In this document: positions 1 to 64,000 of the stretch, piece after piece | Layout of the letters: each line of letters starts with the position of its first letter | Position numbering within the stretch: the first letter of the stretch is position 1 | Assembly: GCA_001692895.1 (NCBI GenBank) | Contig: KV748217.1 | Coordinates: forward strand, 496,001 to 560,000 | Reading direction: 5' to 3' | DNA length: 64,000 bases | Source of the DNA: Cenococcum geophilum 1.58 | Taxonomy: Eukaryota > Ascomycota > Dothideomycetes > Gloniales > Gloniaceae | Position numbers and translations under genes: made by a program | The notes under the pieces: model-generated | Seen by the model: the letters and a program-made list of their open reading frames with translations, nothing else | Told to the model about the DNA's origin: nothing | Database searches by the model: none

Positions 1-593
1 ACGCATCCATGCCGTCAGCTTTACGAAGTAGAGCCTTATACGTCTATGTTTGCGGTTTCAGAAAGGGTGGTTCTTACCACACTATTGTACCGCACTATGA
101 TACAGTTTTGTAATGAGTAGCTCCTGCCTAGTGGTACACCGTTGATATTGCTGACGATCCTCCAACTAACGTCCATTTCTCACATATTATCAAACGCCTG
201 TTCTATGCACAATTGCAGAGTTTAACCCAAAGTCCCTCACTATTTTCTTCCATCTACTTTATAATTGCCCAAAGCCATTTACCGCGTCACCTTAACACTC
301 ACAAACCAATCCACCACGCTACTCCTCCTGAGCAGGCGTACATATTTCTTTGATATTTTCACAGTTCCAATACAATCTCTCAAAATCCGTGGAAACAGGT
401 CAAAGCTGTAATCATTGGTTAGGAGCGACCTAGATTACGTGCTAGGAAATAGTTTTTGCTTGTACACTACTGATAACTCTGTAGACGTTGGCTATCAAAG
501 CACAACCGATTACCACTCTATTCTGCGATAAGACAATAAGACCCATCCAGAGTTCTCCCTGTTCTATCCCGTGCGGGAACCGCCTTTCTTGCA
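1..593. other. Left edge, no supported gene
   Basis: The base composition is balanced and unlike the RIP-mutated DNA further right, so this is ordinary unique sequence. I see no long codon-biased frame, tRNA or repeat. It may hold the end of a neighbouring gene or the promoter of the small ORF that follows. Confidence 0.4.
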
Positions 594-803
594 ATGGCGC
601 CGAAAGCCGACTCCCAGTCTCATGGTTCATGTGATGTGTGGAAAGATGTTCTAGAACAGTTGGACACTTTGATAGACGAATTGGTTCGGGCTGGACGCGC
701 TTTACGACGGGAAACATCAGAGGAGATGCACAGCAGAATTAAGCTACGGATTAGCGTGATTGAAGCCCAGATAAAGCATCTTCAAGGCATTGTAAAGAGG
801 TAG
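594..803 (+). CDS. Small putative coiled-coil protein
   Basis: This is a 69-codon frame whose start has a G at -3 and a G at +4. Residues ~15-69 are charged and leucine-rich with heptad-like spacing (for example LEQLDTLIDELVRAGRAL), which suggests one amphipathic or coiled-coil helix. There is no signal peptide, membrane segment or catalytic motif, and I recognise no family. It could be a stand-alone small protein, one exon of a larger intron-containing gene, or a chance frame; the antisense frame over 442-717 looks less protein-like. It lies in unmutated DNA about 800 bp upstream of a decayed surface-protein gene on the same strand. Confidence 0.3.
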   Translation: MAPKADSQSHGSCDVWKDVLEQLDTLIDELVRAGRALRRETSEEMHSRIKLRISVIEAQIKHLQGIVKR

Positions 804-1603
804 TCGTCTTCATGTAATTGTTCGATGAATTTGTACAAATTGCTTTGCAAGTCATAAAACTACGGGCGTCGTCTTAGAGCCGCCGAGCTCTTCGCCAACC
901 TTCGTAAACTTCGCGTCATCTCCCCATTCACAACACACTAGCCATAGGCGCTACCTAAAATCTGATAGAATTACTCCTCTACTCTAACCGTACGAAGACT
1001 GGTAACTCTCAACCAGTGAGAACCATAATACCTCTCAGTTGCTTTTCATGAAGCCCATGTATTCGGAGTTTGTGACCAGGACAGGTGTACTCGCACCTTG
1101 AAATTTTTTCTAGAAGGGTAATTACCTTTCCTTTCCCACTTCGAGTCCTATAATAGGCACTATGTGTTGATAATGCCTGTAGTCGTATCATGTGGTGTGG
1201 GAGTTTAGTACTCCCCTCAACCCGTTAGGCACGGATATAAAAGATGGTTGACACGTTCAGTATGATGCAAGCATTTTGTGAAAGAAGCTTCCGCGTGGCT
1301 GAAGTCAAGCTTTTCCATCCGGGTCACGTGCGTGGAGGGAGGCCCGAGCCAAAAATATCCATAACTGCTATCCCAGCTGAAGCGACACACCGACAGCGTC
1401 TTCCAGCCAGTTGTTATCGCCAGCGGATATACGAACCAGCGGCTATGGAAGCATTCTGTATCTCCTGTCCAGGGAGTTTACGCGAGCTGGCGCCCAATAC
1501 GAAATATCAGCCAGGCCTGTGCGAGCGACTTATCTGAATGTAACCTATTCTCGCGCGTCAGCCCAACGTCGCCTGATTGCATTCTCTCCGCAGCTTCGAA
1601 GTT
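804..1603. other. Intergenic / upstream region
   Basis: This stretch separates the small coiled-coil ORF from the decayed surface-protein gene. Two overlapping open frames (1244-1537 and 1411-1716) lack recognisable domains. The first starts only two bases after a TATA-like box, so it is more likely 5' leader than coding. Confidence 0.35.
1236..1242 (+). promoter_or_regulatory. TATA-like box
   Basis: A TATAAAA heptamer on the plus strand, about 360 bp upstream of the likely start (1604) of the decayed surface-protein gene. It is a plausible core promoter for that gene. The assignment is inferred from position and motif only. Confidence 0.3.
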
Positions 1604-2545
1604 ATGGCAAGCTCGACATCCTGGGCAACAGCGATTGGGCCTGTGACGTCTATTTTCACTGCACTGCTTCTTGCGCTACTCCGTGTTTTGTACAAGACAC
1701 TAGAGATATCCATTAGCTGGCTCTTGTTGGGACGCGACTGCAACTACAATCAGTATACCAACTGCGTGCCACCAAGCTCAAGCCGACTTTACACTACAGA
1801 GAACGAACCGTACTTGCCATATCACTCGCCGGCAATATGCCCTGCAGGATATACCGCCGCGTGTAGCCCTAATGGGCTTAGTTCGGACTCGTTAACGACT
1901 CCCCCAAGCCTAACCGTCCAGCTTTGCTGTCCGACGTGAGTTATTCATCACTCACATGAGCTCGTTCAGATCCCCTCTATAACTGTATTTCAGAGGTCTT
2001 TCCTGCTATACCGGCACCGAATATGCAGCAGAATGTTTCAGTGTTGTTCCACCTTCTATCACGATTGGGGCGGTTGATCTCTCCGGCTGGGATAGCTTGG
2101 CGGGTACCTACACCCCACGCATACACCAATATCTCAATGGTTCTCAACATGGGCGTCACTGTTGCTTGGGAAGCAACAGAAACTGCCGTCCTGAGCTTGC
2201 TCAATAGCGCATCCACGAAATCAACATCCAATCCAACCACGACCACTGCGGCTCCAGCTAGCCTCAATCCTGCCAGTACCGCTGGCAGTAAAACCGCCGG
2301 CTCGGATCCCACGGGCGCAAGCGATGGTAAGGGCACGACGCGAGGCTCATTCGCTAGTATTTCTACGGGCGCTAAGGCCTGTATTGGCGGTTGCGGTACT
2401 TCTTATTGCGTCTGGTATTATTTTGTGCTTCAAGGGGGCCCTCAAAGCGGCCGAGGGGGGTCCCACATTGACCAACGAGACGGGAATTGGTAGGGCCGAG
2501 CTTTCAGCGGACGAGAGAGCACGTGCCCCAAGGGCCGCCAGCTGA
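1604..2545 (+). pseudogene. Decayed Cys-rich single-TM surface protein
   Basis: The gene resembles a common family of uncharacterised ascomycete surface proteins: an N-terminal stretch containing ATAIGP, a cysteine-rich ectodomain with CPAGYTAAC and LCCPTGLSCYTG, a VAWEATET stretch, a Ser/Thr-rich stalk, one hydrophobic TM helix (VLAVAVLLIASGIILCF) and a short charged tail. Removing the 1936-1993 intron keeps the ectodomain in frame. However, the frame must shift by +1 near 2110-2150 and again near 2385 to join ectodomain, stalk and TM segment, with no AG acceptor available to explain either shift as an intron. A compensated shift may also lie near 1655-1715. The breaks are small indels, not RIP stops, so either the gene is dead or the assembly has indel errors. 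Family membership is from recognition of the motif order. Confidence 0.5.
1936..1993 (+). other. 58-nt GT-AG intron
   Basis: A GTGAGT donor at 1936 and a TTTCAG acceptor ending at 1993. Splicing joins the codon AC|A in phase and links CCPT to GLSCYTG, as expected for the surface-protein family. The length is typical of filamentous ascomycetes. Confidence 0.6.
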
Positions 2546-3048
2546 GATGGGTGTGGAGCCAAAGGTAATGTATGAACTTTCGAATGAGGAAGTGCGTCCT
2601 GAGGTGGCTGAGGAGGACTGAGGTGATGCATGATGCATTTCTGCCCAACAAAGATGAACTTCAAGACGCAAAAAATGACTATCAACACGTCCGTACGATG
2701 ATGTCTATGTATGGTTTACGATATGGATTCACAATTGTTTGCTACCAACCTGTTTCAAGTATGAGGAAGCTCGGCATATGGCCGGCTACCAGGCTGTTGA
2801 CAAACGCCTTTTCTTGCCATTTTCTATTCAGTACTTTGGACTTCACTGAGATGTTTGTTAATGCGTACACCTTTATTGTTACACAGCGCATTCGAGTTGG
2901 AAAATGCAAGAGGGTCAATAAGGAATTAACAATTACAGCACAAGCTTGTGACCTTTCGGCGAACGAAGCTCTCTGGCTCGCAGACAGTTTACAACCTTTC
3001 TCAACGGAACACAAATTCCCTCCACTGATTTCGGGATCCAGCGCCCTC
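2546..3048. other. Intergenic region
   Basis: This lies between the 3' ends of two converging genes (decayed surface protein on plus, GPI protein on minus). A plus-strand open frame runs through it (2572-3372) but continues antisense into the GPI gene and has no protein-like features. Both terminators are probably here. Confidence 0.4.
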
Positions 3049-3585
3049 TTACAACGCAATAACCAGGCCCAAAAGTCCAACGGCTCCCGCAAGGCCTGCA
3101 GCAACCGCACCCGTGGGTCTCGCTGCGGCGTTTGTTCCAGTCGCCTGGGCACCCGCGGTAGCAGTCGCAGCAGTCGCAGCAGCCCCAGTTGCACCGCAGC
3201 CGGCCAGGCCGGTCGCGGCAATCGTCCCGGTGCTAAGAGAGTGGTCCTTCGCCCAGCTCGAAAGTGCCGATTCGTAGCTCGTCAATGCGCTCTTGACATC
3301 GCCCGGGAGCGACTTGTACCAATCCGGCTCCTTGCCGTTCAACGCGGAGCACGCAGCCACTGGGTTGGTTAAGATAGAGGTAGGGATTGCAGTCGCCAGA
3401 ACAGATTCGACTGAGGCGGGGAGGGTGGGTATGTCGCTCAACATGGCCATTTCTGATGATGCGGCCGCGAGTAGCGAGTTGTAGTCCGCGGAGGAGTACT
3501 GACGACGCTCCATGCGGTTAGCGACCGGCTCGGCCAGTGCTACTACCGCGGTCAAGGAGAAGAGAATGAGCTGTTTGGCGTGCAT
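3049..3585 (-). CDS. Secreted GPI-anchored cell-wall protein
   Basis: An intact 178-codon intron-free gene. Residues 1-18 form a classical signal peptide ending VALA, and a dibasic RR at 27-28 is a likely Kex2-type processing site. The mature domain is Ala/Ser/Thr-rich with cysteines at about 79 and 130 and the segment DWYKSLPGDVKSAL (about 88-101), which resembles the W-Y-x-x-L-P-x-D-V-K motif of small fungal GPI proteins. A low-complexity Ala/Thr/Gly stalk (about 122-158) leads to a C-terminal hydrophobic tail (about 160-178), as expected for GPI-anchor addition. The protein is therefore predicted to sit at the plasma membrane or cell wall. The start has an excellent context (GCCACCATG) and high G+C at third positions, unlike the mutated DNA beyond 5.4 kb. 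The exact role is unknown; function is inferred from architecture. Confidence 0.85.
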   Translation of the reverse strand: MHAKQLILFSLTAVVALAEPVANRMERRQYSSADYNSLLAAASSEMAMLSDIPTLPASVESVLATAIPTSILTNPVAACSALNGKEPDWYKSLPGDVKSALTSYESALSSWAKDHSLSTGTIAATGLAGCGATGAAATAATATAGAQATGTNAAARPTGAVAAGLAGAVGLLGLVIAL

Positions 3586-3733
3586 GGTGGCTAAGATCCG
3601 TAAAATTTAATAAAAGATCGACACGGATAGAAATGACCGTAGAGAAAGTATTGAGACGGAAAATATGATTGAAGCGAAAGCGTATTGAAGGAGTCTGATG
3701 GTGCTGCGAGAGACACTGGTAGGAACGTCTGAA

Positions 3734-3742
3734 CTTTAAATA
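3734..3742 (-). promoter_or_regulatory. TATA-like box of the GPI gene
   Basis: TATTTAAAG on the minus strand, about 150 bp upstream of the start codon at 3585. The stretch between is moderately pyrimidine-rich on the coding strand. Position and motif fit a fungal core promoter. Confidence 0.4.
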
Positions 3743-3815
3743 ACTGGTGACAGAAAAAATGGCCCGCGGGCTGATATTCAGCCCTCTTGTGAACCCACAG
3801 CCATGGGAAGATCAA

Positions 3816-5362
3816 TCATGGATTGTTGACCCAGACGCTGCCACTAGCTATGGATTGGGACAAGCTGGGGGCGCATCTGTTGGGTAGGGTCGGTTGTTGA
3901 TCCTGATTCTCGTATTGCAATGTTAATTCCATTCCTTTTTTTTTTTCGCCAGCGCAACTGACTGGCTGGCCGCCGTATAACTAGGCTTCAGCCTCCGCAA
4001 TGCAAGCCACCCTTAATTATCATACGTCTCCCCACGCCTCACAAACCATCACTGAAACTATTTCATCATAGCTCGTATTTAAAAAGGGGTTGAAGCAAGC
4101 CGATGGGATTTGTACACCACCTTGGCGCATCCGGTTGAAAGCGCATGTTGATCACGCAGATCAAACCACACGAATTTATACCCAAAAATATGTTGGGGTA
4201 CGTCAGAATACATCAAAATACGCCTAAATAGTCGTGCTTATTACTCTAAAGGTATAAAATTCCGCCGTTTAATCGCCAAGATCAACACGCGCTTGAATCC
4301 AGATGCGCCAAGGTGGTGTAGTGTTGCTTTCGATCTGCTTTCAAACTGTACTGTACGAATTACGATGAAAGCGAGGCGCTCAGGACTCTGCGACAATAAG
4401 GGATAACACGCCTCGATACGCGGATCAGTTTGTGCGAGCTCCAGCTTCTGCTTTCTTACACTAGAGAATTTTAAGTTTAACTCTTATGATTAAGCTTAAA
4501 AATTAGAGACTTTACCTTTCTTATACGTATATAGTATCTACACTAGGTAGTATACTTGACTAATTATTAGTGAAATTGGATGTGTTGCGCGCGCACACTG
4601 GGGGGGAGAAGCCGAAGCTCGTGCAGCCATTTGCACAACCAGCCTCACCCCCATTTGGCGGGTTGTAGATTCGGCACGGGCACTCAATTTCGCTTGATTG
4701 CCACCAACTGTACGTAGCAATCGAAGCGAAGTCGTATGCTTGGCTGAAATAACTTTCCTGGCAAATCCGAAGCTGTCCGCAGACCACATCGAGCGGCTTT
4801 CGCCAGACGCTGGAGATGCTGAAGAGGTCGCATACTGAGAGCGTCTCATGCATAGATAATCAATATGCTGAGGCCACACTTTGATGGGTATTCTGGCTTG
4901 AGATGGGAGATTCATTTTACTCGCGCTCCGACGGATCTCTGGCTTGTACAGGGCATCATACCTCCAGCGCATGGCAGTGAAGATGAAAAGACATGGATTG
5001 AGGCGGGTGAAGCAACCACGGTTACACGCTCACCCAGTGAGTCTGTTAATGCGGACTACAGAGGAAGGTCTCTCAGCGACTATACTACGGTATTAGGCAT
5101 AAGTTTCGATAGTATGCGTGGAACTTAGCAAAGGAATTCATTTTTTCTCATTGGTTACTTTAGCAGATTATCACATATTATTAATCGGACGGCCTGTCTT
5201 ATCCTTGTCAATAATCCATGTCAGACGGGACGTACTAACGAAACTTATGCCTGATACCGTAGTACATGGATATACTCGGCTTACCAACGCCAGCTTCAAT
5301 TCTTATTTCGGATTAAAGTCTACCTAGTAGTAAACTCACATTTAGTGAAGTTGGCTTACCTC
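3816..5362. other. Unique DNA, no confident gene
   Basis: Mostly balanced composition with AT-rich patches near 4440-4560. The best frame is minus 4560-4853 (97 codons). It has several cysteines and ends in a segment containing PPNGGEAGCANGC, so it could be the tail of a small secreted protein or a decayed exon, but no signal peptide or family is evident. An overlapping minus frame (4538-4972) looks random. Repeat-derived, RIP-mutated sequence begins just past the right end. Confidence 0.35.
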
Positions 5363-5475
5363 TTACCTCAGCAAGCTTAGACGTGATTCCATTGGTGCGG
5401 ATTTTCAATCGGTCCGCAAGCTGACTAACTACGTTTGTGCGAAACCACTGGAATTACGCCTAAGCCATATTTCCG
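5363..5475 (+). mobile_element. Terminal inverted repeat of a Mutator-like element (relic)
   Basis: It starts with TTACCTCAG followed by AGCTTAGACG, matching both ends of the intact Mutator-like element at 42441-44351, and continues with a related GGTGCGGAT...GGTCCGC palindromic stretch and AGCTGA. The second end is not visible nearby, so this is a truncated or solo TIR. It lies exactly where composition turns AT-rich. Confidence 0.55.
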
Positions 5476-5620
5476 AGGTTTCTTACGCGTTCTAATAATA
5501 TCCGCGTTACGGAGATTGCGGAGATTAAAATAACTTAATATTAATATTTTATATTACTTCTTAAAGTTTATTAATTATATAATAGAACCTAGGCTTTTAG
5601 AATATATAATTTTTATTACT

Positions 5621-6033
5621 TAACGTAGTTCACAAGCGACCCGGTCACCCTAAAACCCCACCAAAAAATCCAAAAATCGTCCTTTAATATCTCAACAACG
5701 GCTTAATAATAATTTATCAAAATTTATAGCTAGTCTCTCCTACTTATTTTAAGACCTCTATTAAAGTTTTAAAGTAATTTAATAAGCGGTTCTTAAGATA
5801 TAATAACTAAGCTAAAATTTAAGAGCTAAATCTTAATATATTAATAATGGCTTAACTAATTACTCTAAAACTCTAATAGAGGTCTTAAAGTAAGCATGAG
5901 AGTCTAATTATAAATTTTTATAATTTATTATTAAGCCGTTGTTGAGATATTAAAGGACGATTTTTGGATTTTTTGGTGGGGTTTTGGGGTGACCGGGTCG
6001 CTTGTATGACCGGGTCGCTTGTAAACTACGTTA
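5621..6033. mobile_element. Fold-back element / MITE with very long arms
   Basis: The two halves are inverted copies. The outer tips read TAACGTAGTTCACAAGCGAC on the left, and the right tip is its reverse complement with one change. Both arms then carry GACCCGGTCA, an ACCCCACC block, ATCGTCCTTTAATATCTC and AACGGCTTAATAATAA. The homology continues, more degraded, to the centre, so nearly the whole ~413 bp is fold-back. The right tip has an internal duplication of ACAAGCGACCCGGTCA. No coding capacity. The TSD is unclear. Confidence 0.7.
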
Positions 6034-6300
6034 GGTATTTTTATATCTTATAATTATTTTTATTAAAAAAACTCGTTATTAGGAATTCTATAACTATATA
6101 TAACTTTATTAAACGCTAGCTAATATATATAAAACCTATGTAGATCTATAATAGCCACCTTAAAGAACCCATTATAGCCTAGCGGATATATATAGTGTCC
6201 GCGTTATAGTATATAATACCTACTAAAACCTTATTATACGCTAACTACCAAGCCACGGATATCCGGTAAATCTACTATATAGCGCCACTAAAACCCACTA
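6034..6300. other. AT-rich spacer
   Basis: RIP-mutated sequence between the fold-back element and the helicase relic. I see no identifiable feature; it may be the upstream region or first exon of the helicase gene. Confidence 0.3.
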
Positions 6301-7069
6301 GGTAGAGAGGGAAGAAGTTAAATAAGGTATTAGAATAGCCGCGGTTATATTAGATGCTAGATAATTAAACTTAGAGGAGTTATAAAATAAACTAGGAGTG
6401 ACGGTTATAGGACCTTTAAGACTAGCTTCTTACGCTTTATAAAAAGAGCGAGGCCTAGTAGTTAAGTAAGGTTAATAAGGCTATTATATTTTTATATCTA
6501 TATTGCGGACGTACAGAGTAACTTAAAGCCCTTAAGTAGCTACTATTTAAGAAGAAAGATATAATACTTATTATAAAAACCTTATTTGGCAAAAGTATAA
6601 TAATATAAGTAATACCATATTTTCTTTAGGCTTTAGTAGTAATTATTATTTTACTACTTAATACAATTGGCGCGGAGTAGAAGGTAAAGATTAAGGAGCT
6701 TTTTAAAATAAGGCCGGTTTATATATACGCCAAGATAATATCTATATATCTTTTATAGAAAATCCGGGTTAGAGTATATACTTATATTTTAATATTACTA
6801 GAGCTATTAATTAGCAAAAGGTTTTATACAGCTCTTACTAACCCTACCTTTTATACATATATTAGCTTAGTTGTAATTAATAAGGTATACCTTATAGCTA
6901 ATTAGGGGGGTTTATTCCAGAATTTGTATATATAACTATAGAAAGTACGGTCGTTATTAGGGCGGAAGCCTTAGTTTGCTTATACTATAACGCTTAATAA
7001 TATAATATTTAAGATTATTTAAGAGTTAGTAGACTTTTAAAATAATATTAATATAGTACGGATATTAAT
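6300..7069 (+). pseudogene. RecQ-like DNA helicase relic, 5' part
   Basis: With TAA/TAG read as former Gln/Trp, the plus strand encodes the first RecA-like domain of a RecQ-type SF2 helicase: a Walker A region read as KTLFGKSIII (ancestrally GFGKS), an ALVVIIILLLNTIGAE segment, LELLISKRF, the motif II region VVINKVYLIANQGG (ancestrally a DExH box, IDxVH) and RSLLGRKP. The frame continues directly into 13278 after removal of the copia element at 7070-13277, whose TSD is TTAAT. Such RecQ-like genes are often repeated and subtelomeric in filamentous fungi (established knowledge); location here is not shown. It is dead through RIP stops and insertions. Confidence 0.75.
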
Positions 7070-7338
7070 TGTATAATTACAGCACCTGTCGTACCAACCG
7101 CGTGCCTACGCGTTCGGTACGCCAGGTACGCGTTTACGCGTTCGGCGCACCAACCACCCGCTTACGCGTCTGGTGCACAAGCACTAACTAATTAGGGGGG
7201 AAGGACGCATCAGTATATAGACTACGTAGTCTGCTTCAATACAAGAGACAGTCACCACCATCCTAAAGAGCATACGATACTATACGTATTTCGTGCCCCA
7301 GGATATAACTCACTCGTGCTATTAAGTTAGTACGAACA
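7070..7338 (+). repeat. 5' LTR of copia 1
   Basis: A 269-bp LTR with TG...CA ends. It contains three related GTACC/ACGCGTTYGGTRCGCC repeats in its first 110 bp, a CTAATTAG block followed by GGGGGG, and a TATATAGACTACGTAGTC stretch. Confidence 0.93.
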
Positions 7339-7733
7339 CTAATTAGTAAGCGCGCACAGATTAGCAATCACTCGATACCTCCCCCAAGCAATACTCAACA
7401 GCGACCACCCGTTTAGACTTCTAGTACAACCTACTAGAAGGTCGGAAGTCAGGGATTACGGACTATTACTAACTCTGTATACTTATTTAAGTCTTAGTAC
7501 GGTTTACTAGAAGTTATAAATATAAATACAGACCTTTACGGAACCCCCTATCCTTAACCCCCTTAAACCTTAAACCTCTTCGGACCTTATGGAAACTCTC
7601 TACCCTTCTATAACCCATTATGGACCCGTTAATTGCCTTTATAGACCACTATAAGACCCCTTAAACTATTACGGACCCGCTATAAGCTACTATAACCCGC
7701 CACAGCTTATATAGATATATAACGCTATATAAT

Positions 7734-10700
7734 ATAGTAGATATAAGTAAGCAAATCAGCGAAGGTTAAAAGAAGTAGAGCTAAGAAGTTGACCTTACGT
7801 CTACAGATAATGTTAACGACTATATTAATTTTAAAATCCTTAAATACGGATACTATAAGCTTCTAAATAACGACCTATAGAAGCAATATAAGGAAGACTT
7901 TGCGGACTTTATAGAAGCTATTCTTAAGGCTTATAACCCTACTGCCATCCGTAACCTATAAACCCTTTTACATTACTAAGGTATATAGGTTAAAAAGGAT
8001 AAATAAGTTACTATTATATAGTCCTTATACAATATAATATAGGAGGAGGACCAAATAGAATAGACTAAAGAGAAAATCCTAGACTAGGTTAAAGCTATAA
8101 ATAATCTCTCTACTTCTCCTAAACTTAATGGTATCGCTAGCTTTATACCTAACCTACTTAACTAAATTCGTCCTATAAACCTAAGCGATTTTAGAATTAA
8201 TCTTATAGGCTAAAGCATACCTAGTACCCAAGTTACGGACTATAATACCCCTATAAACCAAAATATGGACTAAAACCCTTCCGTTAATAAAGCTATAAAT
8301 CTATAACCTACCTAAGTCATAGATCTGCAAACTATATATCCGCAAGCCATATATCCGCAAGCTATAAATCTATAAGTTATAGATCCGCAACACACCTAAG
8401 TAAAGATTTACGGTAAGGAACTAGCTAACCTGGCTAAGCTCTATACCAACGAATCTAAGTATAGCGGTAAAAACGACAACTTTAACTTTAAACTAACTAT
8501 CTTTATAGACCTTTGCCAGAAGGCTAATATTCCTAAATAGGAATTTAGCCAAGCCTACTCTACTATATTGCGCGGCCTAGCACTTAACCACTACTACACT
8601 AACCTTAAGAGTAACCCCCTTGGTATTCCCTTTAATAAGCTATACGAAGCTACCTATAACTACTTTAAAGGACCGGAATATAAGCGTAATATCCTTACCT
8701 AATAAAATGCGACCAAGCTACGGACCGTAATTAATAAAAACACTAAAAAATCGACTATAGAGTGCCTGCAAATTCTTATTAAAGACCTCCGGCACCTACA
8801 GCACGGCCTTAACGCTAAGCTTTAAATAGACGACTTCCTACATAACAAACTTATTACGGCCTACTAGGAAGTAGAGCCCTATAAGTACGCCTATTATAAG
8901 CCTGCAGACACCTTAACTGGCCTTATTAATAATCTACGCTCCTTTATTATAACGTATAAAGTCTTAAACCCACCAGGCAGCACTTAAGCCTTTACTATAG
9001 ATATTTAATATCCATAAATAGACTTAAACGTCTACTTTACGGACCGCCGCTACCGCTAGCAGCACCCGTACCGATTAAGCCCTACCCGCAACCCCTATAG
9101 TAACCCCTGTACAAAAATATACCCCTATAGATAAACCAGCCAGAAGTGCTTCGTGTATAGTAAAAAAGGATATTAGTCTATAAGGTATACCCAGGAAGAA
9201 CATAATAAGTCCAGGAAGAGACTTAATAGCCGTATTAGCTAGTTCATTTTAGAATATAAAGGAGAGGAAGTAGAAGAGCCCCTTAATAAGTCAATAAAAG
9301 CCCTTATAATTAACTTTAACTCAGACGCTTAAGAATAAGAGACCTTAGAAACATTCCTAACCACTTTTAGACCTTTTATAAACAGCTAAGCCTTTAATAT
9401 TATAACCGTATTAGCCAACCGTTCCTTTATATACTTAGTTACGCCTAAAAACTATTTTATAAGCACCCCCGTTATAGATGTTATAGATTATAAGCAGGAC
9501 CTATTTACATATATCACCACAGAACGCTATACCCCTAAGGAATTCTACGGTGTTATAATCAACACAGGTGCCTTTAAGAAGTCTACCGTAGGCTATAGAC
9601 AATACCTTATATATAGTACCACCACGAATAATAATATAAACATTGATATTACGCAAACTAGGGCCGTAAACGTCTAATTCGGCATTAGCTTAACTATATT
9701 AATTAGATTAGTTAAAGTTAAGACTCTAATTAGCCTAGTTAACTTCCACGTAGTTAAAGCGGACACTCCCTTCCTACTCTGTCTTGTAGATATAGATAGG
9801 TTATAGGTATACTATAACAATATTACGGACACCCTAATTGGTCCCGTAACTACCCTAGGAAGTAAGCATATTACCTTACCAATCACACGACGATTTAGAC
9901 ACCCGTTCCTTATATAGGGAGAGACTTTACAGATCTACATCTAGGAATCTTTCGACTATAACCCGTGCTACCTCAGCAGTACGGAAATCCACCGCCTATA
10001 CCGCTGTTTTGGCTACCTATTAGCCGAAAAGCTGTATAGAGTCCTTAAACGTTTTAGACACGACGACGTTAACAGGAAAGCCATTAACCACCTAACTAAA
10101 TACTACTCCTACTGCTAGAAATACAGACGTTCCCTAAGCCGATTTAAGTTTACCCTTTATAAGGATCTTAACTTTAACTATTTAGTGTATATAGACATTA
10201 TATACATTAACGGCAGCCTAGTATTATATATAATTGACGAGGCAACCCACTATTAAGCCACCTATTAGTTACAAAATATATCTATAAAGCATACTTAGGA
10301 TATTTTACGGACCTACTAGATTGATACGTACGTTAGACCTCCTAAGTATATTACCCACAACGCCGGTAAAAACTTTATTAGTAAGGAATTCCAGCAATAT
10401 ACTATAGCCATAGCTATATTAACAAAAGCCATTTTAGTTAAGGCGTATTAGTCTATCGGGCTTATTAAGCGAGCTTACCTAGCCTTATAGAGAGCTTACC
10501 AGATCATTATAGACGAATGTAAAAACATCTAAAAGGAACTAGCTCTATAGATGGCCGTAAAAGCCGTTAATAACACTGCTAACCCGGACGGACTAGTACC
10601 TACCCTCTTGGTCTACGGAGCCTACCTAAGGATAAGCAAACTAAATCCTCCTACCCTGTCTATTATAGAATAAGCAGCCGCAATACGGAAGGTAATAGCT

Positions 10701-12758
10701 AAGATAATTAAATTACGGGCTAAACAAGCTGTTAATAGCGCCCTATATTACCGCAACGGACCTAACACGACCTTAGTATACAACCTCCCGCTTAATTCTA
10801 AAGTCCTTATATGGCGTAAGAGCGGCAATTAGATAGGACCTTATTGTTTACTAGCCGTAGAAAACGAGACGTGCTGTGTATAGCTTCCTAGCGGGCCAAC
10901 TAGCTTTAGAAGCACGTCTATAAAACCCTACTTTCGGCCCAAAGACAACCATAACGTCAAGCCAGACGAACTGGAAGCACCCGTTAAACCAGACGAACCA
11001 AAAGCACCCACCAAACTAGATAAACTGGAAGCACCCCTACCTACCTTAGAAGTCCCCTAGAAACCTACTAAACCTACTAAACCTACTATAAAGCGTAGTC
11101 GAGGACGCCTCCGAAAGCACCCCGTAACCAAGAACCCTATAATAGAGAATTACCTAACTTCCGTAGGAATATCCGTAAGGCAATCTCCGCCTATAGATAT
11201 ATCAGTTCTAGCATAGGAAACTCCGTTTACGGACTTATGACGTAAAGAGATTAACGGACTACTTAAAAAGGGTGTCTTTGCGGTTATAACGGAGAGAGAC
11301 GTTCTATAAGGCGTCCGTATATTTAACTTACGCTTTATTAACAAAATTAAGCACCCTAGTACTAATAAAGCTTTTAAAAAATTAAGGCTTATTATATAAG
11401 CCTACAACAACTAAGGAAAGGACTTAGTTCTTACGTAATCGCCTATAATTCAACAAGTTAGTTAACGGATTATACTTATACTTACGCCTGGACTATAGCA
11501 AAGCAAACCCGTAGCTCTTTACCTATAGGACATCTTATAAGCCTATATGCAGTCTAATACCTACCTAAGTAGGAATATCTTTATACAACTACCCCGCGAG
11601 CTTAACCTATAACTAGGAACAATTTTACGGGTTATAAAACCTCTTTACGGAGTACCAGAAGCCGGAAACCATTGGTTTAAGATATACCACCAATATTATA
11701 TTAGTAAACTCAAAATGGAACAGTCGACCTATAACCCCTGCCTCCTATACACCCCATTAAACGGCCTTAGTATTATTAGACTCCAAACAGATAATACTTT
11801 CTTTTTAGCAGACTAGACTTTTATAAACGCCGAAGAGACCAAACTCTAAGAAGCCAAGTTCCTAGCAAAGCCGCGAGAGTAGTTAACTAAGTAAACCCCA
11901 ATTAAGTTTAACGGAGGCTTAATTACATAAAAGGGTAATTTAATCTAGCTAACTTAGGAACGCTAAGCTTAAAACCTAAAGCCTATTATAGCAAAGCCTA
12001 TAGACCTTACCAGTTCCTATAAAGAGACCTATAAGACCGTAAATACAAAGGACTAATACGCTGCACAGCGTGTAAGAGGCGCCTATATAGCTATAGTCTG
12101 CTAACCCAAATCTACCTACAACTTATTCTTTACGGCCCAGGCAGTAGATCCGCAAAAAGAAAATATTAAGTAGCTTAATAAGCGCATTTAATGGCAAATT
12201 GATAACGCGATAAGAGGACTTACTTTTATACTACTGGACCTAAACTCCCTTAGTATAATGGCATTTACGGACGCCTCCTTCGCTAATAATAGGGACCTGT
12301 TATCGTAAATCGGCTTCGTAATTATACTTACGGACTATAATTAGGACGTAAATATATTATACTAGTCTTTAATTAAGTGCAAATAAGTAACCCGCAGTGT
12401 ACTAGCTTCTGAACTATATGTACTAGCTTATAGCTTTAATATAGCAGCCGTAATCAAATTAACAATCTAGAAGATTCTATAACTGGAGTAGTTACCCCTA
12501 GTTTTATACACTAATTTAAAGTCCCTTTACAACTACCTAGTTAAACTAGGTACGATATAAGAGAAGAGGCTTATGGTCGACCTAATGTACTTACGCTAAA
12601 CCTATAAACGACGTAAGATTACGGAGGTTAAATGGATCAGTAGTAGAGATAACCTAGTAGACGCTATAACTAAGGCAAAGCCGTATTAAGCTCTTAAAAC
12701 CCTAATTAATATAAATAAGCTCAACCTAAAGGTTATAGAATGGGTAGAGCGAGACTAA
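7734..12758 (+). pseudogene. Copia 1 gag-pol relic
   Basis: About 1,675 codons riddled with TAA/TAG. The start codon is ATA where copia 2 keeps ATG (MADISKQVNK), so RIP removed it. A zinc knuckle near 9140-9170 reads CFVYSKKGY (ancestrally CFxCGKEGC). Integrase follows at about 10000-10550 with HLTKYYSYC, VYIDIIYINGSLVLYIIDEA and NAGKNFISKEF. RT is marked by KPLYGVPEAGNHWFKIYH and LQTDNTFF near 11640-11810, and RNase H by MVDLMYLR and ITEVKWISSRDNLVDAITKA near 12570-12690. The stop (12756-12758) follows VIEWVERD. It is non-functional; copies elsewhere could be its source. Confidence 0.9.
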
Positions 12759-13008
12759 CGGAGCATTTATAGTTCAGTTACGGCCCGTCGGAAGGCCGTA
12801 CGGTGCATTTACGGCCCGTTAAAAGGCCGTACAGTTTATTTTACGGACCGTAAGCAGGACTTACGGCCAGCTTGGAGCACCATTTAGAAGGCAACCCAGA
12901 AGGCACCTTAGGAGGGATTTCCTATATATTTTCTTTTATATTCTATGGTTTTATTAAAGCAACTACGGAGACTATATATAAGTGGTTTTATTTTTCAAGT
13001 ACCGCCAG

Positions 13009-13277
13009 TATATAATTACAGCACCTGTCGTACCAACCGCGTACCTACGCGTTTGGTACGCCAGGTACACATTTACGCGTTTGGCGCACTAACTACCTGT
13101 TTACGCATCTAGTGTACAAGCACTGACTAATTAGGGGGGAAGGACGCATTAGTATATAGACCACGTAGTCTGCTTTAATATAAGAGACAGTTACTACCAT
13201 CCTAAAGAGCATACGATACTATATGTATTTCGTGCCCCGGGATATAACTTACTTATACTATTAAGTTAGTACGAACA
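13009..13277 (+). repeat. 3' LTR of copia 1
   Basis: A 269-bp copy of the 5' LTR. The differences from it are nearly all C/T or G/A transitions, as RIP produces. Confidence 0.93.
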
Positions 13278-14551
13278 TTAATTAACCACCTAGATTTAAT
13301 AATTATTAGAGAATATATTAAGTAAGGAAATAAAAAGTCCTTTAAGAGCTTATACTTTATTATAGACTACGCGTATACTACTATATCCATTAAGCAAAGA
13401 ATCTAATATACGCTAACTCCCTACTAGATTCTAAAGATAATTATCTTTCTTAATTTAATAGAACTAATATTACTAGGCAGGGACATAATTTATTTATAGT
13501 TAGTATATTACGGGTACTAGGAAGCGTAAGCTAAAAGAGCTGTTTAGCTTTATTATATATTATTAGCTATTATAGATAAAAACAGACTATATAAGGAGTT
13601 TAGAAAGCCTAACTTAAAAATCTATATTCTACTCTCCTCTAATATTCTTACCTATAGCGCTAATATTCCTAATATTAACCATATTACGTAGTATTGTATA
13701 TATAAAGATAAGTTTACTAATATAATATAGCAACGACTTAGACGCGGTGCTTATAGTAGTAGTTAAATAGGTAAGGCGATATTTCTTATTAAGGATTAGT
13801 ATAAAGGTCTATATAAGGATATTACTAAGCTAGCTAAAAATTGTAGTTATACTAGTAGAGCCTTCCGATCTTAGCTAAGTTAACTTAGCTATAAATATTG
13901 TATTAAGTAATAGGTGCTATAAAAAGATAAGGCTATTAATTTTGCTAGTAAAATATCTTTAAGAGTGTCTATATATAGCAATACTAATTCTAATCTATTT
14001 GCATCTAATATAGGGCGGAAGCTTAGTCCGGGTAGAATATCCGTAGTTTTACCTATGGATATTCTACTAAAGAAGCTAGGATAGCGCCTAAAGACTAAAG
14101 CTAAGAAAAGAGTAGCTCTCTCTTATTATATATATGCTCTTATAAATAAGGAAAAGGGCTGCTTATAAAAGATTATATTATAGAACTATAAGGAATAGTC
14201 TCTGTCTACTAGTAGCTAGGGTTATTACTCTAACTATAATCCTACGTTATGGGCTTTTAAAGAGTTTAATATCTACAAGCTGTATATAAAGGGGATTCTA
14301 AGAAAGATTTAATAAAAGGCCTTTACTTTAAGTATAAAAAACTAGTTCTATAACTAGATAGAGAAGAAATATTAATGCGCTATTTAGAATCTAACCTTAA
14401 GCTACGTTATATCTAATATACAAATTACCACCTTTTATAGCCGCGCCTAGTATATAACCAGCCATAAAGCGCTTAAGAAAAACCTACTTAATTAGAAATG
14501 TGATTAGCTTAGTAATAATTTAAATAAGTTTATTACCTTTATTTAAGCGGA
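13278..14551 (+). pseudogene. RecQ-like helicase relic, 3' part
   Basis: Continuation of the frame broken at 7069. It encodes the second RecA-like domain: NILTYSANIPNINHITQYCI (ancestrally a GADIPN..VIQYG motif) followed by QQRLRRGAYSS, the place of the QxxGRxxR motif VI. A basic tail follows with LSYYIYALINKEKGC. It is cut again by a solo gypsy LTR at 14552 (TSD GCGGA). Assignment rests on motif order and spacing seen in translation. Confidence 0.75.
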
Positions 14552-14747
14552 TGTTACGGCACTGACCTAACGCATACTATTTTATACTATCTCGTACTAT
14601 CTTATACTATTTCCTACTATTAGCTAGCCCACCACTAGCGCCTTGGCGCCTGGCCCTACTATTTATATACGATACCCCTTTTTACCTTCTTCTCCTCTTT
14701 ATACTATAACGTAGTTATTTAGTCTACTTCATTGCAGTACCGTAACA
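14552..14747 (+). mobile_element. Solo LTR of the Ty3/gypsy family
   Basis: 196 bp beginning TGTTACGGCACTG and ending CAGTACCGTAACA, so the ends form an 8-bp perfect inverted repeat. It is flanked by the perfect TSD GCGGA (14547-14551 and 14748-14752). It is the reverse complement of the 196-bp LTRs of the element at 45570-52503. It arose by LTR-LTR recombination and is less mutated than those LTRs at its tips. Confidence 0.92.
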
Positions 14748-14752
14748 GCGGA

Positions 14753-15240
14753 GATAGAAAAGGTAAATTAGGTAGAGAGCTAGCTATTAGCGTTAGTAAG
14801 TAAATTAAAATATAGCGTAGAGCGGATATTACTATAGTCTAGGGTAGCGGAGAGGCGTATAGTATTAGTAGCCTAACGTCTATAAATATAAGTAGCCTAG
14901 CTACCTTAATTAATATCCGCCAAAAATCTATATATAGGGCTGCTAATATTATTACCTTTTTAGCCTATATCTAGTAGGAACGTATAGCAAGCTAGCTTAA
15001 AATCTAATTAGCAGAATACCTCTAGGCTAAGTATACTAATACCCTATAACAGATATTAGTCTTAATAATATAACGGTTAGGTCTAATTTTTAATATAGGG
15101 TAGATATCTAGGATCCTAAAGTTAGGCTAGGTATTAATAGCCCTAGGGCAATAATTAGCGTTAGTTGTTGTTAAGAATTAAGTATTAGTCTCTTAGATAT
15201 TTAGGTCTATACTATAATAATAGATATTAACTCCCTATAG
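14753..15240 (+). pseudogene. Possible C-terminal continuation of the RecQ-like gene
   Basis: After the solo LTR the plus strand stays protein-like (for example NQVESQLLALVSKLKYSVER and AERRIVLVAQRLQIQVAQL), suggesting a coiled-coil tail or a separate small gene. It runs into the 51-bp repeat field. Several stops fit RIP of Gln codons. I recognise no domain. Confidence 0.4.
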
Positions 15241-15905
15241 CTCCCGGATATCTAAGTCTATACTATATTATTAAAAACCAGTCTTTAGGGTAGACTAGGT
15301 ATTATAGCTTATAAGGTAGCTCCGTATCTTAACCCTTAAAATAATCCAGATATTAGAGCTTATAGCATAGTATTAGGTCTTAGCTCTTAGAGAAATCTGG
15401 ATATTAAAGCTTATAGCACAGTATTAAATCTAAATCCTTAGGGTAGTCTAAGTATTAAAGCTTCTAGTATAATACTAAGTCTTAATTTTTAGATAAGCCT
15501 AAGGTTTAATATTTGCAATATAGCACTAAATCTCTAATTATAAAAAATTCCAAAGTTTAAGATTTATAGCGTAGTACTAGTTCCTAGGTAGTAGGAAATC
15601 TAGAAATCTAGAAATTGTAATATAGTATTAGATCTTCGCTCCTGGGGAATCCTAAGGTTTAGGGTTTAAGTTATAATACTAAATTTCCGCTCCTAGGAAA
15701 CTCTAAGGCTTAGAATTTATAGGCTAATACTCAATCTCTACCCTCTAAACTAGGCGTAGTTTAGAATTTATATACTAATGATTAATCCCCGCCTTTTAAA
15801 TTAGGTATAGCTTAGAATTTATAGCCTAATATTTAATCTCCGCTCTCTAAACTAGGCGTAGCTTAGAATCTATAGCCTAGTGCTTAATATCCGCCCATAG
15901 TTTTA
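15240..15905 (+). repeat. 51-bp (17-aa) degenerate tandem repeats
   Basis: Successive units are spaced 51 bp, for example TATTAGAGCT at 15351 and TATTAAAGC at 15402. In translation they give 17-residue units of the type L-R-I-Y-S-L-V-L-N-L-R-S. More than ten units are visible, all RIP-mutated. A multiple-of-three period and conserved frame suggest it was a coding repeat domain, perhaps the tail of the preceding gene. Confidence 0.65.
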
Positions 15906-16285
15906 GATATAACGCAGCTTTAGTAGGTTAGTATTTAAAATTCCTTAGTATTTTACTTATTTGTTAACTTAACTAAGTTTAAAATAGAGCTCTAATTAAT
16001 ATCTAGGTATTAAGTGTCAATCTTTATATACGTATTTAAATAGTCTATTAAATTCTTATTTAAAGAGATACTAAGATTTATACTAAAAGCTCCCAAAACC
16101 CGTAGAATCTATATTATATTAGCTATTTAGTTTAAGTGTTTTATAATTCTCTTAACTAGATATTATCTATCCTTCTTAAACTACTATACTTTAAGCCTTT
16201 TAGCCAATATTAGATCTACTTTATAGTAAGAGAATTTTTTTATACACTTTAAAAGTAAGAAATCCGCTTACTAAGCAAACCTAAT
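15906..16285 (+). other. AT-rich spacer, interrupted at CTAAT
   Basis: RIP-mutated sequence with no recognised domain. It ends with CTAAT (16281-16285), the TSD of copia 2. The original chromosome therefore continued directly into 44618. Confidence 0.45.
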
Positions 16286-16556
16286 TATTTGTATCAACTT
16301 AATAATATAATTAAGTCATATCCCGGGGCACGAAATACGTATAGTATCGTATGCTCTTTGGGATAGTGGTAACTGTCAATTATATAAAGCAGACTACGTG
16401 GTCTATATACTAATACACCTCCCCCCTAATTAGTTAGTGCTTTATAAGTGCACCAGACGCGTAAGCAAGTGGTTAGTATACTAAACGCGTAAACGCGTAC
16501 CTAGTATACCAAACGCGTAAGCACGCAGTTGGTATAACAGGTACTATAATTATATA
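16286..16556 (-). repeat. 3' LTR of copia 2
   Basis: On the plus strand it begins TATTTGTATCAACTTAAT (ancestrally TGTTCGTACTAACTTAAT) and ends AATTATATA (ancestrally TGTATAATT on minus). 271 bp, mostly RIP-type differences from the copia 1 LTRs. Confidence 0.9.
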
Positions 16557-16780
16557 CTAGCAGTACTTAAAAAATGAAACCACCTATATACAGCCTCCGT
16601 AATTGTTTTAATAAAACTATAAAATATAAAGGAAAATATATAGGAAATCTCCCCTAAGGTGCCGTCTAGGCTGCCTTCTAAACGGTGCCCTAAGCTGGCC
16701 GTAAGTTCTGCTTATAGTCCGTAAAATAAACCGTACGGCCTTTTAACGGGCAGTAGACGAGCCATAAGTTAGATCTTAAG

Positions 16781-16860
16781 GGCCGCTAAGGCGCTAGTGC
16801 TAGGCGAGCTAATAGCGATTTTCCGTGCCCGGCATGGAAAATTGTAATTAGTTAATTTAA
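16781..16860. repeat. Shared palindromic module, copy in copia 2
   Basis: A run GGGCCGCTAAGGCGCTAGT, then GCGAGCTAATAGCG, then an imperfect palindrome TTTTCCGTGCC / GGCATGGAAAA (about 16818-16843), then TAATTAGTTA. Copia 1 lacks it at the matching place, so it is an insertion or acquired block of copia 2. Related copies are at 56537-56617 and, in two parts, at 45661-45700 and 45857-45911. Confidence 0.65.
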
Positions 16861-17024
16861 CCACCGCGGTAAAATATAGCAGAATCCGGCAGGTCACGTA
16901 AGTCCACTAAGTCCCACCGTAGCTTTCCACTATTTTCTACCTAATAGCTTATAGTCTGTAGAATAGGCCGTATAATAAACTATACGGCCTTCTAACGGGT
17001 CGTAAACGAACTATAAGTGCTCCG

Positions 17025-20000
17025 TTAGTCTCGTTCTACCTATTCTATAACTTTTAGGTTAAGCTTATTCGTATTAATTAGGGTTTTAAGGGCTTAATAC
17101 AGCTTTGCCTTAGTTATAGCGTCTACTAGGTTATTTCCTCTACTAATCCATTTAACCTCCGTAATTTTACGTTGTTCATAGGCCTAATATAAGCACATTA
17201 GGTCAATTATAAGCCTCTTCTCTTATATTGTACCTAGTTTAACTAGGCAGTTATAGAGGGACTTTAAATTAGTATATAAAACTAGGGGTAACTGCTCTAG
17301 TTATAGAATCTTCTAAACCGTCAATTTGATTACGGCTGCTATATTAAAGCTATAAGCTAGTGCATATAGTTTAAAGACTAGTACACTACGGGTTACTTAT
17401 TTACACTTAATTAAAGACTAGTATAGTATATTTACGTCCTAATTACGGTCCGTAAGTACAATTATAAAGCCAATTTGCGATAATAGGTCCCTATTATTGG
17501 CAAAGAAGGCGTCCGTAAATACTAGTAAGCTAAAGGAACTTAGGTCTAGTGGTGTGAAAGTAAGTCCCCTTACTGCATTGTTAATTTGCCACTAAATGCG
17601 CTTATTAAGCTGCTTAATATTTTCTTCTTATAGATCTACTGCCTAGGCTGCAAAGGATAAATCATAGGTAGATTTAGGTTGACAGACTGTAGCAATATAG
17701 GCGCCTCTTACACGCTGTGCAACGTATTAGTCCTTTATATTTATAGTCTTACAGGTCTCTCCGCGGGAGCTAGTAAGGTCTATAGGCTTTACTATAACAG
17801 GCTTTAGGTTTTAAGCTTAGCGTTCCTAAGTTAGCTTAATTAGGTTGCCCTTTTATATAATTAGGCCTCCATTAAACTTAATTAGAGTCTACTTAGTTAA
17901 CTACTCTCGCGGTTTTGCCAAGAACTTTACCTTTTATAATTTAGTTTCTTCAGCATCCGCAAAGGTTTAGTCTGCTAGGAAGAGGGTATTATTGGTTTAG
18001 AGTCCAATAATACCAAGGCCGTTTAATAGGGTGTATAAGAGGTAGGGGTTATAGGTTAACTATTCCATTTTAAGTTTACTAATATAATATTAGTAGTACG
18101 TCTTAAACTAATGGTTTCCGGCTTCTAGTACTCTGTAAAGAGGTTTTATAACCTATAAAATTGTTCCTAGTTATAGGTTAAGCTTATAGGGTAGTTATAT
18201 AAAGATGTCCCTACTTAGGTAGGTGTTAGACTATATATAGGCTTATAAGATATCTTGTAAGTAAAGGGCTATAGGTTTAATTTGCTATAATCTAGGCGTA
18301 AGTATAAGTATAATTCATTAACTGACCCGTTAAATTATAGGTAATTGCATAAGGACTAAGTCCTTTCCCTAGTCATTATAAGCTTATATAACAAGCCTTA
18401 ACTTTTTAAAGGCTTTATCAGTACTAGGGTGCTTAATTTCGTTAATAAAGTATAAGTTAAATATATAGACGCCTTACGGAACGTCTCTCTCCGTTATAAC
18501 TATAAAGACGCCCTTTTTAAGTAGTCCGTTAATCTCTTTGCGTTATAAGTCCGTAAAAGGGGTTTCCTATACTAGAACTGATATATCTGTAGGTGGAGAT
18601 TGCCTTACGGATATACTTATAGAGGTTAGGTAATTCTCTATTACGGGGTTCTTACGGGGGCGTCCTCGGCCACACTTTATAGTAGGTTTAGTAGGTTTAG
18701 TAGGTTTCTAGGGGACCTTTAGGGTAGGTAAGAGTGCTTCTAGTTTATTTAATTCGGCGGGCGTTTTTAGTTTACCTAATTTAGTAGGTGCTTCTAGTTT
18801 GTTTAGCTCGGTAGGTACTTCTAGTTTGTCTAGCTTAACGTTATAGGTGTTTTTAGATCAAAAATAGGGTTTTACGGACGTGCTTTTAAAGCTTGTCGGT
18901 CTGCTAGGGAGCTATACACAGTAGGTCTCGTCTTCTACGGCTAGTAGACGGTAAGGTCCAGTCTAATTACCGCTTTTACGCCACATAAGGACTTTAGAAT
19001 TAAGCGGGAGGTTATATACTAAGGTTATATTAGGTCCATTACGGTAGTATAGGGCGTTATTAATAGTTTATTTGGCCCGTAATTTAACTATTTCGGCTAT
19101 TGCCTTCCGTATTATAGCTGCTTAATCTATAACGGACGGGGTAGGAGGGTCCAGTTTACTCATCCTTGAGTAGGCTCCGTAGACTAAGAGGGTAGGTACC
19201 AGTCCGTTAGGGCCAGCGGTGTTATTAACGGCTTTTACGGCCATCTATAAAGCCAGTTCCTTTTAGATATTCTTATACTTGTCCGTAATAATCTAGTAAG
19301 CTCTCTATAAAGCTAGGTAAGCTCACTTAATAAGCCTAACGGACTAATACGCCTTAACTAGAACGGCTTTTATTAATATAGCTATAGCCATAGTATACTG
19401 CTGGAATTCCTTACTAATAAAGTTCCTACTAGTGTTATGGGTAATATACTTAGGAGGTCTAAGGTATGTGTTAATCTAGTAGGTCCATAAAATATCCCAA
19501 ATATATTTTATAGATATATTTTATAACTAACGAGCGGCTTAATAGTGGGTTGCCTTATTAATTATATATAATACTAGACTGCCGTTAATATACATAATGT
19601 CTACGTATACTAAGTGGTTGAAGTTAAGGTCCTTATAAAGGGTGAACTTAAATCTACCTAGGGAACGTCCGTATTTCTGGCAAAAAGAGCAGTATTTAAT
19701 TAGGTGGTCGATTGCCTTCCTATTAACGTTATTATGTCCAAAGCGTTTAAGGACTCTATATAGCTTTTCGGCTAATAGGTAGCTAAAGCGGCGGTGTAGG
19801 CAGTAGATCTTAGTACTGGTAAGGTAGCACGGGTTATAGTCAAAAGATTCCTAAATATAGGTCCGTAAAGTCTCTCCCTATATAAGGAATAGGTGTCTAA
19901 ATCGTTATATAATTAATAGGGTAATATTCTTGCTTCTTAGGGCAGTTGCGGGGCTAATTAGGGTATCCGTAACATTATTATAGTAAACCTATAGTCTGTC

Positions 20001-22016
20001 TATGTCCGTAAGGTAGAGTAGGAAAAAGGTGTCCGCTTTTACTATATGGAAGTTAACTAGGCCAATTGGAGTCTTAACTTTAATTAATCTAATTAATACA
20101 GTTAAGCCAATGCCAAATTAGACATTTACGGCCCCAGTTTACATAGTATCGATATCCGTATTATCCTTTGTAGTGGTCTTATATATAAGGTATTGTCTAT
20201 AACCTACAGTAGATTTCTTAGAGGTACCTATATTAATTATAACGCCATAAAATTCTTTAGGGGTATAGCGTTCTGTAGTAATATATACAAATAGGTCCTG
20301 TTCGCGGTCTATAACGTCCGTAATAGGTCTAACAGGTATACTTACGGGCTAGTTTTTAGGTATAATTAAGTATATAAAGGAGCGGTCGGCTAATACTGTC
20401 GTAATATTAAAGGCTTAGCTGTCTATAAAAGGTTTAAAAGTAGTTAAGAACGTCTCTAAGGTCTCCTATTCCTAAGTATTTAAGTTAAAGTTAATTATAA
20501 GGGCTTCCATTAACTCGTTAAGAGACTCTTCTACTTTCTCTCCTTTATAGTCTAAGATAAACTAGTTAATCCGTCTGTTAAATCTCTTCTTAGACTTATT
20601 GCGTTCTTCCTAGGTATACCTTATAGACTAACATCCTTCCTTACCACATATAAAGCACCTCTAATTGGTTTGTTTGCGGGGGTATACTTTTATATAGGGG
20701 TTACTATAAGGGTTACGGGTAGGACCTAGTCGATGCGGGTACTGCTAGCAGTAGCGGCGGTCTGTAAAGTAGGCATCTAAGTTAGTTTGCGGATTTTATA
20801 GGTCTGTAATAAAGGCTTAAATACTACCTAGCGGGTTTAAGGCTTTATACATTATAATAAAGGACCGTAAATTATTAATAAGGCCAGCTACGGTATCTGC
20901 AGGCTTATAGTAGGCGTATTTACAGGGTTCCATTTCCTAGTAAGCCGTAATAAGTTTATTATGCAGAAAGTCGTCTATTTAAAGCTTAATATTAAGACTG
21001 TGCTATAGGTGGCGGAGGTCTTTAATAAGGATTTGCAGGCACTCTATAGTCAATTTTTTAGTATTCTTGTCCATTACGGTCCATAACTTAATCGCATTCT
21101 ATTAGGTAAGGATATTACGCTTATATTCTAGTCCTTTAAAGTAGTTACGTATAGCTTTGTATAGCTTATTAAAGGGAACACCAAGGGGGTTACTCTTAAG
21201 GTTAGTGTAGTAGTGGTTAAGTGCTAGGCCGCGCAGCATGGTTAAGTATACTTAGCTAAACTCCTATTTAGGAATATCAGCCTTCTAACAAAGGTCCGTA
21301 AAGATAGTTAGTTTAAAGTTAAAGTTATTGTTTTCACCGCTATACTTAGATTTGTCGGTATAGAGCTTAGCTAGGTTAGCTAGCTCCTTGCCATAGGTCT
21401 TTACTTAGGTAGTTTATAGATTTATAACTTAAGTAACGGAAGTATTTTAGTCCGTATTTTAGTTTACAGGGGTATTATAGTCCGTAATTTGGGTTACGGG
21501 GGTATTACGGTCCGTAATTTGGGTACTAGGTATGCTTTAGCCCATAAGATTAATTCTAAAGCTACTTAGATTTATAGGACAAATTTAGTTAAGTGGGTTA
21601 GGTATAAGGCTAGCAATCCTATTAAGTTTAGAAGAAGTAAAGAGTTCTTTAATGGCTTTAACCTAGTCTAGAATTTCCTCTTTAGTCCATTCTGTTTGGT
21701 CCTTCTTATATATTATATTGTATAAAGACTATACAACAGTAACTCGTTTATCCCTTTTAACCTATACGCCCTAGTGACGTAAAAGGGTTCGTAGGTTACG
21801 GATAGTAGTAGGGTTACAGGCCTTAAAAATAGCTTCCGTAAAGTCCGCAAAGTCTTCCTAATATTGCTCCTATAGGTCGTCATTTATAAGCTTAAAATAT
21901 TTATATTCGAGAACTTTAAATTTAATATAGTTGTTAACATCGGTTATAGACATAAGGTCGACTCCCTACCTCCACTTTTCTTAACCTTTATTAACTTGCT
22001 TACTAATATCTGCCAT
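17025..22016 (-). pseudogene. Copia 2 gag-pol relic
   Basis: About 1,664 codons on the minus strand, starting MADISKQVNK at 22016 and stopping at 17025. Damage is lighter than in copia 1: the gag zinc knuckle CFICGKEGC is intact near 20640-20670, and long stop-free stretches remain. The order is gag, protease, integrase (HLIKYCSFC; VYVDIMYINGSLVLYI), RT (PLYRVLEAGNH; LQTNNTLF) and RNase H. The lighter damage suggests a later arrival or fewer RIP cycles than copia 1. Confidence 0.88.
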
Positions 22017-22270
22017 ACTATATGTATAGTATAGTACGTAGTAGGTAGAAGAGGTCTTGTAGTGGTCCGTAAAATCGGTTAACGGGTCCGTAGCGGTTCG
22101 TAGAAGGGTAAAGGTGTCCGTAAGGGGTCTTAATAAGTCCATAGTAGTTCGCAGAGGGGTAAAAGGTCTTCGTAACGGTCCGTAAAGGTAATTAACAAGT
22201 CTATAACGGTTCGTAGAAGGGTAAAAGGTCTCTATAAGGGGTCTAAAAAGACGTTAGAGGTATTAAAAGA
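22017..22270 (-). other. Copia 2 leader, proximal part
   Basis: On the minus strand this matches the leader of copia 1 (about 7560-7733), including the repeated GGTCCGTAA / TTCGTAGAAGGGTAAAA blocks. Homology fades at about 22260-22270, which is the left junction of the 20-kb block. Confidence 0.7.
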
Positions 22271-22440
22271 GGGTATAGCATCGGCAAAATATGGTACCCT
22301 ACCAATGGCCTCAATGGTTGGTGGTTGACGCAATTGGCGCGCAGTTGAGGGCATTTGGCAACTCGACCGACTAGCCTATGTCGTGTTTTTTTGACACGCA
22401 GCCTGCAACCACAATTGTATTTGGAGCCATCCACCTCTTT
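22271..22440. other. Short island without RIP damage
   Basis: Composition is suddenly balanced, with many CA and TG dinucleotides, between mutated copia leader and mutated DNA. It contains CCAATGG/TGGTTGG and GACGCAATTGGCGCGC-like blocks. A 63-codon minus frame over it has no protein features. It could be the left terminus of the inserted block or a short late insertion. Confidence 0.45.
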
Positions 22441-24100
22441 TATACTAATAGTATATTTTAGATAATAAACAAAGGCTACTTTAAAGCTATTTATAAGGCT
22501 AGCAAGGCAAATTGTATATACTTCTTTATATAATCCATTATATTGTTTTAAATAATTTAATATAATATCCCAACTGTTTTATAATATATTCTAAAAGTAT
22601 AAGACCTTTCCTGCTCTCCCTGTGACAATAATATACTATAAGTATTTAGCTTTACTAGCATAGCATATATATATAGCCAAAAAGTAGCTACTAAGAGTAG
22701 CAGATATAGGCCGAAAGAAAGGTAGATTAAGAGCTAGTATATATAATAAAGAAGCCGCAGTTATCCTGTAGGAGAGTATGGAAAGTCCTACACCTAATCT
22801 CCTACTAAAAACTTTACCGGCTCCTCTATACTAGAGTCCAGAGTATATATTATAAACTTTATATACTACTCCTTATTCTTAATTAAATTTAATATTGCTT
22901 TTCTGTTACTATACTAGCTATAGCTGTTCTCTACAAGGCTGTAGTACTGCTTAAATTATACAAATGACTTATTAGATTTAAACCTTTCCGGCCTAGGCTT
23001 ACTGGTTCCTATATTTAGGATAAAGTGGTATACTAGGGCGGAGGATGTATATTCTACTGAATTTAACAAACTTAGCTAGTTCCAAAAGTTGAATTAGTAA
23101 ATATTGTAGTAGTAATAGGGCCCTAGATTTTTTAGCTTACTCTAGGGCTCTTCCTTTGAGACGGACTTGGTGGACTAGTCTGGCCTACTCTAGAGCTCTC
23201 TATTTAGGACAGACTTAGTAAACTGGTCTGGCCTACTCTAGAGCTCTCCCTTCGAGATAGACTTAGTAGATTAGATAGTATAGCCCGGCTTACCAATAAA
23301 TAGCCTAAGTTAATAATCGCGTTAGTTTTATTGTCGCTAAGGCTTATAAGGAACCTCTCTTTTGTGTTATCGCTTAGATCCGCTATAAGGTTGTTAAGGT
23401 TATCTTTGTATAGGTCCTTAATAATTTCTATAGTTAATTAATCCGGTATTAGGCCTGTAGCATATTTAATAACTGCGGGCTAAAGCTATAGCTAGATTCT
23501 AGATTGCCGTTTTCTAGATATCTAGTTCTAGCTGCCTAAGAGGTTAGTATAGGCTTCTATAATGGGTTAGAGAATAATAATAGGTAGTAAAACACTAGAT
23601 ATACACTAACCGCTAATAACAGTGCTATAAAAGTTGTTTGTTTCCTTAGACCTAGTTCTATACTCCCTAATTGTATAATATATTGCTGTTAAAATAAAAG
23701 CAATAGTGTTACTGGTAAGCTTTTTGAACATATTATAAGAGCAGGGTAATTAGGTAAGGCCGTTTCTTCCTCTACTATAAAATATACTAGCTATGCTAGC
23801 AACTATCGCGTTGGAACGGAAGCGGTTATCACTTAGCTATTAACTTTTATTAGCATTTTACTAAATAGCATGGGTAAAATACCTTTGTGTAATCCAGCGT
23901 AATAAAATTATAATTAGTTAGTAGTTCCACGATTAGTTTAGGCGCGTCATTGAACCCTAGCCTATATACCTCCCTTATAACTATATGAGCCTTTATAATT
24001 ACGTGGTTCCTAAAGTTCCCTATTGCGTTAAATAGCTGTATATAATATTAAGATTGTTAGTAGATAATTTAATATAATATTTTTAGTATATAGATACCTT
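22441..24100 (-). pseudogene. Unrecognised minus-strand coding relic with 48-bp repeats
   Basis: The minus strand has protein-like segments broken by RIP stops, for example NHVIIKAHIVIREVYRLGFN and TLDYTKVFYPCYLVKC (about 23860-24050). A 48-bp tandem repeat lies at 23136-23280. I recognise no domain. It may be the distal part of the same gene as the minus-strand relics to its right. Confidence 0.35.
23136..23280. repeat. 48-bp tandem repeat, three units
   Basis: Units begin CTTACTCTAGGGCTC (23136), CTACTCTAGAGCTC (23185) and CTACTCTAGAGCTC (23233), each followed by a GACTTAGTA-type block and TGGTCTGGC. The 48-bp period is 16 codons. Confidence 0.75.
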
Positions 24101-24518
24101 ACGAGCGGATACCGGGTTAGGAATACGATTAGCTTTTTTTTGCACTGCTTTTGGCTGCTTTAAAATAGCTTTTAATTATGCCTTTTTTATTATATCCTTA
24201 ATAAGGCCTAGAAAGCGGTCGAACTATAGGTTAATAAGATGCCCGTTACAAGTCCTAGAGTTAGTTACTAGCCTTACTAGTAAAATAGACCTATAAAGCG
24301 TAAATATGGGCTCATGTCTCTTAGGTGGGTTTTCTTTTGTGCGTCGCCGTTATAATATTTAGAGGTACTCTTCTCTTACCTATATCGCGGCAGTTAGGTT
24401 AAAATCGTTATAGTCCAACTTGTTTTTACTTTCCCTAGTGCTATCTAGGTCCCCTTTAGATTAAACACTAGATTGGTGTACTCTATATTAGAGGGAGGTC
24501 ACTTGTTTCGTGGACGAA

Positions 24519-24704
24519 GCTATATTAGGGTTTAGGCGAATACGGCTTACTAGGGAGAATGTAAAGCTAAATATTGGTTGTTTACGCGATAAGGTTCGGA
24601 TTAGGCGTGCGGGAGAGTATTTTAAACTAGTACGCAATTGTTTACGTAGTAAGGTATGGATTGGGCGCGTGGGAGAGTATTTTAAATTAATACGCAATTA
24701 TTAA
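24519..24704. repeat. 60-bp tandem repeat in an oddly intact patch
   Basis: Two units with exact 60-bp spacing (TTTACGCGATAAGG at 24581, TTTACGTAGTAAGG at 24641), plus a diverged third unit before them. Each carries GGGAGAGTATTTTAAA. The unit is 20 codons; frames on both strands (plus 24510-24704, minus 24488-24697) stay open, which the multiple-of-three period partly explains. Confidence 0.7.
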
Positions 24705-25018
24705 GAGCCGGAGGTATATTGCGAAGATGCTGCTTTTTATAGCGGTGGGCGGTTAGATAGTAAAGAGAGTGTTCTGTTTACTAGGGCTTGCCGAGTGCTA
24801 AATAGTAGAGGAGACTATTAAGTATTATAGTTAGACTCTGGTTATATATAAAGGTATAACTTACCTTAACCAAAAGATTGGGACTTTGCGTCTTTAACTG
24901 AGCTAGTTCTACTGCTAGATTATTAACAGATTTAGTAAATTTATTAATATTTGGTTGTTGTCGTTTTGTAGAAGAAGCAGGTATAGACTTATAGTCACTA
25001 TCCTTATTATTGGAGATT

Positions 25019-25320
25019 ACCCTTTTTGGCTAGAGGCGGCTATGTATATTCTATATATTATTAGCTAGCTTAATATATTATATACGACGTTAATAGGGTC
25101 TATTATATGCCTGCTTCTTTTTACGCCTAGATATAACTAGACTAGAGTCGCTATTCTTATTATTAAATATTACCCTTTTAAGCCGGAGGCGGCTATGTAT
25201 ATTCTATATATTGTTAGCCAGCTTAATATATTATATTTAACGTTAACGGGGTCTATTACGTGCCTGCTCCTCTCTACGCCTAGATATAACTAGACTAGAG
25301 TTATAATATTGCTTATTCTG
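25019..25320. repeat. 153-bp direct repeat, two units
   Basis: The block CCCTTTTxxGCxxGAGGCGGCTATG recurs 153 bp apart (GGCGGC at 25035 and 25188), followed in both by CTATATATT, GCTTAATATATTATAT and GCCTAGATATAACTAGACT. Differences are largely transitions. Confidence 0.75.
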
Positions 25321-26389
25321 GCTGGGTTCCACGTGCTTATTCTGGCTAGGTTCTATATACTCGTCCTGGCTAGGTTCTACGTGCTTGTTCTCCGTTAGCG
25401 CGTTCTTCCTTCCGTTAGCTAGGACGTGGGCAACTCTTAGTAGTAGGCTAGGTAGAGACGTAAGGTTAATTGTACTAGTTATCCTTATTTCCTTATCCTA
25501 CGTTGACTTAAAGTAGGGTTCTTGCTACTAGTTTGAGTGTTTAATAATGCGTTTTTATATTTACCTGCTATAGTAACACTCTTATATTTGCCTAGTTAGC
25601 AGAAGGTATAGCTTATAGCTAGAATAGGTTACCTTGTGGCTGTTTTTATAATGTTTAGGGCGTATATAGATTAATAACTTGAAAGAATGTATACTGGTAT
25701 GGTATATATTGGACTAATGGCAGTATTAGTAGGAGTATTATTGCTATGGTGCTTGCAAATAACTTAAATAGGGGTGCATTTGTTGTAATTAGCTGCTAGT
25801 TCTAACTGGTTGCGGTTAAGCCGCGACCGCAACCTATTAACTCGCGTTAAGTTAGTAGTTAAGAAAATATTGTTGTATAGTTAAAGATTGTCTAATACTA
25901 TTTGCTATTATACGCGAAACTGTTTTATTCTATTAGTATATCCCTTAGTAGATACGGTATGCGTGTACGAAAGGTTAAACGTTAATCCCAGCAATAAAAG
26001 TAGTAGGCTGGTAAGGCTCGTGTCTGAATTTAATAGGGAGGTATCTTATTAAACCACTTTACCTACCTAGGGCGCTGGCTTTTAGATCCTGTACCTTATT
26101 CTGGTTTACTTACACTAGGTTTAATACCCGTCTCACGCTTAAAGCAAAGCTTATCCACCTTATCCGTGCAGCTTGCTAGTATAGATAATGCTAGGGTAGG
26201 CACAGGCGGTATATAGGATAGTAATTACACTTCTATATAGTTATATTGCTATATTCTACACCCTTATATAACACCTAGTATTTCTACCGCAAATATCTAA
26301 TATTATTCTTCCGCGTCGTTAACCCCACCAGCCTATAGTAAGCCTAACCTATCCCCTACATATGTATCGCAATAGTAATTAAATTTAGT

Positions 26390-26990
26390 AAAATAGTAAG
26401 GAAAGCGTAAGTATAGATATAAGGATTGGGTGTTAGATACTAAGAGTGAGCTAGAGACGGTGTTAATATATATTACCCTAATAAGTTTACTAAAAAGAAT
26501 GGGTATAAACCTTAGGCTTTATTATCTAATCCCCTTAGGCGTTTTAAGAATGCTGGATAAGTTATAAAAATATCTCGGGTTATATTATTCTAAGACTCCC
26601 TCGCCTAATAGTATACCGAGGGGCTTTATTAAGCTGTCTACCTTTATATATGGTAATCTATTAAACTAGTAAGTATTCTGGATAAAGTAGTGGCTTTAAG
26701 GCGCATAATCTATGCTGTGGTTATAGTTGCCTTTACCTTTTTTATTGCGGGTTAAGGCGTAGAGTAAGGGCTCTTTTTTGACTAGGAGAGGTTTTTTGGG
26801 ATAGCTGTGGGTCGAGTATCGCCTTGGTATTAACCCGTTTACTAGTTCTACCTATTCTTATATATATAGAGTGCGAGTTGTCTAGTAAAGGCAAGGGTGC
26901 GGAAATAGAGGGTAAGTGATTATATTGTTTTTGGCTGGTAGCGTAGACTATAAATACAAGTTAGTAACGCTAGCTTAACTTTAAGTAGTA
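26390..26990 (-). pseudogene. Unrecognised minus-strand coding relic
   Basis: The minus strand shows an extended protein-like frame with NRKKGKGNYNHSIDYAP-type and LIKPLGILLGEGVLE segments followed by YNPRYFYNLSSILKTPKG. It probably continues the gene that starts at 27732, after a frame break or intron. No known motif. Confidence 0.35.
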
Positions 26991-27732
26991 ACCTACTTGT
27001 TTTTCTTTGTTCTATTATAAATAAAAACCTATCCATTTCTTATAGAAATATATCCTTAACTATACTGCGCCATTTCTCTTTGTTTATAAGCTGAATTTGT
27101 CCTCTAGCTATCTTATTGCTAATATAGTAGCAAAGCGTTTCGCTTTTAGGGTTAAAGTTAATATCCTAGCCTAGTATATCTACAAATATATTGAAGCTTA
27201 GATTATTAACGTGTATGTCTAGAGCGTTATTCTTGCTAGTCGCTAGCTTTTGGGTTAGGATAATTATTGGCTCTTTGTTAGCTGCCCGCCGGATTAGTAT
27301 TATTATTGTTCTATATAACCTTAGTATTCCCTTCTGCCTTATTGCCTTTGGTATACCGGCTAGTAGATAATACGCGATAGCGGAGTGTAGGAGTACTAGG
27401 TTGCCTATTATAATTTGCCTAATAGAAGCCGTTTTGTTTATTTAACGCGTCGCGTTATAGCTATAGCGCTAGGTAAGCTATTTAATATATTTAGTATATA
27501 GGTTCTTAGGTAAACCTAGAAACACAGATGGGAATTTATTAGAGATTTTGTTTAATATTTGCCGTATTTATGCCTTGCTTATAAGGGAGCGTAGTAACTA
27601 TCTAAGGAGCCCATGTGTTGATATTTTAATTTCAACATTATAGTAGATTGTATTATATTGTTCGTTCGTAAGCCCTAGATCTCGCTTAAGAGTGTCTTTA
27701 GTATTATAGCTTAGGTCTGTTGTTAGTGCCAT
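26990..27732 (-). pseudogene. Unrecognised conserved reading frame, 5' part
   Basis: It starts at an ATG at 27732 (MALTTDLSYNTKDTLKRDLG) and stays protein-like for about 247 codons with only a few TAA/TAG at positions expected for Gln/Trp. Later segments include NKFPSVFLGLPKNLYTKYIK, RAANKEPIIILTQKLATSKN and SETLCYYISNKIARGQIQL. The length and low damage argue for a real gene once carried by the 20-kb block. It does not match a transposase, helicase or polymerase motif that I know. Confidence 0.45.
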
Positions 27733-28119
27733 AATTCTAAAAGCGTTGGAGGAGGTGCGGTAGGAAAGACGTCTTAATTACGCGCTAAGACTGATGTATA
27801 GAATTGTGTAGATAGGTATATTGTTTAGTTATTATATAAAATAATTGGTTAAATGTCTTATAAGAAATAAATAAGCGTATTAGCGAACGCTTTTTCACCC
27901 GCTATACCACCCAGACTTATAACCTCCTATCCCTTTTATGTCTCCGTTTATAAGCTTGATTTAGCACCCGGATTTATTAATACTTTTTTTTATATATTTT
28001 TTATATATTTATTGTATTATACTACGTATAATAATGCGCATATAGCCTCTAGGCTATAGTGCTATAGTTCTATATATATGAATCCTTTCTAGGCAGCTTA
28101 ATATATACTAGTAACTATG

Positions 28120-29360
28120 TTTACCAATACTTTAAGACGCCCAGTTAGCCTATGACTGGTAGAGCCTGGTTAGCATAATTAGAGGTCTTAACCTTTACTA
28201 AAATACTTAATATCCCTAATAAGGGCCAGAATATTATTAGCGAAAACGGAGATATTCTACTATAAGTTAATAAGATCTTAGGTTTATATGGCTTGATAGA
28301 GGAGTATTTAAGCTCTTAATATAATCTTTTAAGAGAAGACACGATTAAACCGTTAAGAGAGGTAGTAGGTTAAATTAGAGTAGACCCTTTTTAGTTTACC
28401 GGAATCTGGATATAGTAATAGAGTCGGTATATATAAACAGGTAAGTATACTATAATTCTAAAGCAGTCATCCCCTAATATCTGTAAGGTCTATACTAGCT
28501 TAGTAATATTTTTACCTTAAGGGCTAGTAATCTGCGTGGCGTTCTCACTTAGGAGAGTAGGGAAGATAATCCGTTGGGATTAGTTAAAAAGACTAGTTGC
28601 CGGGTCTTTAGTTGCTTTAACTCCCAAGACTAATAATTTTTGAACGAAATATATACTTATAATAGTGGCGGCGAGATCATTGGCCGTATTAGAATAGAAT
28701 CCCCTAGAGGTTAACTTATTCTTTAAGACCTAAAGATATTAAGATTAACTTATCCGTATTATAGACGATAGTTAAAGAACGAACTAGATTTTATGAAGTT
28801 AGTTGCTATACTATATTGGCATTATAAAAGCTAATAAGAGAGCCGTAAGTGTGTAATGTTTTCTAAATAAGAAGATATCTAACCACTAATAGATTCCCGT
28901 TATTAGAACACCTTATTTAAGTTTAATAGAATGTTAAAGTACTATAATACGTTATGAATAAGCCTTATACGGATCTTAGTTTAATTATAGCTATTAAGAA
29001 TACTTCCTTATTTGAGAATATTTATATTCTTAAAGACTGGTTAGATATAACTACTATAGGGCTTAATAAATCTTAAGCTATTATACTAAAACGAGTTCTT
29101 ATAAGGCGTCTTGCAATAATCTAAAGACCTCCAGGCACTAGAAAAATATGGCTTTAAAGGCGTTGCTTAGCAATATGATAATGGGAGATCCCCCCGTTAT
29201 TGTTATATGTTATATAAACTATACGCTAGACTAGTTATTTAGGTATATTGCTTAAAGTAATATATACTTTATAAAATTTCCTAGTACTTCTAACCGTCTT
29301 AATACTATCGCTTATACGGATAGACGATATTATACTGTATTAGGCGCCAGGGCCGTGGGA
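28120..29360 (+). pseudogene. ZNFX1-like SF1 helicase fragment (N-terminal half)
   Basis: Plus-strand translation with Q/W restored at stops gives the domain that precedes the helicase core in fungal NF-X1-finger/helicase proteins: PLREVVG.IRVDPF, SSPNICKVYTSLVIFLP, FSLRRVGKIIRWD, RLVAGSLVALTP and ARSLAVLEQNPLEVNLFF. Near 29180-29240 is GDPPVIVICYINYTLDQL, the segment after Walker A with the usual N-H-A-L-D-Q-L sequence altered. It ends in a minisatellite at about 29400, so motifs further downstream are missing. The host gene acts in RNA-dependent processes in other eukaryotes; here it is a truncated, mutated copy, possibly captured cargo. Confidence 0.65.
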
Positions 29361-29404
29361 ATAGGAAGAAGAGGAAGCGTTAGGGCTCCCTCTTTTTATA
29401 TCTT

Positions 29405-29760
29405 ATATTTTATTTTTTTATATTATCTTATATTATCCTACTATTGTCCTACCATTGTGTTATATTGTTCTATATTATCCTATATTGTCCTACTATTATA
29501 TTATATTGTCCTGCTATTATGTTATATTGTTCTACTATTATATCACATTGTCCTGCCATTGTGTTACATTATCCTGCCATTGTGTTATATTGTCCTGTCA
29601 TTGTGTTATATTGTCCTGTTATCGCCTTACTATTATGTTATATTGTCCTAACATTGTCTTGCTATTGTCCTGCCATTGTATTATATTGTCCTATTATTGT
29701 CCTACTATTATATTATATTGTCCTATTATTGTCTTATATTGTCCTGCTATTGTCTTAGTA
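29405..29760 (+). repeat. 21-bp minisatellite
   Basis: Units of the type TTATATTGTCCTGCTATTATG repeat at 21-bp spacing for about 350 bp, with related irregular units at both ends. It starts where the ZNFX1-like frame ends. The three overlapping open frames here are products of the repeat. Confidence 0.85.
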
Positions 29761-29969
29761 CTGCTATATACTTTTTACCATTTACTAAGATTATGGTTGT
29801 GGGTATTTGTCGGCTAGGATCCGGGTAGTAACTCTTAGCAGTAATTTTACTGCCTAAATCTCTTATAGATTAATTGATTGGCGTAGAGCCGTTATATCAT
29901 AGTAAAGCCATGTTTAAGCAATCTATATTATAATCCTTGGCATAGTATTATATGTGGAAATATTCAATC

Positions 29970-30100
29970 GTTAGATTTAGGAAGGTGTTTATATTTTAAT
30001 TAAATTTATAAGACTATAACTAAGGGCCTTTATGGCGCAGTGGTATAGTAAGTTCTATAATTGCTTTAGTTTGGGGTTGCTTAGTCACTATAGGAAAGTT
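29970..30100 (+). repeat. Short repeat with tRNA-like A box, copy 1
   Basis: The stretch TTTAGGAAGG...AAATTTATAAGACTATA is followed by GGCCTTTATGGCGCAGTGG, which resembles a tRNA 5' end with A box. A second copy lies about 490 bp downstream. A SINE-like retroposon is possible; a clear B box is not seen. Confidence 0.35.
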
Positions 30101-30464
30101 GTAATGCTTGGCGTGGTGTTAAACTTAAGGTGCTTTGCCACTGCAGTAGTAGAGATATAATAGATTAACTACTTACTGAAATATAGCGCCCCTATTGCTA
30201 TAGTAGCCACTATAGTAATAGAGATACCCTATATTTATAAATTTAGATTCTATATATAGTATAGCTTGCGAATTTAACGCGCTTGCCGATCTGGAGGAGC
30301 TTTTAGATTAGAAAGTCGCCAGATTAACCAAACGATCGCGTTAGAATCAGATTTGAGCTTCAGCTCGGATATATTCTGCGGCCTTTAGATTTAATCTGAA
30401 GTCGCAACCAAACGTTCCCTAAGATTTAATGTAGGGATCTCTCCCTAAGGATCTGGTTTAATCG

Positions 30465-30600
30465 TGAGGTTTAGGAAGGGGTTATAATTTAGTTAAATTT
30501 ATAAGATTATATTCTAAAGTCCTTGTGGTATAGTGGTATGGTACATTTTACCTCTTACTATAATTTAGAGCTAGCCTAACGTAATTAAAACTCGACGTGG
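30465..30600 (+). repeat. Short repeat with tRNA-like A box, copy 2
   Basis: The stretch TTTAGGAAGGGGTTATAATT...AAATTTATAAGATTATA is followed by GTCCTTGTGGTATAGTGG, again like a tRNA 5' half. It matches copy 1 through the leader but carries a different tRNA-like head. Confidence 0.35.
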
Positions 30601-30744
30601 AAGAGCCGATATGCTTAGTATATAGTGCTAAGATTTCGTTAAATGTATAACTTTGGGCGTTACGAGACACGTATAAAAATACGAGCTTAATTTAGAGCCT
30701 TACTAACGCCTAATTTAATAGAAAACGACCTTCTTTTTAAATAT

Positions 30745-30840
30745 TTTTAATATTTTTAATACGCGATGAGTGGGAATTAAACCCGCTACGCCTGGGAGTT
30801 AAATACGCGACGTCCAATTGCTTAATCTGGCTAGGAGGCT
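30745..30840 (-). repeat. tRNA-related relic (B-box-like)
   Basis: The minus strand reads GCAATTGGACGTCGCG ... GCGGGTTTAATTCCCACTC, resembling the D-loop and the T-arm/B box (GGTTCRANTCC) of a tRNA. The acceptor stem does not pair, so it is not a functional tRNA but may be a tRNA-derived SINE head. Confidence 0.35.
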
Positions 30841-30854
30841 CGGCGGCGATGCAA

Positions 30855-31075
30855 TAGGGCTTAATAACGTAATAAGGCTCGACGGTGATGTAATAAAACT
30901 TAGTAATATAATAAGACTTAATAATATAATAAGGCTCGGCGACGTAATAAGGCTTAGCGACGTAATAAGACTTAACGATGTAATAAGGCTCGGCAATATA
31001 ATAAGGCTCGGCGGCAATGTAATAAAACTTAATAATATAATAAGTCTTAGCGATGTAATAAGGCTTAGGGCCGGG
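30855..31075. repeat. 18-bp minisatellite
   Basis: Units of the type GTAATAAGGCTCGGCGAC repeat every 18 bp with many transitions. Open frames on both strands here (for example minus 30737-31078) simply translate the repeat into six-residue units. Confidence 0.85.
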
Positions 31076-31079
31076 CAAT

Positions 31080-32200
31080 GAGGGAAAGATTTAAGGTTGC
31101 TTGGTTACTGATGCCTAATAGCAAAATCTAACGGTATAGTACTGCTATTAAGGTGTTCTAATACGGGTAGGTTATATAAAGGTTTTATCCGTGACATGTC
31201 TAATATATCCTAAAAGTCTGCCTTTTACTTGTCTTTAAGGTTAAATTTCTGGCCTATAATAAATTAAATGTTGTAGTTAGTAAGAGCACGACGAATAATA
31301 GTATATTTTGCCCTGTTGTTCTTAAAACTGTTAAATATAAAGTAATAGGTAGTCTATTAACTTATATCTGTTAGTACCGGCTAATAAAGTGCCTTTAAAA
31401 CGTACTAATATTAATAATAGCCCTTTTATTTTATAGTATAATAAGCTTAATAGTAATAGGGTTTTAGTCCTTATAATTAAGCACATTTATCTAGTAGAGC
31501 TAGGTTTACTAATTATTCCAGTCAGTATTATATTATAGGTTAATTTAATATCTTGCACTAATAGAAAAAGGCAAGAGGTAGATTAAATAGAATAATTAGG
31601 GTACGCTTTTCTTCGCTATTAGGGATTTTATATAGACGTTGTATAGCGTATAGGTAGGAGCTAGTGGTCGTTAAGACGTTATAGGTAGTAGTAAAAGTTT
31701 TACACGAGATAGTAAGATCTTAAAAACTATTACTAACGGTTCCCCCTTATAGCAGATAACTACGTATATACGCTATAACTATACAATCGGCAGACAAAAG
31801 CGGTAGTTATAAACGTTAGTTTGTCTATTCTAATGCTGTCTTACTTTTTATAATAATTCAAGATATAGAGGGAGCTTTAGTTATAGGATAATCCTCTTAT
31901 ATACCAATTAGGCTTTTGGAATAATAAAGATGGTATATATATATAGTCTATTAGTAAAGAGGATATACCTTAACAGGAATTGTTAATGTATATTAGGAAC
32001 GAGAGTTAGTAGGGTTATAGGCTAGATTACTTAATAGGTGTTAAGGTAGTTAGTAGCCGGAGTAATATTAATCTGGATAAAATTTAAACTTTTTAAGGTT
32101 TAGTTAGTTATAAGGTGGTTAACACTAAGATAATATATTATAAAATATTAAATAGTTATATATTGTCTATATATATATATATTATACTAAGACATACTCT
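31080..32200. other. AT-rich DNA, nothing recognised
   Basis: RIP-mutated sequence downstream of the minus-strand SNF2-like relic. It may hold that gene's 3' end. I see no repeat or domain. Confidence 0.35.
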
Positions 32201-32204
32201 TATT

Positions 32205-35200
32205 ACAGGGGGTCGCTGCTTTAACTGCACTAGCTACGCTATTTTTATTACATTATTATTAGCCTACTAAGTAGGTTGGGCTTTAAACACTTTATAAAAC
32301 TTATTAATTGTTATCCTTTTAGTTATTATATGACTCGCTAATATAACCATATTAATTGGGTTCCACTTATCCGTACTATACGTTATTAACGCAGTGACTA
32401 CTAGCGCTAGCTATCCAGATCTAGCAGCTTGGCCAAATACTTGCACCTTTATATCTACTATTATCGCCGGTTTAAGTAGATAGACTTTATGCGTAGAGAC
32501 CAAATTCAGACCCTTTTCTCTAACTCTTTGGTTAATAATAAGAAACTGGACCACGTTATTTTAGTAAAGACCGCCTATTAGAATACAAAATGCTTTATAA
32601 ATATCCTCCTAGTCTTTTAGGGATATCCTAGACTCTATCTAGTAAACAGTTAAATATTTAGACTGGCCGAGCCTTTTATAGAAATACTATATTATATTAT
32701 TAGTAATAGTTTACTACTAGTCTAATAGCTAACTTATAAGGCGTAATAGCGTATATGCCGCTAGTTCGTAACTGCTAAACAGTAGTCTCTTATTAGGATT
32801 CCTTTTAAGTACTTTATTAACGTATTTTATAATTCTATTTAGTTTCCTAGAGTTAGCAATTATACTCTAATTCTTCCAAAGTGGATTCTTATCTAAAGGT
32901 TTATCCCATTTTTCGCTGCGGAACTTATTAATTATCTACCTTAGCTTTATTCCAACTTTTATCTTATCCTTCCACTACACATCCTACTACTTATCTCCTA
33001 CCTTAGCTAGGCCTAGAAAGATAGCAAAATTTTTTAATAAGCGACCAGCTCCCTCCAGAAATTAATCTATATTAAAGATAGGTTCTTTTCCTTTTCTTCC
33101 TTTAGCTTTCTAGTGTCTAAAAGCTTTATTTAGCTATTCGAAAGCTTCTAAGAATACTCCACGCTAGAGCTTCTTAATATACGGTTTAAATATTAAATTG
33201 TTTATTATATAGCAGTCTTAGTAGACAACTAGTGGTAGCTTATTAATTACCCTCCTATTAAACTATCGGTCTTCCCCTATCCTACGTATAATTAAGACCT
33301 TTATAATTAAAGAGGAGCATTCTTTAAAGCCTATAATAACCTTATTCGGAAGAGAAGAGTAATTAACTACTCTTAGCTTTTTATATTTAATTAACGCTTT
33401 AACATTACAATTATTAATTAATTTTGTATTTAGGGAATCCGTCTAATTAGGGGCCCTAAAAATTTCTAAGGCAGGAATTAGACTTATAAAACCTTCGCTA
33501 GTTAGCGTACCGGAAGTAAACACTACTAAAGGTCGAGAGGTATAGTAGGTTATTTTACTATTGCCGTCCTTATAAGACTAGCCCGGGCGTTAGAAGCGAG
33601 GAAATACTACTTAATCATTATATACTTGTTTGGCGATTTTTATTAGATAACCTATCTCTAACCTATCTATATAGAACTCGTCGGTAAAAATCCCACTAAC
33701 GATATAACGAGGACTACCGTCTCTATAGAGATTAAAAATGGTTTTATACTATTCCTAAGTGGTCTAGGTTGTTGCCTAAGTTTATAAGGTCGTAATTATA
33801 AGATATAAAGCCAATCTTAGGTCCATTTTCCACCAGACTACTTCGCCTTCTCCTTTATATTTTATAGGTTTAAGAATATCCCTATCTTTATCCGTAAAAT
33901 TATACTTCTTTATACTGGACCTAATAAAAGCCGTATAGCGCATACGGACTTATAGTTTACCTCTAGAAATAAAATTATTTAGTTCTAAGGTCTTAAACCA
34001 TAATTTAATGTCTTTAACCGCTTAGGGTAGTAGATTCTATCTAGTAATATATATAGTTGGTCCTACTAGCTAGTTAAGAAATTTTCTGGCGATACTTCCC
34101 TTAATATAATAGTACTGTAGCATGCCATCCATTTAACTCGGGTATTAGGTGTTAGGCGGCTGCGGGTATTTATCTATACTAGGGGCAAGGTAGAGACTTT
34201 TATCTCTACCTTTTTAATTTTTCTAATTAAGCTAGTTAAGGTTAATCTTGGTTATTAACACGCCGGTATACCAGATTAAAAGCATTTAAAGTATCTTACC
34301 TAAACCTATTGTATCCGCAAGAAAGGTCCTACCTAGGGTTATATAATTAAGAAGAGTATAGGTAACACTAAGCAGCTAATATATCTATATAGCTTTACCC
34401 TTTTTTATACCATATAAGTAGAAGGTTATATCTTAAAGAGTATTGCGAACAGTTAACGGAAATAAGAGGAACTATAGCACTTTTACCTATAATATTGGGT
34501 TGATATATGCTTCTCGCACATCCTTAAGAGGTGATCAACATCCTAATTAACCTCCTTAATTTTATCCTTATGCTCGTCTTCCGGTTCCTTATTAGTTAAA
34601 ATAGGGTTAATTAAGGCGTTAAAGTGGCGGCGCTCCTATGTGCGGTTAAGATTAATTTCCTTAATATAAATTAGGTTAGGGTTATTATTTATATCCTTAA
34701 ATAATATATCGATAAATATTTCGCGATTAGACTTTGGCTATTTATTACACTATCCTTTTATTTTATCCTATGGCATTATCTTAAATATTTATACTTTGTC
34801 TAAATCTACGCCTTTTAAGAGCTCTAATTTATCTAGTAGGGGCTAGTCTTTACTACCACGGGTCTAGCTATAAGCAGTTTTAATTATAGCCGGCCGTACA
34901 GCTAATAATATATTAGTAGGTATAAGTAGCGTGGACTTTAGGGTTAATATAGGCTTTAGATTTAACTGCTTAGGTATAGGTAGCGTAGACTCTAAGGTTA
35001 ACTGCTTATAACTACTTTAACCTAGGGCAGGTATATCTATTCTTCTCCTAGTCGGCACTGGTCGTGTAATATTAGGGTTAGAGTTAGACTTAGAATTACT
35101 TTTATTAAATCTTATGCCTATAAACGTATATTAGACAACTCTATATAATATTATATAATCTTATAAATTATAAAGTCTTTTACGCTTTGTAATCCGATTA

Positions 35201-35517
35201 GGATCTTTAACTCTAATTATAATTATATTAAGTCCGGCCTTCTTTATAAAAAGCACCGTAAATGCCAGGTTTATGTAGTTAAGAATTGGTGTACCAGTGG
35301 TTAGATCTACTATAGTTTAGCCATCCCTATATTTATCCGCTGAGAAGTTTTTACTTATTACGGCCTATAGCTTATTATATCCACAGTAATATATATTAAT
35401 TTTCTCTAGAGAATCGGATAATAGATGCTTATACTTAGTTTTTAATATAAATCCATATAGAATGGGGGCCCTAGTGAATAGCGTTTTGTCTAGGTAACTG
35501 TATATAGTAAAGCTCAT
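32205..35517 (-). pseudogene. SNF2-type helicase relic
   Basis: The minus-strand frame starts at an ATG at 35517 (MSFTIYSYLDKTLFTRAP). An N-terminal region of ~400 codons is Ser/Pro/Lys-rich. The Walker A region near 34290-34325 reads FLADTIGLGKIL (SNF2 type, LADxxGLGKT). FTSGTL near 33520 matches motif III (SGTP). The C-terminal RecA-like domain ends with LLKPAIIVDIKVQVFGQAAR and SGQ near 32400-32445, matching the Q-A-x-x-R-x-x-R-x-G-Q motif VI. Order and spacing fit a SNF2 ATPase of ~1,100 residues. RIP stops and lost residues (e.g. T to I in Walker A) make it dead. It is divergent from chromosomal remodellers and may be transposon-borne. Confidence 0.7.
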
Positions 35518-36480
35518 TTTATAGAATAGTATAGGTGTAGTATTTAGCTATTATAGGGCTTTAATAGACAGATTACCGAGTACCTAGGCAGCCTTAGAGG
35601 TTACTCTTAATCTAGATAAGTCAACAGACTACTTTCTAGAAGATAAGGCGCTACGCTTTTAAATAGCATTAGTTATTATAACCTCCACGCCTTTACATCT
35701 ATTGGTCGTTACGTGTCGCTATATAGATTTTTTAGCGGCGATAGCGAAAGCTTTAAACTCTAATAGTAGATCGGATCTCTTAAACATGTGCCTATACTTA
35801 GTATTAAGAAGGTTAAAGACTATACGCTTAACTCCATTTTATATAGGTCCGGACGTTAGCAACCTACTACTAAACGCTTTATTAATTTCGCTAGCACAGT
35901 ATTAGAGGATTTTATTATATATTTTTTTGTTAATTATAAGTCCTTACTGTAGCTTTAGACCACTTATTTACAATAAGTTCTTATTAGTTACAGTAGTTAA
36001 GTACTAACTAGATTCTAGATATAGCGCCGCTATTATAGTTAGGGACCCTATATATTTATAAGCGGGTAAAAGCTTAATATAGAATAGTATAGAGTAACTT
36101 ATAAAGACAGTAGAGCGGATAATATATTAGATAATTAGTAATAATATAACAAGATAATCCTAACAGTTATAATAAGAAGGTATACCAATGGTGTTAACTT
36201 AAGATAATAGCGGATGCTAATAAGAGTAATTTAAGAGCGATATAAGAAATAGAATAGAATGCGAGTCTTAATATAAGAAGTAGGATAAAATACAAGCTTT
36301 AATGTAGGCAGTAAAATAAAATATAAGACTTAGAGTAAGAAACGGAACAAAAGGTACATGGCGAGATAAGATATAAGATTTGCGCTACTAACTAAGTGAA
36401 TAATAATAAGAGAGCTGATAATTCTATTCTTTATGTTGTAACTAGTTAGTAAAGCAGCTCTAAAGAGGTAGGGAAACAAG
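35518..36480. other. AT-rich spacer upstream of the SNF2-like relic
   Basis: This contains a 67-codon plus frame (35702-35905) without features and otherwise mutated sequence. It may hold the former promoter of the minus-strand SNF2-like gene. Confidence 0.35.
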
Positions 36481-36815
36481 TTTAGGACAATCTAAGACAT
36501 TAAAAAATGTCCAAGATTATACAAAAAAGTGAAATATAATATAGCATTTTATTCCGTAAGTGTAAGGTAAGGCAAAATGCATAGTAGAGAGAGGTAGGGG
36601 GATAATCTAAGACATTATAAAAGGTCCAAGATTGTATAAAAAAAAGTAAAATATAATATAGTATTTTATCCCATAAGCGTAAGATAAGGTAAAGTGTATA
36701 GTAGAGAGAGGTAGGGGGATGATCTAAGACATTATAAAAAGTTTAAGATTGTACGAAATAAAGTGAAATATAATATAGTATTTTATCCCATAAGTATAAG
36801 ATAAGGCTTTAGGAT
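36481..36815. repeat. ~116-bp tandem repeat, about 2.8 units
   Basis: TCTAAGACAT recurs at 36491, 36606 and 36723, each followed by a GAAATATAATATAG / TTTTATCCCATAAG block and, in the first two, GTAGAGAGAGGTAGGGGGAT. Differences are mostly transitions. It lies between the divergently transcribed SNF2-like and transposase-side genes. Confidence 0.85.
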
Positions 36816-37363
36816 ACCCTTTTACCTAAAGTATAACCTATTTTTAAGCTATGTTACTAATAAAGCAACTTTTTTTTAGGTAAGCTGTTACGTCTATTAT
36901 ATAGGCAACCTAAAACTAGTATCCTAGATCCTACTTATAGCTACTACGCCTTATATTAAAGATATTCGCTAGACTTATTTATATATAGGTCCCGTAGTCT
37001 AAATTATATATTAAGCTATCTATAACACAGCTATTGTTACTCTAGCCCTATAATACCGTACTCTTATTTATACGCCTTTTTCTTCTATTTCCTGCCATTA
37101 TCCACTTAATCTTTTAAACTTCTATAACCGCCTAAACCGATACCATAGCCTCTTTATCTTTAAAAACACAACTATATTAAGCTTAGCTTAGCCTCAATTT
37201 CTCTTTAAAAACACGGCTACGTTAAGCTTGCCTTGGCCTTAATTTCTCTAAATACATACTACCTAGAAATATATCCTGCCTTATATAACTACTATAAGCT
37301 CTACCTATAATATAGCGTCTAGTGCCCTAGCGCGGAGCGGGCTCTCTTAAAAGCCGCATTATA
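36816..37363. other. AT-rich spacer with a 45-bp direct repeat
   Basis: A block containing TTTAAAAACACAACTATATT and AAGCTTAGCTTAGCCTCAATT occurs twice about 45 bp apart near 37155-37245. Otherwise nothing is recognised. Confidence 0.4.
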
Positions 37364-38060
37364 ATGCCTTTTAGAGACTAGATACCTAAAGCTTCTTCAG
37401 CCGCTGCGAATAAGGGAAATGCTAATATATAGATTAATGGTGGTATACCGGGTGGAGATGGCCCTAATCTTTATAAGCTAGGGTGGGATATTAAGGTTAA
37501 GCTAGCCGATCTATAGACTAACCTAAATAACCTATTCTTTTCTGCTAAATCATTTAAAGAGCTTTAACTGTATTTTAGCTCTCCGCACCCTAGTAGTATA
37601 TAGGCTTATACTAATATATCTGTTTAATAGGAAACTAAAGGTATTAAAAGGAATTCTAGAAATAAACTTTCAAAAGCCGTTAAAGATAAGTAGTTAGCCT
37701 ATAAAATATAGGCTTTCTATTTAGTTACTTCGCGGGCTTTAAATTATTTATATTATTATTGATACCCGTTATCTGGCCTAACCCTTTAGCGTTACCCTAA
37801 TAATAAATGTAAGACTTTTGGGCGGCAGCTTAAGTTGGATATTAGTTAGAACTCTATATACCTAAGACTGGATATTATAGTTCTAAGTGCTAACTTATTT
37901 AGTTATCTTAACTTAACTAGTACTACCCTTAATCCTCCCTTTTTTCTTGCTACGGCTTATATAGAAATAACGGAATTATAGGTCCGGATAGCTAATATCG
38001 TCGGGCTCTGTAATATCAGTAGTAAATAATATCTTTGCTGTAGCTATAGTCCTATAGCTA
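37364..38060 (+). pseudogene. Unknown ORF relic upstream of the transposase
   Basis: It starts at ATG 37364 (MPFRD) and stays protein-like for about 230 codons with stops at likely Gln/Trp sites. Segments include NGGIPGGDGPNLYKLGWDIK, LNYLYYYQYPLSGLTLQRYP and LDIIVLSANLFSYLNLTSTT. It is on the same strand as, and ~0.6 kb before, the Plavaka-type transposase, so it may be an accessory protein or N-terminal exon. No motif recognised. Confidence 0.4.
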
Positions 38061-38099
38061 TCGCCTAAAAATACTATATATTATTGTTTAGATAGATAA

Positions 38100-38310
38100 A
38101 AGTTTTTTGGGTACCATTAAGTCTTTAGTTTATAGTTTAGCTACTTTAGACTCTTTTAAGTCCTTAAACTTGGTGTTAAGCTTAGTATTAAGCTAGTTAT
38201 ACTTATGCTTTAGTATCTAGTTTAGTTGCCTTAGACTCTTAAGTCCTTAAACTTGGTATTAAGCTAGTTATACTTACGCTTTAGCATAACTAGTTCTAGT
38301 AAGAAAATAA
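38100..38310. repeat. Imperfect direct repeat
   Basis: Two copies of a block with GTCCTTAAACTTGGT...TTAAGCTAGTTATACTTAYG and CTTTAGYAT lie next to each other. Intergenic between the unknown ORF and the transposase. Confidence 0.5.
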
Positions 38311-38689
38311 GAGGTATACTTTTAGCAGCTATAAAGCTAAGCTACTTAGATTAAATACTGGTAATTAACCGTTAGTACTATAATATGTACTCTTTACGCC
38401 TAGAAATAATACTACATTATTTAATATATAATTAGCGATAATACAGCGGAGCTGTCTATGGTGTTCTTATACCCCTAAGAGTTACGGCGGCCTTTACTAA
38501 CACCTATAGTACTATAAAAGGCGGCTGCCTAGCCACTAATATATTTATAAAAAAATATGTAAAGAGAGATATAATACTTGTACGTTTATTGCGGCCTAAC
38601 TACTTATAATTTATAATTAATTCTACCACTCTAATTGGTTAGATAACGCGTAATTATAACTAGATAGTATAAACACGGATACTAACAAG

Positions 38690-41610
38690 TACGCTCCGGT
38701 GGCGGTAGAATATAAGCAGAATACCCACCTGGTGCCTCCGTGCGGTATATTATATTAGAAAAGCGTCCTATTATTATTATTATTACTTAAAGTAAAGATA
38801 TTTAAAGTAACTAAGAATATAAAGGCGGGTAAACCAATTTTGTGCGAGACTAATAATAATATATAGTAAGTTAACCAGACAATTTTAGATATTACTATAT
38901 AATAATATAATAATAGCCAAAGTATACTATACAATCCTTTTTATTTAGAGTTTAATTACGCCTTTTTAATATAGCTACACCGCATTCGCTATATAAAGGG
39001 AGACGTTAACGTACTGCTTAAAGACACCCGCCTTAGCCCACTTTATAGCCTACTTAGCTTTTAATCTATAAATTAATAGGAGGAATTAATTACCGCTATT
39101 TTATTTAGTATATAAGATAAATAATAGCTCCAATTAGAGTGTAAGGTAGAATTAAATATTAAAGGCTCTAAGTAGAGGAAATACTATATTCTTTACTAGG
39201 ATGTTATAAATATAATTACCTTTCTAATTAGCTATTAACCCTTTAAAGATATACTAGTATATGCACTAAAGAGACTCTATAATGCCGATAACTACTAAGT
39301 CTATAATAAGCTATATAGCAGTAACTAGTAGTAAAAGATATAAGGCAAGGTTCCTAGCGGTGCTATAGTAGTTCCTATACTTATAGCAGTTAATAAGACC
39401 CAGCTAATAATGCACTATAGTAACAAATCGGCCTGGCTGGTATATTTTACTATCGGTAATTTTAACTAATAAGTTTAACGCTAACAGACATCCCCCGTAA
39501 ATATTCTTATTGGTTTTATGCCAGTTATTAAAGAAAAGGATAATAATATAAAAAGTAAAGCATATTATAAGGTAATAAGAACTATACTTAAATATAAGTC
39601 CTACTTTAGTATTCTAACGCTATATTCCATAAACTAAAATATAATAGTAATTAAGCATCTTACAGAAAGCAGCATAGACCTTTAATGTGCGGATAATTTT
39701 ATATAATGATATTATCCAATTATATATAGAATAATGGCAGACTATAAAGAATAAGTGCTGCTTATAGGTGTTAAAAGCCGATAGCACTATACTATGTGCT
39801 AGGTCCCCCCTTTAAAGCGTAAGAACTTAACTGAGAAATAATACCCGCTACGCACCTATAAGGAGACGAGAAGATAGATTAAACGCTAGTAACTAGAGAA
39901 TATTCTTCTATTCTTAAATAACTAGGTATACCCGATAGAATATTTTACGTAGCACTATCGCCTATTTAATATCTATAAGGGCATAATAGTAGATGTTCTA
40001 TATTAGCTTCTAAAGGGTATTATTATATAACTTATTAAATGGGTACGGAAACTGGTAGGTAATATTATCTAGCTAAAAAGAAAGAGAAGAGGGACGAAGA
40101 TAACTATAATAAATATATCTACGGAGGCTTAGCTTAATTAGCGTTTTAGATAAGTCCTAGCTTTTATAGGGCTAAAACGGTTTAATAATCTGTTATTTAA
40201 TAAAGTTACTTAATAGACAGGTAATAAATAAAAAGCCATAGTTTGTTAACTTGTCGCTATACTAGCCCCACTACTGTCGTCTAGGGAACTATATGCTATG
40301 CATTTTATAAGAGCTGTATATAACTTCGTTATTATGGCTTAGTATCGCACCTATAATAAGAAGATACTATGATATATGCACTACGCCCTATATTAAATTA
40401 ATATACTTAAAGGCGTATTTTAAAGTTTCCGTCTAAAGGTAAAGGATTTTAATATGGGCCATTTTAATATACTAAAATTCTATGCCCTTATACATTTTAA
40501 GGAAAATATCCGCCTGTATAGATGCGTAGATGGGTACTATACTAGCGCAAATAGCGAAGCTAGACACCGTTATATTATTAAGGCGTTTTATAACTTAATA
40601 AATAAACGGGATTCGCTATCTTAAATCTGCTCTTATAATTTAAGATAGGTAGTAGTACTAGTAATAGAAGACGAAATAGCTTTTATAAATAGTAATTCTG
40701 TACTATAGTCTTCCTAGCGTCTAGAGGTATAGGTTACTTAATTAATATAGCATTTGGCAGTTATAAAGCTTTGGTGGCCTTTGGAAGATATAAATAGGGT
40801 AACAGATCTTGTCTAGAGGCGTCTTAGGTTAAAGACGTGGCTTTATATATCTTATATAGCAAACTGCTACAAAATCCTAGGGTTTCTAGACGGCATTGTA
40901 GTATTTGTTTAAGAGTATAGGTAAAAACTATAAGGCGAATGTGCCTAGAACTCCGATATGGACCGGAAAGAGAAGGATCCTTTATGGGTTAAGCGCCTGC
41001 TTATTAAAATACATCTATCTATCCGCTGTTAAAAACGAGACGGAAAAAATGCAACCGACCTTAAGGCCTAAATTAGTAAGGTAGTACGTTGCGCACTAGA
41101 TTGGCAATGTTCTAACTAGTAGAGGTATAATTACGTATAGGTCTAAGAGTATATAAATAACGATGACCGTATTAGAAAGGGCCGCATACTATTAGGTAGA
41201 AGACTTGTGGGCCAGCTTTAGCTAATTGTTACTGTTCTAGATATTAAAAGGTTAGATAAGTATGGTGTATACGTATAGTATACTAGAGCTATAGTAGAGC
41301 TGCTTTAGCCATTAAATTATGGACTGCCGCATCCAACACACAGTATAGTTGAGGTGAAAAGGTAGCTGCGCTTAAGCGTAAATACTAGGTAAGTACTTAG
41401 AGGTGGTTGCTTTTATTTAATACCATCTATTCTACAAAGCGCGCATATTATTTTAGCCGCTACTTCTTATTTAGATTTATACTATATTAATAATTATATT
41501 AATTAGGACTAATATAATACTCTATACTTAAATAACTTTCTTAAAGAAGGAACCCGCATCGCGTTATTATATAGAAGCTAGAATAAATAGTAAAAGCAGC
41601 TAAGCTAGTA
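38690..41610 (+). pseudogene. Plavaka-type (CACTA-like, KDZ group) transposase relic
   Basis: Plus-strand translation with Q/W restored shows landmarks of fungal Plavaka transposases in order: GAIVVPILIAVNKTQLIMHY and NKSAWLVYFTIGN (about 39355-39460), ILIGFMPVIKEKDN, LCADNFIQ..YPIIYRIMADYK, GVKSRQHYTMCQVPPLKRKN (39765-39825), FNIYKGIIVDVLYQLLKGII (about 39970-40030; usually an E-G-x-x-x-D-x-L-H-Q-L-x-K-G motif), HYALYQ, MGHFNILKFYALIHFKENI and SANSEARHRYIIKAF. It ends in AHIILAATSYLDLYYINNYI near 41450-41510, typical of the C-terminus. About 950 codons survive. The Asp/Glu/His residues of the catalytic core are partly lost. It probably mobilised the block in which it lies. Confidence 0.75.
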
Positions 41611-41624
41611 TAGAACCTATATAA

Positions 41625-42125
41625 GACTATATGGGACTATATAAGATTGTATAAGATTATATAAGATTGTATAAGATTGTATAAGATTATATAAAATTAT
41701 TTTAATCCTAATATATATTATAAGCTAGNATACTATAGGCTAAGAAAATAGTAAAAATTTATTTNNGTAATTGGNATATAACTTTAAAATAATATATTAT
41801 ATTACCTTAATTATATGTTAAGGAATGTGCAGTTGGCTTTTAAAGTTGTTAAGTTAGTTAACTATGTGTTATTTAAATTTTAAGTTAGTTAATTGTATGT
41901 TAAGGAATATACAGTTAGCTTTTAAAGTTATTAAGTAGGTTAACTGCGTGTTATTTAACTTTTAAATATATTAAGTTGGTTAATTATATATTAAGTTAGT
42001 TAAGTTATATATTAAGTTGGTTAATTGCGTATTAAGTTAGTTAAGTTGCATATTAAGTTGGTTAATTGCGTATTAAGTTAGTCAATTGCGTGTTGAGTTG
42101 GTTAAATTGCATGTTAATTACGCGA
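41625..42125. repeat. Subterminal tandem repeats beside the transposase
   Basis: Three kinds follow each other: ATATAAGATTGT-type ~11-bp units (41630-41695), an ~85-bp unit with GTTAAGGAATGTGCAGTTGG present twice (41815-41975), and ~21-bp ATTAAGTTGGTTAATTGCGT units (41980-42115). Clustered short repeats next to a terminus are typical of CACTA-like elements. Four ambiguous bases lie at 41729-41775. Confidence 0.65.
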
Positions 42126-42180
42126 AACGCGAAAAACAAAGTCTACTTAAATCTCATCCTGCGAATATTTTCCCAATAAG

Positions 42181-42421
42181 TAGGAATAGGGGTTTAAGGT
42201 TCAAGGGTAGGGGGTTCCATACAGGTCTATATTTGTATTTATTATACTTTTAGTAAACTATATTAAGACTTAAATAAGTATACAGAGTTAGTAATAGTCT
42301 ATAATCCCCAACTTCTAACCTTCTAGCAGGTTGTACTAGAAGTCTAAATAGGTAGTTACTGTCATATATCGCTCGGGGGAGGTATTAAGTAATTGCTAAT
42401 CTATGCGCGCTTACTAATTAG
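42181..42421 (-). other. Copia 2 leader, distal part
   Basis: Reverse complement of copia 1 about 7339-7580, including the tract around ATACAGAGTTAGTAATAG and TAGGGGGTTCC. It resumes the copia 2 leader on the right side of the 20-kb block. Confidence 0.8.
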
Positions 42422-42440
42422 TGTTTATATTAACTTAATA
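42422..42440 (-). repeat. 5' LTR of copia 2, first 19 bp
   Basis: TGTTTATATTAACTTAATA is the inner LTR edge. Its last nine bases AACTTAATA are the TSD of the Mutator-like element. The LTR resumes at 44361. Confidence 0.85.
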
Positions 42441-42913
42441 TTACCTCAGCGAGCTTAGACGCGATTTTTTAGCTAGCATCGGAATAACCTACGCCGTCTT
42501 CCGAATTGCAAAATCACGTCTAAGAGGGTTTGGCGAGATTTGTTAAAATCCTAAGCAAAATCCGTAAAATAGAGATTACGGATATCTAATTTATTTATTC
42601 ACACAACACGTTATTATTAAACCCCATAGTCACTTTTTTTTTAAGACTTAGGGCTTCTAAATAGTATAAATTTTATTATACGGCTACCACTTAGTCCTAA
42701 CATTAATTTCGTTAAAGTTAAAAAACGCGTTGTTAAAAGCCTAAGCATATATTATATCTTATTAAATAGTCTACTAATATAGATAAAACTATACAGATAT
42801 ATAGATATCTACTACTTAAAGCTATTACAACACCTAGTAGGTGCTGTAGTTGGGTCCTTCCTTAAAAATATCCTCCCTTAGCCCGGAGCTACTACTAGGG
42901 GGTAAGCTTTGGG

Positions 42914-43345
42914 CAGAGCCTTATGTAGAACCTTAGTAGAGCTTCGTGTAGAGCTTCGTGCAGAGCTTCGTGTAGAGCTTTGTGCAGAGCTTCATGCAGA
43001 GCTTTATGCAGAGCTTTAAGCAGAGCTTCAAGCAGAGCTTCAAGTAGAGCTTTTACAGAGCTTCGTGCGGAGCTTCGTGCAGAGCTTAATGCAGATCTTT
43101 GTACAGAGCTTCGTGCAGAGCTTCGTGCAGAGCTTCGTGCGGAGCTTCGTGCAGAGCTTAATGCAGATCTTTGTACAGAGCTTCGTGCAGAGCTTCGTGC
43201 AGAGCTTCGTGCAGAGCTTCGTGCAGAGCTTCGTGCAGAGCTTCGTGCAGAGCTTCGTGCAGAGCTTCGTGCAGAGCTTCGTGCAGAGCTTCGTGCAGAG
43301 CTTCGTGCAGAGCTTCGTGCAGAGCTTCATGCAGAGCCACGTGCA
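42914..43345 (+). repeat. 12-bp GAGCTTCGTGCA minisatellite
   Basis: Units of GAGCTTCGTGCA are nearly perfect from about 43160 to 43330 and more varied (GAGCTTCAAGCA, GAGCTTAATGCAGATCTTTGTACA) to the left. It is GC-rich and shows little RIP. Because the period is a multiple of three and no stop occurs, several frames on both strands are open; these are not taken as genes. It is carried inside the Mutator-like element. Confidence 0.92.
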
Positions 43346-43715
43346 GGCGTGCAGACGTGTAGATGTGCAGACGTGCAGACGTTCGTACGGGCGATCAATT
43401 GCAGAGACGTTTGTAGAGACGATTGTATGGCAATTGATCGATTGATTGTATGGGCGTTTATACGGGCGTTTTGTACGGGCGTTTATACGGGCGATTGTAG
43501 AACCTTCCTGGTATATTAGTGCTGCGTGTTAATAGAGCTTTGGAGCCTCTTATATAGGTAAAGAAAAGAGACTATATATATACATGAGGTAGGTGGGCCG
43601 AAACCGCTGATAACGATGTTAACGATAGGAGCTGACGACTACGACTTGTAATTGCCACTGTCGACAACGCCACTCAGTCAGTATTTGGTAATGGGAATCG
43701 ATAATAGGGCATTGA

Positions 43716-43965
43716 GTAGAGCTTCGAGCAGAGCTTCGAGCAGAGCTTCGTGCGGAGATTCGAGCAGAGCTTCGTGCGGAGCTTTGAGCGGAGCTTCCGT
43801 GGTGGGAGCTTTGAGCGGAGCTTCGTGTGGAGCTTTGAGCGGAGCTTCGTGCGGAGCTTCGTGCAGAGCTTTTGCAGAGCTTTGGTAGAGCTCCGTGCAG
43901 AGCTCTGTGCAGGTCTCCCCCTAAGCTTCGTTCCGCAGAGCTCTCGCAAAGCTCCACAGCTCTAC
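43716..43965 (+). repeat. Second 12-bp array, GAGCTTCGAGCA / GAGCTTTGAGCG type
   Basis: Diverged relatives of the previous unit with GAGCTTTGAGCGGAGCTTCG-type higher-order pairs. It is separated from the first array by ~370 bp with GTGCAGACGT and ACGGGCG repeats. Little RIP is visible. Confidence 0.85.
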
Positions 43966-44360
43966 GCAGAGGGCTGCCGGCGTAGGCGTAAGCGTTCAGC
44001 GTTGGTGTTTACTGCGCGGCTCGGTGGTGCAGAGGTAGAATTGGGGCCTCTACGGCGACGACTTCCTCTTACTATCGCGCGGGTATAAGGAGCTGAGGAT
44101 CTCATAGCTTTATAGAGTAGGCTTTTCTCTATAATTTAGTGTAATTTTTATGTCGATAAGTATTGTGGGAGGGTAGATCAATTTCGTTAAAGTTAATGAG
44201 GTCTTCTCATATAAATAGTGTTTAGGTTTTCTACAAATCTCGCCAAAGTCCCTCAGACTAAGAAAACGATTACCGTCCTAAATCAGCTTAGCGGACGGTG
44301 CGGATATTCCAATATCCGCAATCGATTTCTTGGTCTGAGCTTCTGAGGTAAAACTTAATA

Positions 44361-44612
44361 ATACAATTAAGTTATATCCTGGGGCACGAAATACGTATAG
44401 TATCGTATACTCTTTAGGATGGTAGTAACTGTCGATTATATAAAGCAGACTACGTGGTCTATATACTAATGCACCTCCCCCCTAATTAGTTAGTGCTTTA
44501 TAAGTGCACCAGACGCGTAAGCAAGTAGTTGGTGCACTAAACGCGTAAACGCGTACCTGGTGTACCAAACGCGTAAGCACGCGGTTGGTATAACAGGTAC
44601 TATAATTATACA
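44361..44612 (-). repeat. 5' LTR of copia 2, remaining 252 bp
   Basis: Continues the LTR after the Mutator-like element and ends AATTATACA, followed by the TSD CTAAT (44613-44617). Together with 42422-42440 it makes 271 bp. Confidence 0.88.
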
Positions 44613-44617
44613 CTAAT

Positions 44618-44952
44618 ATTCGCTTATAACCCTTCTCTAGCACCTTAATTAAGCGGTAATTTTATATTAATATTACTTCGTAAGTTAACTAGACGGCGCC
44701 TACTTACTTTAATTACTAGTAACTTAACTATAAAGAATTTGCGCGTTATAAATAAGTAGATATAAAGTAGTTAATATTTACTAAAATAAGTTACTATAAT
44801 AGTAATTATTTGTTAGTAAGCTAATTTAATAAAATCTATAGCGCGGATATTTACCTTTAATTAATCTCTATGCCTTCTACCTTATAACATTACACCATAA
44901 AGTTTATGGTTATTGTTTTTATCTACTATCTATTACTATATTACTATCTATA
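44618..44952. other. Intergenic DNA, repeated at 53606
   Basis: Direct continuation of 16285. From about 44785 it is homologous to 53635 onward: AAGTTACTATAATAGTAATT and GTAAGCTAATTTAATAAAAT occur in both. It is probably the promoter of the gene that follows. Confidence 0.5.
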
Positions 44953-45569
44953 ATGCCCTTTTTTATACCTCTAAATACGTTTAATAGCTATTTAGTTAAG
45001 GAACATAATACGCGTAATATTAACGATAAAATAATAAAGACGCTTTTAAGGACGCTCTTTTTTTTTACTAATTCTTTAAAATCTCTACCTAGAGAATAAG
45101 CTTTTTAATACTAAATTATGCCTACAGCTAATATAATTTTAGGAAATATATACTAAAGCATTTTTTATTAGATCCAGTAGGGCACTATAATAAGGTTATT
45201 ATAAAATCTACTAGAAATCCGCCTAGCTTTTTACTGTCTACCTCTTTATCGCCTACTTCTTTACCGCTTACCTCTTTACTGCCTACTTTTAAGCCACTTA
45301 TTTCTTCGTCGCTTGCTACTTCTAAGAAGTTTAATCCTTATTATACTTCTACTTCTCTTAAAAGGTCGGCTAATAAAATTACTGCGCAAATTTTTTAGTA
45401 TAAAATGGCCTTTAAATCGTATATATTAACTATACTCTTTTAGTATCTTATCTACTAATTTACCTTTTATAGTAACCTAATAGAAATATTAGAGATTTTA
45501 GATAATAATAAAGAGAATAATCTTAATAACGCCAACTCTTCTAAAAGCCCTTATAAGCTCTATAGTATG
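44953..45569 (+). pseudogene. Unknown gene, 5' part (interrupted by gypsy)
   Basis: Starts MPFF at 44953, aligned with MPLFTPI at 53819. A later stretch is Ser/Pro-rich (STSLSPTSLPLTSLLPTFKP) and ends near EILDNNKENNLNNANSSKSP just before the gypsy element. The frame resumes after 52508. RIP stops and frame changes are present. Not recognised; possibly related to repeated helicase-type genes, but no helicase motif is visible here. Confidence 0.4.
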
Positions 45570-45765
45570 TATTACGGTGCTGCAATAAAGTAGACTAAAT
45601 AACTACGTTGTGGTATAAAGAGGAGAAGAAGGTAAAAGGGGATATTGTATATAAATAGTAGGGCCTGCCGCTAAGGCGCTAGTAGTGGGCCAGCTAATAG
45701 TAGGAAATAGTATAAGATAGTATAAGACAGTATAAAACAGTATGCGTTAAGTTAGTGCCGTAATA
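45570..45765 (-). repeat. Left (3') LTR of the gypsy element
   Basis: 196 bp containing GGTATAAAGAGGAGAAGAAG and, at 45661-45700, the block GCCGCTAAGGCGCTAGTAGT...CAGCTAATAG that also occurs next to the palindromic module in copia 2 and copia 4. Confidence 0.9.
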
Positions 45766-45856
45766 GTACTCTCCTCCCTAAAAGGTTTGGTCCCTAAACC
45801 GAATAAATAACTTATTTTCGCTATAAAGATATTACTTCCGCTTACTGCTCTTAACC

Positions 45857-45911
45857 AAGCTAATAGCAATTTTCTATACCGGGTATGGAAAATCCTAATT
45901 AGTTAGTTTAA
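45857..45911. repeat. Shared palindromic module, copy in gypsy
   Basis: Contains AGCTAATAGC, the palindrome TTTTCTATACC / GGTATGGAAAA (45870-45892; one mismatch) and CCTAATTAGTTAGTTTAA, lying just inside the LTR. The companion GCCGCTAAGGCGCTAGT block is inside the LTR itself. Confidence 0.65.
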
Positions 45912-45949
45912 CGAATAAAGTTAGTAGAACTCTATACTACTACTATATA

Positions 45950-48900
45950 GCGCTTCTTAGTAAAAAACTAACTAATTAGATAACTTTAACTGGCGGTTAA
46001 AGTTCTATAAGATCTTAACTACCACAAATTATCTTTATAGTCGGCCACGGTTTTAGCGTAACTCTTCCTTATCTTATACCCAGTCTGGGGGTCCTAGCTT
46101 CTTAGGGTATTATTTATAAAACTTTAGTAGTGCGCGCTTGTACCCTTTTAGGGATTTCTTAGGCTCCTAGTTTTCCTTATTATAATACTTCCACTTAATA
46201 TAATATATTAAGCCGTGTTCGTTTATTTGTTTATTGTATATATTAAAGATCTTTTTAAATTCCCACTTATCCGTAATATTGCCGTTATTATCCCTTTTAG
46301 CTATCCTACCTGTAACGTTATAACGCTCCTTTTTATTAATATATACTTAACCGGAGATCTCTTTAGGGAACTAGAGGCGGACTTTTAAAGTATAAAAAGA
46401 CTTATTAACATAGATATGGTTTAGAATGTTAACTATAACTGCTTCTCTATAGGTAGCTAGGACGGGCTAGGGTCCGTCCTAGTTATTATCCTACTTTCTT
46501 TTAGGCCGGTTAGTCTTTATATTTTTAAGGCTAACTATAACTATGTTATCCTTTTTAAATATTATACCCTTATCTTATTTTATATTAGCGTTATCTTTAT
46601 AGCGTTATTGGGAGATATAAGCTAGGGCTTTAAGCTAGGTTAGGATACGCTTAAAGCGGTTAGTAATAGTATTAGCTTATAGGTACTCCTTTTTGTATAT
46701 ATAGATAGGGCTAATAGCTAAGGGCCTGCTGGTTTGATACCTAGACGTAGGTTATAGCCATAGTTAGTAAAGAACGGTAAGATTCCCGTGGTCTCATTAA
46801 CCTAATTATTTATAGTAAACTTAGTAAGGGGGAGCTAATCTACCTAGTTGTTTTAGGTAAAGCTTACGAAGGTATATAGGTACTTATTTATTACTGCGTT
46901 AATAATCTTGGTTTAACTATCTATTTTAGGGTGCTATGCGGAGCTAGGGCTTAGGGTTATCTTTAGGCGCTAGTTTAGGCGACGCCAGAAGTTAGAAATA
47001 AATAAAGAGCCTCTATTAGAAACGATAGTATTTAGAGCGCCGTGTAACCTATAGATAGTATAGATAAATGCTTTAACGAGCTCCTTAGTATCTAGGCTAG
47101 TAATAGGAATAAAGTATCTTATCTTTATTAGGCGGTTAATAATAATAAAGATATATCTATATGTTTTGCCGTTACAAAGGCACTTAAGTAGGTTAATAAC
47201 GTAGTTAATAGAGATATCGGTCTACGGGCGGACTAGCAGTTTTAGTAGTTTTAGGAAACCGGGCGGTGTTAAGTGTAGGGTCTTTATATAAAAGTAGAGA
47301 GCGTAGTCTCTTATAAAGGTAGCCGTAAACTATAAAATACCTAGCCACTAATATATTTAATTAAGGAGGTTTAGTGTCTTAACGCGGCCTAGGTAACCNN
47401 TANGGCCTAAANTATANNTNCGGTNTATAACTTCTAGTTAGAGTTTAGGTAAATTAGGGATAAATACTTAATTCCTATAGTAGATTAGGCCGTTAATAAT
47501 TAAATATTTGGATTTATTATAGCGGAGCAGCTTCCGAATCTGCTTAGGCTAATAGCGTACTTTATATTCTTTCTATTTGCGTAGCGCAGCTAATATATTC
47601 CTAGTAAGTTTATTCTCTATATAAGCATTTTTAATAAGCTCCTTAAGGGGTTTTTTTTAGCTTTAGGTCCATTACTATAATAAAGTCTTTAATATTCTAG
47701 TCTTAGGATTCGCTTAGTAGCTCTTCTAGGATAGTAGGGTCGACTTTCTTTAGTAATAAGATAACGCGGTCTTGGTGTTATAGACGTTTATTATTAGTAT
47801 TAGTAGGTATAACGCCTAGGAGGCGGCTAAGAGCGTCTAGGATTGTAGCTTTAGTGCTGGGCCTATAGGTAATAATAAAGTTAAATTAGAAAAGGAACTT
47901 AGCCTAACAGACTTAGGTCTAGTTTAATTATTTCATTATTATAAAGGTTTAGAGGTTCTTATAGTCTATAATAATTTTAAACGGCTGCTCGGTTCCTTAT
48001 AGTTTAGGGCGCTATTTTTTTAGTGCATTAATAATTGCTAGGAGCTCCTTGTTATATATTTTATAGTTATATTTAGGGGCTAAGTGCTTAGTAGAGAAGA
48101 ATGCAACTAGCTTAAGCTTATTACTTTTATTAGCTTAATAAAGTACTTTACCTAAAGCCCAGTTTAAGGCGTCTGTCTCTACTATAGTCTTCTTTATATA
48201 GTCGTAATACGCTAAAACCAGTGCTGTAGTAAACGCTATTTTTAGGGTCTAGAACGCCTATGTTTAGTTAGGGCCCTATAACTAGCTAATGCTCTTCTTT
48301 AGTAGCCTAGTTATGGGCTTAACTACCTTAGAGTAACCTTAGATAAATCGTTAGTAGAAGTTCGCGAAGCTAAGAAATTACTATAGTTCCTTAACTAATA
48401 TTAGGCCCTTCTATTTCTATAAGGCCTATACCTTTTTAGGGTCTATGGTTATGCCGTTAGTTAAGATAATTAAGCTAAGGTATTTTATTTTGGTAGCATA
48501 AAACTTAGACTTATTAATATTAATCTGGAGTCTAGCATTACTAAGTCTCTAGATAATTTTATTTATATATTTTATATACTTAGCGCGTATTTTTAAGAAG
48601 ATAAGGACATTATTAAGATATACAGTATAGTAGTTATTAAGGGCGTTGTGTAGAATATAGTTAATATAGTTTTAAAATGTAGCGGGTGCGTTATAGAGAC
48701 TAAATAGTATAACTAATATTTTATAGAGCCCAAACCGGGTAATAAATACTATAAGCTACTTATGGCCTTCCGCAATCTGGATTTAGTTAAACGTAGTAAT
48801 TATATTAAGCTTAGTAAAGTACTTAGCACTATAAAGTATATTAAGTGTCTTATGGACTAGTAGTAATAGATACCAATTCTTAATAGTAACTATATTTAGG

Positions 48901-51650
48901 CCTTAGTAGTTATAGTAGATTTATATACCGCTGCTAGGTTTTATAATAAGGAGGAGTAGTACGGCGGCTAGTAAGGTTAATTCGCGGATAAAACCCTTAT
49001 CTAGTATCTTGTTAATTCACTTCTTTATATAACTAAGTTTAGTAGGTAAAAGTGGTCTGTTTTTATAATATGGGGCCTACTTTCTGGGTATAATCTTAAT
49101 TTTATAGTCCTATGGTTGGTAAGGGGGCAGCTTATCTATATTTTTAGGGAGGAAGTGTTTAATATATTCGCGAAACTCTTTTAGTAAGTATTATAAAATA
49201 TCTTTACAGGTTAATCCTGGTTTGCCTTTTAGAAATTTCTTAATATTAGTATTAACTATCTTTTGGCGTAGAGACTTAGACTTTATTTTTAGGGTTGTCT
49301 TAAGGAAGTTATAAAAATAAGGGGGTAGCGCTTTATGGGCTTTGTCTATTATATAGTTGCCTTCTACTAACTAGCGGAAAGACCTTTTTAATAGGTTCGG
49401 TACTTCTATTAAGCCTATAGGCAGCTTCTTAAGTAGCTATTAATGCTCTTTTTATTTAATTAGTTCTACTAGCTCCGCTATATAAATCCTTATTACCTTT
49501 ATGTCTTTTTATTTATAGAACTAGGTAAAATTAACGGTATAAGTGCATCTAATATTGTCTAGGTTGGGGCGTATTTGGTTCTCTAGTGCTACAGCTAGGC
49601 TAGCACGGCTTAGTTAGCCTAGGGGGGCGGAAATAAAGCGGCAGCCCTATACGGTACGCGCGGGAGATAGGTATAAGGTTAGGAGTTATAAGGGGAAGGT
49701 CTTAATTGCTCTGGTTTTAGTCTTAGCTATAACACCCTTAGCTATTATATATGTGGTTATATATACATATAGTAAATAACTTAGGGTTAGGTATTTTATT
49801 AGTTAACCTAGGTTAAGCGGGTGTATATAGGGGACTTATAGTTCTAGCAGTGTTTATTTTTTAGGGGATAGGGTAGTAGTCCAGTCTTTTAGAATCTCTG
49901 CTTAGTTTACTACGTATATTAGCTTATTAATATTAGGCACCTCTTTTACTATTAGCTAATAGTATCTAAGCGTTAGCCGTATAATGCGTCTGTATAGTAC
50001 TATTTAGTTATAGTTAGGAATATGCTATAGGAGATAGTTATAGGTATAGTAATTAGAGTTAAACCTAAGCTCTAGGGCGGGGAAGTCTGCCCTTAGGTTG
50101 TGCTTTTTAAGCTAGAGTATTCTAAGAATTACTATTATAGAGGGTAATAACTTTATAATGTAGAAGAGCATAGATTCTATATGGTGGCTAATTATTATTA
50201 TTGCTGTAAAGTAGTGGGTAATAAACCTAGATGGGAGTCTATTGGTAAAACGGAGTGGTTTTAGAACTAGGAGTCTTTTTATTATAATATTATGCTTTTT
50301 TATAAGCGAGTCTTTATCTATAAACGCTAGTGCTATACTACTAGTGTTAATAATGCTTACTGTTTTAATAAAAACTTATAGGAGTAGGTTACGTAGTAAG
50401 GAGAGGTAGGTCTAAATAAGGATAGTATTTTTATCACTATTTACTGTTTTAAGGTTAAGTAGTAGCTAGCTTAAAATAAGATTTAACTAATCTAGTAGTA
50501 TAGATCTAATCCTTTTATCTTCCTCCCCGTATGGTTCTAACCCTTAAAGGCGACTTAGTCTAAGAGTTAGCCTTTTAATGGCTAAATTATAGGGCTTAGC
50601 TGGTGGCTGTAGTCTTAGCTAGTATGTCCTAATATATTAGTCTCTAACGGTGTATATATACTAGAGGGTACTTTACCGATAATACAGCCGGTTTTATAAT
50701 TGGTAGTAGCACGGAATACTTATCTATAGTTCGCGTATAGGACTATCGGCTGAGGTTGTATTAGGGAAGGGAATTATAGGGGTAGGTCTCTATGTCCAAA
50801 CCTACGTCCTCGCCTATAGTTACTGCCTTAATTACTATCCCCTCTATTAAAGAATCCGCCGCGGTTAGGAGGGGGTTGGCGCGGTAGTATTAGAAGGGGA
50901 TTTAGGTTCTTTTAGGGGTTATAAGCATCTTTTTAGTGGCTAGGTTAACCACACGCTATATAGAGTCTATTATCCGTATAATATCTTCGGATGTTATTAG
51001 GGAGACTATTACTACTGCTACCGAACTTAACGGCGTTAAGGTTTATTGGGTTATTCTACGGTAATATAGGTTAATAGCCGCTAGCGGTACTTAGCTTAGT
51101 GGTATTTAGCTTAATATGGTAGGTATAGTTCTATAAATTATAAGCGAATATATCTATCTACTTACTTTAGCCTTTATAGTTAGCATCGCCAATCTTACGG
51201 CTAAGGGTAAGGGCTAGGTCCTTTATCTCAGAGGAAATATTCTTTTTAAGTAGGTCCACTTTTTGTTCCTTAGTCTTATTTGCTTTAATTATTAACTTAT
51301 TAAGCTCTACTTTCTAGGACTAGTAGTTATACTTGCTTTAGCTTAAGGTATCTAGCTTATTTTTAGCTGCTTAGGTTATATCTATAGTTTTATAGAGCTT
51401 CCTTATATATATAAACACAGACTCTTAGTTAGAGAAGGTCTATTTACTTAAGTCGTTTAGGTATATGCGTAGTATATTAAGGCCATGCTTAACATTGTTA
51501 TAAGATTTATCTATTAGCATGTCAGATATATAGAGGACTTTGTCTATTAGGGTTTTAAAGCACTTTATTCCTCCAGAAAACGCCTTAGATCTTTATTTCC
51601 CATATTTTAAAAATTTCTTACTTTTTAGTTGGTGATCCCTTGCTATTAAA
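45950..51650 (-). pseudogene. Gypsy gag-pol relic
   Basis: Reading the minus strand: a gag-like helical region at about 51650-51000 (LIDKVLYISDMLIDKSYNN), then protease-side sequence. RT has RFGLYKILVILFSLYNAPAT (about 48740-48680) and YLNNVLIF (about 48600-48625; ancestrally YxDDxLIF). RNase H has VVETDALNQA and YNKELLAIINALKK. Integrase at about 47230-46850 has TDISINYVINLLK, TIVSNRGSLFISNFWRRLN and ITLSPSSA. Q/W codons are widely turned into stops. Ambiguous bases at 47399-47425 fall between RNase H and integrase. Confidence 0.88.
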
Positions 51651-52307
51651 TAGGGTTAAATTTTTTACTTTACGCTTTTTTCTACAGGGCTTAGTTAGAA
51701 AAGGAGAGCTAGTAGCGGTATTTTTATTAGTAATAGTCTAGGTAAGTATAGTAATCTAAAGGCTTAGACTTTATATGGTCTGAGTATTTATAAAGGCTTA
51801 CTGTTTATATTGTTGTATACGTAGTTTAAGCGTCTTAAGGGAGTTAATTCTGTGCTAAGCTTCTTTAAGTTAGGACTTTATAGTTTGGCCTTTATTATAG
51901 ACGGCTTAGAGATCGCTCTTAACGCTAGTTAGGAAAGTTATACATATAGAGAGGTGCTGAAAGGTTCCTGCTACGTTAAGGTTCTTAGGGTACTCCGGGC
52001 TACTCCTAATTGCCTAAGCAATATAGGTATAGGAGGTATTAAAAAGGTAGGCGAGTGCTTTGCATGTATTTGCCAACGGGGTATTATTTATATTATAGTC
52101 GCCTATTTTAAGGGATCTGTGTAAGGCAATTAAAGTCTATAAGGCTGGCTGTAGTACTAAGATTATTTATAACTATACTGGGGTTGTCTAGGACTTATAG
52201 TATAGTATTATTAGTCGCGCCGGGTTGCAATTACACTGGGAAAACGGAAATAATAGATTAGGAAAAAACAAAGGTTGTAATAGGGCGCAATTAGGGATAT
52301 CATAAAC

Positions 52308-52503
52308 TTTTATAGTGCTGCAATAAAGTAGATTAAATAACTACGTTGTGGTATAAAGAGGAGAAGAAGGTAAAAGGGGGTATTGTATATAAATAGTAGG
52401 GCCAGCCGCCAAGGCGCCAGTAGTGGGCTAGCTAATAGTAGGAAATAGTATAAGATAGTACGAGACAGTATAAAACAGTATGCGTTAGGTCAGTGCTATA
52501 ACA
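52308..52503 (-). repeat. Right (5') LTR of the gypsy element
   Basis: 196 bp. Its inner edge is mutated to TTTTATAG and its outer edge reads CTATAACA (ancestrally CCGTAACA). Otherwise it is collinear with the left LTR. Confidence 0.88.
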
Positions 52504-52508
52504 GTATA

Positions 52509-53460
52509 TAGACGGCCTAAGTTATAATATTAGATATTAATATAAATAAGCGCCTTCCTATTTAAGTACCGTTAGTAAATAAATGGTATACCCTAAAAGT
52601 TAGTGCTTAGGAGAATAAAAAGGAAGCCGGCTAGCGGATATATACCTATATTTAGAATATTAAGGGTAGCTTTAGTATGCTACGCAATCTATTATACGCT
52701 CTATACGTTAAGTAAGACTATAAATATCGCGTTTATAAGCAGAACTTTAGGCCACATTTTAGAGGTATATACTTAAGATGTTGCCTAAGTAGTAGATTAT
52801 ATAAAAAGGCATATACTAATAGTATACTATTATTCTATTAGCTAACACGTATATAAAATAGTTTGCTAAAATTAAAGCTAGTTATACCTTAGCGTAAAAA
52901 ACGTGCGTAATTAGCTTCTGCTAGTAGTTTAGCTAAAACGCTTACTAAGAAGGCATAATATCCGTATAGCTTTATACCTATACTATTCTACCTTTAAAGA
53001 CCTCCCCTTCTTTTAGGACTCTTACTTATAGTAATATACGTAGCTATAGGGGCACCTATTCCGCTATTACTTCTTCTACTTTTTTATTAATTCCTAGTAC
53101 GCCTAGTACTGCTTTTAGTACTATTGCCGCTCCCACTAGCACGGAAAACACTAGGGTATATTTAGTAATTACTGTTTCCGTACGCGTTAATATAGTTTAT
53201 AAATAGGTATCCAAAATAGCGAAAGATATTTAGGCTATTAATTACCAGTTAAGTAAGCTTAAAATTTCTTTAAGTAAGATAAAGAATGGGCTTACGTTTA
53301 TAAGGTGTAGTATTATAGTACTTATACGCAACGCCGGGCTGCTAGATATAGAATTTAAGTAGGTGCTTACTAGCTATTACTATAGGTTGACTATTATTAC
53401 GGGTTTAGAGTAATAAAATAGTAGCTTTTACCTCTCTACTACTATATATAGGAATTAAGT
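52509..53460 (+). pseudogene. Unknown gene, 3' part (interrupted by gypsy)
   Basis: Continues the frame from 45569 after removal of the gypsy element. Protein-like segments include SGYIPIFRILRVALVCYAIY, FISRTLGHI and, further on, GIQNSERYLGYQLPVKQAQN with a frame break between. Stops fit RIP. Together with 44953-45569 the gene would be about 1.5 kb. No family recognised. Confidence 0.4.
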
Positions 53461-53605
53461 CTCTACCTTATATTTAATAGATATAATTAATAATATAATA
53501 TCCGTATAAGCTAAAGATATCTATATAAGCTAAAATAAAGATATCCGTATAAGCTAAGATAAAGATATCCGTATAAGCTAAGATAAAGACATTTATATAT
53601 CCACA
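53460..53605. repeat. 22-bp tandem repeat GATATCCGTATAAGCTAA
   Basis: Four units of the type GATAAAGATATCCGTATAAG, spaced about 22 bp, lie at 53500-53595, downstream of the unknown gene. Confidence 0.65.
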
Positions 53606-54220
53606 CTGTTAATAATTACTAAGGTAAGTTACTATAGTAGTAATTATTTATTAGTAAGCTAATTTAATAAAATTAGTAGCGTAGATATTTACTTTTAATT
53701 AACCTTCGTACCTCTTCTTTCTCTACTAACTTTCTACCTTAGAGTACTATACCGCAAACTTTATCATTATTATTTTATTTACTGTCCCTTAGCATTGTTC
53801 CATCTAGAATGCCTTTATTTACACCTATAAAAAATAGTAATGCGAATAATAGTAGCTAGGTAGTTAAGGAGCTTAATATACGCGAAATAAACGAGGATAC
53901 TATTAAGTACGCTATAGCTGCTCTTATTAATTAGATCGCACTACCTATTAATTAATCTACTATCCTATTTAAGAAGTCACTACTTCTACCACCTTTTTAG
54001 TATCTTAAGCTTCTTTATTTATTAAACGAATGGTTAATTAACCTTAGTTAACAAATATACCTAACTAATAAACGAACTAATAAATTAAGTTAAAAGTTTA
54101 GAATGTTAAAATAAGGGCTTCGCCAAGACGCTAATTGGACCTTTTTTAACCTGTTAAAATCCTAAAATAACAACTATAAATAAATAAATAATTATCTTTA
54201 TCCTTAACTGGCCATCTAAT
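53606..54220 (+). pseudogene. Second copy of the unknown gene, 5' end only
   Basis: Upstream DNA (53635 onward) repeats that at 44785. The start at 53819 gives MPLFTPIKNSNANNSSQVVK then ELNIREINED, matching the gene at 44953. Homology fades by about 53950, after which the leader of a copia element seems to follow. It is thus a truncated tandem paralogue. Confidence 0.5.
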
Positions 54221-54329
54221 TAGACTTAATGGTTTTTTATTATTTAAGACACTGCTAAAACTAACAAAGCTATAGTAGTATGTCGACCTATTTAAGAAAA
54301 AAGACAAGCTTCTAAGGCTAGAAATACCA

Positions 54330-55508
54330 AATCGGCCTATACTAGCGGACGTACTACCTGTAGCTATATCGATAGCTTAACTAAACTAAAACTAGCTTAC
54401 TGCCTATAATTAGCTCTATGCTAAATATAAGGATAATCTCCGCATATACCAGAAGCGAGAATAGGCTATAAACGACATTAGTAACTATATTGTTCGCTCT
54501 ATATTAGTAGCCCATCCCCCCCTTATTAACGGCCTCGAAATAGTATATAAACGGCTTTAAGCATTAAAGAATGCACTTGCCCCTACTACCTTAGGTTAAA
54601 AATATAACGTCCTTAATTAATATACGGCTCTAAAAGCCTATAATAAAAAGCAGAGTATTAAAAAATGGCTAAATAGCTAGCGGAATATCTATAACCTTGC
54701 TAAATAATTGGAGCTACTAAACGTGTAAGGATTTAGGCCACACTCTGATTTTATTTAAGCAATTAAGCCTATCTCTTCTAGCTTTATAGGAGCTTTAGAA
54801 GTAGACCTTATTTTTTTTTTTAAAAAAAAGCGGAAGGGTAAAGACGCCCTATCTATTATTGACCTAATTAAGAAATTTAAAGAACACTACTATATACAGC
54901 AAATTGTATCCTCTACTACTACTACTAATAGCTCCGTATTTGCAACCCTTTAAAATAATTCTAATTCTGATTTAAACCCTAATACTAATACTAATTTAGA
55001 TTCTAATTCTAATTTAAAATAGTATAAGAAATGCATATGCGGCTTTATATATTAATTTAACAACTGCTACTATATTACTAAGTAGAAGCGCCCTTAAGGA
55101 TAAAAACTAAGGCTAGACGTCTAGAGGGAAGTAGAAAAAAGATCTTATTTACACCTTGGATTAAATATATAGTTAATTATATTAAAAAAAAAGGATAAGA
55201 AGTAAAGAAGGACGTAAAATCTACAATTGGTTTTAACTTTAAAATCCTACCTTTTATAACACCGACTAGCTATACTGCTATATTTAGTACTGGTTAAATT
55301 CTATTTAAACTCTAGAACACCTAGATACTTAACCCTAGCGTAAATACCTATATCTGCAATAATAAAGAAGACTTTATATTCTCCTATCTAGTAGCAGAAA
55401 ACGACTACCTTATTACTAGCGGAAATTTAAAAATTTTTTAAGCCTATAGCATAGTAACCCTTACTGTTAATACACCTACTAGGAAGTTAAAGATGAAGCT
55501 ATCCTATA
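54330..55508 (+). pseudogene. Copia 3 gag and start of protease
   Basis: Gag helices with YKRLQALKNALAPTTLGQKY and QSIKKWLNSQRNIYNLAKQL, then a zinc knuckle at about 55032-55072 starting CICGFIYQFNNCYY, a typical fungal copia gag form. The protease follows with LNPSVNTYICNNKEDF (usually DSGAS(T)HVCNN), so the catalytic Asp-Ser-Gly is lost. KLKMKLSYIP leads to the MITE insertion. Stops fit RIP. Confidence 0.75.
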
Positions 55509-55842
55509 TCCCTTGCATTGATAGAGTCCGTAGAGTTGTGGCCTGTGCGCGCAATCAAGAACACGAACTTCATCGCGTTAAGATAAAATAGATAACTTTA
55601 TCAATTAAATACACCACCAAAATGGTGCGCAATAATATATCCAACGACATAGGCCTTGTGCAGCTTACTTAACATATCATTCTCAAAAATTGGGTCGCAA
55701 AAAAGCCACCGCCAGAGCCCGCACCACTGCTTCATTTAAGAACTCTCATAATGCGGCAAAACGATTGACCGCCTAAATATATGGCTCATTGATTGGTGCG
55801 CACGGGCCATAACTCTACGGACGTTATTATCAATGCAAGGGA
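55509..55842. mobile_element. Tc1/mariner-type MITE, hardly mutated
   Basis: 334 bp with ends TCCCTTGCATTGATA / TATCAATGCAAGGGA flanked by TA on both sides (55507-55508 and 55843-55844). The inverted homology continues inward through TCCGTAGAGTTRTGGCC and GTGCGC for ~45 bp. Composition is balanced and RIP damage slight, unlike the copia 3 sequence around it, so it is one of the latest arrivals. No coding capacity. Confidence 0.88.
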
Positions 55843-55844
55843 TA

Positions 55845-56175
55845 GCACTAGCACCTACCTTTTTTATAAATATTGTGGCACTTTTAAGAGCTATTAATAA
55901 CGATATCTATTTTAACTTAAGACGAAACTTATAAGGGATCTTTTGGCCCCTTACTAGCTGCATTGCCTAGGAGCTCTTAGGGGTAGCTAAGGCCTAGCCA
56001 AAGGCTAGGCTTAGTACCTCCTTATAAGCACCTTAGGCTTACAGCCCTTTCCCTCCTTATCGGTTCGTCTCTCTCTCCCTATACTAGGCTATTGCCTACT
56101 CTTATTACCATATTGTCCTCTTCTATCAACTCTCCTTATAACTTATACTTGGCTTACCTGCTCCCTATTATATAC
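55845..56175 (+). pseudogene. Copia 3 protease continuation
   Basis: After the MITE the frame resumes (STYLFYKYCGTFKSYQQRY-type sequence, usually N-I-V-S/A-L-K) and reaches the copia 4 insertion. A GC-richer stretch at 55930-56060 with TTAGGGGTAGCTAAGGCCTAG includes a short palindrome, GGCCTAGCCAAAGGCTAGGC. The last ~100 bp is AT-rich filler. Confidence 0.5.
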
Positions 56176-56357
56176 TATTAGTAATATAAGGTGATACTAC
56201 GTATCTATAAGTTGTAGGTAGTATAATGATTATTATTTTATATCTCGTTCTTGCTTAAGGAAGGCGAGGAGCTTAGGGCTCCTCGCCACGCTAGTGCCGC
56301 GGCGATACGTAACGGTAACTTACCTTGCGTGACAGCAACTTACCTATATTCCCAACA
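56176..56357 (-). repeat. Left (3') LTR of copia 4
   Basis: 182 bp. It contains a strong hairpin GGCGAGGAGCTTAGGGCTCCTCGCC with 10-bp perfect arms, also present in the right LTR, so it is a feature of the LTR and may shape its transcript end. Confidence 0.9.
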
Positions 56358-56536
56358 CTAGCAACTCTTTTTTTACGGTTGCCATCTATATATATATACC
56401 ACTTAACTAGCGTAATAAATATTAATCCTCCTTACTTACTATTGCTATTATAATATAAGTCTCGCTGTCCTAAAATTTGCCTCTTAGCACGTAGTGCTTT
56501 CTTACTTAAGAGTTGCAGGTAGATATCTTATTAGGA

Positions 56537-56617
56537 GGGCCGCTAAGGCGCTAGTAGTAAGCGAGCTAATAGCGATTTTTTATCCCGGGGATAGAAAATC
56601 CTAATTAGTTAGTTTAA
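56537..56617. repeat. Shared palindromic module, copy in copia 4
   Basis: GGGCCGCTAAGGCGCTAGT, GCGAGCTAATAGCG, palindrome GATTTTTTATCC / GGATAGAAAATC around a CGGG centre, then CTAATTAGTTAGTTTAA. It lies just inside the 3' LTR, as in copia 2. Confidence 0.65.
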
Positions 56618-56689
56618 GTTAGGGTCTATAGAATATTATGCTTCTACTCCCTTTTAACCTAACCTTTAACTTGTATACGTAGAGTATTT

Positions 56690-59600
56690 ATATTAATAAA
56701 TATCTCTAGTACCTTATTTAGGTTTGCCTTTATTATTATATCTACCGGGTTATCTTAGCTATTAATCTATTAAATCTTAAAGAGTTTTTAACACTTATAG
56801 GATTGCTAAAGTGCCATAATATTAATTATAAGGCGCTTCTCCTTTATAGTACTAAGCTTAACTAAATACTTATAGAGGGAATATAAGTCGGTATATACAA
56901 TTATAGGGATAATAAGAAGTTTAAGTTAATCTATAATTATCTTTAGGGTAGTTCCAATTGCAATTGCTATATTAACTCTGCTAACTATTCCATATATCTC
57001 TAACGCTAGGACGCTTTAAGTAACGCGCTTGCTTTTAGTTAAGCTCTAATAAATAAGATTACTATAGATTATAAAGTTATTCTCTCTAGTAAATTCGTTT
57101 ATAATAATAATCTTATATCCTAACTAGGAGCTAAAATCTTTATTATTTATAAATAATCTATTAACAAATATAAAAAGCTTGGTAGTAGGAAGATTAATAG
57201 GTATGTGGGGTAGTCCCCAATTAAGATAGTTTATTTACTAAAAAAAACATTTATTTAGGGCAAGAACGTTATCCTTAGTTAGTTCCTAGTATTAGGTAGT
57301 AATAAAGAGATTAAATAAAGCCTTAGGTTGACAGATAGAAGTAATATAAGCTTTATAAGCGCATTACTCCACATATCCTTATTTTAGAGAATTAGCGTTA
57401 ATAACATTAATCTTCTTACCTTAACCCTTCTAGCGTAAAGCAATAGAATCCTTGTTTAGGGAGAGGGTATATCTATTAAAAAGTAATAGTGTTGTTAAAT
57501 TAAGCTTTTCCTTTAGCTTTGCTATAAAATTTACCTTTATTAACTTATCTTCTTTAAAAGCTAAGAATTAGCCGTCTCCTAAAATAATTATATTATTAGT
57601 TTATATACCAACAATTCCAAATAAAGTTCCTATAGTTATAATTAGGAAGTATAAGTTAAATATAAAAGTAGTTATTAAAAGCTTCTCTTTATAGTACTTG
57701 CTATAGGTAGCCCACTAATAGGTTCCTGCCTCTGTAATTCTATATAATAGCTTAAGCATAACCATAATTATATCTTCGGGATATTGGTAACGAATTTACT
57801 CTAAAAGGTATGCTAATATTAAGTGCTAAAGGTGTATCTCTAATTAGGTATAGGCCTAAGTAATATCTTATAAATAGACCGCTATTCTATTCTTTATTAA
57901 GGAGGGAGCTAGTATAATAATAACTTACTAACTAGCTCGTTAAATTATAGGAGATTGTATAAAAATTACCTCCTTATTATTATTATTATAACCTTAAATA
58001 ATAAGCCTTAATTTCTAAAATAGGGCATTAGTAGCTTTGCCTTTAATCTTATTAACTATTTTTAACTTAAAGATATAAACTTTACCGAACTTAGTAGGGT
58101 TATACTTCTTAAATTTAAAGACTCCTCTTATAATAAGACCGTCGATCTCCTACTTATTAGATACTTAAAAAGGAGCTTTAGGAGTTATAATACGACCTTC
58201 CTTTTAGAGCTATTTTGCGAGCTTAAAGTTAGCCTTCTTCTTAGTTATTATAAAGGCCATTAATAACTTAATTCTATTCTTAATAGCGGCAATAAATTGC
58301 TCTTTAAAATTAATAAGATATTAGCGATTTTATAATCCCTTTAGGCGACCTCTACCGCGTTATAGTTACGGCATATCTACTATAATTATATTAGGATTAT
58401 AGTTATCTTTTAGAGCACGTTAATCGTAGTTCTTCTTTAGGGCATTTTTTTAGGGCATCCTGCAAAGGCTTAAAACTATTATCTTTATAGTAAGGCTTAA
58501 TAACGGTTAAATGGAATTAAGTAGGTTTATAAGGCATCTAAATAGTATAAGTTTAACTATTAATTATAATAAGTTAATATAGACCTAACTATTCTCCCTT
58601 TTTACGCTATACGCGTACCTTAGACTAAAGTGGTAGATTAAGCGTAGTTAAGGTATTTAGGCCATTTCTTATTTCTAATACGTCGTTAACCTAGCATATA
58701 GCATAAAGATATCGCACCTTCTTTATTACCTTATAAATAGCCTCAGCTTATTATATAATAGAGGAGGATAGTAGAAAATTATTAGTTATTTAAGGGTAGG
58801 CGCTAGAGACTAGTAATATAGGTATAAGTTTATCTAGGCTAGCGGAATTATTAATGGCTTTAATAGCCATTTATAAGGTAAGTTCTTCGCTAGCGTTCTT
58901 TAGTTCTAAAGAAATAATCTTATATACGTGGCGTAATGGCGTATAATATTACTCTACTTTTTTTAACGCTATTATATGCCTTAATAGGAACTTCCTTAAC
59001 CTTAATTACTATTACCTTTATTTATTATTAAAACTCTATAAATAAGAAGTTCTTTTCTATATTATAGATAATTTAGTTAGGGGGTCCTAGGTAGATATTA
59101 ATTTAGTATAATTAAAGAGTATCTTATATGTTCCTAGCTAATATATCCTTTAAGAATTATACGGCTTAGAAGGAGGTTAAGAAGTTAATAACTTAGAGTA
59201 CTAGCTTACCGTTAAAATATATAACGTCGACAATAATATAGAAGTTAAAGTTATAGTTATTTTTAAGAGTGAACTTAAATCGGCTAGGGGACTTCTAGTT
59301 TATTTAGTAGTAATAATAGTATTTTATAAGATGCTTAATTACTTTAACCTTAACTTTATAGCCTACTTACTAAAGAACCCTAATTAATTAATAAACGGAT
59401 AGGTGGCTAAAACAACGGTATAGTTAGCGTAACTCTAACTTAGTTAAGTGGCTTTAAGCAATACTCTTTTCTAGTTAATAAAGGAGTAACTAGGGGTAAC
59501 CCTACTTGCGTATAACAGGCACCTAATTATCTCCTTAAATAAGTATATTCTTAAGGTTATTAAGCTTAACGCCTAATTTATTTATATCTCTAATATAAAA

Positions 59601-61100
59601 TATAAATAGGGTGTTTATAGAAATAATATAAAAAGTAATATACCCTAAGGGGGTTTAAACCCTAATTATACTAANAGAGATTNTAGTACCNTTGCTAAAA
59701 NNAATTNTNTANTAGCNTNNNNTTAAATNGTTAATNTAAANANAGNTATTAAGCTNNTAAAGGGCTTAAACTTAAGGTTCTCCTACTATAGATACTCCTA
59801 CGGCTCTAGTGTCTAGCATAATACTATAAAAGACGTTCGCTAAGTATCTATTATTAAAGGAGAACGTAGAACTCTCCCTTAGCTTATTAAAGATATCTAA
59901 CTTTATAATAGAGTAGAGCGTAAATTAGTTATTAAGAACAGCGACAGTATATATCCCATTTACCTCACTATACTTAGTAAAGTATTAGTTAGGTAAGTAG
60001 TCCTTAATTTCTATATCTATAAGGAGCTATTTAGTCTTATTAACCTTACCCTTAAGATCTTCTACGCCTTTATATTAAACTAGAAAGCTTTAGAAGTAGG
60101 CCATAATAACTTTATAATTTTTAATATTTCTTATACTTTAACGGAACTTATTATATACCTCCTTTTACTTATTAAGGGAGTGTCTAGTTAACTAGTAATT
60201 TAGTTTCTTACAAACGTAGTACTTTTTTTAGTAATTACTTTAAAATAAACCTCTATAAGGACCTCTATAATTACCTTATAGTTAACATTAATTATACCCT
60301 TTACTATATTCCCTACTACAGCTACTATATATTTAGTTAGTTTAGTTATACTCGTATTAGTTAGGAATATTTAGTTAGGTAGGGTTTTTAATATAGAACT
60401 GTTAAGATTCTTATATTTATATTACAGTACCTATAGCAGAGCGTAGCTCGGCATATACTCCTTTAAATATATTTATAGGTTTATATAGCGCTAAATTACA
60501 CTTAGGAATGCTATAGTAGGCTAAGATAACCTGGTCCCTTAGGCTATTCTTATTTTAGTAAGTTTTAGTAAAGCTACGTTGGATTTTCTAGAGTTTATTA
60601 AAGAGTAGTTAAAGGCACTCTAAACAAGTCTTTATTAAGTTAAAAGCGATAACTCTTTAGAATGTAGTCTTCTGCCATTTAGATATATAAAGCTAGCAAT
60701 TCTTATTAGTCTTAAAGTAGGCTCTAATAAGCTAAAGCATTATATTAAAGCTATAGTTTCTACCTATAATATAGTTGTAATAAAATGTCGCCGCCTATCC
60801 CTTTAATATAACTAAAAAAGCATAATAAAACTAGTGGCATTAGATTCTAACATTACTATAGCAGTTATAAAAGACCTATAGTTTTATTCCAAGCATATTA
60901 TATAGTTCTCCTTTAAACTTCTTCTCCTCGTCTAAATATACCTTTATTAAATTTATAACTTCTTATAATAGAGGCTTACTAGTTAGCTAGGGTAGAGAAG
61001 CTAAAGGCGGCAGAGGTAGAGGAAGAGTACCTCTAGGTAGGAGAGCACCTTTAGGTAGAAGAGCACCTTTAGGTAGAATAGTAGCGTTCTAGGGGTTTCA
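56690..61100 (-). pseudogene. Copia 4 pol relic
   Basis: Minus-strand RT near 57830-57560: RITEAGTY then WATYSKYYKEKL, FGIVGIQTNNIIILGD (usually MQTDDTxILGD), FIAKLKEKLNLTTLLLFN and ALRQKGQGKKINVI. RNase H follows to about 56690 with NPVDIIIKANLNKVLE as the C-terminal landmark. Integrase lies at about 59000-59500. The catalytic DD of RT reads NN, a G-to-A effect. A three-unit GGTAGAAGAGCACCTTTA repeat lies near 61015-61075. Dead. Confidence 0.85.
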
Positions 61101-61909
61101 TTCCAAATTAAAGTTACCTTTTAAAGAATATAGGTTAGTTTTAGGTTTCCGTAGTTAACATATAATCTTAGCTTCCGTCTATACTAGTTCTTCTATACTA
61201 ATAATAACGGCCTAAATATTACTAGTAATTAGGTTACTGTTTTTAGTAATATATACCCCATTCCTATAGAGGAAGTCTTAAAAATCCTAAACAATATTAA
61301 TATTGCTAAGTGCCTAGGTGTTGGCGGTCTATCCTATAAAATCCTCCCTAAAATATTCCCACAGCTATAGATTAGCGTAGTGCCTACTTTAGTAGAATAT
61401 AATACGGTATAGAAGAAAGCTATTAACTTATTTTATGGTATAAGTTATTATATTAATAGTAAATTCGTCCTAATCTTGTTTAATAAGTTTCGCGTATAAA
61501 GCTACCCTTAGTAGTAAAAAGTCTTCCTAGTTATTTAAGGTAGGCGTAGCTATATTTTTAGGGAGAGGGAAGTGTTATTAGGATAGGGATTATTGTTTAG
61601 TACGCGTTTATAATATATATTTACAATTATAGGGCTTAGGACTAGTTCTAGCCTTAAATCGTAAAGACTTATAAAGTATATTATTCTACGTAATAAACAC
61701 AAGAATCTATAATCTAGGAAAGGCTTAGGACCAGTTTTAGCCTTTAGATCCTTAGATTTGTAGAAGAGTTCTATTTAAGGTTTAGGACCAGTTCTAACCT
61801 TAAAAAATAGCTTCCTCTTGCATAAGTAGCACTAGTATAGTGGCTTATCTCTTCTTAGTAAAATACCTAGCTATTCTATAGTATAACAGTAAAGTTAACT
61901 ACTAATCAG

Positions 61910-62091
61910 TGTTGGTAATATAAGGTAATATCACGTATCTATAAGTTGTAGGTAGTATAATAATTGTTATTTTATATCTTGTTCTTACTTAAGGAAGGCG
62001 AGGAGCTTAGGGCTCCTCGCCACGCTAGTGCCGCGGCGACACGTGACGGCAACTTGCCTTACGTGATGGCAACTTACCTATATTCCCAATA
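61910..62091 (-). repeat. Right (5') LTR of copia 4
   Basis: 182-bp copy of the left LTR with the same GAGGAGC...GCTCCTC hairpin. Confidence 0.9.
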
Positions 62092-63290
62092 TATACCCTA
62101 GCAATATGCCTTATAAAACTTGCTATACTATCTAATAATTAGCGAAATAGTCTACTATATAAAACGGCTAGGGGGCTACTAGGCACTAATATATAGAGAG
62201 CTTATAAATACCTTAGATTTAACTTAATTAACATTCCTAACCTCTAAGAGATTCTAGCCTAGCCATATAGCCTATAAACTAGCTGGAGCCACAGCTATAA
62301 AATAGTATAAAATACTCGGCTATATAGAACCTAACGCTATTAAGTAGCTTCCTAAGTATATTAATAGCGTAGCGCTAACCAAACTAACCATTAAATAAGC
62401 ACCGCTTAAAGTTAAATATAAAGTTTGCTTATTAGTAAAGCACATATAATAGATCTCTTAAAGATAAGAATATAAATATTTAGCTACTTAACTATTTAAA
62501 CGGTTAGTATTTAATATTATTAATCTTAGAGTATCTAAATATAACGGCGATAGATATATTATATATTTCTATTATATATATTCCAAATTAAATTTTATGT
62601 CTACCTCTAGAAATAGGGATAAAGCTACTATCCTACTTATTATCTGAAAGACTTACTATCTAATTAAAATACGATTGTATTAAGACGTTATTTTTTTTCT
62701 AGAGTAATAATAAATTCGTATTTAGACAAATAGGAGATACCCTATAGATGTAGTATATAGATAATAGCATTACCTTTAAATGCTGAGTACTATATATTAA
62801 GGAATAAAATAGCGGAGCTAAATAATCTGGATAAACCCTTATAGAATAATTAAGGGCTATATAGCTGGAAGTATCCTTACCCCTATTTTTAGGACTAGAA
62901 GCTTTTCTTACTACTAGCTATATACTTAATTAAACTCTAAATAAGCAACTAAGGTGGGAAACTCCGTATAAAATCGCCTACGGCAAGCCGCTATTACTTA
63001 CCTATATATATATATATACGGTTATAAGACCCATATATTAGATAAATAAGTTAAAAGGGAAGATAAGCTAGCTCCTTATATATTAATTAAACACCTAGTC
63101 GGCTATAATTTAACTAATATCTACTAAATCTAGATTCTAAACCTCTATAATGTTATTTAAACTAGTGACGTTATATTTAATAAGACCTTATTTAGGTATT
63201 AATCTACTAGAGCCTCTCTATAAGGACAAATTTATCCTATATATAGATTAAACGTCTATATTTAAATTAAACGATTTAGTAAAGCTTCCT
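62092..63290 (+). pseudogene. Copia 3 integrase
   Basis: Continuation of copia 3 after copia 4. Landmarks: FNIINLRVSKYNGDRYIIYF, STSRNRDKATILLII, LNSKQATKVGNSVQNRL (former rTPYE-type region), YLYIYIYGYKTHILDKQVKR, EDKLAPYILIKHLVGYNLTN and YNVIQTSDVIFNKTLFRY. These follow the copia integrase and its C-terminal segment. RT is not reached before the sequence changes at about 63500. Confidence 0.75.
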
Positions 63291-63500
63291 ATAAAGGATA
63301 TTAAATAGTTACCAACTCTTAGTAGAATGGTATCTCTAGATTTACTAGAATTAAATACCTTATTATAAGGACTTTAAGACAATGTCCTAGATATAATTAA
63401 AGTAATTCTTATCTAACTAAGTAGTTTACCAAAACTGCCTAATTAAGTATTAAATACTGCTCTATATACTAACAAAATTACAGCTAAACTATTAGGATTT
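63291..63500 (+). other. Copia 3 downstream remainder
   Basis: AT-rich continuation without a clear motif; probably the integrase-RT linker of copia 3. Confidence 0.3.
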
Positions 63501-63740
63501 TTTTTTGGCCAGCTAAAAGTTAGGGTTTACGAAACCTGCAAAACCTGCGAAACCTATAATTTGCAGCAACTTGTGGCAATTTGCTATAAATATATAGGCT
63601 ACTTTTGCACCCGCCTACCCTATTTATGTGTTTGTAGTAAATTGCTGCAAATAACCGCAAATTATTAAAATCGCGACTTAAGCAAGTTAAGTAGAGCCTA
63701 ATTTTTAGCTGTAAATTTGTTCTTTTTTAATATAAAGCTC
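63500..63740. other. Less mutated stretch with inverted GCAAATT blocks
   Basis: Composition becomes more balanced. AAACCTGCAAAACCTGCGAAACC repeats a 9-bp unit, and AATTTGCAGCAACTTG / CAAATAACCGCAAATT form short inverted repeats. It may be the edge of a new element whose body is the repeat array that follows. Confidence 0.35.
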
Positions 63741-64000
63741 TATATAGAGTTTTATAGTAGACATTATAGTAAGTATAAAGCTCTATATAGATCTTTAATA
63801 GAGCTCTGCGTAAAGCTTTAATGGAGCTCCGCGTAGAGCTTTAATAGAGCTCCGCGTAGAGCTTTAATAGAGATCCATGCAGAGCTTTAATAGAGCTCCG
63901 TGCAGAGCTTTATATAAAGCTTTAGTAGAGCTCCGTATAGAGCTTTAAGGGAGCTTCGTGCAGAGCTTTGTGTAAAGCTTTAGTGGAGCTCTGTGTAGAG
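63740..64000 (+). repeat. 12-bp / 24-bp GAGCTTTAATA-GAGCTCCGCGTA array, truncated by the window end
   Basis: Alternating 12-bp units GAGCTTTAATA(A/G) and GAGCTCCGYGYA repeat to the end. The unit is a close relative of the GAGCTTCGTGCA arrays inside the Mutator-like element at 42914-43965. Confidence 0.8.

Follow-up and report, generated by a model that had tools for sequence, protein, structure and literature searches.

Organization of the element

The window that we analysed, a stretch of 64,000 nucleotides from Cenococcum geophilum 1.58 (C42:496001-560000), holds a DNA transposon at positions 22279-42178, which has inverted ends of 14 bp and a target duplication of 2 bp, AG at this site. 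Its features, in window coordinates, are as follows.

22277-22278, no strand: left copy of the target duplication AG, from pairing the two ends of copies
22279-42178, no strand: whole element, 19,900 bp, from copy boundaries
22279-22292, plus: left terminal inverted repeat CATCGGCAAAATAT, from copy ends
23621-23878, minus: DUF6532 match (PF20149; frame examined 23300-24499)
27863-29255, plus: captured piece of a host ZNFX1-type helicase gene, from the DNA match to L066 (C16) and PF25396
29411-29757, no strand: tandem repeat tract (TATTGTCCTA-like), from the repeat scan
32183-34420, minus: SNF2-like ATPase core, with motif I at about 34295-34306 and motifs V-VI at 32393-32536
34450-35860, minus: stretch in a different frame that probably encodes the N-terminus of this gene, with the lowest fixed-stop density of the six frames and no profile match
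36485-36807, no strand: 117-bp tandem repeat, 2.8 copies, from the repeat scan
38930-41575 (about), plus: Plavaka transposase, from the Pfam match at 39158-40045, extended by aligning a relative with less damage
41807-42117, no strand: subterminal repeats, at the right end only, from the repeat scan
42165-42178, minus: right terminal inverted repeat, ATATTTTCCCAATA in the window copy and ATATTTTCCCGATG in less mutated copies
42179-42180, no strand: right copy of the target duplication AG, from pairing the two ends of copies

The subterminal-type repeats that the earlier note on this DNA had seen at one edge are the tandem repeats at 41807-42117, in which the motif AAGTTRGTTAA occurs seven times while being absent from the remaining element. 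No convincing Pfam domain was found in 24400-27900 or 35900-39000, and a tRNA search of the element, positions 30740-31090 included, was negative. Those positions form a tandem-repeat stretch in common with the flank of a second Plavaka type of the same genome (C30 type), mostly in inverted order. Outside the element, long 12-bp tandem repeats (AGAGCTTCGTGC) lie at 42938-43346 and 43712-43912, and the window ends in an array of related 23-bp repeats (63774-64000).

A single unit with many copies

When we searched the genome (177.2 Mb in 162 contigs), the three pieces of the block (left, middle, right) had at least 25, 20 and 20 near-complete matches, respectively, the window included; the searches score best candidates only, so that match counts here and below are those of the matches listed. 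These copies are 88-92% identical to the window copy and their outer ends fall at 22279 and 42178, which confirms the block delimited in the earlier note, whose edges were 8 and 2 bases off. Both ends could be paired and read in 16 copies, giving the end consensus CATCGGCAAAATAT on the left and ATATTTTCCCGATG on the right, with C/T and G/A variants. The inverted repeats and target duplication that the earlier note had suggested looking for at the two copia junctions are thus present in the window, with AG on both sides, and an exact 2-bp duplication was found in 15 of the 16 paired copies, a 3-bp duplication in none. The left flanks are TA in 12 copies, AA in two, CA in one and AG in one, a bias under which mispaired left and right ends would already give 8.27 two-base matches in 16; all four copies with a non-TA left flank nevertheless have the matching duplication, and the sole mismatch is TA/CA. 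In one copy (C22:1612006-1612300, L059), the left-terminal 230 bp are apparently inverted relative to the rest. No undamaged copy was met among those examined, so the coding capacity of the family is not directly visible.

The block had been proposed to be either one insertion or a stack of insertions. The mixed gene content, the one captured host piece and the internal tandem repeats would suit unrelated insertions that came to lie side by side by chance, but the same 19.9-kb order recurs in the copies together with the outer ends and the 2-bp duplications. The copies refute a stack, to which we give practically no weight, and leave a single insertion.

The window copy landed inside a copia element. 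A query made of the joined flanks (offset by one base at either edge) spans the junction on the copia piece at window 9514-7320 with 76.5% identity, extending 261 bases into the right flank. The flanks do adjoin there, as expected if the block splits contiguous copia sequence, although about 30 bp of that piece are missing right at the junction.

Transposase and classification

The transposase match (PF18759, Plavaka, plus strand) has an E-value of 1.9e-33 and 116.5 bits against a cut-off of 26.3, in agreement with the Plavaka-type transposase first recognised from the sequence. With stops read as Q/W, a less damaged Plavaka at C30:1712561, which has five stops, aligned with five element copies at 42-45% identity over 887 columns. 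Plavaka matches listed in the genome number 123. The C-x-x-C motif of the transposase is present in L061 and in the relative L064 (C30 type) and is altered in the window copy.

The CACTA-like/KDZ label suggested for the giant element did not survive. Membership of KDZ (Zisupton) is ruled out by a duplication of 2 bp, not 8 bp, and the KDZ family is absent among the Pfam matches in six frames of the window copy; membership of CACTA/EnSpm, with 3-bp duplications, is ruled out by the 16 paired copies. Passages of PMC12730594 describe PlavakaB of Agaricomycetes as having termini 5'-CATCA..TGATG-3' and target duplications of 2 or 3 bp, and move Plavaka to the CACTA/EnSpm side. The present termini, CATCG..CGATG, agree with that published rule in four of five letters. 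Our element thus has in common with PlavakaB, as described there, the Plavaka transposase, CATC..GATG termini and 2-bp duplications (2 or 3 bp in PlavakaB), while it differs in ending in CATCG instead of CATCA, in the strong repeat-induced point mutation (RIP) of its genome and in its accessory gene, which is SNF2-like here and, in some PlavakaB, an epigenetic gene for a TET/JBP dioxygenase. With CACTA/EnSpm it shares a related transposase, following the same passages, and CA..TG ends, but those elements, as described there, have 3-bp duplications and CAC ends where ours has 2 bp and CATCGG.

From the transposase family, the ends and the duplications, we infer that the element was moved by its Plavaka transposase in a cut-and-paste manner. 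Presumably it recognised the ends by binding them and placed the element into targets of 2 bp, mostly TA.

An SNF2-like gene on the opposite strand

The SNF2-type gene that had been noticed on the other strand runs on the minus strand from about 35860 to 32183. Over 15 copies, 11 of the 746 codons in its frame at 34420-32183 are fixed stops, compared with 21 to 70 in the other five frames; since this density is the lowest of the six, the frame is suggested to have been coding when the family spread. A GLGK motif lies near the start of the frame and motifs V-VI near its end.

The profile match of this gene is weak because of the mutations. When stops were read as X, Helicase_C was matched in three of 15 copies (best E-value 0.026-0.03) and SNF2-rel_dom was unmatched; when they were read as Q/W, Helicase_C was matched in seven copies (best 2.2e-4) and SNF2-rel_dom in three (best 2.1e-3). 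In that same Q/W test two unrelated families also appeared in three of 15 copies (best 0.0071 and 0.032), and read-through frames of an unrelated kind reached an E-value of 0.0024, so the SNF2-rel_dom match is by itself no proof. Aligned by hhalign to three SNF2-type proteins encoded in this genome, the gene's profile scored 37.4, on motifs V-VI.

The reverse-strand frame might instead encode some other long protein, its likeness to a helicase having arisen by chance in a mutated frame. Profile searches of PDB with the frame gave no match, and an SNF2-rel_dom value of just 2.1e-3 in three copies, with chance families close to it, would be expected under that explanation. We nonetheless regard it as very unlikely, given that the two halves of the SNF2 fold occur in the right order, that the GLGK motif is rightly placed and that none of 60 column shuffles reached the score obtained on motifs V-VI (highest 27.5).

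A genome search with the SNF2-like gene gave 64 matches (the best 64 of 79 candidates), with stops in every one, and among these scored matches no relative outside the element family was found up to an E-value of 10. A recent capture of the gene from the host was therefore rejected, no host relative being present among the scored matches. Ordinary SNF2 genes do exist in the genome, where PF00176 has 72 matches when each exon counts separately. At C161:10401-13900 (L067), on a contig of 14.7 kb, an SNF2-type frame has stayed undamaged over 963 residues; as a close relative it was discarded, since only a 25-residue stretch aligns.

Gene content across the genome

Among the 65 ZNFX1-type matches listed, 54 have an SNF2-like match on the opposite strand within 60 kb, and 50 have both an SNF2-like match and a downstream Plavaka, 28 of them at the canonical spacing of 10.4-11.1 kb. 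Nine others have a Plavaka 3.3-3.8 kb upstream (C30 type) and no SNF2-like match within 60 kb, and the remaining two are the host gene itself and a match standing alone. Conversely, of the 64 SNF2-like matches listed, those without a ZNFX1-type neighbour number 12 within 12 kb (mostly broken-up copies), three within 30 kb and two within 60 kb. The separation into parts that would have spoken against a common element did not appear, as judged by this co-occurrence. With the same ends and order, 15 of 16 duplications lying outside the 19.9 kb and 28 canonical loci, the transposase and the SNF2-like gene belong to one element, as the earlier note had supposed.

It could be argued that an independent SNF2-bearing element inserted long ago in an ancestral Plavaka and has been dead weight since. 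The SNF2-like gene does lie on the strand opposite to the transposase, and the nine C30-type loci do lack an SNF2-like match within 60 kb. However, 62 of the 64 SNF2-like matches have a ZNFX1-type neighbour at 60 kb or less, and the SNF2-like frame has the lowest fixed-stop density of the six, which suggests coding at the time of spread, so we consider such an old composite unlikely.

The C30-type Plavaka resembles our element in its Plavaka match and its ZNFX1 piece (nine loci) and differs from it by the missing SNF2-like match. A lightly damaged representative was observed at C30:1712000-1719000 (L064:6432-9068, L065), with part of that same ZNFX1-type host gene downstream. A search for the ends of this type found none, only AT-rich pairs.

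The conserved but unrecognised frame of the earlier note proved to be DUF6532, matched in six of six copies (E-value 2.2e-6 in the window). Of the 76 DUF6532 matches listed, 35 belong to the element family, 15 have a split-type Plavaka of the same genome upstream, and 26 have neither, one of which (C48:539254) lies just outside the distance cut. In the split type, which thus also combines a Plavaka match with DUF6532, the domain is on the same strand and downstream, at 4.0-4.7 kb in 14 of 15 loci (e.g. C64:386050-390954). Because of this same-strand position about 4 kb downstream at the 15 split-type loci, DUF6532 may be a second Plavaka protein, and, with the matches in the element family included, it may be a recurrent Plavaka companion. 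Plavaka and DUF6532 domains are named together in a passage on Ganoderma in PMC8955403. On our reading, two genes accompanied the transposase in the element family, one for DUF6532 and one for an SNF2-type ATPase.

Capture of host helicase DNA

The ZNFX1-like relic is real as a match (PF25396 at 28500-28730, plus strand, E-value 2e-12), but it is a captured, frame-broken host piece and not the element's helicase. At the DNA level, window 27863-29255 matches the host locus C16:2570537-2571805 (L066), where a frame of 679 amino acids with AAA_11 and AAA_12 lies remote from Plavaka matches; the host ZNFX1-type gene is apparently intact. The comparison gave 206 substitutions over 1,130 positions, of which 184 are host C/G to element T/A, 13 the reverse and nine transversions. 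Fourteen of 15 copies have 15 deleted positions in common, including a run of 13 bp directly downstream of the P-loop; the fifteenth has 40. The piece measures only about 1.4 kb, carries the 13-bp and 2-bp deletions and is without a complete helicase core, and its reading as the element's own helicase is ruled out: it is a host fragment, frame-broken by a shared deletion, and most likely passenger DNA. The match to the host crosses frame-interrupting, intron-like stretches (GT..AG by reading, unannotated), and the retention of these apparent introns indicates that genomic DNA was captured and not a transcript. The family has thus taken up part of a host ZNFX1-type helicase gene at the DNA level. 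In the C30-type relative the piece is shorter and 803 of 858 positions are identical to the host; the two pieces have only a minority of the non-RIP differences in common.

Going by the ZNFX1 name, the L066 gene is a putative orthologue of SAD-3/Hrr1. A passage of PMC3759863 presents SAD-3 and Hrr1 as silencing helicases. By analogy with the Zymoseptoria case in PMC6710886, the multiplied fragment could in principle endanger the host gene via RIP. The host gene itself is without sign of RIP, reverse transitions being 13 in the window comparison and 9 to 14 in those of other copies. Passages of PMC6710886 report a hAT with a captured histone H3 in Pseudocercospora fijiensis and an amplified DNA methyltransferase in Zymoseptoria tritici. 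As described there, those cases are alike in that a host sequence was multiplied and its copies were wrecked by RIP, with the original intact in the H3 case; they were captured transcripts, whereas here genomic DNA, a Plavaka carrier and a ZNFX1-type helicase gene are concerned. An element that used its own SNF2-type motor to escape or use silencing, while its ZNFX1/Hrr1/SAD-3-like fragment at more than 60 places exposed the host gene to RIP or small-RNA attack, so that host silencing was opposed on two fronts, seems to us improbable as a whole.

RIP and the age of the family

Differences among copies are transitions almost without exception, with transition to transversion counts of 13,663:34 in the left third (28 pairs, eight sequences) and, in two other sets, of 65,313:271 (105 pairs, 15 sequences) and 6,166:8 (10 pairs, five sequences). 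C/T changes were counted by column as CpA 2154, CpG 1235, CpT 754 and CpC 253. Composition ratios at 23 examined loci agree with RIP by commonly used thresholds. Given these near-exclusive transitions, the 9% divergence reflects RIP after what would be a burst too recent for transversions to have built up to any extent. In the host-derived piece, sites changed in all 14 of 14 copies were 39 of 151 for CpA, 25 of 110 for CpG, 7 of 123 for CpC and 5 of 145 for CpT. With these shares of CpA and CpG sites altered in every copy, part of the RIP damage may predate the burst, or some sites may be saturated.

Taken together, we favour, with a probability of roughly 0.83, a family of giant PlavakaB-like elements that had an SNF2-type gene specific to them and a fragment captured from the host, and that went through a burst followed by RIP. 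The family would have spread to some 50 places in one burst, after which its copies were ruined by RIP. An SNF2-type gene in a Plavaka is unreported in the open-licence literature searched, and the word 'snf2' is absent from the main text of PMC12730594. More tentatively, the SNF2-like ATPase may have worked for the element as a chromatin remodeller, acting on the element's own copies or on targets, where it would open packed chromatin or keep the element expressed.

Implications

Where divergence of 9% is almost wholly due to RIP, sequence identity says little about age. Fungal DNA transposons carry TET/JBP enzymes that are thought to lift methylation marks, according to passages of PMC12730594, and an SNF2-type motor in the Plavaka group, if true, would be a second, different chromatin tool on a mobile element. 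After the histone H3 and DNA methyltransferase described in PMC6710886, the captured fragment adds a case of a host gene that was multiplied by a transposon and brought within RIP's reach, and the gene multiplied here is of a type linked to RNA silencing (SAD-3/Hrr1, in the account given in PMC3759863).
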